This document shows, piece after piece, positions 1-44,845 of a DNA stretch of 44,845 nt. Under the pieces are notes generated by a model. That model was not told the origin of the DNA. It searched no databases and saw only the letters and a program-made list of their open reading frames with translations. Origin of the DNA: Gemmataceae bacterium (lineage in GTDB: Bacteria > Planctomycetota > Planctomycetia > Gemmatales > Gemmataceae). The stretch covers positions 1,080 to 45,924 of the forward strand of contig PLDW01000231.1 in assembly GCA_003136315.1 (NCBI GenBank), written 5' to 3'. Position numbers and translations under genes: made by a program. Within the stretch, counting starts at the first letter, position 1, and each line of letters begins with the position of its first letter.

Positions 1-65
1 CGTCTGCGGATTCGAAAGAACACTTGGTGGACATAGTTTGGAGTGATGCCGAGAGCAGCGGCGGC
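1..65. repeat. 65-bp segment shared with both right-end copies
   Basis: Bases 1-65 are identical to 44580-44644 and differ at only two positions from 44781-44845. The segment encodes the recognition helix of the sigma factor region 4 (minus strand). That both window edges fall in this repeat suggests that the sequence ends because an assembly stopped in a repeat, or that it is a circular molecule with overlapping ends. Confidence 0.75.
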
Positions 66-560
66 AGCGGCGACGTCACCACCGGCCTCCAAGTAGGCAT
101 TGACTATGCGGGCTTCGGCAGGGGTACAATAGGGCATGAGGTTAGCAACCTGTCGGCGGGCCTCTTCCTGGTCCGCTGCTGCGACTTCAACAGGGGTGTT
201 CGGATCGGGTGCCCAACCCAGGTCAAACTCGCCTGTTCGCTTGACTTGGTGCCGCCGTTCCCGGCGCGTTAGATCCCGGACAGCATGTGGTATGAATTGG
301 TACAAGATCCGCATCGTGTCGGGAGAGTCGATCTGCAGGTGGGCGTATAGGGGCTGGTCCGGTCCTAGTTCTCCGTTCACTTCTCGCCTAAGACGACTCA
401 ATAGTGCCAAGAATACGTGCGATGTGATCTCGCTCGCTTCGATATGGGATTTAGGAGAGCGACTGTTGTGACGGCTGCAAAGAGCAGCAAGGATCCTCCC
501 CACGGCATCTTTGGCCTGAGGCTGTTGTTGTATCAACATGCCGAGGGTCAGATCTTCCAT
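1..560 (-). CDS. ECF-like RNA polymerase sigma factor, N-terminal part (runs off left edge)
   Basis: The frame opens with ATG at 560, eight bases downstream of a good GGGAGG ribosome site on the minus strand, and is still open at base 1 after 186 codons. The first ~100 residues are helical and resemble the region 2 part of small planctomycetal sigma factors (for example ITSHVFLALLSRLRRE). The last ~60 contain a region-4 type helix-turn-helix, with an alanine-rich helix followed by LGITPNYVHQVFFRIRR, the usual place where the -35 element is read. The gene is cut by the window. Its last 65 bases recur at the right end, where the frame continues with a further helix-turn-helix copy and a stop. 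A role as a transcription initiation or related DNA-binding factor is family inference; its targets are unknown. The divergent 700 bases upstream hold no convincing gene. Confidence 0.7.
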   Translation of the reverse strand, partial: MEDLTLGMLIQQQPQAKDAVGRILAALCSRHNSRSPKSHIEASEITSHVFLALLSRLRREVNGELGPDQPLYAHLQIDSPDTMRILYQFIPHAVRDLTRRERRHQVKRTGEFDLGWAPDPNTPVEVAAADQEEARRQVANLMPYCTPAEARIVNAYLEAGGDVAAAAAALGITPNYVHQVFFRIRR

Positions 561-874
561 ATGGATCCCTCCCGCAGGGTCCGTTGCTTCTGATGGTCAC
601 TCAGGTCTTTTGGATGACAAAAAATCTCCACGACGGCGGGCAGGCCAGTACATACACCTTTCCATCTGGGGCGGGTGCAGGTGGTCTGCATGAGCAAAAT
701 GGAATTCACCAGATTGCCCAGATACCCCAGAACTAGCCAAAACAGGCTACTTGGAGACTTTGGGTAGACCGCTCCTCCCGAATGCGTTCATTAATGACTC
801 GAAACTGGTCCTAAGACGACACTCAGCTAGTCATAAATGACGTAACATTCTTAAAATGCAGACGTTACATTGGA

Positions 875-1015
875 GACCAGGGTGCATAGGCAACCCGGCT
901 GCACCCATTGGGGGCAGTTGACCGATGATAAGGACTCACGGACAAAACCCCGGCCACCACCAAGAAACGCTGGAGAATTCCGGGTTGCCAGGGGGTTTCG
1001 CCCGTGAGTCCTAAC
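875..1015. ncRNA. Candidate structured RNA with two hairpins and a loop-loop (kissing) complement
   Basis: Hairpin 1 has perfect 7-bp arms (880-886 with 900-906). Hairpin 2 has perfect 11-bp arms (931-941 with 1002-1012), then a small internal loop and a second stem of 7 bp (945-951 with 992-998). Ten bases in the loop of hairpin 1, GGCAACCCGG (889-898), are exactly complementary to CCGGGTTGCC (980-989) in the terminal loop of hairpin 2. Nested stems plus a 10-bp loop-loop complement are hard to explain by chance or coding. The strand is unknown because both strands can fold. It lies between two divergent genes, so it could be a free small RNA, a cis-regulatory leader or a ribozyme-like element. 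I cannot match it to a named RNA family. Confidence 0.5.
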
Positions 1016-1275
1016 GTAGCTGGAGAGAGGGCAGCAGTATCGGGCATGCCGCAGCTAGCTACTCCATAATCGCAAAGCAGCGAGATGCTGTCAAGAAGGC
1101 GTCAATATGACATATTATCAATTGTCATTGATTCGATTTCTTCCGGAGCCCGGAGCGGTTGCTACGCTGATCTCAACTGCCGCGTTCTACTTGCCATTGC
1201 ACAATAATTGCGCCGAACAAAAACGCCAATTACTATAATTCTCATCTAAGATTATTATTGATAATAATAATAAAT

Positions 1276-2307
1276 ATGAATATGATTACCAGTATTATGG
1301 CGATGCTCCCCAATTTTCTACGCGACCTCTTGTCGCAGTCTGACGATGGCCCGTTGCTCGAGCACGCCAGAATGGTGGAACTCCAGCACCCGGACCAGGC
1401 CCGGTTTATCCGCGTTCAGTGCCAATTGCAGCAACTTGAGGCAGAAATCGAGCAGGCATCCAAACAGGGAAGAGATATTGCTTTGGAAACTGGCCAAATT
1501 TACAGCCAACTTCAAGAAGAAGAAAAAGACCTGCTGACGAAACACGAAGCAGAATGGACCGCAGAAATCCGACAGTATCCTGCCGTCAGAAACCCTCGAT
1601 TCGCCCGTGGATTTCTCGACCACATCACCCTCGACGCCTCCGACCTCGATGCTCACCGCGCAATAGAAGACCTCCCGCACACTGCCCCAACGTTGGGCAG
1701 TGTGTCGTTTTACCTACCCCCGGGTGCGAAGGCCCCACCAGATCTCATCGAGCATGTGCTGCGGTACTTGGCCAATAGCGGGGTGGACCGCCTCCGCTTG
1801 GAAGGCGAAGGCTGGGGTGACAACGCGATTAGAACGCTCGTCGGGTCCGAGCATGTGCAGAAGTTGAAGTCCCTCTTTCTGAGCGATTGCGGCATCGGGC
1901 CAGACGGGGTGAAAGCGATTGTGCAGTCGCCCCAGCTCAACCAACTGGAGACCTTAGACCTGGCTGGCAATTCCCTTTCGGAGAACGGATTCTCCGCCTT
2001 GGCGGAATTTTCTCTCGCCCTACCCGCTCTCCGCCACCTCGACCTCAGCAACACCGGAATGCTGAACGAGGAAGCTCAGTCGCTCGCCGGCATCCCTGGG
2101 CTCAGTCAGCTCTCCGTCCTTGACATCGGCGATAACCCGTTGTCGACAGACGGAGTATTAGCATTTGTTCAGCCTGGGCGGCTGCCAAATACCCGGATCG
2201 ATTTCGACTCTGAGGATCTGCCCTATCATGTTCGGGGGACGGTCGAGAGCCGCCTAAACCAGCACAATGGCATCCAAGACCCTTCAGCCAGCGGTCGGAA
2301 ACGCTGA
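1276..2307 (+). CDS. Leucine-rich repeat protein with TIGR02996-like N-terminus
   Basis: The N-terminal third contains a stretch ending in QARFIRVQCQLQQLE, which matches the 'repeat-companion' domain (TIGR02996) that precedes repeats in Gemmata and myxobacterial proteins. A glutamine/glutamate-rich coiled helix follows. From about residue 170 there are ribonuclease-inhibitor-type leucine-rich repeats (LKSLFLSDCGIGPDGVKAI, LETLDLAGNSLSENGFSAL, LRHLDLSNTGM, LSVLDIGDNPLSTDG). No signal peptide is evident, so a cytoplasmic protein-binding role is likely. The start is uncertain: the frame is open from 1258 (TTG) and has ATG codons at 1276, 1282, 1297 and 1303 in an ATA/AAT-rich leader without a clear ribosome site. 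It converges on the kinase gene, 12 bases away. Confidence 0.75.
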   Translation: MNMITSIMAMLPNFLRDLLSQSDDGPLLEHARMVELQHPDQARFIRVQCQLQQLEAEIEQASKQGRDIALETGQIYSQLQEEEKDLLTKHEAEWTAEIRQYPAVRNPRFARGFLDHITLDASDLDAHRAIEDLPHTAPTLGSVSFYLPPGAKAPPDLIEHVLRYLANSGVDRLRLEGEGWGDNAIRTLVGSEHVQKLKSLFLSDCGIGPDGVKAIVQSPQLNQLETLDLAGNSLSENGFSALAEFSLALPALRHLDLSNTGMLNEEAQSLAGIPGLSQLSVLDIGDNPLSTDGVLAFVQPGRLPNTRIDFDSEDLPYHVRGTVESRLNQHNGIQDPSASGRKR

Positions 2308-2319
2308 CCCCACCTGCGA

Positions 2320-3246
2320 TTAACTCATCGTCCTGAGCGCTGCCGCTGCGGCGGCCGCAGTGGGCCGGGCAGTCGGTATCTTGGCCAACATGTCATCCAG
2401 CAACTGCGACACCAACCGCGGCACACGCGGATTGAGCGACAGAGCCGCCGGGTGGGGTTCATGCACCACGGAATAACTCAAGGTTAAGATCGATGACACA
2501 TCGAACGGGTGGCGGCCAGTCAGCATCTGGAACAGGACGAGGCCAGCGCTAAACACATCCGTCCGGTCATCGAGTGGCTGGTTCTGGTGCTGCTCCGGGG
2601 ACATGAATAACGGCGTCCCCATCGCGTTGGACTGAGACGAGAGGAGGTCCGTGGCCGGCCGGGCTAGACCTAAATCGACCACCCGCACTCGGCGAACCCG
2701 ACCACACGACTGGCATTCCAGGAACAGGTTCGACGGCTTCACATCGCGATGGATGAGGCCTGCGCTGTGGGCCGCGGCCAGTCCCGCCAAGCTCTGTCGG
2801 GCAATCTTCACCGCTGGGCGCACTGCCAACCGACGACCGGGCGGCAGCCGGCGGTCAAGGGACTGACCCTGGAGGTACGGCATCACCAGATAGGGTGAGT
2901 CCCCCTCATCACCAACCATGTACACTGGTATAAGATGTGGATGCTGTTCGATTGTCGCCATCCCCCGAGCTTCACGGAGGAACCGCTGGCGGCTCACTGG
3001 GTCGGCGGCCAGGTGCGGCAGCATCTGTTTGATGGCTACCCAGCGGTGGAGATCCTGATCCCAAGCGCGGTACACGATCCCCATCCCACCGCGACCGATT
3101 TCGGCCTCTAATCGGAATGGCCCGATCCGGTCGGGATACACCATCGTGACGGAACTGTTCGACTCACTGGCAGTGATTATCTGGCGAAAAGTTTGGGTTC
3201 TCGCGAGCAGCGCTGGGTGTAGCACTCCATCATGGTCCAAGGTCAT
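2320..3246 (-). CDS. Hanks-type serine/threonine protein kinase, kinase domain only
   Basis: The 308-residue product is nearly all kinase domain: glycine loop GRGGMG at 51-56, ATP-binding lysine in VAIK near 73, catalytic HRDVKPSN at 166-173, and the metal-binding motif as DLG (191-193) rather than DFG, followed by an MSPEQ activation/P+1 segment. It ends shortly after the domain with an alanine-rich tail. There is no membrane segment or sensor domain, so this is a soluble kinase or one that needs a partner. A later start at residue 35 (3144) is possible because the first 34 residues are not conserved-looking. A Cys pair after the catalytic loop (ECQSCG) is unusual. The gene converges with the LRR gene and runs away from the iteron region. 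Confidence 0.88.
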   Translation of the reverse strand: MTLDHDGVLHPALLARTQTFRQIITASESNSSVTMVYPDRIGPFRLEAEIGRGGMGIVYRAWDQDLHRWVAIKQMLPHLAADPVSRQRFLREARGMATIEQHPHLIPVYMVGDEGDSPYLVMPYLQGQSLDRRLPPGRRLAVRPAVKIARQSLAGLAAAHSAGLIHRDVKPSNLFLECQSCGRVRRVRVVDLGLARPATDLLSSQSNAMGTPLFMSPEQHQNQPLDDRTDVFSAGLVLFQMLTGRHPFDVSSILTLSYSVVHEPHPAALSLNPRVPRLVSQLLDDMLAKIPTARPTAAAAAAALRTMS

Positions 3247-3598
3247 AAGGGGGGACTCCAGGGCGGAGGCATGCCGTCGATTTTCGGCGGCTTACCTACT
3301 CATGGCCGCCCACACCTCCCTTCCATGACACAGAATAGACCTCCGCCTTCACCCACTTCTCCTGCACTGCCGCTGTTTCACCTGTGATGCCACTTCTCGC
3401 GTCGGCTGCGAAAAAACCAGTAACTCGCCCTCAGAATCATCCAAACCTGTGTTCCTCACATCGTTGTCGGACACCACGTTTTTCAAGCACAATTCTGCAA
3501 ATTCAACGGCTTCAGGCCAATGACGATTCCCGGGGACAGATCGGCACTTATCACGAACCAACTCCGCTGCTTGCCCTATATTGAACATCCATTCACCA
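3247..3598. other. Gene-free stretch between kinase and iterons
   Basis: About 350 bases without a convincing coding frame. I see no hairpin or repeat here except the start of the longer conserved flank of the first iteron near 3580. It probably holds the promoter of the kinase gene and part of the replication origin. Confidence 0.4.
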
Positions 3599-3862
3599 CC
3601 GACTATCCGGGCAGGAATCAGCCGAGAAAAGGCTTAAAGACCAACGTGCTTTACCCCAGGATGCGATCCAATCACACCACTCTCTTTTTGAACGCCCATT
3701 CACTACCGACCATCCGGGCAGGAAAGGGCAGTTTCTGCGGGCACCAAGAGCCAGAAATCCCGATCAATCAAGGCTTTACTAACCCCAAATGGGGGTAGAG
3801 CGCAGTAAGTATTGGGAGCTACCGACCTTCTGGGCAGGAATCTCCGACTACCTGGGCAGGAA
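3599..3862 (+). repeat. Four iterons of the replication origin
   Basis: Four direct copies of a 19-bp motif, consensus CCGACYWTCYGGGCAGGAA, lie at 3599-3617, 3706-3724, 3822-3840 and 3844-3862, all in the same orientation as repA. Copies 1 and 2 share a longer 37-bp block that begins about 18 bp upstream. Copies 3 and 4 are 22 bp apart start to start, about two helical turns. The first two are spaced at 107 and 116 bp. Position just upstream of an RPA-type initiator gene and of an AT-rich tract is the classic arrangement of an iteron-controlled plasmid origin (family knowledge). Binding by RepA is inferred. Confidence 0.8.
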
Positions 3863-3864
3863 AC

Positions 3865-3995
3865 AGGCGTGAAAATGCTGCAAAAACAAGGGATTTGGCG
3901 CGCGCAAATCTCTTAAATATGCTCTTAAATAAAACAACAACAAATCTGGCAGTCAGTTTGTTGTTGCCATTTTATATTGATTATATGAGATAAGA
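3865..3995. other. AT-rich tract, probable origin melting region and repA promoter
   Basis: A strongly AT-rich segment in a GC-rich replicon. It includes two direct copies of CTCTTAAATA (3910-3919 and 3922-3931, 12 bp apart), the inverted repeat described separately, and TTTTATATTGATTATATG just before repA. Short AT-rich repeats beside iterons are typical of DNA unwinding elements. Confidence 0.5.
3935..3966. promoter_or_regulatory. Inverted repeat upstream of repA, candidate operator
   Basis: Perfect 10-bp arms, CAACAACAAA (3935-3944) and TTTGTTGTTG (3957-3966), flank a 12-base centre. It lies 35 bp before the repA start and overlaps the likely promoter. In iteron plasmids a diverged inverted copy of the binding site often serves as the autoregulatory operator, but this one does not resemble the iterons, so another regulator may bind. 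Confidence 0.45.
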
Positions 3996-4000
3996 CGATT

Positions 4001-5500
4001 ATGCCGAATATCCAGCCCGCCACGACATCAGAGCCAGAGGTACGCCTGGACACGTTCCAGGGGACGGACGAACTCAACATCGCCGAATTTCCCCTCTCCA
4101 TTCTGGGCGAGCGGCCGGAGGGCGTGAAGACCCTCGAATTTTGCGACATGGTATTCGATAGCGGAGCTGGGAAAGAGGTTACCCGCAAGCTGACCATTAC
4201 CGGCTCCGATCTTTACGGCCTGCCCGGGCAGGCCGACGAAGACGTGCTCATGGTCATGATGTACCTGACCAATGTGGCAAAGTTCGAGAGCCGAACCGTC
4301 ACCTTCTCACGCCACCAACTGCTCAAACTGCTGAAATGGAGCGATAAGGGCCAGAACTATGAACGGCTGGAGGAATCGCTGCGCCGCTGGCTCGGCGTCA
4401 CCTTGTACTACGAGAATGCCTGGTGGGACAAAAAAGCCAAGGCATGGGTCGATCGCGACTTTCATATTCTCAGTAACATGATGATTTACGACCGCAAACG
4501 CCGCGGCGATCAGAGCGAGTTGCCCTTGTCATCCTTTACCTGGAACGAAGTCATTTTTGACAGCTTTCTGGCTCGAAACACCAAGGCTCTTGACCTTGAC
4601 GCCTATTTCAGCCTGAGCCTGGCCCCCGCCAAACGCATGTATCGCTTTCTCGACAAACGCTTCGGGGCGAAGCGGGGCACCACCTGGCGATTCGATCTGC
4701 GAGAGTTCGCCTGCGAGCATGTCGGCTTCAGCCGGAATTACGACTCTGCCCAGCTTAAGCGGAAGATGCAGCCGTCGCTTCTGGAGCTGGAGGAACAGGG
4801 GTTTCTTGAGCCGCTCCCGGATGAAAAACGCTATCCCAAAGGTGCTCGTCGCGGGCAGTGGTCCATCGTGGTATCCCAGGCGGTGAAGCGGATCGAGGAA
4901 CAATCCCAACCGGTGCTCGCCCTGCCCCCTGCTCCGTCTCCGTTGGAGGTGAAACTGATCGCCTGTGGTGTAACCGCGGTGGTGGCGGCCGAGTTGGTTG
5001 GGCAACATCCAGCCGAGCAGATCGAAACCAAGATGGATGTCCTGTCCTGGCTGATTGAACGCAAAGACAAGAAGGTCACCCGCAGCCCGGCCGGATACCT
5101 CGTGAAGTCGATCAAGGATGATTACGCTCTCCCGGCGGGCTATGTCCCGAAGGCCGAGCGGGAGAAGCGACAGCAGGTGGCTGAGGACAGGAAGCGTCAG
5201 CAGCAGGAAGCGGAACAGGTCCGCCGTCGCCAGGAAAAGGACGAACGCGCTGCCCAGCGAGCCGAGCGGACACATATCGACCGCTACTTGGGCACGCTGT
5301 CGACAGTCGAGCGGAAAGCCCTGGAGGAACGGGCGATCACCGCCGCCGAGCCGGACGAGCAGGAGCGGGCGAAGCCAGGGTTATTTGCCGAGATCATGCG
5401 GCGTTTGTTGGTGGACCGCCAGGTGCTCAAAGAGTGCCCGCTGGCTGCCAGCCAGAAAGAAACCGAGCGCCCACCTTCGTCAGGGTCGGTCATTTCGTGA
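4001..5500 (+). CDS. repA: Replication initiator protein A (RPA family)
   Basis: The 499-residue protein resembles the RPA-type plasmid initiators (replication initiator protein A, PF10134-like). An N-terminal LNIAEFPLSILGERP stretch and FCDMVFDSG lead into tandem winged-helix segments (DLYGLPGQADEDVLMVMM, SRHQLLKLLKWSDKGQNYERL, SSFTWNEVIFDSFLA, SPAKRMYRFLDKRFG-type region). A charged coiled C-terminus from about residue 360 is rich in Arg, Gln and Glu. It should bind the iterons upstream and open the AT-rich tract. The ATG at 4001 lies next to the AT-rich leader; the ribosome site is weak (GAGATAAGACG). An 18-bp palindrome sharing the iteron core lies inside the gene at 4217-4234. Confidence 0.88.
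   Translation: MPNIQPATTSEPEVRLDTFQGTDELNIAEFPLSILGERPEGVKTLEFCDMVFDSGAGKEVTRKLTITGSDLYGLPGQADEDVLMVMMYLTNVAKFESRTVTFSRHQLLKLLKWSDKGQNYERLEESLRRWLGVTLYYENAWWDKKAKAWVDRDFHILSNMMIYDRKRRGDQSELPLSSFTWNEVIFDSFLARNTKALDLDAYFSLSLAPAKRMYRFLDKRFGAKRGTTWRFDLREFACEHVGFSRNYDSAQLKRKMQPSLLELEEQGFLEPLPDEKRYPKGARRGQWSIVVSQAVKRIEEQSQPVLALPPAPSPLEVKLIACGVTAVVAAELVGQHPAEQIETKMDVLSWLIERKDKKVTRSPAGYLVKSIKDDYALPAGYVPKAEREKRQQVAEDRKRQQQEAEQVRRRQEKDERAAQRAERTHIDRYLGTLSTVERKALEERAITAAEPDEQERAKPGLFAEIMRRLLVDRQVLKECPLAASQKETERPPSSGSVIS
4217..4234. repeat. 18-bp perfect palindrome containing the iteron core, inside repA
   Basis: GGCCTGCCCGGGCAGGCC is its own reverse complement and contains CCGGGCAGG, the most conserved part of the iterons, in both directions. 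It encodes part of GLPGQA in RepA. It may be a coincidence of coding, or a dimer site for autoregulation. Confidence 0.3.
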
Positions 5501-5545
5501 ATCGCAGAGCCGACGTCCTTCCTGCCGTCCAGAGGCGGTCAGCGC

Positions 5546-5956
5546 TCACTCGCTCTTCGGACGGGTGTGGATGGTGGTGACCCGCGTCTCCTGACTCGGC
5601 ATGGCCGCGGCAACCAGTCGATCTTCTTCCTGAACCCACAACACCCTCTTCCGGACGATCCCGTCGAACAGCGGGCGAAGGTTTCGCCCCTCGATCGTCA
5701 CCACCAGTCGGTCGAAGTGCAGCGTGATCCCGACCGAAGGGTCGAAGTCGACCTGGGCGAGCCACCCGTAGTCGAGCGCTGTGGCGTTTCCGGTCTTCGC
5801 CCGCAACTCGATCATGGGCACGGATGGTCGGACCCCGCGGACGATTGCGTAAGCCTTGTGAGCCAGTACCTCCTCCTCGTCCACTTCGTCGATGCCCGGT
5901 TCCCGGTCCGCCGGTTGTACGGCGAGCCGGTCAAGAAAACTCCGCGTGTCGTCCAT
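5546..5956 (-). CDS. Conserved-looking protein of unknown function downstream of the relaxase
   Basis: A 136-residue product with no recognised motif. It has an acidic N-terminal part and a beta-rich middle (YGWLAQVDFDPSVGITLHFD, LVVTIEGRNLRPLFDGIV). The ATG at 5956 overlaps the end of the relaxase gene by 26 bases and follows GGAGAGTTT, a good ribosome site, so the two genes are very likely translationally coupled. Such coupling suggests a mobilisation accessory protein, but this is inference. It converges on repA, with 45 bases between the stops. Confidence 0.7.
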   Translation of the reverse strand: MDDTRSFLDRLAVQPADREPGIDEVDEEEVLAHKAYAIVRGVRPSVPMIELRAKTGNATALDYGWLAQVDFDPSVGITLHFDRLVVTIEGRNLRPLFDGIVRKRVLWVQEEDRLVAAAMPSQETRVTTIHTRPKSE

Positions 5957-8687
5957 AAACTCTCCTCTCAGGTTGGTGGTCTGCGTTGAGGTGGGTCCTC
6001 GATTGGTGCCACCACGGTCGGGTCAGAATCGCTGCGGCTTGACGGATTCGGTGACCGACCCGGCGCAGCAGATCCCGACGATGGCGGTCGTTGGGTCGAA
6101 TCGCTCGGGCGGCCAGTTCGCCGGCCGAGACGGGGCGATCGGAGCGGCCAATTGCCGTCCGCACCGCCGCTTTGTCATCCACATACAATCGAGCCCCGTG
6201 GCGACCCCGGGAAACTGCGACATAGAACTGCTCCCGTGATGCTGCTGGCCCACTCTCTTGGCTCTGACCGATCAGCACCCGGTCCACTGTTTTGCCCTGG
6301 CTGGCGACACTGGTCACCACAAATCCGTGGGCCAGGTGGCCGTAGCCGCGGTCAATCACCCACCCGTTGTCGAGGCGGATGTTGCCCTCGTCGGGGGTGA
6401 ACCCAGCGACGGTGTAGAGGCTGCCATTGTTCAGCCGGTGCCCGTCCTTTGACGTCCCGTTGTGGGTGATTCGGACTCGATCGCCGGCAACAAGTGGAAG
6501 GGTGTCTGCGCGATAGAGCTGGAACCGGCCCGCCAGGTTGAGCGGTAAGTCGCGCTCGGACCCGTCCGCAGCGCGGACCCGAACTCCATTCGCTCCCGCC
6601 GAGACGACGGTGAGCCGCTCCCCACGGCGGAATCCAGGAGCGTTCTGGCTGAATTGTGCCACGTCCCCAGGGGTGTACAGTTCCGCCCTGCCCTGCTCTG
6701 CCGTAGTGCGATGGAGCGGTACAAGGCGGTCGACATGATGTTCATTGCCGGTGAGTCGACCGGCCCCGCGCAGCGCGGTTCGGATGGCGGCCGTGATGCG
6801 GTCACCTTCCGCGTGGGTTGGAGCGACCGCCAACACGTGCTCTCCGGCGGCCGTGTGTCGGGTGTAATCCGCCGCCAAGGCCGCGCTGCGTGCCGCAGCA
6901 TCGGGGAGTTCCGTCACCCAGCCCATCGCGTTGAGCCGGTCGAACCCCTCGGTGGAGCGGCCGGCGGCCAAGTCCTCAACCGCCCGCTTGTAGCCGTCCC
7001 GCTGGCGCTGCACTTCTCGCAATTCGACGGCGGGTAACCCGGCCTGATCTTCGAGGATTCGCAGCGCTGCCCCGCGCTCGACCCCACGATGTTGAGACGT
7101 GTCTCCGACCAGAATCACCCGGGCGTTTTGGTTCCGAGCCAGGTCGAACACCGCGGCCAGGGTCCGGGTGCCGATGAGTCCAGCCTCGTCGATGAGCAGC
7201 ACTTGGTTCGCGATTGCAGCGTGCAATCGGTTGTCCAGGATGAGTCTGGCCACGGTGTCGGCGTCGGCAAAACCCTCTTGTCGGAGCACCCCGCGGCTGG
7301 CATCAGCGGTGGGGGCAAATGCGAACACTCGGTGGCCCCTCGCCTCGATCGCTTCGATGGCCTCTTTGAGCAGCGTGCTCTTCCCCACCCCGGCCTTGCC
7401 CCGGATTAGCATCACCTGGTCGGGTGATTCCAGCAGATGCTGCACCGCCCGGCGCTGACCGTCGTTCAGAAACTCGCGGCGGAATTCATGGGGGATCCCG
7501 CCGCCGAGTGGGTCACTGATGCCCCGCCCGGAACGGGCGAACGCCACCATCCGTTGTTCCTCGGCCAGTACCTCCGGGGTCGTCACCACGGTCCGCCCGC
7601 CAATGTCAGCGCGGATCACACCGTGGGCATTGAGGGCGGTTTTCACCTCGGCGGGTGTGACCGCCCCGACCCCGAATCGCAGTGCCTCAGCGAGGAGTTG
7701 CTTTTCGGGGACGACCGAGTCACGCACGAAACAATGCGCGATTGCGTATGCGGCGGCCTGGTCGGCCGTCCGTTCAGCCGGGACGGGAGCTGGTTGGCCC
7801 AGGGCGCTCGCCCGCAGCGCGGCCAGGGCGTCCCGATCAGCCGGAGCGAGACGGTCACGCCACACGGTCCGCAACTCCTCCGGGGAAAACTGGGTGGCCT
7901 TCCCTTCCCGTGTCCGCGCTCCGAGTTGATCGATCGCCGTGGGGTCGGTGATCCCCTTCTCCGCCGCCAGTTTTTCGATCTGGGTGGTGCGGCGGGAGAA
8001 CGCTCGAATGATCTGTGGCGAGACGCCGGCTACTTCCCACCCCTTGGCGGTGCGCTCGACCGGGTAGCCCAAGTCGGCCACACGCCGTGTCAGGTGACTG
8101 TGAAAAATCGCCTCGAAATACGGTGCGTCCCGTTTCAGATCGCGGAACTGACCGGCTTTGAACGACTGCTCGACCGGGTCGAATGTCGCGTTGAAGACGA
8201 CCGCATGGCAGTGCAGATGCGGGTCCGGAATTCCGTCGACCGGGCGGCTGGTGGTGTGGGTGTAGATCGCCCCGAGGAGATTCCCGGTCTCGCGTTCTTC
8301 GTCCCGGCCGCCGCGGCGAACCCGGGTCTTCATTTCGGCCTCGATCGCCATCATGGTGTCGCGGACGGCGGCTTCTACCGCCTCGCGGAGCCGATCGTCG
8401 CCGGTGATCGCGTACAGCGCCGACAGGCTTTTCGGCGGGTGGAAATTGAAGTCGTAAGCCACCGTTCGATCAGCCCGAGTGCGGGCGGTGAGCGCTGCGC
8501 CGGTAGCTGGGTTGCGGTTGTGGCACAAGGCATCGAAGTCGGTGTTCTCGACCTCGCCGCGCAATCCGAGCTGCTCGGCACCGCGGCCGAACCATACGCC
8601 TTGGGACTCCTCGGCGTAGTAGTCGGCGCTGGTGTAGTACGAACGAATCGCCTCGGTGCTGGTGTGTTGGTGAATGCGAAGCATCAC
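5931..8687 (-). CDS. MobF-type conjugative relaxase-helicase (TrwC/TraI family)
   Basis: A 918-residue protein with the MobF order of domains. The N-terminal relaxase has tyrosine pairs at YYTSADYY (17-24), the DFNFHPPKSLS motif (79-89) and the metal-binding histidines HLHCH (157-161). The C-terminal half is a superfamily 1 RecD/TraI-like helicase with Walker A GKAGVGKST near residue 435, Walker B LLIDEAGLI, LVGDTSQ and a final FYVAVSRGR motif. It should nick oriT, stay covalently bound to the transferred strand and unwind DNA. The start is GTG at 8687 or ATG at 8684, just after ACAGG. The gene is divergent from the first par operon, so oriT may lie in the 250 bases between them. One palindrome of the parS-like family sits within it (7212-7228). 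Confidence 0.93.
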   Translation of the reverse strand: MMLRIHQHTSTEAIRSYYTSADYYAEESQGVWFGRGAEQLGLRGEVENTDFDALCHNRNPATGAALTARTRADRTVAYDFNFHPPKSLSALYAITGDDRLREAVEAAVRDTMMAIEAEMKTRVRRGGRDEERETGNLLGAIYTHTTSRPVDGIPDPHLHCHAVVFNATFDPVEQSFKAGQFRDLKRDAPYFEAIFHSHLTRRVADLGYPVERTAKGWEVAGVSPQIIRAFSRRTTQIEKLAAEKGITDPTAIDQLGARTREGKATQFSPEELRTVWRDRLAPADRDALAALRASALGQPAPVPAERTADQAAAYAIAHCFVRDSVVPEKQLLAEALRFGVGAVTPAEVKTALNAHGVIRADIGGRTVVTTPEVLAEEQRMVAFARSGRGISDPLGGGIPHEFRREFLNDGQRRAVQHLLESPDQVMLIRGKAGVGKSTLLKEAIEAIEARGHRVFAFAPTADASRGVLRQEGFADADTVARLILDNRLHAAIANQVLLIDEAGLIGTRTLAAVFDLARNQNARVILVGDTSQHRGVERGAALRILEDQAGLPAVELREVQRQRDGYKRAVEDLAAGRSTEGFDRLNAMGWVTELPDAAARSAALAADYTRHTAAGEHVLAVAPTHAEGDRITAAIRTALRGAGRLTGNEHHVDRLVPLHRTTAEQGRAELYTPGDVAQFSQNAPGFRRGERLTVVSAGANGVRVRAADGSERDLPLNLAGRFQLYRADTLPLVAGDRVRITHNGTSKDGHRLNNGSLYTVAGFTPDEGNIRLDNGWVIDRGYGHLAHGFVVTSVASQGKTVDRVLIGQSQESGPAASREQFYVAVSRGRHGARLYVDDKAAVRTAIGRSDRPVSAGELAARAIRPNDRHRRDLLRRVGHRIRQAAAILTRPWWHQSRTHLNADHQPERRVYGRHAEFS
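7212..7228. promoter_or_regulatory. parS-like palindrome copy 1 (inside the relaxase gene)
   Basis: Seven-base perfect arms GATTGCA/TGCAATC around the centre GCG. It is the reverse-strand form of the other three copies, which have CGC at the centre. Confidence 0.6.
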
Positions 8688-8744
8688 CTGTTATTCGCCG
8701 ACGGTGGTTACTAATTGGTAAATAGTGGAGTTTCAGACATCTTC

Positions 8745-8761
8745 CCGATGCAGAGCATCGG
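8745..8761. other. Perfect short hairpin between relaxase and par genes, candidate oriT element
   Basis: CCGATGC AGA GCATCGG, with 7-bp arms and a 3-base loop, lies 58-61 bp upstream of the relaxase start. MobF relaxases often recognise a hairpin beside their nick site, and oriT is frequently next to the relaxase gene. No nick sequence can be named. It also directly abuts the first CCGG array, so it might instead belong to the partition site. Confidence 0.4.
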
Positions 8762-8763
8762 TG

Positions 8764-8831
8764 CCGGCGGGCCGGGAAGCCGGTCGTCCGGCGATCCGGG
8801 TTGCCGGTGAACCGCAGTGCCGTGCTTCCGG
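8764..8831 (+). repeat. Array of nine CCGG-type boxes at exact 8-bp spacing (candidate centromere)
   Basis: The tetramer CCGG occurs at 8764, 8772, 8780, 8788, 8796, 8804 and 8828, with CCGC at 8812 and CCGT at 8820 filling the register. This gives nine boxes separated by 4-base spacers of varying sequence. Ribbon-helix-helix centromere proteins such as ParG of TP228 bind tetramer boxes (ACTC there) with 4-bp spacers, the same geometry. The array lies upstream of a ParF-like gene that is followed by a ribbon-helix-helix gene, so it is most simply the centromere analogous to parH. Confidence 0.75.
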
Positions 8832-8878
8832 TCGGTGAGTTGGCTGACTGACAGCGTTTCACAAAATGGTTGCCCGAG

Positions 8879-8938
8879 CCGGCGGACCGTGCTACCGGGT
8901 TACCGGTGAATCGTAAACCCGTGCCGCCGGAGTCCCGG
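8879..8938 (+). promoter_or_regulatory. Second array of eight CCGG-type boxes, abutting the parA start (candidate operator)
   Basis: Boxes at 8-bp steps: CCGG 8879, CCGT 8887, CCGG 8895, CCGG 8903, TCGT 8911, CCGT 8919, CCGG 8927, CCGG 8935. The last box ends at the base before the ATG at 8939. It is out of register with the first array by 3 bp and separated from it by 47 bp. Its place over the promoter and ribosome site suggests autoregulation by the ribbon-helix-helix protein encoded downstream. Confidence 0.7.
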
Positions 8939-9574
8939 ATGATCGTGTCCTTCCTCAACCAAAAAGGCGGTGTCGGTAAGACGACGCTCGCTGTCAACGT
9001 GGCCGATGCCCTGGTCCGTCGCGGTCTCCGGGTTCTGGTGGTCGATGCCGATCCCCAGGGGTCCGCCCTTGACTGGGCCGCCGCGCGGGAGGGTGAGCCG
9101 CTGTTCCCGGTGGTCGGGCTGCCGCGGCCATCCATCCACAAGGATCTGCCGGCCATCGCCGCCGACTACGACGTGGTGGTGATCGACGGCCCTCCTCGGG
9201 TGTACGACGTGGCCCGCAGCGCCATCCTGGCCAGTGACCGGGTCTTGATCCCGGTCCAGCCGTCCCCGTATGACGTGTGGGCGGCCAAGGAGGTGGCCGA
9301 CCTGGTGGCCGAGGCGGCGGTGTACAAGCCGGACCTGATCGGGGCTGCCGCCTTCATCGTCAACAGGCGGATCGCCAACACTGCCATCGGCCGGGATGTG
9401 ACCGAGGCTCTGGCCGAGTACCCGATCCCGGTTCTGAAGGCGTCGGTGTGCCAGCGGGTGGCGTTTGCCGAGAGTGCGACCCACGGACGGACAGTGTTCG
9501 AGCAGGACCCGGACGGATCAGCCGCCCGTGAGGTGCTGGCGGTCGTCGCTGAAGTGTTCGGGGAGGTGGCGTGA
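8939..9574 (+). CDS. parF: ParA-type partition ATPase, short ParF-like class (type Ib)
   Basis: The product is a 211-residue deviant-Walker ATPase. It starts directly with MIVSFLNQKGGVGKTT (signature lysine and Walker A), followed by VVDADPQGSALDW and VVIDGPP, and has no N-terminal DNA-binding extension. That size and architecture match ParF/type Ib proteins, which polymerise or pattern on the nucleoid to move plasmids. The frame is open upstream to 8870, but ATG 8939 is preferred because the family starts there and GGAG precedes it. The stop overlaps the next start by four bases. The symbol is by type, not by proven orthology. Confidence 0.88.
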   Translation: MIVSFLNQKGGVGKTTLAVNVADALVRRGLRVLVVDADPQGSALDWAAAREGEPLFPVVGLPRPSIHKDLPAIAADYDVVVIDGPPRVYDVARSAILASDRVLIPVQPSPYDVWAAKEVADLVAEAAVYKPDLIGAAAFIVNRRIANTAIGRDVTEALAEYPIPVLKASVCQRVAFAESATHGRTVFEQDPDGSAAREVLAVVAEVFGEVA

Positions 9575-9810
9575 AGAAGGTTGGTTTCCGTGGCAAGCCG
9601 CCGACCGGAGCGCCCCCGTTGGCCGATGCCTGGGTGGCCGACCGGGAACAACCACCCGCGCCGTCTGAGCCGACCCGGCGGTTCACGTTCGATGTGCCGG
9701 TGCCGCTCCACCGGCGGATCAAGGCGGCGTGTGTACAGCAGGACCGGAATATGGCCGACGTGATCCGCCAGCTGCTGGAGAAAGCCTTCCCGCCGGAACC
9801 ACAGAACTGA
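9571..9810 (+). CDS. parG: Ribbon-helix-helix centromere-binding protein, ParG-like
   Basis: A 79-residue product: a flexible, proline-rich N-terminal half followed by a ribbon-helix-helix fold (RRFTFDVPVPLHRRIKAACV, then NMADVIRQLLEKAF). The same layout is found in ParG, whose mobile N-terminus stimulates ParF and whose fold binds tetramer boxes. It starts with GTG at 9571, inside GTGA that also ends the ATPase gene, so the two are translationally coupled. The predicted targets are the CCGG-box arrays upstream of the ATPase gene. Confidence 0.82.
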   Translation: MKKVGFRGKPPTGAPPLADAWVADREQPPAPSEPTRRFTFDVPVPLHRRIKAACVQQDRNMADVIRQLLEKAFPPEPQN

Positions 9811-9870
9811 TCGCGTCGATCAAGGGCGCAGGCGGGGTTGTCCGGTGCGACTTTGACGCCAGGGCAGGGC

Positions 9871-9887
9871 GATTGCACGCTGCAATC
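9871..9887. promoter_or_regulatory. parS-like palindrome copy 2
   Basis: GATTGCACGCTGCAATC, perfect 7-bp arms around CGC, in the gene-free 278 bases between the two par operons. It lies 147 bp before the next copy, close to a whole number of helical turns. A half site (GATTGCA) occurs at 9952-9958 between them. Confidence 0.7.
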
Positions 9888-10017
9888 GGAGGCCGTCCGG
9901 CCTTCGCTTCTGTGCCACCCGATCATCTTGCCCGGGTCGCTTGCAAGGCCCGATTGCACTTCTCACCGTCATCGTTCCGTCAGGCGTAACACCCGCCGGA
10001 AAAATCAAATACGGCCC

Positions 10018-10034
10018 GATTGCACGCTGCAATC
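10018..10034. promoter_or_regulatory. parS-like palindrome copy 3
   Basis: The same 17-bp palindrome, 55 bp upstream of the second parA start and overlapping an upstream ATG at 10020. Its position suggests both a ParB-binding site and an operator for the parAB operon. Confidence 0.7.
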
Positions 10035-10088
10035 GCTGGCCAGAGTGCCGATTTCGAGGAAGGCGGACACCACTTATGGAGACCCTTG

Positions 10089-10910
10089 ATGCCACCGCTG
10101 ACAATCTGCGTGATGAGTAGGAAGGGGGGTACAGGGAAGACAACCAATGCACTGAACCTGGCCGGGTCGTTTGTGAACGACGGCCTGCGTGTGGCCTGCC
10201 TCGACCTCGATGGTCAGGGCAGCCTCAGCCGTTGTCTGCTTGGCCCCGCCCGTGTCGAGTCGATGCACCCGGCCAACACCACGGCGGGGTTATTCGACCC
10301 GAAATATGATCCGACTCCCGATGACCTGATTCAACCGACCCGGTTCGACCGGCTGTTTGTCGTCCCGTCGAGTGACGCGCTGGAGACGTTCAACCGCCCC
10401 AGCCCGGCGGAGGCCGGGGAGGCGCAGTTCGTCATCCGCCGATTCCTGGACGAGGCGGCGAACCGGATCGACCTGGCGGTGATCGACACCGGACCGAACA
10501 CGAGCGGACTGCTCGGGTGGGCAGCGCTGGCGGCCAGTGACTTCGTTCTCACCCCGATTCTCCCCGACCCGTTTGGATCGCACGCCATCATCCACGTCCA
10601 GCGCCTGGTGGAGGAGTCGCAGGTCAAGGTGAACCCAAAACTGCGGATCGCCGGCTACCTGCTCAACATGGTTCAGAAGAACGCCGTGCAGCAAGCCTAC
10701 GAGCAGACCTTGCGGCAGATTCACGGCGGCCAGGTGTTCACTACCGTAGTGCCGCTCCTGGCCCCGTACCGGGAAGCCATCGCCGAACGTGCGCCCGTGA
10801 CCCTGCTCAAGCCCAAGGTGAAAGCGTCCAAGGTGGTCAAGGCGGTGGCCGAGGAGCTGGAGGCCCGGATCACCGCCGCGATCGGCACCACGAAGAAGGA
10901 GGTGGCGTGA
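10089..10910 (+). CDS. parA: ParA-type partition ATPase of the second module
   Basis: A 273-residue ATPase with ICVMSRKGGTGKTTN (deviant Walker A), CLDLDGQGSLSRCL and LAVIDTGPN (Walker B region). It is longer than the first ATPase and clearly diverged from it. ATG 10089 follows GGAG by 7 bases and starts the conserved fold. The earlier ATG at 10020 would add residues translated from the palindrome and is less likely. The gene ends within TGATG shared with parB, so the two are coupled. It should move plasmid copies together with ParB bound at the palindromes. Confidence 0.87.
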   Translation: MPPLTICVMSRKGGTGKTTNALNLAGSFVNDGLRVACLDLDGQGSLSRCLLGPARVESMHPANTTAGLFDPKYDPTPDDLIQPTRFDRLFVVPSSDALETFNRPSPAEAGEAQFVIRRFLDEAANRIDLAVIDTGPNTSGLLGWAALAASDFVLTPILPDPFGSHAIIHVQRLVEESQVKVNPKLRIAGYLLNMVQKNAVQQAYEQTLRQIHGGQVFTTVVPLLAPYREAIAERAPVTLLKPKVKASKVVKAVAEELEARITAAIGTTKKEVA

Positions 10911-11731
10911 TGAGCGGCAAGCTGCAAGACTTCCTGACCCGCAACCAGCAGAACCTCCGCGAGGACGCCGGCGAGCGACCAGCGGGCAACGCTCCTCCGG
11001 CGGTCAGCAAACTCGATGGCCGAACCCGGATGCAGAACGCGGCGGCGATCGCCGTCGATCGGATCGTTGCGGATGCCCAGACCCGCGAGGCGTTCGACGA
11101 GGACGAACTGAAGCGGCTGGCCGACTCGATCCGCCAGGACGGGCAGCTCCAACCGATCCTGGTCCGGTACGATGAGGGCAGGGCGGTCTATGTCATCGTC
11201 GCGGGCGAGCGTCGGTGGCGAGCTTGTAAGCTGGCCGGTCTGCCCACCGTGAACGCGGTTGTCGTCGAGAAGACGATGACCGAGGCCGAAATACTGAACG
11301 TCCAGATACTAGAGAACGCTCTTCGCCAGGATCTCCGTCCGGTCGAGCAGGCCAAAGCCTTCGCCAAGGCGATGCAGATGAACGGGTGGGACGGCAAGAC
11401 CCTGGCCGAGCAACTCCACATCAACCCGAGTACGGTCAGCCGGTCGCTCGCTCTACTCAAGTTGCCCGAGGACATGCAGAGGCGGGTGGACGTGGGCGAG
11501 GTGCCGCCGACCGTGGCAATCAAGCAGGTGACGAAAGAGACCGGCCGGCGCACCGGAAACACGGCGAGCCGGAAATCCGGGAAGCCGGCCAAGGAGCATA
11601 CGCTTCGTCTTGCCGGCGGAGTAACGGTGATCGTGAAGGGTCGTCGGGCGCTGTCCGACGAAGAGGTGGCTGCGGCTCTGGAAGAGGCGCTGCGGGGGAT
11701 TCGCGGCGATATGGGCAAATCCGCCGCGTGA
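10910..11731 (+). CDS. parB: ParB/Spo0J-type centromere-binding protein
   Basis: About 273 residues. There is a ParB/sulfiredoxin-like CTPase domain with VIVAGERRWRACKLAGL (box II arginine motif) and LENALRQDLRPVEQAKAF, a helix-turn-helix (KTLAEQLHINPSTVSRSLALLKLP), and a small C-terminal part with an acidic helix. The start is ATG 10910, overlapping the parA stop by one base; GTG 10907 in the same frame is the alternative. The 17-bp palindrome family is the obvious candidate for its parS. It converges on the WD40 kinase gene across 83 bases that contain no strong terminator. Confidence 0.9.
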   Translation: MSGKLQDFLTRNQQNLREDAGERPAGNAPPAVSKLDGRTRMQNAAAIAVDRIVADAQTREAFDEDELKRLADSIRQDGQLQPILVRYDEGRAVYVIVAGERRWRACKLAGLPTVNAVVVEKTMTEAEILNVQILENALRQDLRPVEQAKAFAKAMQMNGWDGKTLAEQLHINPSTVSRSLALLKLPEDMQRRVDVGEVPPTVAIKQVTKETGRRTGNTASRKSGKPAKEHTLRLAGGVTVIVKGRRALSDEEVAAALEEALRGIRGDMGKSAA

Positions 11732-11814
11732 GCTAAACTCAACGTCCAAGGTCTCGCCCAATTGATTGTGAATAGACAGCGAGATGTAAAGCGATATAGT
11801 CACGTATAATCGCC

Positions 11815-14800
11815 TTACTCTTTCGCTAGCTTGTCGCGTTTATTTTCCCATTCCTCCGGCCCGAGCACCCGCAATGGCCCCTCACCAGACAGGATCGTGG
11901 CAGATGGGTCGGCGGGTGAGTGTTCATCAGGGGTCATGCCGGTATCGACCTCTAACCGAAGTCGAAGCCGCACATGGTCGTCCGAGGCCGGCTCCGGCAG
12001 TGTCCAAAGTCTGGCGGTTCCGTCATTGCTACCAGTGAGAATCTGTACAGGCTCGTTGTCCCCCAGATCTGGTCGGTAAACAATTCGAGTGACAGGCCCC
12101 TGGTGATGGAGTATTGCCCCCTGCCATACTCCCACCTCTCCAGTAATAGACCAGACCCGTGCGGTCCCATCCTCGCAGCCAGTCGCCACGGTCTTTCCGT
12201 CCGGGCTAAAGGCGACTGTCAGGACCTTACCCTCATGATGGAGGGGGATGCCCCGCTGCTTACCCGTCCGTACATCCCACATTCGGGCGGTATGGTCTGC
12301 ACCGGCCGTGACAATAATGTCGGGGTCTTTCGGGTGAAAATCTCCGGAGTATACCCGCCCCTGATGACCCGAAAAAGTCTGAAGGCGGTTGCTGTTGCCG
12401 TCCCAGACTCCCACCTGGCCTTTGCTGTAGCCGCAGCCGAGAATCCGGCTGCTATAGCGGCTGAACGCCGACCAGCGGACTTCCACATTGTCGTCCAGCG
12501 TCATGGCGTTACCAATCTGCTCTCCGCTTGGCACCTTCCACAGCCGGCACCCGGAGCGCCCATTGGTTAATAGCCGGCTGCCGTCAGGGCTAAAACTGAC
12601 GGTCCAAACCCAGCTGGTATCCTTCGGCCCTTCCCACCCGTGCGTTTCGCCTGTGTGGAGGTCAAGCAGGCGGATCCAATTTCCCCGACCTGAGAAAGCC
12701 ACGTATCTGTCGTCCAGGCCACCAGCGGTGGCCGAGTAGACCACGTCGAAGTTCTTGAAGTCGGGGGTGATGTGTTGGGCCTCCCCGTCTAAGTTCCAGG
12801 TTCGGACGTGCCCATCGTTTCCTGCTCCGAACACCCTGCCCGGCGCAAAACCAACAGCAAGTGCCTCGCCATTTTGATTAAATGTACGAATGAGATCGCC
12901 AGTTTTTGACCACAGACGGACTGCTCCTTTTTGCTGCGTCTCGGAGTCGCGGCAACCCGTAATTATGCTGCTCCCGTCCTTACTGTACGCGATGGCAGCT
13001 ATACCTGCTCCGGGCGGGTGACGCAGGATGGAAACCGTGTCTCTCGGACAGATTCGCCAGATGCGGGCGGCCCCGTCGTTGCCGGCTGTGACCAGGTGTC
13101 GGCCGTCCGGGGTAAACGCCACCCCGCGGACATCAGCCAAGTGGTAGAGCGGCTGACCGACGGGGGCACGGAGGCCGACATCCCACACTCGCGCCGTCCC
13201 GTCTTCTGCCCCGCTAGCCAGAAGATCACCTCGATAGGCCAATGCCCGCACAGGGAAGCTGTGCTGGAGCGGTACTCCCAGACTACGGCCTGTGTTGGCG
13301 TCCCAGAAGCGGATACGGCCGTCTATGCAGCCGGTGATCACGGTGGCTCCGTCGGAGCTGAACACCACGGCGAAGACAGGGCCGGGGTGAGAAATCGTGG
13401 CAAATTGTTCGACCCACTTCGCGCCGTCTTGCTCCACGCCCCATACTCGCAATTTGTTGTCCAGATGCCCGCTTGCCGCGAGTCGTGTACCGTCCGGGCT
13501 GAACGCAACTGCGTCCACCCTACCAGGGGCGGGAGGGGCATGGACCGGCAGATGGGCGGTGGATAACTCGCGTACTGTGAGCGAGGCAAGTCCTCCAACG
13601 GCGATCGCGAATGGGTCTTTACATTGAACGGCCAATGCGAAGGGCTTGCCGTTCATCTGAAACAAGGATTCGGATTCCAGGGTCTTCACGTTAACGCGGT
13701 AAACCCATCCGTTGTTTGCTGCGGCCACGATCGATCTGCCGTCTGGTGTGTAGGCCACCGCGGCGAGAGAGCTATCGTTATCGTTACCCTTGCCCAGCGT
13801 CTTGGGCCGCGTTTTCCGGTTGATGAGGTCATACAAGTAGACGGTACCGTGCTCATTCACTAGGGCGAATTCCCCTCCGCGTGGTGATGCCGCCGCCGCT
13901 CGGAATTGACCATCCCCACTCACCACATCCTCCAACCTGTGGAGAGAGTCGTGGGCGGTTGCGATCTCGGTGCGGAGGGCGTGTCGTTGGTCGGCAGCCT
14001 CTGGGTCTGTTAATTCCAGTGCATGGGTCAGGTGAAAGGCGGCGACAGCTGGATTATACCGGGAAAGTGCGAGGGTACCTTGGTCGGTCAGGAGATGGAT
14101 CTTTCCATTCTTCTCAGCTTCGGTAGCTCGTTCTGCAAGCCTCCAAAACGTAATGGAAATACCGAGCAGGATTACCACAAACGCAACGACCCCCCCCATT
14201 CCCATCAACCGTCGCCAGAATAGCTTTGCCTGTTGACGTGCCTGCTTTGCTTGTTGACGTGCCTGCTCTCGCGTATTGCGTAGCAACACGTTATATTCCT
14301 CCTCGTCCTCCGTGATGGAGACGGGGGTGATCTCGGGAGCATGTAACGGTGCCCCGCTAGCGTAGACAGCACGCAAATCAGCGGCGAGCTGGGCAGCGCT
14401 GGGACGGGCCTCTGGGCGCTTTCTCAGGCAGTGATAACAAATGCGGTTTAGCCGATCGGCCAATTGGTCGCAGTTTTGCTCGGCGTGGAAATAGTGGCCC
14501 TCAATCTTTGCCGGTGGCTGCGTTGTTGTATTCTGATCGTGTGGCTCCTGAATTGGAAAGTCGCCGGTAAGCAGCCGATATAAGATGACTCCCAGGGCAT
14601 AGACATCCATCGGTTCCCGAAGAATGCGGCCCTCTGGAGCGAACTGCTCAGGAGCCATATACGGATCGGTTCCGGCTCGGGACCGCGTTACGTCTCCGGA
14701 AACCGCCTCTGAGTTCGGCAGTCGGGCCAGGCCAAAATCGATCAACACCGGGATGTAAAAATCACTGCCAATCTCGCAAGCGCCGGGGCCGATGGGGTCG

Positions 14801-15342
14801 CAAACCAACAATCGAATGTTTGATAGGCTGAGGTCTCTGTGGACGATCGGATCGCCCGGGGTTGCATGGCACGCATGAACGGCTTCGGCCAAGGTAATGG
14901 CAAGACTAATGGCCTGTCTCGAAGGAAGTGAGCCATTGGCGGTGCCGAGCAATTCATTAAGTGAGTACGGTAGTAATTGCATAACTATAACATACATTAA
15001 AGCAGTGCTATCATCCATGTCGTAGTAATCTGAGTGATGAACGATATAGACAACATGCCGGCTGGCGATGGCGCCGTTCTCTCCGCTCTGAGCCCTTGCT
15101 CGCTGTGGGGCGTCGGCCTCCCGCCGGCACCGATCCAGAAAGCGGGCGTCCTCCCGATGGACGTCCCGTTGCAGTTTCAAAGCGTATTCGGTGTCAACGA
15201 TTGCCCGGCCGGTGCCAGGAGCGATGCAGCGGACCAAAAAAACATCCCGACTTGCAAGTACCAGTGATGGCGGACTGATGGGCTGGTCACATTCAGAGAT
15301 GTATCGGCCTCCATCAGGCAGAAGGAATTCGCGAGGCGGCAT
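11815..15342 (-). CDS. Membrane Ser/Thr kinase fused to about fourteen WD40 repeats
   Basis: A 1175-residue protein. Residues ~20-330 are a Hanks-type kinase with catalytic HRDLSLSN and DFGLARLP, and a PYMAPEQF segment. The glycine-rich ATP loop is degenerate (APGTGRAIVDTEYALKL keeps the lysine). A Gln/Ala coiled stretch leads to one membrane helix near residues 375-397 (GGVVAFVVILLGISITFW). From about 460 to 1130 I count about fourteen WD40 units (such as VAFSPDGKTVATGCEDGTARVW), enough for two seven-bladed propellers. This puts the kinase in the cytoplasm and the propellers on the other side of the membrane. ATG 15342 follows AGGTGA and lies 6 bases after the upstream gene, so they form an operon. 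This is a common planctomycete design with unknown ligands. Confidence 0.9.
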   Translation of the reverse strand: MPPREFLLPDGGRYISECDQPISPPSLVLASRDVFLVRCIAPGTGRAIVDTEYALKLQRDVHREDARFLDRCRREADAPQRARAQSGENGAIASRHVVYIVHHSDYYDMDDSTALMYVIVMQLLPYSLNELLGTANGSLPSRQAISLAITLAEAVHACHATPGDPIVHRDLSLSNIRLLVCDPIGPGACEIGSDFYIPVLIDFGLARLPNSEAVSGDVTRSRAGTDPYMAPEQFAPEGRILREPMDVYALGVILYRLLTGDFPIQEPHDQNTTTQPPAKIEGHYFHAEQNCDQLADRLNRICYHCLRKRPEARPSAAQLAADLRAVYASGAPLHAPEITPVSITEDEEEYNVLLRNTREQARQQAKQARQQAKLFWRRLMGMGGVVAFVVILLGISITFWRLAERATEAEKNGKIHLLTDQGTLALSRYNPAVAAFHLTHALELTDPEAADQRHALRTEIATAHDSLHRLEDVVSGDGQFRAAAASPRGGEFALVNEHGTVYLYDLINRKTRPKTLGKGNDNDSSLAAVAYTPDGRSIVAAANNGWVYRVNVKTLESESLFQMNGKPFALAVQCKDPFAIAVGGLASLTVRELSTAHLPVHAPPAPGRVDAVAFSPDGTRLAASGHLDNKLRVWGVEQDGAKWVEQFATISHPGPVFAVVFSSDGATVITGCIDGRIRFWDANTGRSLGVPLQHSFPVRALAYRGDLLASGAEDGTARVWDVGLRAPVGQPLYHLADVRGVAFTPDGRHLVTAGNDGAARIWRICPRDTVSILRHPPGAGIAAIAYSKDGSSIITGCRDSETQQKGAVRLWSKTGDLIRTFNQNGEALAVGFAPGRVFGAGNDGHVRTWNLDGEAQHITPDFKNFDVVYSATAGGLDDRYVAFSGRGNWIRLLDLHTGETHGWEGPKDTSWVWTVSFSPDGSRLLTNGRSGCRLWKVPSGEQIGNAMTLDDNVEVRWSAFSRYSSRILGCGYSKGQVGVWDGNSNRLQTFSGHQGRVYSGDFHPKDPDIIVTAGADHTARMWDVRTGKQRGIPLHHEGKVLTVAFSPDGKTVATGCEDGTARVWSITGEVGVWQGAILHHQGPVTRIVYRPDLGDNEPVQILTGSNDGTARLWTLPEPASDDHVRLRLRLEVDTGMTPDEHSPADPSATILSGEGPLRVLGPEEWENKRDKLAKE

Positions 15343-15348
15343 GAGGTC

Positions 15349-16392
15349 TCACCTGGTGTCAAGGGGGTGGTCAGCGATCCAGTCGTTGATAGCCTTCTGA
15401 TACTCGATAATCGCCGGACGCACGACATCCGGAGTCGTTCCGATAAGGGTGGCAACCATGTTTATGCTCAGACACGCATCGTTTGTGAGTGTGAGCCAGT
15501 TGGCGCCATGATCTTGGCCGCGCACGGCGTCAGGCCGCCATCGTAGGGCACGGCGTGCACGGTCAGAATTAGTCAACCAAGCAAATTCCCGATTTGCCAG
15601 TTCTGTCAAATTTAACAGTCTTATAATTTCGCGGGTAGGCACAAGGTTGCTTGAAGTGAGTATTCCCTGGCAAATCCCCTTACGCGGTCCACGATATAGC
15701 CGACCAAAGGCAAGGTAGTAGGATCGCAAGACGGCCGGGTTCGGTGTTGCCGGTAACCACCCTTGTTGCCACATTCGCATTTGGGCTGCATCGCGCACCA
15801 AAGCGATCATCCGTGGCCCCAGGATTCCGCAGTGGGTTGGCCAGACTTGATAGTTGATTCGGCGTAGCTCGTCGATCAGAGGAAATTCGAGGGCTGCTTC
15901 TATCGTTTGTGTATCTTGAACTTGCCGTGCGGCCGTCGCCAGGCTTCGTTCAACATCATGTTCCGAGAGACTCAAGAGTTGCCCGCACGCCGATGGGTTG
16001 CGGCTCAGATACTGCACCAGAAGCCATACCTGTCGCTCAGTCCCCGTCAACTCTCCGCTAGCCCGATGGTACACCCGCCACTGGTGTAGGTTTTCCTGAG
16101 CTTGTCGGCCGGGTTTTCCGGGAGATTGATCCATGTGTTGGTAGCGATCGTCAATTCGGTCAGCCAGGTCCTCTAAGCCAATCCGCACGGCGTTTGCGGC
16201 CCAGATGGCCTCGGTCTTTTCGTCGGGTGGAGATGGCATCTGTCGCAGAGATGCTTCCAGGTCACCAGCAACAGCGTTGACAACGGCAGTTCCGCTCGGG
16301 TTGCTCAAACCAGCGAGCAGTTCGCCGATCTGTCTTTCGGCCAGTTCCCGGAACCCCGTGCCCGCCTGATTGGCTGGTTGGGGAGGGTTCAT
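15349..16392 (-). CDS. Uncharacterised protein encoded with the WD40 kinase
   Basis: A 347-residue product of unknown function. There is no membrane segment. It is mostly helical, with a central stretch around LTGTERQVWLLVQYLSRNPSACGQLLSLSEHDVERSL that resembles a region-4-like helical domain, and a C-terminal helix-turn-helix-like segment (NMVATLIGTTPDVVRPAIIEYQ). I chose ATG 16392, which has GAGG seven bases upstream; the frame stays open to 16563 but those residues look non-coding. It stops 6 bases before the kinase start, so it may be the kinase's substrate or regulator (inference). Confidence 0.7.
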   Translation of the reverse strand: MNPPQPANQAGTGFRELAERQIGELLAGLSNPSGTAVVNAVAGDLEASLRQMPSPPDEKTEAIWAANAVRIGLEDLADRIDDRYQHMDQSPGKPGRQAQENLHQWRVYHRASGELTGTERQVWLLVQYLSRNPSACGQLLSLSEHDVERSLATAARQVQDTQTIEAALEFPLIDELRRINYQVWPTHCGILGPRMIALVRDAAQMRMWQQGWLPATPNPAVLRSYYLAFGRLYRGPRKGICQGILTSSNLVPTREIIRLLNLTELANREFAWLTNSDRARRALRWRPDAVRGQDHGANWLTLTNDACLSINMVATLIGTTPDVVRPAIIEYQKAINDWIADHPLDTR

Positions 16393-16544
16393 GATGTACC
16401 TCGGCGATGGTGCTTGGGCAACGAGGCTTCCTCCTCGGGCCGAGGAGGAAAGCGTGTAGAATTGCGTTGGCCGGCTGATGCGGCTAATATCCGGCGGCAC
16501 CGGATGCGAATTATTGCTAGTTGATTGTACTCGGAGGAACAGAC

Positions 16545-17195
16545 GTGGGCAAGCTACGGCCATCCCGATTGGTAACTCCGGCTGCCTTGACCTCCAGGTG
16601 GCTCGAACAACTGCCAGTTGAGCACTCCGGGCAGGGGGCAGAGGGCAGTCTTTCGAGAGAAGATAATTTATTCTTTGAAAGAATGAAGATTCTAGGGCAA
16701 AATGATGAATTGAATTCTGAGTTAGGACCAGTGGTTGTGCCCCAAGAAGATGAAGAGCAGAGACAGGACCAGGAGGATGCGCTCGCTGCTTATCGAGCGG
16801 CGGTGGGAAAAATCGATGGTGACCGCCTGAAACTAGCGGAGGATTTTAGCGGCCCATTCAACGCCTATGCAAAAACATTAAAATCTGATTCATATGAAGA
16901 TAAACAGGAGTCAGCAAAAATACTAAACGCCGAACTGCGGTTGCGAGCATTTGCTGTGAAATGTCCAAATACTGGCCATGCATCGTTTTTGATAGTGGGC
17001 CAGGGACATGAACCCAGTGTCGGGCGGTGGCAATTTGCTCATGCTGAGGGTGGGAAAACCAAGATCACGGCAAGCCGAACTTACCTGCCTGTTTTTGAAA
17101 TTGTACTGGAAAGCCCAAGCGAGATAGTCCAAGCTGCGTCGATTGTGATGTCAGCGACACAGGATAAGCAGCAGCCCGGAATAGAAGTTCGTTAG
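16545..17195 (+). CDS. Unknown protein, divergent from the kinase operon
   Basis: A 216-residue product starting with GTG 16545, seven bases after GGAGGA. The N-terminus (VGKLRPSRLVTPAALTSRWLE) is basic and the middle is very acidic and A-rich in DNA (QEDEEQRQDQEDALAAYRAAVGK). The C-terminal ~100 residues look like a small beta-rich fold (FAVKCPNTGHASFLIVGQG, FEIVLESPSEIVQAASI). Base composition is lower in GC than the neighbours, suggesting separate acquisition. It shares a 150-bp intergenic region with the kinase operon and ends at a strong hairpin. I do not recognise the family. Confidence 0.65.
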   Translation: MGKLRPSRLVTPAALTSRWLEQLPVEHSGQGAEGSLSREDNLFFERMKILGQNDELNSELGPVVVPQEDEEQRQDQEDALAAYRAAVGKIDGDRLKLAEDFSGPFNAYAKTLKSDSYEDKQESAKILNAELRLRAFAVKCPNTGHASFLIVGQGHEPSVGRWQFAHAEGGKTKITASRTYLPVFEIVLESPSEIVQAASIVMSATQDKQQPGIEVR

Positions 17196-17238
17196 GAAAA
17201 ATTGGGAAATTCCGCAAGTTCCGCAAAAATCCGACTTG

Positions 17239-17289
17239 AAGTCTCCCCCGCCCACTGTTTAATCTGATTGAACAGTGGGCGGGGGACTT
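17239..17289. terminator. Strong hairpin terminator
   Basis: Perfect 15-bp arms (17245-17259 with 17271-17285), extended by a further AAGT/ACTT pairing across a two-base bulge, with an 11-base loop. It sits 44 bases after the stop of the preceding gene. There is no long T run on either side, so termination may be structure-driven. Confidence 0.65.
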
Positions 17290-17679
17290 CGCGACTCGGG
17301 GCCGCTAAACCCTGGTTGCGATAGCCCGCGGCGGCTGTGCCGATGGGGCCACTGACGATCCCATTTAAGCACTTCTGTACGCGGCAGTCAATCCTTCCTG
17401 CTCTTGATGTCGCTTGGTGGCGGGCAGCGTGGCGCTGTTTCCGTCGTCGTGGAAGCTCGCACAAGGCGCGAGCTTCCACGTCATCATGCGGTCATCCCGT
17501 GCCATTCCCTGAACCGGCCGTTGGCCGGTCTGTGGCTTCGCTGCGCAGTGGGAACGCCCAGGTGCGGTGTCCGAGCGTCTGGCCAGCCTTGATGGCGGGC
17601 CAGTTCGACCATCCGGTGCGCCATTCGAGGCATACCGCACCGGAACCCAAGTGCCTCAACCTATGATCAAGGGGTCGAA
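17290..17679. other. Gene-free stretch with a second hairpin
   Basis: About 390 bases with no convincing coding frame. It contains a perfect 13-bp hairpin, CGTGGAAGCTCGC (17448-17460) with its complement at 17468-17480, loop 7. The stretch presumably carries the promoter of the membrane-protein cluster that starts at 17680. Confidence 0.45.
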
Positions 17680-18090
17680 ATGAAGAAGGCGCATGTGTTC
17701 GGTGCAGTGACCTTCGCCCTGCTGATGTCTGTGTCGGTCGCCACTGCAAGTGGTGGCCAGGTGGCCGCCCAGGAGGAGCGGAGCCGCCCGCTCACCCTGG
17801 GGACCCGCGACACCCAGGATCAGGTCGTAGCACCAGCGGTGTGGCAGGTTGACCGCCACATCCAATACCAGCCGCCCAGGACGGACCAACAGTCGGTCGG
17901 CAACACGTTCACCCGACGCCTGGTCGAAGGTGGGGCGGCCTTCGTGGGGGGGGGGCTGGGGACTGTGTTCGGATTTCTGATCGGTGGTCCACCTGGCGCG
18001 GCCCTAGGCGGTATTACCGGCACCGCTGCTGCACTCACGATCGTCGATCACCTGCTCCCCCCGTCCTATCCGAGGGCGCAGAAGCCGTGA
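17680..18090 (+). CDS. Secreted or membrane-associated glycine-zipper protein
   Basis: A 136-residue product with a clear signal peptide (MKKAHVFGAVTFALLMSVSVATAS). Near residues 80-120 is a Gly-rich hydrophobic segment of glycine-zipper type (GGGLGTVFGFLIGGPPGAALGGITG) that could insert in a membrane. The ATG is preceded by AAGGGG. It is the first of eight same-strand genes up to 24426 that are centred on the coupling protein, so a role in an envelope-spanning transfer apparatus is plausible but not shown. Confidence 0.75.
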   Translation: MKKAHVFGAVTFALLMSVSVATASGGQVAAQEERSRPLTLGTRDTQDQVVAPAVWQVDRHIQYQPPRTDQQSVGNTFTRRLVEGGAAFVGGGLGTVFGFLIGGPPGAALGGITGTAAALTIVDHLLPPSYPRAQKP

Positions 18091-18277
18091 TTGCGTCTGG
18101 AATCGTAGTCCTGAAACGGTCCCGCTTTCTCCTTGCTCTGCTTGTGAATTCCCATGAGCGATGTGCCTTCGTCCTATGGCGGGACCGGTAAAATCTCCGG
18201 GCGAAAGGATCGATTCGGGGATCGTCGCTGCCCTCGAAGTGCCCGCCGAAGGTGTCACTCGCACGTCTGATATGCCC

Positions 18278-18309
18278 GTGGTCCAGCCGCAGTTGGGCGG
18301 TTGGACCAC
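18278..18309. other. Hairpin in the gap before the next cluster gene
   Basis: Arms GTGGTCCA and TGGACCAC (8 bp) with a further 4-bp CCGC/GCGG pairing inside and a 6-base loop. It lies in the 278-base gap between two cluster genes and could attenuate or stabilise the message. The rest of the gap (18091-18368) shows no good gene. Confidence 0.5.
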
Positions 18310-18368
18310 ACGCTTGGGGTGGTCGCTTCATGCTCCACCCTGGCTTCTCTTCTCACCATGAGGGACTC

Positions 18369-18764
18369 ATGTTCAATATCGCGATTATCGTTTTCGGGGT
18401 CACCTTGGGGGTATTGATTCCCGGGGCCACACAAGCCACCGCCGCAACTCCCATGTGCCGGTACCAGGGTAACCAGATCGTCCAAACCGCCGAGGTCGAT
18501 CCGCCAAATCGGCTCGATCACCTACTGAGACTCGATGGGAACACGGGGGGAAACTTACTGTTTGATCTGCTCGTCCCAAACACACGTGACAGCGCGGGCA
18601 GCGTGTTCGGTGCGTTCGTCCGTGGTGGGATCGACTTCTTGTTGGCAGGTCCTACCGGGATAGCGGAGGGTATCCTCAAAGTCGCCGCACTCGTCGAATC
18701 GCTGTTCCGATTCCTGTCTCATCCCTGTGCCCCGCCCGGCCAACCGACCCTCAAGAAAAACTGA
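18369..18764 (+). CDS. Small secreted protein of the membrane cluster
   Basis: A 131-residue product. It begins MFNIAIIVFGVTLGVLIPGA, a signal peptide ending at about ATQATA, and then has two cysteines (C near 29 and C near 121) and a Gly/Ala-rich hydrophobic stretch (AFVRGGIDFLLAGPTGIAEGI). ATG 18369 is preceded by GAGGGA, so the longer open frame from 18252 is not used. Function is unknown. Topology resembles that of the preceding gene, so both may be subunits of one envelope structure. Confidence 0.72.
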   Translation: MFNIAIIVFGVTLGVLIPGATQATAATPMCRYQGNQIVQTAEVDPPNRLDHLLRLDGNTGGNLLFDLLVPNTRDSAGSVFGAFVRGGIDFLLAGPTGIAEGILKVAALVESLFRFLSHPCAPPGQPTLKKN

Positions 18765-18854
18765 CCATCAAGCCTTTCGGCCGTCCGATGGGCAGTCACC
18801 GGGTCGGCGATGGCGCTGATCCGGTGGCTGCATTCCTTCCTTCAACTGACTTTC

Positions 18855-19259
18855 ATGAATGATCAACGACCTTCACTCAGTGGGGCCAACGATCCCTCCA
18901 GTCGGAAAGACCCGGTGGGCGACCGCCGCCGTCCTGTTGACCCACCACGGGCCGTATCCCTTCGCACGAAGCGAAATCTGCTGGTGACGGTTAACTGGGA
19001 AGGGCAGGAAGTGGACCTGTCCGCAGTCATCAGTGGCCTTGAGCAGTTCCGTCTCGCCGCCCGGGCCGCTCGCCGTAACGGGCTCGACCTTCAGCAGTTC
19101 CTTGTCTTCATGCAAGCCCGATCCGAGGCCGACCGGCTGGCCCGTGAAGCACAGGTCGCGAAAGCGGCGTGCGACCAACTACTGAAAAAGCGGGGTGCCA
19201 GTCCTGCCGGCAGTTTGCCGAGCCCTTTCAACCAGGAGGTTCAACGTGATGCGGGGTAA
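18855..19259 (+). CDS. Small charged protein of unknown function
   Basis: A product of about 134 residues, basic in the N-terminal half and predicted helical/coiled in the C-terminal half (LSAVISGLEQFRLAARAARRNGLDLQQFLVFMQARSEADRLAREAQ-type sequence). It has no membrane helix. The start is uncertain: ATG 18855 or ATG 18810, neither with a good ribosome site. It could be a cytoplasmic partner of the coupling protein, but this is only positional inference. Confidence 0.6.
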   Translation: MNDQRPSLSGANDPSSRKDPVGDRRRPVDPPRAVSLRTKRNLLVTVNWEGQEVDLSAVISGLEQFRLAARAARRNGLDLQQFLVFMQARSEADRLAREAQVAKAACDQLLKKRGASPAGSLPSPFNQEVQRDAG

Positions 19260-19389
19260 GCCGGTGCAACTCGCCGTGGCTCGCGCTGTCGGGCGGTAAC
19301 TCATATCGTCAACGACCATCCCGTGCCCGCCAGAGCGCGGGGTGGCTCCTCCCTCTCAATGCACTGCGAAATCACCCAAAGAGGCTGTC

Positions 19390-20067
19390 ATGTCCGCACC
19401 ACCCAGTCCGGGAATGTTTTACCAACCGCCACCTGACCACCCGTCCCCGCTCCGACGTAGTGGCCGTGGACGGGTCCTGTTCTTGGCCTTGTGTCTCGCC
19501 GGCTTCGTTGCCTGGCGGTCCGGGGTTCTCAACTCCGCACTGCCATTGGCACAAAACCCTACGTCTTGGTCGGCGGGAACGTGGTACGAGGTGACCGGCC
19601 AGCCGACTCCACGGCTGGAACTCCACCTGGGATTCCGGGGAGTGTCCGGCCAACTTGTCGTTACGCACCCCGCTGGTGGGTATCACATTGGGCTGCCCGT
19701 AGTCGATCCGCACGAGGATGGCACCAGCCTGTTGTTCACCATCGGTCACCACTCTCCGCCGGGACAGTTCCCGCCATCGTGGTCGCAGTACCTGCTGGTC
19801 AGCACTGGCCCGAACACCGCGACGCTCTACCGCCTCAGGCCGCTTCCGTTCGGCACAGTCCCGCCCGGTGCGGTCGTGTTTCCCGACCGCCCGGACCAAT
19901 TCCACGAGACAGTGGCCCAGCTCGTCAATCACCTGCCGTCACCCATGATGCTACCTCCTCCATCCCCGCCCAGGCCGACGGAGGGGTCGCCACCCCCCGA
20001 ACCTGACCGGAATCGACAATCACCGGCCCGATTCGCCGGTGTGGATGCCAAAGCGGAAACACCATGA
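19390..20067 (+). CDS. Single-pass membrane protein with proline-rich tail
   Basis: A 225-residue product. It starts at ATG 19390 after AGAGG. A proline-rich cytoplasmic tip is followed by one membrane helix (VLFLALCLAGFVAWRSGVL), then a beta-rich domain with WSAGTWYEV and HLGFRGVSGQLVVTHPAGGYHIG, and a C-terminal proline-rich tail (about 40 residues). The bitopic design with an outer beta domain recalls VirB8/VirB10-like scaffold proteins, but no motif supports a specific match. Confidence 0.68.
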   Translation: MSAPPSPGMFYQPPPDHPSPLRRSGRGRVLFLALCLAGFVAWRSGVLNSALPLAQNPTSWSAGTWYEVTGQPTPRLELHLGFRGVSGQLVVTHPAGGYHIGLPVVDPHEDGTSLLFTIGHHSPPGQFPPSWSQYLLVSTGPNTATLYRLRPLPFGTVPPGAVVFPDRPDQFHETVAQLVNHLPSPMMLPPPSPPRPTEGSPPPEPDRNRQSPARFAGVDAKAETP

Positions 20068-20157
20068 TCGAACCCGAAAACCGCCGCACAGCAGCGAGAA
20101 CGCGACGCGTCCAACCGTGCCGCGGGTCAGTCATGCTCATTACCTGGAGGTCGGTAA

Positions 20158-21933
20158 GTGCGTTACTTCTTTCGCCTGCTGGCTCGGGGTGTTCGACTGG
20201 TCTTGATCTCGATCTGTCTGGTCGGGGCGGTCGTCGGCTTACAGGCCGCCGTCGCGATGCCTGCCTTGGGCCTGCTCGTCCTGGCAGTGGTCGTCTGGCG
20301 TGTACTCCGACGGCCGCTGCCGCTCACGGGAGCATTTGGCTATGCCCGATTTGCCGAGTTTCTTGATCTGGTCGTGGCGGGCACCGTGTTGACGCGCTAC
20401 GGGGTCCTCGTCGGTCGGGCAGGGGGGGCCAGACTACCCTCGCTCGCTACCCGCCTCCGATTGCTGTTCACCTGGCCGTGGGCGTGGTCCCAGGAGGTGT
20501 GCTTTCTCGCGGTCGCTCCCTCGCGTGGTCTCCGGCGTGCGTTTGTTCGCCTTCCCGATTTCGTGCATGGCGTGGTGGTCGCTCCCCCGGGTCGCGGGAA
20601 GTCCCGGTGTGTTGCGATCCCGGTTCTGCTCGATTACCGAGGGTCGGTGTTTGTGCTCGACATCAAGGGCGAACTATTCAGGATTTGCGCCGGGCACCGG
20701 TATCGGCGCTTCGGCCGGCCGGTGTATGTGATCGATCCGTTCGGGATGACCGGTTATCCCAGCGTCTCTGTGAACCCGCTGGACTGGATCGACAGGGACT
20801 CCCCGACTGCGTTGGATCACTGTCGGATTTTGGCAGCGGCGATGGTCGTTATCACAGCCCACGAGCAGCACTCTCATTGGCCCGAATCCGCACGAGTGTT
20901 CATCACGGCTGCCATTGCCGTTGTGGCTGCTCACGCCCCGTCGCACGAGCGCAATTTGCAAAGCGCCAGAGAAATTTTGACTGATCCAAAGCGGTTCGCT
21001 GCAGCAATCAAGATCATGCAAGGCTCCGATGCGTTCGGCGGGATGCTCCGCCGCCTTGGTCACCGCCTCACCCAGTACATCGATCGGGAACTCGGTTCGA
21101 CCCTGACAACGACCAATCGATTTATGGACTATCTGGACAGCGTTTCGATCGCTGCCGTGACAAGCCAAAGTACGTTCCGATTTGAGGATGTCATCGCCGG
21201 GCGGGCCGACCTGTTCGTCGTGGTTCCCCCGGAACAGTTGGTCCCCCAAGCGAATTTTCTCCGGCTGCTGACGACCGGTATGTACCTGGCCCAGACCCGA
21301 TACGGGACCGAGCAGACCCCGGTGCTGTACGTTCTCGACGAGATTGGCAATCTGGGCGGAAGCCTCGAATCGCTGGAGCACGCGTTGACCATCGGCCGCT
21401 CGTTTGGCGTCCGCCTGCTGCTGTTTTTCCAGTCGCTTGGCCAGATCCGGACGGCCTTCCCAGAGAAGGAAGGCATCGTTCTGAGTTGCTTGGATACGCA
21501 CGTGTATTTCGGTCTCAATGATCACGAAACTGCCGCTTTTGTCTCCTCGCGTTTAGGAAACGCCACTGTCCACACGGTGAACAGCCAGAGCAACGGGGGG
21601 CGGTCATACTCCTATCCGCGCGGAGGCGGGCAGGGCGGGGGGTCGAGCAGCTATTCGACCGGCTGGTCGTCCGGAGCCTCGGAGACGGGCCGATCGCTCT
21701 TATTTGCCGATGAGATCGCCCGCCTCCCAGACGGGACTGCCATCCTGTTCCACCGGAACCACCTGCCCGCTCTTATCGAACTCGCGCCGCACGACCAGGC
21801 CCCGGAACTTTGGGGGAATGGTGGCGAGGTGGGTGGGGCTCGCTGGGTTGCGGCAAAGCTCCTCCAGGTAATCGTTGCAGCCGCCTTGCTGATGCTGGTG
21901 GTGTTCGCTGGTCGAGAGTCGCCGGGACGTTGA
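20158..21933 (+). CDS. virD4: VirD4/TraG-type type IV coupling protein
   Basis: A 591-residue ATPase. Two membrane helices lie in the first ~50 residues (VLISICLVGAVVGLQAAVAM, LGLLVLAVVVWRV). Walker A is VVAPPGRGKS (141-149), followed by VFVLDIKGELF and the FGMTGYPSVSVNPLDW stretch typical of TraG/VirD4. Walker B is VLYVLDEIGNLG near 394. An unusual feature is a Ser/Gly-rich insertion (about residues 475-510) and an extra hydrophobic helix at the C-terminus (LLQVIVAAALLMLVVFAG). It starts with GTG 20158 after GGAGG. It should couple the relaxosome to a mating channel. Confidence 0.92.
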   Translation: MRYFFRLLARGVRLVLISICLVGAVVGLQAAVAMPALGLLVLAVVVWRVLRRPLPLTGAFGYARFAEFLDLVVAGTVLTRYGVLVGRAGGARLPSLATRLRLLFTWPWAWSQEVCFLAVAPSRGLRRAFVRLPDFVHGVVVAPPGRGKSRCVAIPVLLDYRGSVFVLDIKGELFRICAGHRYRRFGRPVYVIDPFGMTGYPSVSVNPLDWIDRDSPTALDHCRILAAAMVVITAHEQHSHWPESARVFITAAIAVVAAHAPSHERNLQSAREILTDPKRFAAAIKIMQGSDAFGGMLRRLGHRLTQYIDRELGSTLTTTNRFMDYLDSVSIAAVTSQSTFRFEDVIAGRADLFVVVPPEQLVPQANFLRLLTTGMYLAQTRYGTEQTPVLYVLDEIGNLGGSLESLEHALTIGRSFGVRLLLFFQSLGQIRTAFPEKEGIVLSCLDTHVYFGLNDHETAAFVSSRLGNATVHTVNSQSNGGRSYSYPRGGGQGGGSSSYSTGWSSGASETGRSLLFADEIARLPDGTAILFHRNHLPALIELAPHDQAPELWGNGGEVGGARWVAAKLLQVIVAAALLMLVVFAGRESPGR

Positions 21934-21966
21934 TCGGTGCCGTTTTTTCACCCGAGGGTTTTACCC

Positions 21967-23184
21967 ATGCCGTCCTCTGACCGCCTTACGTTAACCAGTC
22001 GTATTGTCCTGATGCTGGGTATTCTAGCAGGTCTGACGGGAATGATCGCGATCAAAGCGATGACCCGACAGCCACTCCCTCTACCTGACCGCCCGCTGGC
22101 CGATCTACCTGATCGTCCGCTGGCCGAACCGGTTCCTTTGCCACCCCCACCAGCCCCGGTGTTGCCCCCTCCGATCGACAAACAAGCCGTCCGTGCGCGG
22201 GCGATGTCTGCCGCGATTGCACGCTGCAATCAGGCTGATGGGGAGTTTGCTGGCGCGGCCAATCGGCTTGCCGACATCCAGCTGGGAGCCATCGATACGT
22301 TCTTCGCGGAACGTCAGCCTGGCACCCGCATGTTTGCCGAACGACTGCTGTCCCTCCGCGGCAAGTGGGTCTTCATTCGCGGGCAGGTGTCGAAGGCCGC
22401 GGAGGACGAACACTACCGATTCATCCGGGCCGAGTTTGAAAAGTACGTGTTTACCGCGGCAGACTTGCGCGAGGTCGTGGCCCGAGCGGTTTCGGGGTAC
22501 GTGGCCGAGCTTCAGGGGCTGGAGAACCAACTGCTCATCCAGCTTCGTGTTGACCTGAGCCAGTCCGACCTGGCTGCGGCCGAGGTCATCCCGGCCATCG
22601 GGTCTCAAGACCGATTCGATGCGGAATATCATCGGGTCGCCGCGCTGGTCACCCCGCTCGTCGCCGAAGACCTGAAAGCGGACGTGGCCCGCGAACTGGC
22701 ATCGTTCATCGCAGGGGACATTGCCGCCCGGGTTGCCATCAAGGTTCTCACCGCCGTCGCCGCCAAGATTGGGGCCTCGGCGGGCATTCTGTCGGCCGGC
22801 GCGGCGTCTTCCTGGGCCACGTTCGGCGTTGGGATCGTCGCCGCGATCGTCGCCGACCTGGTGCTGGACAAGCTCCTGAAGGGGGCCGGGCACGACCCTG
22901 TCGGGGCGGTAGCGGAGCGAGTGAACGCCACCCTGGCCGGCATACGGGACAGCATCAAGGATGGGCTGGCCGAGGCGAAAGCCGACTGGGTGGAACTGAG
23001 CGGGTTGGCGACAGGCGACCCGGATCCAGAGGTCCGCCTCGCAGCCGCAACCGCGGCCGATTCGATCACGCGGAGCGGGAACCTCGGCCTGCGGAGGGAA
23101 CTGCTCCAACTCCACGAACGCCGTGCCGCCGTTCGCCGTGAGGCAGTCAAGCGGCTCATTCTCACCGAGGAGGACAATCCGTGA
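21967..23184 (+). CDS. Large membrane protein of the transfer cluster, unknown family
   Basis: A 405-residue product starting at ATG 21967 after GAGGG. One N-terminal membrane helix (IVLMLGILAGLTGMIAIKA) is followed by a proline-rich linker containing a repeated PLPDRPLADLPDRPLAEP-like unit, a long helical region, and a Gly/Ala hydrophobic segment near 270-300 (GASAGILSAGAASSWATFGVGIV) that may form a hairpin in the membrane. The overall arrangement suggests an envelope scaffold. One palindrome of the parS-like family is inside the gene (22215-22231). The stop overlaps the next GTG start. Confidence 0.75.
   Translation: MPSSDRLTLTSRIVLMLGILAGLTGMIAIKAMTRQPLPLPDRPLADLPDRPLAEPVPLPPPPAPVLPPPIDKQAVRARAMSAAIARCNQADGEFAGAANRLADIQLGAIDTFFAERQPGTRMFAERLLSLRGKWVFIRGQVSKAAEDEHYRFIRAEFEKYVFTAADLREVVARAVSGYVAELQGLENQLLIQLRVDLSQSDLAAAEVIPAIGSQDRFDAEYHRVAALVTPLVAEDLKADVARELASFIAGDIAARVAIKVLTAVAAKIGASAGILSAGAASSWATFGVGIVAAIVADLVLDKLLKGAGHDPVGAVAERVNATLAGIRDSIKDGLAEAKADWVELSGLATGDPDPEVRLAAATAADSITRSGNLGLRRELLQLHERRAAVRREAVKRLILTEEDNP
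22215..22231. promoter_or_regulatory. parS-like palindrome copy 4 (inside a membrane-protein gene)
   Basis: GATTGCACGCTGCAATC again, identical to copies 2 and 3. It encodes IARCN in the reading frame. It lies 12 kb from the par operon. Confidence 0.6.
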
Positions 23185-23354
23185 ATCGCAAAACGCGCAT
23201 CTTGGCCGTCGTCCTATTGGCTGTCACGGTCGGGTGTGGCAAGTCACCCGATCCACCGCCAGCACAGTACCAGCACTCCCTGAAAGCACCCAGTCGGGAC
23301 GGGCGCATTCAGGCTGTCCGGGAACGGCAGCAGAAATACGGGGTGCAGCCATGA
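23181..23354 (+). CDS. Small lipoprotein
   Basis: A 57-residue product: MNRKTRILAVVLLAVTVGC forms a lipoprotein signal peptide with cysteine 19 as the likely lipidated residue (the -3 position is Thr, which is atypical), then a short polar, proline-containing tail. It begins with GTG at 23181, overlapping the stop of the previous gene and eight bases after GGAGG. Its stop lies inside the ATGA start of the next gene. Small lipoproteins of this size (VirB7-like) are common in transfer loci, where they stabilise outer-membrane subunits; this role is inference from size and context. Confidence 0.75.
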   Translation: MNRKTRILAVVLLAVTVGCGKSPDPPPAQYQHSLKAPSRDGRIQAVRERQQKYGVQP

Positions 23355-24253
23355 ACACCCGGTCGATTGTGTTCTTGGCGGTCACGATCCTGTGCCTCTT
23401 CGCTGCGACCCCCGCGTGGGCCGGTTCCAAATCGAAAGCAGCGCAGGAGGCTGCGGAATACCTGTTCAAACAAGGCAGCAAGGAGGTGGTTGAACACGGC
23501 GTCGAAGCGTTCGCCCGGAAAGTCGAGACCATTGCAATGAAGCATGGGGACGATGTGTTCCGTGCGGTCAAGGCGGTCGGTCCGCAGGCTCTGCCGCTGA
23601 TTGAACGGGCTGGAAGCCACGGTGGACGGGCAGCCAAGATCCTGGCGACGCATGGCGAACACGCAGCCGTTTTGGTAGTCAGCCGACCGAGCGCGATGTC
23701 CCTAGTTGCCAAACATGGGGACGTAGCCGCCCTGGCACTGGTCAAACACCCTGGGATTGCCGAACCACTGGTCGAGAAGGCCGGTGGATCGGCCATTGCC
23801 GCGCTCACCGCCGTTGGTCCCCAGGCCGGCCGCCGGCTGGCCATTCTTGCCGAGGGAGAAACGGCCCACATCGCCACTCACCCGAAAGTGCTGGAGGTGA
23901 TCGCCCGGTTCGGCGATCGGGCGATGGATTTTGTCTGGAAACACAAGGGATCGCTGGTCGTTACCGCTGCCCTGGCTGCCTTCGTCGCCGATCCCGAACC
24001 CTTCATCACCGGGGGAAGGGACATCACCAAGATTGTTGCCGAGAACGCCGTAAAACCGCTTGCCGAGGCCTCCGGCCGGGCAGCTGAAAACGCTGCCGCG
24101 CAGATCGCGCCGGAGGTTGGCAGGAATACGAACTGGACGGTCGTCTTCATCGCCGCTGTGGGCGGTTTGGCGATCGTTGTCGGGCTGCGGATGTGGCTGA
24201 CCCGCCGCCCGGTTATTCCCTTCCAGCCGCTACCGAGGAGTCCGTCATCATGA
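23351..24253 (+). CDS. Secreted, membrane-anchored protein with internal repeats
   Basis: A 300-residue product with a signal peptide (MNTRSIVFLAVTILCLFAATPAWA). Several degenerate ~30-residue repeats centre on GDD/GDVA..LV.KH and VGPQA.. (for example VFRAVKAVGPQALPLIERAG, AIAALTAVGPQAGRRLAILA), a helical solenoid-like pattern. A C-terminal membrane helix (WTVVFIAAVGGLAIVVGLRMW) precedes a short basic tail. ATG 23351 overlaps the lipoprotein stop. The open frame further upstream is not used. Function is unknown. Confidence 0.75.
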   Translation: MNTRSIVFLAVTILCLFAATPAWAGSKSKAAQEAAEYLFKQGSKEVVEHGVEAFARKVETIAMKHGDDVFRAVKAVGPQALPLIERAGSHGGRAAKILATHGEHAAVLVVSRPSAMSLVAKHGDVAALALVKHPGIAEPLVEKAGGSAIAALTAVGPQAGRRLAILAEGETAHIATHPKVLEVIARFGDRAMDFVWKHKGSLVVTAALAAFVADPEPFITGGRDITKIVAENAVKPLAEASGRAAENAAAQIAPEVGRNTNWTVVFIAAVGGLAIVVGLRMWLTRRPVIPFQPLPRSPSS

Positions 24254-24426
24254 ACGACGCGCCAGAGCCGAATACTGACCGCCAGCAACCGAGAAAGCTG
24301 GGTGAGGACGCCATGTCCGACTGGCTCAAACTGGGCCTGGAGGAATTGCAACAGGCGTTCGCCCCAGAACCCCAGCAGGATTTCCTTGGCCGCCCCTTAT
24401 CGGCCAACCGGGGCCTCGGCGGATGA
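24250..24426 (+). CDS. Small soluble protein closing the membrane cluster
   Basis: A 58-residue acidic product whose centre can form an amphipathic helix (MSDWLKLGLEELQQAF). The ATG at 24250 overlaps the stop of the previous gene by four bases, so it is coupled to it. No family is recognised. Confidence 0.62.
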   Translation: MNDAPEPNTDRQQPRKLGEDAMSDWLKLGLEELQQAFAPEPQQDFLGRPLSANRGLGG

Positions 24427-24473
24427 TAGGCGTTTCCGTCTCTGAAACGTCCACGAAAGCCGACTTGGGCGTG

Positions 24474-24596
24474 GTTATCCACAGGGGCCGGAGCGGGCGT
24501 TCCAAATGGCCAGCGCGAAGGCCCTCCTGTGGGTAACTGCATCCCGCGGGGAATGCACCGAGACATCACCTCTTGTGGGAACCGATGGTTCCCACA
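24474..24596. other. Inverted DnaA-box-like pair and perfect hairpin, candidate second origin or oriT
   Basis: GTTATCCACAGG (24474-24485) contains the consensus DnaA box TTATCCACA, and CCTGTGGGTAAC (24526-24537) is its inverted copy with one mismatch, 52 bp away. They are followed by a perfect hairpin, TGTGGGAACC GAT GGTTCCCACA (24574-24596). ACCCACAACC just beyond continues the TGTGGG theme. The segment lies in a 437-base gene-free gap right after the transfer cluster. It may be an origin of transfer, a vegetative or single-strand origin, or a regulatory site. No tandem AT-rich region is seen, which argues against a full second vegetative origin. Confidence 0.45.
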
Positions 24597-24699
24597 CCCT
24601 CCTTCATGACCCACAACCACCGCCTGGCCGGAGCGGCTCAGGACAACCTCTGGCTCAAGAGGGGGGGTAAGACACGCCCCCTCCTTATCGCCTCTGGCA

Positions 24700-24743
24700 C
24701 GCCGTCGCCGTGCCCCCAGCCGATGAGGGGCACGGCGACGGCG
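24700..24743. terminator. Very strong GC hairpin, likely bidirectional terminator
   Basis: Perfect 17-bp arms (24700-24716 and 24727-24743) around a 10-base loop. A second, weaker G/C hairpin lies just upstream (about 24658-24682). Together they separate the transfer cluster from the next transcription unit. Confidence 0.6.
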
Positions 24744-24863
24744 GCCGACGGCGACGGAGGGGGCGAAGGGCAGGTTTTGCCCGCAGGCGGGGCCAGTTTC
24801 CGCTTGCGCCGCGCTGCAAAATCGCCGACAACATGGCCATCGACTTAGGGGAAAGGAGAGACG

Positions 24864-25217
24864 ATGGGAAAGACCTACACCGGTTACCGGCTGCAAGCCC
24901 CTCCCGACGGTTCACTCGGCACCCAGGTCATGGTCCACGAGGAAGGCCACGAGCCCCGGCCAATCGATCTGCGTCTCGACCTCCGTGGTCATAGTCCGAC
25001 GGGCGCGGAGTGGGGGTATGCCGGATCAGGACCGGCCCAGTTGGCCCTGGCCCTCTGTGCCGACGTCTTGGGCGACGACGATCGCGCTCAAGACGTCTAC
25101 CAGAAACTCAAGTTCAAGCTGGTCGGTCGGTTGCCGAAAGACGGCTGGTCGTTGACCGAAGACCAACTCCGCCAGGCGATCGCTGACATCGAGCAGGAGC
25201 GGGACCACGGTCGATAA
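24864..25217 (+). CDS. DUF6166-like small protein
   Basis: A 117-residue product. EWGYAGSGPAQLALALCADVLGDD followed by VYQKLKFKLVGRLPKDGWSLTEDQLRQAI resembles the plasmid- and phage-associated DUF6166 family, as I remember it. ATG 24864 follows AGGAGAG. The role is unknown; the family is widespread on mobile elements. Confidence 0.7.
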   Translation: MGKTYTGYRLQAPPDGSLGTQVMVHEEGHEPRPIDLRLDLRGHSPTGAEWGYAGSGPAQLALALCADVLGDDDRAQDVYQKLKFKLVGRLPKDGWSLTEDQLRQAIADIEQERDHGR

Positions 25218-25320
25218 CCCCGCGGCGTGACGTTGTCTTCCCGTTTGTGGCGGGCACGGAACCGCTTGTCCTGGTCGCCCAGCGCTGGTAGCTTCGCTCC
25301 GCACGACCAGGAGCAAGCCC

Positions 25321-26514
25321 GTGGCCAAGAAGAAACCGCCCTCGAAATCCTCCCCGCCGGCGAAGCGGCCCACAGCACCTGGCGAAGACCGCGGGTATGA
25401 CGGCCTGCTATCCGGGTTGTCCACCCTGTTGGACGATGCCCGCCGCGGGGCGGCCCGGGCCGTCAACGCAATTCTGACGACTACCTATTGGGAAGTCGGT
25501 CGGCGTGTCGTCGAGTTCGAGCAGGGTGGGAAGCCCCGGGCCGGCTACGGCGAGGCCCTGTTGAACCGCCTTGCGGCCGACCTGACCGCAAGGCACGGCC
25601 GGGGGTTCTCCCGGCAAAACCTTCAGCAAATGCGGGCTCTCTTCCTTGGCTGGGAGATTCGCCAGACACCGTCTGGCATTTTCCAGGCGAGGGTGAAACA
25701 GCCCGGCGAACGGCCACCGCCGACATCCGCGCCGCCCGCAATTCGCGCGTCCGCGACCAGTCCCTTCCCGTTGTCCTGGTCCCACTACGTCCGCCTGTTG
25801 TCCGTCGATAATGACCACGCGCGGAATTTCTACGAAGAGGAGGCGATCCGCGGCGGGTGGTCCTCCCGCCAGCTCGGCCGCCAGATCAACTCGATGTTCT
25901 ACGAGCGGACAGCGTTGTCCCGGAACAAGGCCGCGATGCTCACCAAGGGGCAGGTTCCAAAGCCCGAGGACGCAGTCACCCCGGAGGAGGAAATACGCGA
26001 TCCGCTGGTCCTTGAATTTCTGAACCTGAAGAATGAGTACAGCGAGAGTGACCTGGAAGAGGCCCTCGTCCACCACCTCGAAAGCTTCCTGCTCGAACTT
26101 GGGGGAGATTTTACCTTCGTCGGACGGCAGAAACGGTTGCGGCTCGATGACAAGTGGTTCAAGGTTGACCTGGTGTTCTTCCACCGCGGGTTGCGGTGCC
26201 TGGTGATCGTAGATTTAAAAATCGGCGAGTTCAATTATGCCGATGCAGGACAGATGAATATGTACCTGAATTACGCCAAGGCGCATTGGGTGCGGGAGGG
26301 GGAAAATCCGCCGGTCGGGCTGATCCTGTGTGCCCAGAAGGGCCACGACGAAGCCCGGTATGCGCTGGAGGGACTCGGGAACAAGGTACTCACTTCCACC
26401 TACCGAACGACCCTACCGGACGAGAAGATCCTGATAGCCGAGATGGAACGAACCCGGCGGATGCTCGAACTCCGCCCGGCGGCGGGAGGCAATGAGCCGA
26501 AGAAAGAGGAGTAG
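25321..26514 (+). CDS. PDDEXK nuclease of the DUF1016/YhcG type
   Basis: A 397-residue product. The N-terminal half has the DUF1016_N pattern (AVNAILTTTYWEVGRRVVEFEQ, ADLTARHGRGFSRQNLQQM, PFPLSWSHYVRLLSVDN, FYEEEAIRGGWSSRQLGRQINSM). The C-terminal half is the PD-(D/E)XK fold (DLEEALVHHLESFLLELG, FKVDLVFFHRGLRCLVIVDLKIGEF, in which D and the D-x-K pair are visible). It starts with GTG 25321 after GGAG. Such proteins are common on mobile elements and near restriction systems; cleavage activity is inferred from the conserved residues. Confidence 0.9.
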   Translation: MAKKKPPSKSSPPAKRPTAPGEDRGYDGLLSGLSTLLDDARRGAARAVNAILTTTYWEVGRRVVEFEQGGKPRAGYGEALLNRLAADLTARHGRGFSRQNLQQMRALFLGWEIRQTPSGIFQARVKQPGERPPPTSAPPAIRASATSPFPLSWSHYVRLLSVDNDHARNFYEEEAIRGGWSSRQLGRQINSMFYERTALSRNKAAMLTKGQVPKPEDAVTPEEEIRDPLVLEFLNLKNEYSESDLEEALVHHLESFLLELGGDFTFVGRQKRLRLDDKWFKVDLVFFHRGLRCLVIVDLKIGEFNYADAGQMNMYLNYAKAHWVREGENPPVGLILCAQKGHDEARYALEGLGNKVLTSTYRTTLPDEKILIAEMERTRRMLELRPAAGGNEPKKEE

Positions 26515-26534
26515 TGCTGCGTCCAAGGAGTCGA

Positions 26535-26557
26535 TTGTGCAACGGGTCGTTGCACAA
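26535..26557. terminator. Hairpin after the nuclease gene
   Basis: TTGTGCAACG GGT CGTTGCACAA, perfect 10-bp arms with a 3-base loop, 21 bases after the stop. Confidence 0.55.
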
Positions 26558-26632
26558 ATTCAGTGGGGCAGGGCGGTGCGGTGAGGATAAACTTCGACTT
26601 GGCTTTCGCACGAACAGGTTTATGCTGGTCCG

Positions 26633-27034
26633 ATGTTCCACATCGGTGACATTTTCGACGGCGGTTGGCCGACCGTCTCCAGGTCCACGGTGGTCGGTGC
26701 GCTGCTCGGTACGGCGAGCGCAGTCGTGTGCCTACTAATCTTTATTCCGGAACTTCCTCAAGCTTTTGGCCTGATCCCATGCATCGGATTGACTGTCCCA
26801 TCGTTGCTCGCGGGAGCCTTCACGGGAGCGATCCTGGGAACCCGATCTTGCCCGGATGGATGGCTGGAATCCCAAACCCGGCCGAAGATCGACCTGCAAC
26901 CTCGGCTCGACCACGAGGAGCCAGAACTTGCGGTGATGCCGGCCGATCACGAAAACGCACGCACCTTTCAGGATCGCGTGGCCGAATCCAACCGGTCCGG
27001 GCATTCGCCAAGGTCCGTCCTCACGCGTCACTGA
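26633..27034 (+). CDS. Small two-helix membrane protein
   Basis: A 133-residue product with two membrane helices near residues 20-40 and 47-68 (VVGALLGTASAVVCLLIFI, LIPCIGLTVPSLLAGAFTGAIL) and a polar C-terminal half. The ATG has no clear ribosome site, so the start is tentative. It converges with the large methyltransferase-helicase gene, 63 bases away. Function is unknown. Confidence 0.5.
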   Translation: MFHIGDIFDGGWPTVSRSTVVGALLGTASAVVCLLIFIPELPQAFGLIPCIGLTVPSLLAGAFTGAILGTRSCPDGWLESQTRPKIDLQPRLDHEEPELAVMPADHENARTFQDRVAESNRSGHSPRSVLTRH

Positions 27035-27097
27035 TCGACTCTACAGACCCGGATGTTCCCACAGCCCGCGGCCCTTCCTCCCGGGCGACCCAACCTC

Positions 27098-30000
27098 TCA
27101 AAACAGCGTCCTCTGGACGCCCTTCGGCCTGACCTGGACGCGGAATGATCGTGGAGCTTCCCCGGCCGTCTCCTCCACCACGCGGGGCGTCTCGGCCTCC
27201 GGCTTTAATTCCCGGGGTGCCTCCTGCGGTAGCTCCGTCCGCCGGCGGACCTGCTCGGCCCTCGGCTTCTCCCGCACCCGTGCCGGGACCGCTTCGACGC
27301 GATGCGACTCCCTGAGCGACTGGATCCGCTCCGCCAGTTCGACGGTGGACGGCTCCCCCTCGGCCGGGGGAGAGGATAATGCCTGCTTCAGCCGGTCGCG
27401 AAGGCCGGTCAGCTCGTCCAGATAGCCTGTATGGGCGAAGGGGCGGCCGACCCGGGCCTCGTAGTCATGGAGTTGGCTCCGGGCGATCCCCAGTTCTTTG
27501 GCCGTCTCGTCGCAGCGCTCCTCGTAGCCGCCGGCGAGCCGGGCCAGGGCGTTGATCACCGCCCGCGGCCCTTGCGATTCCTTCGAGAGTCCCGTCTTCT
27601 GCAAGGACTGGCCTTCGAGATACACGTCCGCCGACCCACCCGGATACCGCTCGATCCCGAAGGCAAGGTCCTGGTGACGGCCGAGTGGGAACCGCCGCGG
27701 CCGATCTACCAATTCGGGCAGGGTGTTGAGGGCCTTACCCAGCACCGCCTCCGATCCCGGCTTTCCGCCCACCAGGAACTCGTCGCTGCCTTGAACCGTC
27801 GCCCGGTCGGCGGTCAGGGCCGCAAGCCGCTTCTCCAGCCGGTCGATCCGCTCCGGCAACTCGCGCAGGTTCTTCCGGGCCAGGTACTGCTCGTCGGCAT
27901 GGTTGCGGCGGAGCACCGCCAGGCGCTGCAACTCGGCATCCGCCTCGGCCAGCGTCAGCACGGCCGGGTTACCCGAGGCGATGGCCTTCACCTCGGCGTA
28001 GCTCAGCTCCTGGCCGCCCACATCCTCGGCCCGGCGGACCGCCGCCTCCCCGGTCATGACCTGAGAAATAAACCGTGCCTTGGTTTCGAGCGCCTGCCAC
28101 ATGAAGGTGTCGAAGGAACCTGTTGTCACATAACGATAGACGGCGACCTCGGCGTTCTCATTGCCCTGCCGCAAGATCCGCCCGTCCCGCTGTTCGACCT
28201 CGGCCGGCTTCCACGGGGCATCCAGGTGATGCATCGCCGCCAGCCGTTTCTGGACGTTGGTTCCGGTGCCCATCTTCGACGTGCTGCCGATCAGGAAGCG
28301 GACCGTCCCATTGCGGACCTTCTCGAACAGGGCCTGCTTCTTGGCGTCGCTGTCCGCATCGCCCATCACGGCGATCTGTTCCCGCGGGATTCCCCGCCGG
28401 ACCAGTTTCTCCACAATCTCGTCGTAGACGCAGTAGCCCCAGGGAGTCGGGTTCACTCCCATGTCGCAAAAAATCATTTGTGTGCTGCGGGTTGCTGCGG
28501 TGCGCTGCCAGATGGCCACCGCATTCTCCACCATCGCGTTGACCTTCGAGCCGGGGAAGTCCGTCGCGGACGGGGAGAGCATCCGGGCGTCGAGGGCCAG
28601 CTTCCTGCCGTCGGTGGTGATGGAAAGGGCGTTGTCCTCCCTGGGATCCACCTTCTGGGAGCGGATGCGTTCGTAGCGGGCGACCAGCTCCTGCTGGAGC
28701 GTGGCCTGCTCGTCCGACATCGCGCAGGCGACGATGTGGGGTTTGCCGCCCTCCAGCTTCGGGCGGGGCAGGTCGAGCATGTCGGCCGTCTGCACGTCGG
28801 CGAACGACCGGAACATCTGCTGCAACTCGGGCAGGTTCACAAAGCGGGCGAAGCGGCTACGGGGTTTGAGGGTCTTGCCGTCCGGCGAAATCTCCATCGC
28901 CTCGACCACCTCACCGAAGGTCGCAGCCCAGGCGTCGAAATGCTCGATGCCGCGATCGCGAAGGCCCGCCGGGTCGAGGAAGCGAGACATGGTGTACAGC
29001 TCGACCAGGGTGTTGGAGATCGGGGTTCCTGTGGCAAAGGTCACGCCACGGCCGGGGTGTCGCTCGTGCAGCCAGCGGCACTTCATGAACAGGTCGAAGG
29101 CCCGCTCCGAGCCGCCGGTCTGGATACCCGCGACGCGATCCATCTTCGTCGGCGTCTCCAGGTTCTTGAAGTAATGCGCCTCGTCGATGAAGAGATGGTC
29201 GACCCCCAGCTCGTCGAACACCAGGCCGTCATCCTTCTTGTCCTGGGCGAGCAGTTCTTTGAGCCGGGCCTGGCGGGCGGCTTTCTGCTTTTCGATGGTC
29301 TTGATGATGTTCCGCCCCGCGCGGGAGCTGTTATCCGTCGCCCGGTCGCACAGGAGCTGGTCGTACTCGGCGATCTGCTCGCGGAGGAACTTCTCCTGGT
29401 AGTCCCGGGACATCCCGATTCTTTCGAAGCTCGAATGAGTGGCAATGACGGCGTCCCACTCGCCCGAGGCGATCTTGGCGGTCAGGAACTTGCGGCGATC
29501 ACGGGTGAAGTCGTCCTTGCCGGCGACGAGGAGTTTGGCGTTCGGGTAGAGTTGCTGGAACTCGCGAGCGAACTGTTCGAGCAAATGGTTGGGGACGACG
29601 ACGAGCGGCTTGTGGATGAGCCCGGCCTGCTTCATCTTCATGGCGGTGGCCGCCATCGTGAAGCTTTTTCCCGCCCCGACCACATGCGCCAGTAGCGTGT
29701 TGCCGCCCGACATGCCGCGCCAGACCGCGTCGGCCTGGTGTGGCCGCAGGGCAATCGCCTGGCTCATCCCCGGAAACGCCAGGTGCGAGCCGTCGAACTG
29801 GCGGGGTCGCAAATTGTTGTAAGTATCGTTGTAAAGCCGGACGATTCTCTCGGTTCGATCGGGATCGGAGAAGATCCAGCCCTTGAATTGCTCCTTGATC
29901 AGCTTCTGCTTCTCCTTGGCGGCGAGCGTCGCCTCCTGGTTGACGACCCGCTTGTCGGGGTCGGCCGGGTCCGGATCGGTGATCACCGGCGTCTTCATGT

Positions 30001-32434
30001 TCAGCGCCAGGTCGAGCAGCCAGAGCCCGCTGGCCCGCGGGGTGCCGTAGTCGGACGTGACAGCGACCGACCGCTCGGCCGAATAATCCCCCTCGACACT
30101 CCACACCGCGTCCCGCGCCATGTGGGCGATGGTGATCGAAGAAGCCGAAACCTGGAACAGGTGAGCGGCGAAGGCCCGCACATCCGCGACCGGGATCCAG
30201 GGTGCCCCGAGGTTGGCGTCGATGTCGCCCGGCAGAACGTCCTCGGGCTGCACGGCCCGCAGGGCATCGGCGTTGCGGGTTGCACCAGCGCGTTCTGCTG
30301 CCGCCAGTTTGGCCCGGACGTTGCCCGACAGATACTCGTCGGCTGTCTGCCACTGCTGCGTTTCCGGGTCGCGGTAGATCAGCTCGCCCAGCTCGGTGAT
30401 GACGGTTTCCTCGGCCCGGCCGTAGAGCCGGGCGATATACCCCAGGTCAACGGCCCCCTTGTGGTCGAGGGAGACGAGCAACCCTTCCTCGGCCGAGGCA
30501 ACGCTCGTGACGGGTGGGGTGCGGCCGACCACGTCCTTGTGCAGGATCGGGGCTTTCTTCGCCTCGCCTGTGACCTCGTCATACTCCTCCAGCGACATAA
30601 CCAGCATGGCGTCCGGGTCTTCCCGGAACTTGACCAGGTTCGGCATCCGGCGGATGACCGTGCCGTCGGCGTTGTTGCTGAAGGTGGTTTTGTTGATCGG
30701 GCCGAAGGCCGAGAGGAAAGCATCGTAGGCCAGATTCAGCCGCTTGCGGGCCTCCTGGCGGTTGGGCTCGGGCCAGCCCTCGTTCTGCGATTGCAGAACG
30801 CGACGCGCCAGGTCCCGCAGGGTGAGCAGGGCACCTATCCGCCGGCCGACCAGCGATCCGTGCGCCCAGAGTTCGGAGCCGCCATAGACCAGGGGGATGG
30901 ACTGCCCGTCCACGCGGTGGTGGATCCGGCCGTCATGGACGAAGAAACTGCCCTCGGTGATGTGACGCTCGGGCGGAGGTGGAACGAAGGCGGCCGGGGC
31001 CTCGGGCCGGAGGCGTGGTTGTCGTGTGGGGAGAGCCGGCAATCGTTCCACCGCCTGGCGAAGCTGCCCGGCCAGGTCGCCGGTCGAGAGAACGCTGTAG
31101 CCCTCGCCGTAGAGCGAATCCTTGCTGCTGTAGGTGCCGAGCACCATCTCCGGATGCGTCTGAAAGTAGCGGTTGATGGGGACGGTGACGCCTTCGATCA
31201 CGACGGGGGTAGTTTGCAACCAGTCCGGGTCGACGTGCCGGGGAGGATCGCCCCGCGACCGCTTCCGCAGGAAGACGATGTCGGTCACCACGGCAGTTCC
31301 TTCCCGTTTGAACGCATCTGACGGGAGACGGATGGCCCCGAGGAAATCGGCCCGTTCCGCCAGGTACTCGCGGATGGCCGCATTCTGCTTATCGAGGCTG
31401 TAGTGTGAGGTGACCAGCGCCAGCACGCCGCCGGAGGCGAGGGCGTCGACGGACTTGGCGAAGAAATAGTCGTGCAGGGCGAATCGCTGCCCCTGGTGCT
31501 CCCGCTTCAGATCAGCGAACGGCACGTTGCCTATGACCGCATCCAGCTCGGGCAGGCGGGTGTCGTGGAAATCCTCGACCCGGATGTCCTGCTCCGGGTG
31601 CCGGGCCTTGGCGATCCGGCCGGAGATGCTGTCCTGCTCGATGCCGATGAAGCGTTGGCCCTGGGCTGCGTGGGCGAGGAAGTTGCCCGTCCCGCAACCC
31701 GGTTCGAGCACCAGGGCCTCACGGGGCACACCGAGGCGGTTCAGGGCCGCATGCATCGCCTCGATCACGACCGGCGAGGTGTAAAAGGCGTTAAACGTGG
31801 TCCGCTTGGCGCTGTCGTACTCTTCTGGCGTGAGCAGGGTCTGGAGTTCCTCGCCGAGCACCTGCCAGGAGGCGTCCTTGTACTTACCCGTCACCGGATT
31901 TGGGAAGATCGACAGCGCCACGGCCCCGAAGCCGGGGAAGCGGCCGAGGATTTCGCGTTCGTCTGGCGTCGCCAGCCGGCGTTCCTTCTCGACAAGCTGA
32001 AGAGTGCGGATCGCTACCAGAATGTCGCGGGCTTTGGATTTTTCGCCGCTGGAGAGGATCGGCAGGGCAGGGGGAGGCAGCTCAGGTGGGGTGACAGCAG
32101 GTGGCGGATCGTCAGCGGGCGGTTCGTCGATAGCCAGGTCGAAGAGGCTGCGGCTTACGCTTCGACCCGGGCGGCTTCCTGGGCGATACGTTCCTCGATC
32201 TGGGCCACCGCCAGTTCCATTGCTGCGTCCGGCGGAACGGACCGGCTGAGTTCGAGGTGACTCGCTCTGAGGTCCACCGAGTATCGATCCAGTTCGCGAA
32301 GCAGCGTCCGCGACAGGCACAGCCGGCGGTGCAGTGTCGGGTGCGCTTGTAGCAGTTCCAGGACGATCGTCTTGTACATCCGGCGTGTCCTCGACGTCGA
32401 ACGGCAGGGAAGGGTGCTGGCGCTTCGGTGCCAT
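27098..32434 (-). CDS. Giant DNA adenine methyltransferase-SNF2-like helicase fusion
   Basis: A product of up to 1778 residues. The order is: a disordered proline-rich N-terminus (1-130); a class I methyltransferase with motif I VLEPGCGTGNFL (241-252) and motif IV as NVPFA (303-307) instead of the usual NPPY; a long linker; and a superfamily 2 helicase with Walker A GAGKS near 918, LFIDEAHYFKNL near 1081 and the SNF2-like QRDGRILRQGN near 1418. A coiled C-terminus follows. Large 'methylase-helicase' proteins of this kind are frequent on plasmids and phages, with proposed roles in anti-restriction or replication (family knowledge). The start is unresolved: ATG 32434 is the only ATG of the N-terminal region, and the first third of the tail overlaps a well-supported small gene in another frame. 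Confidence 0.85.
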   Translation of the reverse strand: MAPKRQHPSLPFDVEDTPDVQDDRPGTATSAPDTAPPAVPVADAASRTGSILGGPQSESPRTQPVRSAGRSNGTGGGPDRGTYRPGSRPGRSVSRSLFDLAIDEPPADDPPPAVTPPELPPPALPILSSGEKSKARDILVAIRTLQLVEKERRLATPDEREILGRFPGFGAVALSIFPNPVTGKYKDASWQVLGEELQTLLTPEEYDSAKRTTFNAFYTSPVVIEAMHAALNRLGVPREALVLEPGCGTGNFLAHAAQGQRFIGIEQDSISGRIAKARHPEQDIRVEDFHDTRLPELDAVIGNVPFADLKREHQGQRFALHDYFFAKSVDALASGGVLALVTSHYSLDKQNAAIREYLAERADFLGAIRLPSDAFKREGTAVVTDIVFLRKRSRGDPPRHVDPDWLQTTPVVIEGVTVPINRYFQTHPEMVLGTYSSKDSLYGEGYSVLSTGDLAGQLRQAVERLPALPTRQPRLRPEAPAAFVPPPPERHITEGSFFVHDGRIHHRVDGQSIPLVYGGSELWAHGSLVGRRIGALLTLRDLARRVLQSQNEGWPEPNRQEARKRLNLAYDAFLSAFGPINKTTFSNNADGTVIRRMPNLVKFREDPDAMLVMSLEEYDEVTGEAKKAPILHKDVVGRTPPVTSVASAEEGLLVSLDHKGAVDLGYIARLYGRAEETVITELGELIYRDPETQQWQTADEYLSGNVRAKLAAAERAGATRNADALRAVQPEDVLPGDIDANLGAPWIPVADVRAFAAHLFQVSASSITIAHMARDAVWSVEGDYSAERSVAVTSDYGTPRASGLWLLDLALNMKTPVITDPDPADPDKRVVNQEATLAAKEKQKLIKEQFKGWIFSDPDRTERIVRLYNDTYNNLRPRQFDGSHLAFPGMSQAIALRPHQADAVWRGMSGGNTLLAHVVGAGKSFTMAATAMKMKQAGLIHKPLVVVPNHLLEQFAREFQQLYPNAKLLVAGKDDFTRDRRKFLTAKIASGEWDAVIATHSSFERIGMSRDYQEKFLREQIAEYDQLLCDRATDNSSRAGRNIIKTIEKQKAARQARLKELLAQDKKDDGLVFDELGVDHLFIDEAHYFKNLETPTKMDRVAGIQTGGSERAFDLFMKCRWLHERHPGRGVTFATGTPISNTLVELYTMSRFLDPAGLRDRGIEHFDAWAATFGEVVEAMEISPDGKTLKPRSRFARFVNLPELQQMFRSFADVQTADMLDLPRPKLEGGKPHIVACAMSDEQATLQQELVARYERIRSQKVDPREDNALSITTDGRKLALDARMLSPSATDFPGSKVNAMVENAVAIWQRTAATRSTQMIFCDMGVNPTPWGYCVYDEIVEKLVRRGIPREQIAVMGDADSDAKKQALFEKVRNGTVRFLIGSTSKMGTGTNVQKRLAAMHHLDAPWKPAEVEQRDGRILRQGNENAEVAVYRYVTTGSFDTFMWQALETKARFISQVMTGEAAVRRAEDVGGQELSYAEVKAIASGNPAVLTLAEADAELQRLAVLRRNHADEQYLARKNLRELPERIDRLEKRLAALTADRATVQGSDEFLVGGKPGSEAVLGKALNTLPELVDRPRRFPLGRHQDLAFGIERYPGGSADVYLEGQSLQKTGLSKESQGPRAVINALARLAGGYEERCDETAKELGIARSQLHDYEARVGRPFAHTGYLDELTGLRDRLKQALSSPPAEGEPSTVELAERIQSLRESHRVEAVPARVREKPRAEQVRRRTELPQEAPRELKPEAETPRVVEETAGEAPRSFRVQVRPKGVQRTLF
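32155..32379 (-). CDS. Small helical protein overlapping the 5' end of the helicase frame
   Basis: A 74-residue product starting at ATG 32379, with GAGGA eight bases upstream. It has helical, charged sequence (MYKTIVLELLQAHPTLHRRL, then ATP-independent helices ending IEERIAQEAARVEA). Third-position GC is very high in this frame and only about half in the overlapping helicase frame between 32380 and 32155, so this frame is coding. The function is unknown. The overlap of 225 bases in two frames is exceptional for this window. Confidence 0.65.
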   Translation of the reverse strand: MYKTIVLELLQAHPTLHRRLCLSRTLLRELDRYSVDLRASHLELSRSVPPDAAMELAVAQIEERIAQEAARVEA

Positions 32435-32977
32435 TCCGTGACATGGTGAAGGGGTTGCGTGCCTCCGAATAGGTAGCCGGAATTGAGCGAACGCGCAAGA
32501 GCCAGCAATGGGTCATCGGCGCGTCCTTTCGTCGACCGGGTCCGCCCCCCGGTTGATGACGCTGCTAACTCCCGTGTCTTTAGCGGCTGTTTCGGCCTGT
32601 CGCGGGACTGAGCCAGTGGTTGAATCAGCCGATGCCACTTCGTTCCGTCACGTCCGCTGCCTGTCCTGACCGGTTCCGTCTTCCCGACCGACACCTGAGT
32701 GCAGGGGTCGTTACCCCTCGGGGTGGCGTTGTCAGGGTTTGGGTCAGCCGGTCTGTTCTCTTCGCGTGGAGCCTGCCACCAACACGGCCTTGATGTGTCA
32801 CCTTTAAAGCCGCCGCCGGGCCGATCCAGCAGAAAATCGGTTCCCCCGGAGGTCTCCCCCAATTTTCCGCTGGATCGGTTCGCAATCGCAAGCGTTGCCC
32901 CGGACTGAGACGGCTTTCCTTGCGGTGCCATCAGGCCGCGATGGTCGTGGCCGGTAACTCGAAGAAGGAGAACAACC
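32435..32977. other. Divergent intergenic region with a long hairpin
   Basis: About 540 bases between divergent genes. It contains the hairpin 32821-32878 and otherwise no convincing coding frame. Promoters for both flanking units should lie here. Confidence 0.45.
32821..32878 (-). promoter_or_regulatory. Long hairpin, fully paired in minus-strand RNA
   Basis: 17-bp arms (32821-32837 with 32862-32878) with one mismatch that becomes a G-U pair in the minus-strand transcript but an A-C mismatch in the plus-strand one. The loop is 24 bases. This bias suggests a leader structure of the minus-strand transcript towards the small gene and the helicase. Confidence 0.4.
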
Positions 32978-33187
32978 ATGTCTAACCCCAAGAACAACGA
33001 CACCGCCCCGAAGGCCCCGTCCCACGTCGCCTATCAGGTGCGAGACCGCGAAGGCCAGAAGGGATTCTGGACCCGCATCGGCAGTGTGTGGCCGCACGCC
33101 GACGGCAAGGGCTTCAACATTCAGCTCGATGTTGTCCCGCTCGACGGCCGGATCACCCTCCGCGTCGCCACGGAAAAGAAAGCGTAA
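32978..33187 (+). CDS. Small conserved plasmid-type protein
   Basis: A 69-residue product. The pattern HVAYQVRDREGQKGFWTRIG, then WPHADGKGFNIQLDVVPLDGRITLR, resembles a family of short plasmid proteins with a W-x-x-I-G and a GFNI-x-LD-x-x-P-x-x-GRI signature. ATG 32978 follows AAGGAG. The role is not known. Confidence 0.78.
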   Translation: MSNPKNNDTAPKAPSHVAYQVRDREGQKGFWTRIGSVWPHADGKGFNIQLDVVPLDGRITLRVATEKKA

Positions 33188-33198
33188 CGGATCAACCG

Positions 33199-33218
33199 GG
33201 CGGGGCTTCGGCCCCGCC
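33199..33218 (+). terminator. UUCG-tetraloop hairpin in the short gap
   Basis: GGCGGGGC TTCG GCCCCGCC, a perfect 8-bp stem closed by a TTCG tetraloop, 11 bases after one stop codon and 23 before the next start. It is likely a terminator, attenuator or message-stabilising stem. Confidence 0.55.
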
Positions 33219-33241
33219 TCTCACACGAAAGGAATCGCATT

Positions 33242-33718
33242 ATGACCACGACACTCGAAATCGACCTCGCCGACATCCTGGAGCAAAAGTACCCGCACGG
33301 GTTCCACGCCCCGGCCGACATCGACATTAGCAGCTTCCTGGAATTTGCCGACGACGACTGGTCGCATCAACTGGACGTCGAAGACTTGCTCGCCAAGGAT
33401 CGGCTCATCGGCATCATCTGGAATGTCCGCCTCGTCCTCGACGAGCGACCGGACCTGACCGACGACCAGGCGTGGACCGTCTTGCAGGCGTGCCAGACCC
33501 ACTTCGAGGAAGTGGCCGACCCGATGCGGGAAACCGTGCGGCAAATCGCCAACGGCTTGTTCCCAAAACCGACTGGGAAGGCGGCACTCCGCGTCTTACT
33601 CGCCCGGATCTCACAACGGATCGAGGCTCTTCCCGAAGACGAAACGACGGACCCGGCTGCCTACGGTTCCATCGGGGCCGCACTCGACACCGTCGAAACT
33701 CTCGCGAAGGGAGCATGA
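33242..33718 (+). CDS. Acidic protein of unknown function, coupled to a methyltransferase
   Basis: A 158-residue acidic helical protein (LEIDLADILEQKYPHGFH at the N-terminus, IIWNVRLVLDERPDLTDDQAW in the middle). ATG 33242 follows AAAGGAAT. Its stop overlaps the start of the methyltransferase gene by four bases (ATGA), so the two are translationally coupled and may act together. No family is recognised. Confidence 0.72.
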   Translation: MTTTLEIDLADILEQKYPHGFHAPADIDISSFLEFADDDWSHQLDVEDLLAKDRLIGIIWNVRLVLDERPDLTDDQAWTVLQACQTHFEEVADPMRETVRQIANGLFPKPTGKAALRVLLARISQRIEALPEDETTDPAAYGSIGAALDTVETLAKGA

Positions 33719-34476
33719 CCATGACTTCCGCAACCCCCGTGAATCCCTTCTACGCGGCACGTCGTCATCGCATCGCCACGACCCACCACGACAAGCCGGC
33801 CGGGCCGGTCTATGCCCGGCTGCCCCAAGCCCCGAGGAACGCGAGCCCGGTCCCGCACCTGACCAGCCTGTACCATTTCGACCGCGCCGGGGAGTACGGC
33901 GACCGGAGCTATCCCGGCAACTGTGGCGGGAACCTGATCCGCGACCTGTTGCTCTACTTCCGGCCGGAGGGACCGATATTCGACCCGATGAGCGGCAGCG
34001 GGACCTGCCGGGACGTGTGCGACGAACTCGGCCTCCCCTGCGTGTCCGGGGATATCCATCAGGGGTTCGATGCCTGCGACCCGGACGGCTTCCCCACGGA
34101 GAAATTTGCCTTCATCTGGGCACATCCGCCCTATTGGCGGCAAAAATCCTACGCCCTCGACCCGCGCGACCTATCCCGCGCTCCGACCCTGGAGGAGTTC
34201 CTCAGCCGCTACGGGCAATTCCTCCGCAACTGCGCCGGAGCGCTCACCCCAGGCGGGAAGCTGGCTGTGCTGATGGGTGACTACTGTGACCACGAGGCCG
34301 GGTTTCTCCCCCTCGTTTACCACACCAAACGGTTAGCGTTCGAGGCTGGGCTGGTGCAACACTGTACGGACGTTGTGAGGTTTTCGCACGGGGCGAGCAG
34401 TTCCAGGAAGGTGTACCGGACGGCGTTTATTCCGGGCCTGCACGACACACTCGTCGTGCTCGAACGCCCTGCTTGA
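33715..34476 (+). CDS. DNA methyltransferase (adenine N6 or cytosine N4)
   Basis: A 253-residue enzyme. It has the AdoMet motif PIFDPMSGSGTCRDVCDELG (motif I), and the catalytic motif as WAHPPYW, with His in place of the usual Asp, Asn or Ser before PPY. GGKLAVLMGDY follows. The order, motif I first then IV, is that of a gamma or zeta-like class. No target recognition domain or paired restriction enzyme is visible, so it may be an orphan methylase. ATG 33715 overlaps the previous stop. Confidence 0.82.
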   Translation: MTMTSATPVNPFYAARRHRIATTHHDKPAGPVYARLPQAPRNASPVPHLTSLYHFDRAGEYGDRSYPGNCGGNLIRDLLLYFRPEGPIFDPMSGSGTCRDVCDELGLPCVSGDIHQGFDACDPDGFPTEKFAFIWAHPPYWRQKSYALDPRDLSRAPTLEEFLSRYGQFLRNCAGALTPGGKLAVLMGDYCDHEAGFLPLVYHTKRLAFEAGLVQHCTDVVRFSHGASSSRKVYRTAFIPGLHDTLVVLERPA

Positions 34477-34494
34477 CCTTCCTCACCCAGTAGA

Positions 34495-35469
34495 TCAGTC
34501 TGCACCATTCATGACTTGGAATCGCTGTCGATCGGGATTGAACAGCTCCGGATTTTCGTTCGCTGCCTCCCTCACCAAACCAAACTTGTCCTCCGAGCAG
34601 TAGATTTGTCGACGGCTACCTACAATCTGCATACCGTTGTAGAATCTCACGCCATTCGCATCGAGAGATATGATTCCGCCCTCTTTCACCCGAAGCCGTG
34701 GAAGGAAGTACGTCCGTTCGCAGAGAATCAGGACGTACCGCGGGGTCAACGGCAGGAAGATCTCGACACCCAGCGAGGTCAAGCCCGCTCCGCCGCCGAG
34801 GAGGGGGTGTTGGACATGCGGATGACGGAAGACAGGAGCATCCGAGGTGTAAAGTGGCTGCGTCGTGTCATTCCTACCGACCAACCAGATATGGCTGTTG
34901 AGGGCTCCAACTGCCTGCAAGATGTACTCTGGGCTGAACATTGTCTTCGCATGCACGACAGGCAGGCGATCAACTGGAATCCCAAGGTTGACCGGCTGCA
35001 CTTCGACCTTCTCGCCTTTGCTCTCGTAGTGCTTCCGAGCGACTTCGTGCATCTGCGTGATCTTTGCGAGGAGGGAGTCCTGAATCTGCGTGTAGGTTTG
35101 GCGGAAGGCTAATGTTCGGATATCCTGGAGGGCAATGAACGTTCCAAGAATCGCCCGCCGCTCCTCCTGACGAGGATCGAATCCGCAGTCCCGCTCCACT
35201 TCTTCGAGCAGACTATTGATCGCCCCCTGGGCGTCGCCTTCCACCTTTCCGAATGTTTTCTCGACCGCTTGGGCATCGGCCGAGAAGTCCGGAGGGAGGT
35301 CGTAGAAGCCGTTCTCACTCGCGATGTTCCGCACAGCGGAAGGGAAGACGCTTTTTTCGGGCTTATCGGAAAACTTGACCTTATCAAAGACAAATATCTT
35401 CCCTTCTGCCGAGCAAAACCGTTGCAGATACGATTGTGGGACGTAGTGCTGGTTTTTTACGCGACCCAT
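34495..35469 (-). CDS. DUF4238 protein
   Basis: A 324-residue product that starts with the family signature MGRVKNQHYVPQSYLQRF, followed by FVFDK, a helical middle and SDAPVFRHP with LPLTPRYVLIL. This matches DUF4238, a family of unknown function often found on accessory elements. The sequence is lower in GC than its neighbours. It converges with the methyltransferase, 18 bases apart, and its start region faces the repeat before the GHKL ATPase gene. Confidence 0.88.
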   Translation of the reverse strand: MGRVKNQHYVPQSYLQRFCSAEGKIFVFDKVKFSDKPEKSVFPSAVRNIASENGFYDLPPDFSADAQAVEKTFGKVEGDAQGAINSLLEEVERDCGFDPRQEERRAILGTFIALQDIRTLAFRQTYTQIQDSLLAKITQMHEVARKHYESKGEKVEVQPVNLGIPVDRLPVVHAKTMFSPEYILQAVGALNSHIWLVGRNDTTQPLYTSDAPVFRHPHVQHPLLGGGAGLTSLGVEIFLPLTPRYVLILCERTYFLPRLRVKEGGIISLDANGVRFYNGMQIVGSRRQIYCSEDKFGLVREAANENPELFNPDRQRFQVMNGAD

Positions 35470-35602
35470 TCGATTCTCCCGTTCCGAGGCTCGCAGATCC
35501 CTTACCTGCCACTGTACCCAAAGACACTGCCCGATGGGTGTGGTTCAGCCACCGCCACCAGCAAGTCGCGATCTGGAAGGCTCCTCGGCTGTCCGCTTTT
35601 CG

Positions 35603-35690
35603 GGAATAGTGTGCAACCAGATCGATTGCTCACCGACGAGTAAGGTGACGGTGGCAATTTCCCGCCGACATCGGAAGCCGACAACCGGGT
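35603..35690 (+). repeat. Imperfect direct repeat R, copy 1 (upstream of the ATPase gene)
   Basis: About 88 bp that recur at 37737-37823 with around ten differences. It contains GTGCAACCAGATCGAT and a short stem TCACC/GGTGA whose loop differs between copies while the stem is kept, which suggests selection on the structure. It ends 25 bp before the ATPase start. Confidence 0.7.
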
Positions 35691-35714
35691 TCCACACCAT
35701 TTAGGAGATGTACC

Positions 35715-37625
35715 GTGCAAGACCAAAATTCCGTGACAGAGCCGCCCGTTCCCACCGTTGCCGTCGACCCGCTCGCCCAGTGGGGTGATACCGCACCGCG
35801 GGGTGGGCGGGCGGTGCTGAATCGCCTCCTCAAGGGGGACGGGAAGGTCCCACTGTTCCTCGGCCAGACGTTGATCAAGTCGTTGCGGGATCAAGGATAC
35901 AACACCACCACGTCCGCCCTCTGCGAATTCGTCGACAACTCGTTCCAATGGGGGGCGGACGAAGTGCGGGTGTACATCGTGCAGGGCAAGCGGGATAAAA
36001 CGTTCCGCATCTTGGTGGTGGACAACGGGCAGGGAATGCCGTCGGCCGCGCAGCAGGTGGCTATGTCTTTCGGCGGTTCGATGGCATACGAGGCACGAGT
36101 CGGCATCTCCCGATTCGGCATGGGAATGAAGACAGCCGGGCTGAGCATATCTCCGACGTTAGACAATTACACTTGGCAGGAACCGCGGGCTTACTACAAC
36201 GTCACGCTCGACGTGAACGAGATCGGCAAAGATCGGAGCAACCTGCTTGAGGTGCCGACCCCTCAACTGAACGACGACCTGCCATCGGACATCGTGGACA
36301 TCATTACCCGTCCGACAGCGTGGCCGAAAAATCCGCAGGAGAGCCAGACCCTTCTGGCGACCAGCCGGGACGAACTGCACGATCGGCTCGGCCGGTCGGG
36401 AACGATTGTCTACCTGCCGGACTGCGACCGGCTGAGTTTTAAGAAAGAGCAGACGCTGGCCGAACACGCCATCAAAGAGATGGGCAGGGTGTACCGCTGG
36501 TTCATAGCCCAGGGCAAGCGGCTGTACGTCAACAACCGGCTGGTCGAAGCGTTCGACCCAACGTACCAGATGGCGACGGCCCGACACACTCGCGTCGAAG
36601 GGTTGACCGAGACCCGCAGTCGGCTCATCTTTAGCAAGCCGATCGACGTGCCGATCGCGGATGGATCGTCCAAGATGACGCGGGTGACAGTCAAGTTGTT
36701 CGCCTTGCCCTACGAAGCATGGATCGGACTCGGGAGGAAGACGCTCAAGAACGACTTGCAGGTGTACGGCGACTTCACGGTCTCGTTCATGCGAAACCAC
36801 CGGGAGGTGGACATCGCCGCGACCGTGCGGGCGATCAGCATCAACAAGCACGCGACGAACAACTGGCTCCGGCTGGAGATCGACTTCAATGGTGAAGCGG
36901 ACGAAGGTTTCGGGATCGCGTCCAACAAACAGGGGGTGCGGCTGCGAGACTTTGCCGCTGAGAAGATCCGCGACCTGATTGAGGAACCGCTGGCGGCTCT
37001 ACGGAAGGAGATCGCCGAGATCAAGGCGAAGCATGTCGCCCTCAAATCCAGCTCGACCGTTAGCGAAGCCGAGCAGCGGGCGACCGGTGCCGAGGGCCTC
37101 CAGGGCAAGTCGCTTCCGGTGGATGCCGAATCGGACGAGCAGAAGGCGGATCTGGAGAAGAACCTACGAGCGCTGGCGATTGGCCTCAAACGAGACAGTG
37201 AGACCGACGACCAAGCGTTCGAGCGGGTCAAGAAGAGCCGCTTCTTGACTCGCACAGTCCACAACGACTACCACCCGTTTTTCGACAGTGAGTATAAATA
37301 TGAGCGTATTATACTTACGATCAACACGGCGCATCCGTTCTACCAGAGGGTCTGGGAGCCGCTTCAATCCCTCACTCGAACGACGGCCGCCGGGGGTACG
37401 CCAGGAGAGGACGAAGACGCAGAAGCCAACCCAGACACTGTAAACACCTGCACAGAGGTTCTAGTCGGGCTACAGTTACTGTTCTTCTCGCTCGCCCGCA
37501 CTCAGGCGCAGTTGGCCGGTCACGACAAAGATGAGGAGCGGAAGCAACTATTCAAGAACTTCCGTAAGGAATGGTCGTCGAACCTGGAAACCCAACTGCG
37601 GAGCGAACTAACAGCCAGCCTGTAG
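35715..37625 (+). CDS. GHKL ATPase (HSP90/MORC-like)
   Basis: A 636-residue protein with the Bergerat ATP fold: N box ALCEFVDNSFQWGAD (Glu and Asn for ATP/Mg), G1 motif VVDNGQGM and G2 motif GISRFGMGMKTAGLS. A long S5-like domain follows, then a charged coiled tail and a C-terminal domain (FFDSEYKYERIILTINTAHPFY). Resemblance is to prokaryotic MORC-like ATPases (HATPase_c_3), which occur in defence and restriction contexts (family knowledge). GTG 35715 follows TAGGAG. Bracketed by repeats and neighboured by DUF4238, it looks like a cargo unit. Confidence 0.88.
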   Translation: MQDQNSVTEPPVPTVAVDPLAQWGDTAPRGGRAVLNRLLKGDGKVPLFLGQTLIKSLRDQGYNTTTSALCEFVDNSFQWGADEVRVYIVQGKRDKTFRILVVDNGQGMPSAAQQVAMSFGGSMAYEARVGISRFGMGMKTAGLSISPTLDNYTWQEPRAYYNVTLDVNEIGKDRSNLLEVPTPQLNDDLPSDIVDIITRPTAWPKNPQESQTLLATSRDELHDRLGRSGTIVYLPDCDRLSFKKEQTLAEHAIKEMGRVYRWFIAQGKRLYVNNRLVEAFDPTYQMATARHTRVEGLTETRSRLIFSKPIDVPIADGSSKMTRVTVKLFALPYEAWIGLGRKTLKNDLQVYGDFTVSFMRNHREVDIAATVRAISINKHATNNWLRLEIDFNGEADEGFGIASNKQGVRLRDFAAEKIRDLIEEPLAALRKEIAEIKAKHVALKSSSTVSEAEQRATGAEGLQGKSLPVDAESDEQKADLEKNLRALAIGLKRDSETDDQAFERVKKSRFLTRTVHNDYHPFFDSEYKYERIILTINTAHPFYQRVWEPLQSLTRTTAAGGTPGEDEDAEANPDTVNTCTEVLVGLQLLFFSLARTQAQLAGHDKDEERKQLFKNFRKEWSSNLETQLRSELTASL

Positions 37626-37645
37626 TTCACACCGCTCCCCGATAC

Positions 37646-37725
37646 AATTCCGATCTGTTCGTTCCCATAGAGCACAGCACCCCGGTAAGAACCTCCCTCG
37701 GACCGGCTACAGTAGCCGGTCCGAG
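37646..37725 (+). repeat. Direct repeat U, copy 1, with perfect hairpin
   Basis: About 80 bp, roughly 75% identical to 37868-37947 (222 bp further). It ends in a perfect hairpin, 13-bp arms CTCGGACCGGCTA/TAGCCGGTCCGAG (37697-37709 and 37713-37725) with loop CAG. It begins 21 bp after the ATPase stop, so it can also terminate that gene. Confidence 0.65.
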
Positions 37726-37736
37726 TGTCAGATTAA

Positions 37737-37823
37737 GGAATTGTGTGCAACCAGATCGATCGCTCACCGACAAGCAGGGTGAGGGTGGCAATTTCCCGCC
37801 GACACCAGAGACCGACACCGGGT
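37737..37823 (+). repeat. Direct repeat R, copy 2 (downstream of the ATPase gene)
   Basis: The second copy of the ~88-bp repeat, in the same orientation as copy 1, between the two U repeats. The TCACC/GGTGA stem is preserved. Confidence 0.7.
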
Positions 37824-37867
37824 CAGTTGCCTCCGCCGGCCAGTAGTCCATACCATACCTCCGGTAG

Positions 37868-37947
37868 AATTCCGATCTGCTCGTCCCCGTTGGGCACAGC
37901 GCCCCGGCGAGGATCCCGCCCGGACCGGCTACAGTAGTCGGCTCGGG
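37868..37947 (+). repeat. Direct repeat U, copy 2
   Basis: It keeps the ACCGGCTACAGTAG centre. Of three changes in the hairpin arms (37919-37947) two leave G-T pairs and one an A-C mismatch, so the stem is only weakened. Confidence 0.6.
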
Positions 37948-38031
37948 CGAGGCAGACCAGGATTCATCCATCCGCACCATCCGACACCCGCGTGGCCAAC
38001 AACGGCCCGCACAACCAGTGGAGTTCGAGTC

Positions 38032-38469
38032 ATGCCCGTTCCCTTTTGGGATGAGTACGCCCGTGTCCAACATCTTGTCGAGACAGGGAAAGCCCGTGAG
38101 GAACAACTCAACGCCCTGCTGAGCTGTTATGTTGAATCTGGTCAGCCGTTCGATTTGCGCGACTGCCGACGTCGCCTCAAGAATCTCGCTCGTAACCTGG
38201 CAAGAAAAGACCGGGATCGGCGGGCATTACTCAAGAACCATGTTCCAAACTCTTCTTCGGTTGACTCGCCGTGCGAGACTATGATTCGTCGCGAAACCAT
38301 CGCTCTAATACGATCTGCCGCCGGTCATGATTGGAATCTGGTGTGGGCCACCATTGAGGGTAATTATGCCGCGGCCGCCGCGGGGAGCGGTGTACCGGTG
38401 GGAACAGTCAAAGCCCGCGTCTCTCGATGCAAAACGAAGTTGCGAGCGATACTCAGGCTACCCTCCTGA
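38032..38469 (+). CDS. Sigma-factor-like protein with region 4
   Basis: A 145-residue product. The C-terminal 60 residues form a region-4 helix-turn-helix (DWNLVWATIEGNYAAAAAGS, then GVPVGTVKARVSRCKTKLRAIL), as in ECF sigma factors. The N-terminal part is helical and basic (LRDCRRRLKNLARNLARKDRD) but shorter than a typical region 2. It is therefore a small sigma-like or helix-turn-helix regulator. ATG 38032 follows GGAG. A textbook terminator follows the gene. Confidence 0.78.
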   Translation: MPVPFWDEYARVQHLVETGKAREEQLNALLSCYVESGQPFDLRDCRRRLKNLARNLARKDRDRRALLKNHVPNSSSVDSPCETMIRRETIALIRSAAGHDWNLVWATIEGNYAAAAAGSGVPVGTVKARVSRCKTKLRAILRLPS

Positions 38470-38509
38470 GGAGGTAGTGTAATTCGGTGAACCTTGCCAA
38501 ATCGACGCA

Positions 38510-38535
38510 GGCCACTCCAGGGGGAGTGGCCTTTT
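38510..38535 (+). terminator. Rho-independent terminator
   Basis: GGCCACTCC AGGG GGAGTGGCC followed by TTTT: 9-bp stem, 4-base loop and a T tract. It lies 40 bases after the sigma-like gene. The remaining 110 bases to the convergent aminotransferase show no further feature. Confidence 0.85.
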
Positions 38536-38645
38536 GTGTTCTGGAACAGAGCGGACCGTGGTGACGACCCCCATCAGCTAATGCTGACAGCAGTGCTGTC
38601 GATTGCCCAGGTGTACGGGTAACGGATGACCGGCTGAGCGGTCAG

Positions 38646-39812
38646 TCATGCGATCGCATTCAAGATCTCAGCGGCTTTGATTATCTCGGCGTCGTCGGTG
38701 TAGTAGTGCGGTGCGATGCGGAGGTATCCACCCCTCGCTGTGCAGTACACCTTCCGCCGGATCAATTCTTCTGACAGGGCACTCGCATCGCCTGGATACA
38801 CTAGCGACAAGATGGGCGAGCGGTTCACTTCCGGGTCGAAAATGGGATGACAAGGCTTGGACTTGAGGGCCTTCAGAAACACGTCCTGCAGGCGGAAGAT
38901 CTCGGCTTGAATCCTCTCTACGCCTTGGGCAAGTGGAACCTCCCGAATGCAGCGATCAAGTGCTGTCGCCAAGGCCAGCGGGGAAGTGGAATATTCGAAC
39001 TGTTTCGCAGTTTCGTCTATGGGCCATTCAGTGGCCTCATAGTCTTCACCGCCACGACGGACCTCGGCGCCGACGAGCACCGGCAGGAGTTTCTCACGGA
39101 GTTTCGGAGAAACATACATCAAGCCGGTGCCAAGCGGACCGAGAAGCCATTTCCAACCCGAGGATACGACAGCCGCGATTTTCAATTCCTTGGCGTCAAT
39201 TGGCATCGCGCCCAGGCTCTGGGCCGCATCTACGATCAGGTCAATTTCCTCGTTTTCACAGAACTCCCCAAGGGCTTTGAGGTCAGCAGCATACCCGCTT
39301 TTGAACTGTACGTGACTGATCGCGACGACCTTGACTCCGCCCTTGTGGACAAGATCCTTCAGGTTGTTCATCGACCATGCCACGGCATGTTCAGTGGTTA
39401 GGCTCTTTCCATCTGCGTTTGTGTTATCGAGGCATATGTACTCGACTCCACGATTCTTAAGTAACTCCCAGGGGTAACGGTTGGCTGGGTATTCGTGGCG
39501 GTAGCCAATGACTTTGTTTCCTGCCGTGAAGGGGTAGCCAGCTGCAATGAGCCCGATCCCCTCGGACGTGTTCTTGACAAATGCGACATTTTGTGGGCCA
39601 GTGTTGAGCAACCTCGCCACCGCTTCCCGCAAGGAACGGAGAGTTCGGTGATAATCCTCCGCAAGCACGACACTTCCGAGCCGCATTTGCCGTTCACACG
39701 CCAACTGGACCGCTCGGAATCCGCCGCTATATAGCGGCGAAACCCCGCAGTGTGACAGGAAAGCGTACTCATTCTTGATCGGAAACATCATTTTGCTTTT
39801 GTCAAATGGCAT
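38646..39812 (-). CDS. Class V aminotransferase (PLP-dependent, cysteine desulfurase-like fold)
   Basis: A 388-residue fold-type I PLP enzyme. NTSEGIGLIAAG binds the cofactor phosphate, DLIVDAAQSLGAMPID carries the Asp that contacts the pyridine nitrogen, and SSGWKWLLGPLGTGLMYV holds the Schiff-base lysine. The end (YLRIAPHYYTDDAEI) is typical of the class V/selenocysteine lyase-like group. It is not clearly IscS or SufS, since no catalytic cysteine loop is evident, so the substrate is unknown. ATG 39812 follows AAAGGAAC. It seems to be metabolic cargo unlike the rest of the window. Confidence 0.87.
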   Translation of the reverse strand: MPFDKSKMMFPIKNEYAFLSHCGVSPLYSGGFRAVQLACERQMRLGSVVLAEDYHRTLRSLREAVARLLNTGPQNVAFVKNTSEGIGLIAAGYPFTAGNKVIGYRHEYPANRYPWELLKNRGVEYICLDNTNADGKSLTTEHAVAWSMNNLKDLVHKGGVKVVAISHVQFKSGYAADLKALGEFCENEEIDLIVDAAQSLGAMPIDAKELKIAAVVSSGWKWLLGPLGTGLMYVSPKLREKLLPVLVGAEVRRGGEDYEATEWPIDETAKQFEYSTSPLALATALDRCIREVPLAQGVERIQAEIFRLQDVFLKALKSKPCHPIFDPEVNRSPILSLVYPGDASALSEELIRRKVYCTARGGYLRIAPHYYTDDAEIIKAAEILNAIA

Positions 39813-39964
39813 GTGGCACGGTTCCTTTCTGTTGTTCAGATACCACTGACCGGGTCTCGTTGTTCCACTTTACGCAGTATTACCGCAGATCGATTTCGTT
39901 GAAATAGGTGACCTCTTGCGCCTTGCTCGGGATTGTGGTACATAAAGGACGTTATGCACGGTTA

Positions 39965-39993
39965 TTGACGGCCCCCCTGATGCGTGGTAGGAT
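39965..39993 (+). promoter_or_regulatory. Sigma-70-type promoter of the vapBC-recombinase operon
   Basis: TTGACG (39965-39970) and TAGGAT (39988-39993) separated by exactly 17 bases, 33 bp before the vapB ATG. A GATGG/CCATC inverted repeat overlaps the -10 box and could be the VapB operator. Confidence 0.6.
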
Positions 39994-40025
39994 GGCGTGA
40001 CCATCATCAGCGAAAGGACGCTCAT

Positions 40026-40334
40026 ATGCCATCGATTTCCATCCCCGAAGATGCCTACCAGGCCCTCGTTGCCCAAGCCGCCGCCCGAAACATCGCCGTC
40101 GAGGAACTCCTCCGCCGGGCCGTCGACGCTCTTCCTCGGCCCTCCGAACCGTCCGTGCAGGAATCACCGACCAACGGGCACCCTTCCGACATGACTGGAG
40201 ACTTGCCCTACGCCGAGTGGAAGCAGGTGTTCGATGGTCTTTTAGCCCGTGCCAAGAGTCGCGCCGACCGCTACCCGCCTGGCTTTCGTCTCAACGACAG
40301 CCGGGAAACCATCTACGAGGGACGCGGTGAATGA
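40026..40334 (+). CDS. vapB: Antitoxin, VapB-type
   Basis: A 102-residue product. Its N-terminus resembles a ribbon-helix-helix DNA-binding fold (ISIPEDAYQALVAQAAARNIAVEELLRRAVDAL). The C-terminal part is polar and proline-containing, suited to binding the toxin. ATG 40026 follows AAAGGA. Its stop overlaps the toxin start (ATGA). VapB identity comes from its position before a PIN toxin. Confidence 0.8.
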   Translation: MPSISIPEDAYQALVAQAAARNIAVEELLRRAVDALPRPSEPSVQESPTNGHPSDMTGDLPYAEWKQVFDGLLARAKSRADRYPPGFRLNDSRETIYEGRGE

Positions 40335-40795
40335 TCGTCGCCCTCGACACCAACATCTTGCTACGCTTCACCGACACCACCGCCGCTCACCACCCGGTCG
40401 TCGTGCAGGCCCTCGATACCCTCCGTCTCCAGGGGGATTCACTCCGTATCTTCCCCCAAGCCGTCTATGAATTCTGGGTCGCCGCCACCCGCCCCATCGC
40501 CAACAACGGCCTCGGCCTTTCGCCGGTCGATTGCGACCAGGTCATCACAGGGTTGCTGACCGCGTTTCCGCTTCTCGATGACCAGGCCGGCCTCTTCACG
40601 GAATGGCGAACACTGGTCACGGCCCACGATTGCAAGGGCAAAGTCGCCCACGACGCCCGCTTCGTCGCCGCCATGCGGACGCACGGGCTCACCCAACTGC
40701 TCACGTTCAACACTGGCGACTTCGCCCGCTACCCCGGGCTCACCGTCCTCGATCCTGCTACCATCGCTGCCCCACCACCGAGTACCACTCCATGA
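40331..40795 (+). CDS. vapC: PIN-domain toxin, VapC-type ribonuclease
   Basis: A 154-residue PIN domain with the four acidic residues of the family: VALDTNILL (D6), VYEFWVAA (E), HDARFVAAM (D) and FNTGDFARY (D). It should be an RNase that inhibits translation when the antitoxin is lost. It is translationally coupled to vapB and its stop overlaps the recombinase start. Confidence 0.9.
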   Translation: MIVALDTNILLRFTDTTAAHHPVVVQALDTLRLQGDSLRIFPQAVYEFWVAATRPIANNGLGLSPVDCDQVITGLLTAFPLLDDQAGLFTEWRTLVTAHDCKGKVAHDARFVAAMRTHGLTQLLTFNTGDFARYPGLTVLDPATIAAPPPSTTP

Positions 40796-41778
40796 CCGGT
40801 GAACTGGTCGTCACGAACAAGGCCGAAGAGGTGGTCCGCATCGACCCCGCCTCAATCATGCCGCTGGCCATCCGCCAGGCCGGCCCCAGGGCCGAGGAGA
40901 AATTCGCCGAGTTCTTTGCGGCCTCAATCCGCAACGTGAACACCCGGATGGCCTATCTCCGGGCCATCCAGAAGTTTTTCACCTGGATCGAGGGGCGGGG
41001 CCTCGGCCTGCTCCAGATTCGGCCGCTGCACGTGGCCGCCTACGTTGAGCAGCTCGGCCGCGATCGCTCGGCCCCGACCGTGAAGCAAAACCTCGCCGCC
41101 ATTCGTATGCTCTTCGACTATTTGATCGTCGGCCAGGTCGTGGAGATGAACCCCGCCGCGGCCGTCCGGGGTCCGAGCTACTCGGCGAAGAAGGGGAAAA
41201 CCCCGGTTCTCGACCAGGACGAGGCCCGCCAGCTCCTCGACCACATCGACACGACCAGCGTCGTGGGCCTTCGCGATCGGGCCGTGATCGGACTCATGGT
41301 CTACACGTTTGCCCGCGTCGGAGCGCTCGTTTCGATGAACGTCGAGGACTATTACCAGCAGGGGAAGCGCTGGTGGGTACGGCTCCACGAGAAGGGTGGG
41401 AAATTGCACGAGGTGCCAGCCCACCACAAGCTCGAAGAATTCCTCGACACCTACCTCGACCAGTCCGGGCTATGGGAGCAGAAAAAGGGGCCACTCTTCC
41501 GCGTCACGAAGGGCAAAACCAGGAAGCTCGGTGTCAAGCGAATGACCCGCAGGAACGTCTACGAGATGGTCCGCCGGCGGGCGATCGACGCCGACATCGG
41601 CACTGCGATCGGCTGCCACACCTTCCGGGCCACCGGCATTACGAACTACCTGACCAACGGCGGCACCCTGGAGAAAGCCCAACAACTTGCCAACCACGAG
41701 TCGGCCCGGACGACAAAGCTCTATGACCGTCGAGACGACAAACTGAGCCTGGATGAGGTGGAGCGGATTACGATTTGA
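40792..41778 (+). CDS. Tyrosine recombinase (XerC/D-like integrase)
   Basis: A 328-residue enzyme. It has a SAM-like core-binding domain (residues ~30-120) and a catalytic domain with R in FARVGALVSM, K in HEKGGKLHEV, H-x-x-R in CHTFRATGI, H in LANHESARTT and the nucleophile Y in KLYDRR. ATG 40792 lies in ATGA shared with the vapC stop. Such enzymes resolve plasmid multimers or move cassettes. Coupling to a toxin-antitoxin pair suggests a stability module. Confidence 0.9.
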   Translation: MTGELVVTNKAEEVVRIDPASIMPLAIRQAGPRAEEKFAEFFAASIRNVNTRMAYLRAIQKFFTWIEGRGLGLLQIRPLHVAAYVEQLGRDRSAPTVKQNLAAIRMLFDYLIVGQVVEMNPAAAVRGPSYSAKKGKTPVLDQDEARQLLDHIDTTSVVGLRDRAVIGLMVYTFARVGALVSMNVEDYYQQGKRWWVRLHEKGGKLHEVPAHHKLEEFLDTYLDQSGLWEQKKGPLFRVTKGKTRKLGVKRMTRRNVYEMVRRRAIDADIGTAIGCHTFRATGITNYLTNGGTLEKAQQLANHESARTTKLYDRRDDKLSLDEVERITI

Positions 41779-41867
41779 GGGGCAGGCCAATGCTCCCTCA
41801 TTCCATCCTTTTCCACAAGACACTCACTACGACAGAGTGCCAACCCTCGGAGGCAGCTGGACTAAAA

Positions 41868-41900
41868 CGATGAAGCCGCCCAAAATGGGCGGCTTCATCG
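41868..41900. terminator. Bidirectional hairpin terminator
   Basis: CGATGAAGCCGCCCA AAA TGGGCGGCTTCATCG, perfect 15-bp arms with a 3-base loop, between the convergent recombinase and the small gene at 41917. The preceding 90 bases (41779-41867) hold nothing else visible. Confidence 0.75.
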
Positions 41901-41916
41901 TCGGTCCAATCCCTTG

Positions 41917-42132
41917 CTAAACGTGCGTGCCGCCGGGCATGTAGGGGTCGACCGGGTCGTTCGGCACGACCGAAGACCGGCTGGTATCACTCGTCGGTGC
42001 CAATCTCTGCGGCACGGCATGCACCCTGGCCTGGTCGAGTTGCGACCGAACAACAAACTGGTCGGCCACTTCTCGACCCAGGCCTGACTGCCAGGAGTGA
42101 CCAGAAAAAATCGGCGACGTGGAAATCGACAT
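41917..42132 (-). CDS. Small protein of unknown function
   Basis: A 71-residue polar product (MSISTSPIFSGHSWQSGLGR at its start). ATG 42132 follows GAGGGG by seven bases, and the gene ends just before a strong terminator, which makes it credible. No family is recognised. Confidence 0.55.
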   Translation of the reverse strand: MSISTSPIFSGHSWQSGLGREVADQFVVRSQLDQARVHAVPQRLAPTSDTSRSSVVPNDPVDPYMPGGTHV

Positions 42133-42325
42133 CGACAACCCCTCTGATGTGTGTGCATGAGACATCCGAACTGGGTGTTCTCGTCCCATACAGTTGAACC
42201 ACCTCTGCCAAATGATGGCTCGGCAGGGATAGTTCCTGACAAGAAAATGTCCGGAGCGGGCGGATAATTGGCGGCCACCTCGGGTGACCCCTTGTCACGG
42301 TGATGGTAGCGGTGATTGGCTCCGG

Positions 42326-42532
42326 TTATAACGTGAATAGGGGTGGTAGAAGATTATCAGACTGGTAATCTTCTAATTCTTTATATAAGAATTCTTGTAG
42401 AACGATGATACTGAACGCCTCTGATGCCGTTGGAGGCGCTGTGGTGTCCCTGTCAGGACCGGGCGACCAGGTTCGGTAGAGGGCCGACAGGAGTGTCGAT
42501 AGGCGGTCGAGAAGCAGCATGGGAGAGGTCAT
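42326..42532 (-). CDS. Possible small protein following the 228-residue gene
   Basis: A 68-residue product with a leucine-rich N-terminal helix (MTSPMLLLDRLSTLLSALYR) and an acidic tail. It starts 29 bases after the stop of the upstream gene, with only a weak ribosome site (GAGA). It may be translated in the same operon. Confidence 0.4.
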   Translation of the reverse strand: MTSPMLLLDRLSTLLSALYRTWSPGPDRDTTAPPTASEAFSIIVLQEFLYKELEDYQSDNLLPPLFTL

Positions 42533-42561
42533 GATGGATCTCAAGAAGGTCTGTTTGAAGG

Positions 42562-43248
42562 CTACCGAGGGATAAAGCGATTCCCTGTTGGGAGCTCGCC
42601 TTGGACTCGGCGGATGACTTCCTCTAGGGTCGTGGAGGACGAGAGTTGCATACCGATTTCTAAGGCAATGGATTGGGACGTTGCGGCGATCGGGCAAGCG
42701 GTTTGGAAGTGGGTCAGAGTGACGTCGTCTGCCTGAATCGCATAGAGGAACCTGTAGACCGTCTGAAACATGTCGTCCTGCCGCTGTTCAGTCTTCGGGT
42801 ACACGGTCCCAACTGGCTGAAACATGTTGTTCCGGAGGCGGACGCTGATCCCGACGGGGCGGGTATCAAACAGAACAGACTGGCCACTCACTTCGAACGT
42901 GGTCCCGTAAGCCACGGCGACCCGATGCACATCGCCTAGGGCCGACAGAAACAGAAGCGGCGTCTCTGGGTCTGGGTACAGCACTATGCGGCCCTCGACG
43001 CGGGCCACGAGCATACAGCTGATCGATGTCGGAGTTCGTAGCTTCGGCAGCACCTGGGTGAGCAGCGGCAGCAGGTGGTTTTGATGGCAGGTCAGTTCGA
43101 CCCGGTCATCGTAACGCTTCACGTCGGCATAGGCGCTCTTGGTTTTTGGTTGACTCGACGGCTGAGGACTGTCGGGTCTGTGGGTGCGGCCGGTGTTGTG
43201 ATTTACGGTTACTGGTAGGGTAGCCATCACCTCAGGCACGTTAAGCAT
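42562..43248 (-). CDS. Unknown protein of 228 residues
   Basis: ATG 43248 follows AAGGAAG and begins MLNVPEVMATLPVTVNHN. A central beta-rich part (ISCMLVARVEGRIVLYPDPE, LFLSALGDVHRVAVAYGTTF, VSVRLRNNM-type strands) resembles a beta-clamp or sensor fold, but I cannot assign a family. No membrane helix is present. GC is a little lower than in the backbone genes. Confidence 0.65.
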   Translation of the reverse strand: MLNVPEVMATLPVTVNHNTGRTHRPDSPQPSSQPKTKSAYADVKRYDDRVELTCHQNHLLPLLTQVLPKLRTPTSISCMLVARVEGRIVLYPDPETPLLFLSALGDVHRVAVAYGTTFEVSGQSVLFDTRPVGISVRLRNNMFQPVGTVYPKTEQRQDDMFQTVYRFLYAIQADDVTLTHFQTACPIAATSQSIALEIGMQLSSSTTLEEVIRRVQGELPTGNRFIPR

Positions 43249-43524
43249 GTCGTCTTCCTTGTGGAGAAATCGGATTCTACCCCAATATGGTGTGGACACC
43301 GGGGAGCCATGACAGAATTTGGCGGTAGAGCGGTTCGAAGCATCGGGTTAGTGCATGTGAAGGAACTGCGAAAAAAAAATCCGTCTTCTCCTGTCACCCG
43401 ATCGGTGGGTACATGCCATCAGATGGTGTCCCGGATGGTTGAATTCCTGCTACCAGGCTGTTGGTAGCTGGTGTTAGTTCAATTCATCTACTAGTCCAAT
43501 AAAGGTCACAAAGAGGCATTGACA
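43249..43524. other. Gene-poor stretch upstream of two divergent small units
   Basis: About 275 bases without a convincing gene. It includes a run of nine A residues near 43370. A 52-codon frame from 43309 has its ribosome-site-like sequence only two bases from the ATG and is doubtful. Confidence 0.35.
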
Positions 43525-43650
43525 ATGGAACGAGTACACGTGCCTGTGCCAGTGTCGGTAGGCGTGCCGGTGGTTGGAAGCAACGGTGTGGTGGCGGTTG
43601 ACAGCGTGCTGGACGGCGATCGAACCGATGGGGGAGGGCCGACAGCCTAA
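43525..43650 (+). CDS. Very small valine-rich peptide gene
   Basis: A 41-residue frame that begins with ATG 43525 after AGAGG and encodes an alternating Val/Pro stretch (VHVPVPVSVGVPVVGSNGVV) and a Gly/Asp tail. It is followed 22 bases later by a very strong terminator, which suggests a transcribed unit. It could be a leader or a small peptide. Function is unknown. Confidence 0.45.
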   Translation: MERVHVPVPVSVGVPVVGSNGVVAVDSVLDGDRTDGGGPTA

Positions 43651-43672
43651 CCCCACATCGCAAGCCCCCGCG

Positions 43673-43724
43673 GCACACGCCACCACCCCGGACCCAGGAT
43701 GGGATCCGGCGTGGTGGCGTGTGC
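43673..43724 (+). terminator. Long hairpin terminator
   Basis: 14-bp perfect arms (43673-43686 with 43711-43724), then one C-C mismatch and a further 5 bp (43688-43692 with 43705-43709), loop 12, followed by GTTTCT. Confidence 0.75.
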
Positions 43725-43837
43725 GTTTCTGCGGTTAGCAGACTTACGAAGATCAAATCATGCAGAAGACGATCCATCCCGCGGGGAACCGATTACAGCG
43801 GCGATACCAGACCACTGGCTCGGTTCAGGAGAAGATC

Positions 43838-44491
43838 ATGGCGAACTACAAACTTGCAGAGGGGGGGTGTTTCGGGGGTGAAGAGTGGCTTCTGGCTGTC
43901 GTTGTTATTCGGCACCCGGACACCGGCTACCCGATGGTCACGCTCACGATCAAGTCGTTCCCAAACGATGCGACGGTGGTCGCGGATAGCGTCGATCAGC
44001 CCGGTGTGTTGGCTTACCTAACGGGCTTGTTCGATCGGTTGGAACTGAGCTTCGATGTGTGCGTGGGGGAGCCAGGGCTCCACGGCTATGGGGTGCGATT
44101 TGAGTTCCCCGTCGGACCCAAAACTCACCAGCAACTGCGCAAGTTGTCACAGTACGTCTATGACCACCCAGAGGAGTTCCACCCGCGCGGCCTGGTTGAC
44201 TTCGACAGAGTATACGAGTTGACTATCCGGGTGCCCCAGAACGGGCGTGGGTTGATGGTTCAGCCTACGCAATATCTGGCCGACGAGAACATCAACATGC
44301 GGCACGTGAGGGCAGAACGGAACCAGATCGACGCTGCGTCCGGCGAGCCCGAAGTGACGATCACAGCCGAGTTGGAGGTGCAGGGCATCGGCTGCGAAGA
44401 ACTTGAGACAGCAATCCGGAACGTTTGCCTGCAAGGGTCGCAGGTGGAGATACAGCCGCTGTGGCCTGAGAGGTATCAACTGCCGATGTGA
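43838..44491 (+). CDS. Possible ACT-domain regulatory protein
   Basis: A 217-residue product starting at ATG 43838, after AGGAGA. Two related halves show the beta-alpha-beta pattern of ACT domains. The first is near VTLTIKSFPNDATVVADSV, with DQPGVLAYLTGLFDRLELSF. The second is near YELTIRVPQNGRGLMVQPTQ, with YLADENINMRHVRAERNQI. This resembles small GcvR-like regulators, which bind amino acids. The match is weak and other folds are possible. The start at 43760 is less likely. Confidence 0.5.
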   Translation: MANYKLAEGGCFGGEEWLLAVVVIRHPDTGYPMVTLTIKSFPNDATVVADSVDQPGVLAYLTGLFDRLELSFDVCVGEPGLHGYGVRFEFPVGPKTHQQLRKLSQYVYDHPEEFHPRGLVDFDRVYELTIRVPQNGRGLMVQPTQYLADENINMRHVRAERNQIDAASGEPEVTITAELEVQGIGCEELETAIRNVCLQGSQVEIQPLWPERYQLPM

Positions 44492-44528
44492 TCCAGTGCT
44501 CGAACGCTCTCTGAAAATTAATCCGAAT

Positions 44529-44563
44529 AAGACTCGCCATTGAACGCTCCGATGGCGAGTCTT
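44529..44563. terminator. Convergent hairpin terminator
   Basis: AAGACTCGCCAT/ATGGCGAGTCTT, perfect 12-bp arms with an 11-base loop, between the ACT-like gene and the convergent sigma factor end. Confidence 0.75.
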
Positions 44564-44569
44564 GCCGTT

Positions 44570-44845
44570 TCAAGTAATCCGTCTGCGGATTCGAAAGAAC
44601 ACTTGGTGGACATAGTTTGGAGTGATGCCGAGAGCAGCGGCGGCGGCGGCGACGTCACCACCGGCTTCCAGGTAGGCTTTGACCACGCGGGCCTCGGCAA
44701 GGGTACAATGGGGTATGAGGTTGGCAACCTCCTGGAGGGCCTCTTCCCGGTCTGCTTTTGCGTCTTCAACAGAGATGTTCCGTCTGCGGATTCGAAAGAA
44801 CATTTGGTGGACATAGTTTGGGGTGATGCCGAGAGCAGCGGCGGC
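44570..44845 (-). CDS. Sigma factor C-terminal part with tandem region-4 copies (runs off right edge)
   Basis: The frame enters at the right edge in LGITPNYVHQMFFRIRRR, continues NISVEDAKADREEALQEVAN, then repeats IPHCTLAEARVVKAYLEAGG and LGITPNYVHQVFFRIRRR, ending in a TGA at 44570. It therefore carries two copies of the region-4 helix-turn-helix about 46 residues apart. If base 1 is placed on 44781, the frame is continuous with the gene at the left edge and gives 256 codons. The 276-nt part visible here has no start of its own with a good site; the ATG at 44803 is internal. Whether the array has two or three copies is unresolved. Confidence 0.7.
   Translation of the reverse strand, partial: AAAALGITPNYVHQMFFRIRRRNISVEDAKADREEALQEVANLIPHCTLAEARVVKAYLEAGGDVAAAAAALGITPNYVHQVFFRIRRRIT
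44580..44845. repeat. Tandem copies of the sigma region-4 segment
   Basis: 44580-44644 and 44781-44845 are 65-bp copies (two differences) with a 201-bp period. Between them the upstream halves of the unit are also similar to 66-200. The repeat is what makes the two window ends alike. Confidence 0.75.

Follow-up and report, generated by a model that had tools for sequence, protein, structure and literature searches.

In the type Ib partition system parFGH of plasmid TP228 the boxes have the sequence ACTC, and in Agrobacterium the overdrive proteins VirC1 and VirC2, a ParA-like ATPase and a ribbon-helix-helix (RHH) protein, act beside the transfer origin. For TP228, two reports describe degenerate tetramer boxes with AT-rich spacers and a stretch upstream of the operon that is both centromere and operator (PMC7308502, PMC5016525). 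For the RHH protein of pSM19035, ParA activation is reported to require four or more contiguous repeats (PMC9499535). On plasmid R388, StbA is reported to be required for stability and StbB for transfer (PMC3098194), and the TrwC site to consist of a hairpin and nine bases, with a nick before a purine (PMC4176350). Here we describe two box arrays in a window (the whole stretch of DNA analysed, 44,845 nucleotides) of a Gemmataceae genome, and compare them with these systems.

Two box arrays between a relaxase gene and a parA gene

The features of the window considered here are the following:

4001 to 5500, plus strand: replication initiator gene (RPA family), 499 aa (PF10134, 58 bits)
5931 to 8687, minus strand: MobF (TrwC/TraI-type) relaxase-helicase gene, 918 aa (PF08751, 224 bits; NF041492, 195 bits, cut-off 100)
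8764 to 8831, no strand: array 1, nine boxes with an exact 8-bp period; proposed centromere (parH-like)
8832 to 8878, plus strand: inter-array gap, 47 bp, where the par promoter would be expected
8879 to 8938, no strand: array 2, eight boxes with an exact 8-bp period; proposed operator
8939 to 9574, plus strand: parA gene (ParF type), 211 aa (NF041546, 278.6 bits; ParF 4dzz, E = 8e-30)
9571 to 9810, plus strand: parG-like RHH gene, 79 aa (PF09274, 23.0 bits; predicted strand RRFTFDV)
9869 to 10041, no strand: palindromic repeats CGATTGCACGCTGCAATCG in two copies, with shared GGCCCGATTGCAC at 9947, upstream of ParA2-ParB2
10089 to 11731, plus strand: second partition pair, ParA2 (10089-10910) and HTH-type ParB2 (10907-11731)

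The boxes of array 1, at 8764, 8772 and so on to 8828, read CCGG six times, then CCGC, CCGT and CCGG, and those of array 2 read CCGG, CCGT, CCGG, CCGG, TCGT, CCGT, CCGG and CCGG. Together they comprise 12 CCGG, three CCGT, one CCGC and one TCGT, and the CG stands in the identical position in 17 of 17 boxes, giving gap-free CG chains of nine and eight. The arrays are mutually out of phase by 3 bp and are diverged copies of each other, with 70% identity over 54 nt. The parA ATG at 8939 follows immediately 3' of the last box of array 2, and a possible ninth box of this array, an in-register TCGT at 8943, falls within parA codons 2-3. The first-pass annotation of this DNA had described 17 boxes with 11 or 12 perfect CCGG, in two 8-bp registers, the second terminating at the parA start codon, with spacers that are not AT-rich; our count agrees with each of these points, with 12 exact CCGG, gap-free registers beyond shuffled controls, a last box that abuts the ATG and spacers of 48% AT.

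When the period was left free between 5 and 24, seven in-register CCGG were observed in 10 slots, whereas dinucleotide shuffling of the 400-bp region, repeated 500 times, gave four at most. Shuffling the whole window 300 times gave gap-free 8-bp CG chains of up to 7, a length reached once, against the 9 and 8 observed, and gap-free 8-bp CCGG chains of up to 3, against 6 observed. On a general 8-bp periodicity score calculated window-wide, the arrays take ranks 1 and 3, rank 2 being a site at 1227. Both arrays are thus confirmed as a non-random, real feature. The region around 1227 also shows a strong short-period signal, at several periods. No match to the sigma-70 consensus was found in the inter-array gap (8832-8878).

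The relaxase gene, which starts at 8687 on the minus strand, is divergent from parA, and both arrays lie between the two. ParA is a short Walker-type ATPase without N-terminal HTH domain; it matches NF041546, "ParA family partition ATPase", over residues 2-205 (cut-off 180 bits), and ParF (4dzz), to which it aligns over residues 2-206, is the nearest solved structure. Its score with the VirC1 Pfam family is below cut-off (23.5 against 24 bits). The 79-aa RHH protein stands narrowly above the Pfam ParG cut-off (23.0 against 21.4 bits) and is weakly similar to TP228 ParG (phmmer E = 0.03). Its AlphaFold model is confident for two helices, at 44-56 and 61-72. In TP228 an arginine-finger-like residue lies in a flexible N-terminal tail; here residues 1-30 have low model confidence (pLDDT 60-68 per block of ten), and the N-terminal start, KKVxFGxxP, includes basic residues. 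The strand RRFTFDV, expected before the first helix, aligns with KRVNVNF of TP228, and the monomer model shows no strand there. When the PDB was searched with this model, the first match was TP228 ParG (1p94) with a non-significant E-value of 0.19, followed mostly by other RHH proteins (MatP, Arc, CopG), all with non-significant E-values. Both gene families score above their curated cut-offs, and the arrays lie upstream of a ParF-like ATPase gene and an RHH gene, as annotated initially. Two partition systems, the ParF-ParG-type one and ParA2-ParB2, adjoin each other in the window, and the CGATTGCACGCTGCAATCG repeats at 9869-10041 are a candidate parS of the latter.

The 8-bp register and the box type in related loci

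Relatives of parA were collected from planctomycete genomes, a genome collection (best 80 of 583), viral contigs (best 80 of 502) and named plasmids. Up to 400 bp 5' of parA were submitted to a period-blind scan in 184 loci of 195 (189 oriented), with a threshold of z > 4.5; the planctomycete loci L003, L018, L021, L023 and L035 (no usable parA match), L239 (no parA annotated in the stretch) and L299 were left out before the counts. Some places being counted twice, the commonest top period was 8 (31 loci), then 4 (17), 3, the codon period (10), and 6 (three), with five others once each and none at z > 4.5 in 118 loci. As a positive control, a TP228-type plasmid was included, and the same scan recovers its ACTC array (z8 = 6.4, ACTCA units).

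The annotation had also proposed to scan related planctomycete plasmids for the 8-bp register, and the outcome is mostly positive. Among the 17 planctomycete relatives with a usable ParF-type match, window excluded, the register is clear (z8 > 4.5) in nine (L002, L010, L011, L012, L014, L017, L024, L028, L032; L014 and L017 are near-copies within one genome) and weak or absent in eight (L009, L013, L015, L016, L019, L020, L027, L034), among them the close relatives L009 (74% ParA identity) and L027 (72%). At L002/L196 (own genome contig C501) parA has an internal stop and the relaxase match is split, and the array is still clear (z8 = 8.5). Six of the nine clear-array relatives are CG-type (L010, L011, L012, L024, L028, L032) and L014 is not, L017 being left out as a duplicate and L002 as having no RHH match. 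Clear-array relatives usually carry other CG-centred boxes than CCGG; their ACGA and TCGT boxes are mutual reverse complements, which fits mixed box orientations.

In the whole set, z8 exceeds 4.5 in 40/154 loci with an RHH partner (duplicates included) and in 10/30 without one by profile; these 10 are five sister loci with another RHH-like gene, one broken parA, L068, L098, L139 and L191. The ICE-like group, with the strand ARLT, has RHH partners and few 8-bp arrays (L077 reaches z8 = 5.0; most are < 3), and pooling its CG distances gives an excess at 8 and likewise at 12, 16 and 23. The sister loci L004-L008 lie on contigs C68, C503, C174, C384 and C97 of the same genome as the window; their ParA is only ~30% identical and their partner is a different, RHH-like protein of 112-123 aa, two of which were scanned without giving a Pfam match above cut-off. 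The 400 bp upstream of their parA show a 4-bp period (z 13-19); CNNG tetramers occupy 31-52% of ~100 slots when read in one phase, and no more than 6% when read in any other. These sister arrays are perhaps more striking than those of the window.

To relate box and protein, the loci were made non-redundant (171 to 131) and typed by the residue at the fourth strand position, the Thr type being confined to strands with R or K in second position, ARLT strands excluded. CG-CG distances in 47 non-redundant Thr-type loci peak at 8, 16, 24 and 32 bp (186, 171, 159 and 140), against 44-85 at the remaining distances from 4 to 33. The corresponding ACTC/GAGT distances in 23 Asn-type loci number 16, 12, 8 and 5, against at most 4 at the others. 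Under fixed thresholds, the Thr loci include 16 of CG type and none of ACTC type, and the Asn loci five of ACTC type and none of CG type, with no call in 49/70 loci (31/47 Thr-type, 18/23 Asn-type); the association gives a Fisher p = 5e-5 with shared ancestry ignored. The TP228-type plasmid (Asn) conforms to the rule. A preset test on the nine eligible of 14 new pairs (ineligible: L303, L310-L313) gave two agreements (L300, CG; L309, ACTC), no conflict and seven no-calls. L309, an Aeromonas plasmid with an Asn-type ParG gene, has a near-perfect GAGT run every 8 bp 5' of parA (18 such pairs/300 bp). In an unplanned later count, ACTC/GAGT occurred 2-11 times per 150 bp in six new Asn-type loci, and 0.56 times on average (max 3) in 50 Thr-type loci, three of them new. 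Viewed by eye, the Thr-type loci L041 (TAAT units) and L231 (TGTAA units) are exceptions, and L137 (Asn) has no ACTC. These counts suggest that box type tracks one RHH strand residue (Thr39 in the protein of the window), Thr going with CG-centred boxes and Asn with ACTC. For a residue that would separate CCGG from ACGA, the two or three loci at hand (L013, L131, window) lead us to make no claim.

The oriT-like element beside array 1

Directly left of array 1 lies a further feature:

8734 to 8761, minus strand: oriT/nic candidate, hairpin arms 8745-8751 and 8755-8761, then GAAGATGTCT and, past the predicted nick, G

On the plus strand, CAGACATCTTCCC is followed by the hairpin (8745-8761), and array 1 begins 2 bases past it. 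On the minus strand the hairpin is followed by ten bases, the last five of which are TGTCT, and then by a purine; the nic region of R388 likewise ends in TGTCT, and by analogy with this plasmid the nick is predicted between 8735 and 8734 of the minus strand. The hairpin folds better than 199/200 shuffles. An alignment of 17 copies shows 89% pairing in the stem and three pairs with both sides changed, two copies with a six-pair stem shifted by one base being scored mostly unpaired; none of 500 shuffles matches the paired percentage or the covariation score, and 17 match the three covarying pairs.

A pattern search of the own genome, with one mismatch allowed, gave 11 matches, nine of them convincing by eye, against three for the reversed-pattern control. 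Eight of these nine are upstream of a parA gene; a copy at L223 (contig C516) has no parA or relaxase match in the surrounding 3 kb. The element is found 5' of parA in the same orientation in 15/25 planctomycete places (15/20, plus none in L014-L017 and L020), nine of them ParG-type, counting the window, and six from the sister family; at these 15 a relaxase gene lies directly beyond the element in eight, further away in four and was not found on the stretch in three. Of the 17 ParF-type relatives, the element is present in 7/9 that show a clear array and in 1/8 that do not (Fisher p = 0.015, ancestry ignored). At least two separate CG chains are present in four of the nine element-bearing loci (window, L002, L012, L024). 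Loci without the element (L013, L015, L016, L019) mostly have no clear array, against the element-linked L010, L011, L024 and L028; in L014 and L017 the element is absent from the available 516-522 bp 5' of parA. Several element-less planctomycete loci sit on contigs of very large size, possibly as integrated copies. In planctomycetes, the oriT-like element accompanies clear arrays as much as the RHH gene does.

Interpretation of the arrays and known systems

Taken together, gene families above their cut-offs, arrays beyond chance and the register in about half of the planctomycete relatives and in distant plasmids support the type Ib centromere and operator candidate of the first-pass annotation, and we give a probability of roughly 0.78 to the reading in which the arrays belong to a type Ib ParF-ParG module, with array 1 as centromere and array 2 as operator. 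The arrays would be the DNA sites of the 79-residue ParG-type RHH protein, each dimer placing its two-stranded sheet in the major groove at one CG-centred box, and dimers at 8-bp steps would cover each array with an unbroken filament. The box CCGG is palindromic, so a symmetric dimer would read it alike from either side. Lying between the promoter expected in the gap and the start of parA, array 2 would be the operator for ParG repression of parFG; array 1, upstream of that promoter, would be the centromere, on which the ParG filament would recruit and activate ParF-ATP on the nucleoid. Binding, promoter, repression, segregation and the separate tasks of the two arrays are all inferred. Against the type Ib reading we count the 8/17 relatives without clear register, the equally close link of planctomycete arrays to the oriT-like element, the few arrays of the ARLT group, the 40/154 and 10/30 loci above threshold with and without a profile-matched RHH partner, and the lack of a sigma-70 match in the gap. 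As the plasmid already carries ParA2-ParB2, its segregation may not depend mainly on the ParF-ParG module, and since this module lies against a candidate oriT, a second effect on transfer is plausible.

An alternative that we regard as possible, if tentative, is that the RHH protein on array 1 acts on oriT, as TrwA, TraY and StbA do, and that ParF positions the plasmid for transfer, as VirC1 and StbB do, segregation being left to ParA2-ParB2, which the window carries itself. The 2-bp distance between hairpin and array 1 is in agreement with such a relaxosome or mode switch, and so are the recurrence of the element 5' of parA with both ParG-type and second RHH-like partners and its association with clear arrays given above. 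Partition proteins are reported to stimulate transfer of R1 (PMC4949242) and NAH7 (PMC12421886), gonococcal ones do so via relaxase interaction (PMC8716806), and R388 divides stability and transfer between StbA and StbB (PMC3098194). However, ParA-RHH genes with 8-bp arrays also occur on plasmids typed non-mobilizable (L235, L309), and L014 and L017 have arrays without the element in the stretch available. The transfer role and the type Ib module are not mutually exclusive. A restricted role, in which the arrays only control the divergent relaxase and parFG promoters with no centromere function, would account for their position between divergent genes and for the contact of array 2 with the parA start, but eight and nine contiguous sites would exceed an operator's need, and the upstream stretch of TP228 doubles as centromere plus operator (PMC7308502, PMC5016525); we hold this restricted role to be improbable.

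It is very improbable that the arrays are iterons for the replication initiator or the product of a simple-sequence expansion. CCGG runs with varied spacers do sit between a Rep homologue and a parA gene in genome G090, and most 8-bp CCGG runs of viral contigs are plain tandem repeats, but the Rep gene of the window ends 3.3 kb away; we reject both explanations because the spacers vary among the units of the window arrays and the same register is seen with other box sequences beside other parA-RHH genes. A blind search for five CCGG at 8 bp matched 6/397 planctomycete genomes, three with plain tandem repeats (G175, G331, G386) and three with varied spacers (window, G090, G301). G090 and G301, the latter viewed over 1.5 kb only, have their runs near a parA gene; they were not counted as the same system, because this ParA is 27% identical to ParA2 and G090 (L297, 3921-4540) has a 214-aa partner and scattered CCGG-N4-CCGG pairs between Rep and parA. 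The same search matched 47 stretches of viral contigs, five with at least three distinct spacers, and none of the 47 matched the six window or sister proteins used as queries. Given these other runs in genomes and viral contigs, CCGG runs alone are not diagnostic.

A broader proposal, which we consider doubtful, is that planctomycete elements have a fused segregation-and-transfer site: an RHH filament beside the oriT hairpin, in 8-bp register or, in the second RHH-like family, 4-bp, would switch the element between segregation by ParA and nicking by the relaxase, in the manner of R388 stb, and the strand code (Thr CG-centred, Asn ACTC) would set the box, so that centromere identity shifts by single residues with the register fixed. 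RHH protein recognition of, and divergence from, each other's centromeres bears on plasmid incompatibility, and an invariant 8-bp register, combined across phyla with a box that follows a strand residue, offers a direct test of RHH DNA choice. Arrays repeatedly found between an oriT candidate and parA add to the few cases in which segregation and conjugation share components (R388 stb, R1, NAH7), and the elements mark oriT and centromere candidates in Planctomycetota. We found no description of planctomycete arrays, oriT and centromere candidates of this sort in the open-licence literature, most subscription journals being outside the search.

Regarding Agrobacterium overdrive, we know of no 8-bp array there. 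The candidate oriT resembles the MobF type of R388 in its inverted repeat, predicted nick before a purine and adjoining MobF relaxase gene, with ten bases from arm to predicted nick here against nine there. TP228 parFGH is alike in having a small ParA ATPase gene then an RHH gene, with upstream tetramer boxes, and an upstream array plus sites adjoining the ATPase gene (PMC7308502, PMC5016525). The ACTC of the TP228-type plasmid is in the same 8-bp register, whereas the boxes here are CG-centred (CCGG, CCGT, CCGC, TCGT), the spacers are 48% AT instead of AT-rich, and array 1 abuts a candidate oriT. In pSM19035 omega/parS an RHH protein on contiguous short repeats activates a ParA (PMC9499535); the repeats there are 7-bp heptads, in contrast to the 8-bp register here, and arrays of nine and eight exceed the minimum of four given for that system. 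For the placement, the closest functional parallel is R388 stb, whose repeat sets beside oriT serve stability and transfer: two operons diverge from oriT, one with mobility genes and the other encoding a DNA-binding protein and a ParA-like ATPase, and two direct-repeat sets (stbDRs) lie around the promoter (PMC3098194). The StbA repeats are 9 bp spaced by 2, unlike the 8-bp register, and stbA comes first, whereas parA does here. Relative to these systems, what is new here is the CG-centred box, the GC-rich make-up and the position beside an oriT candidate.
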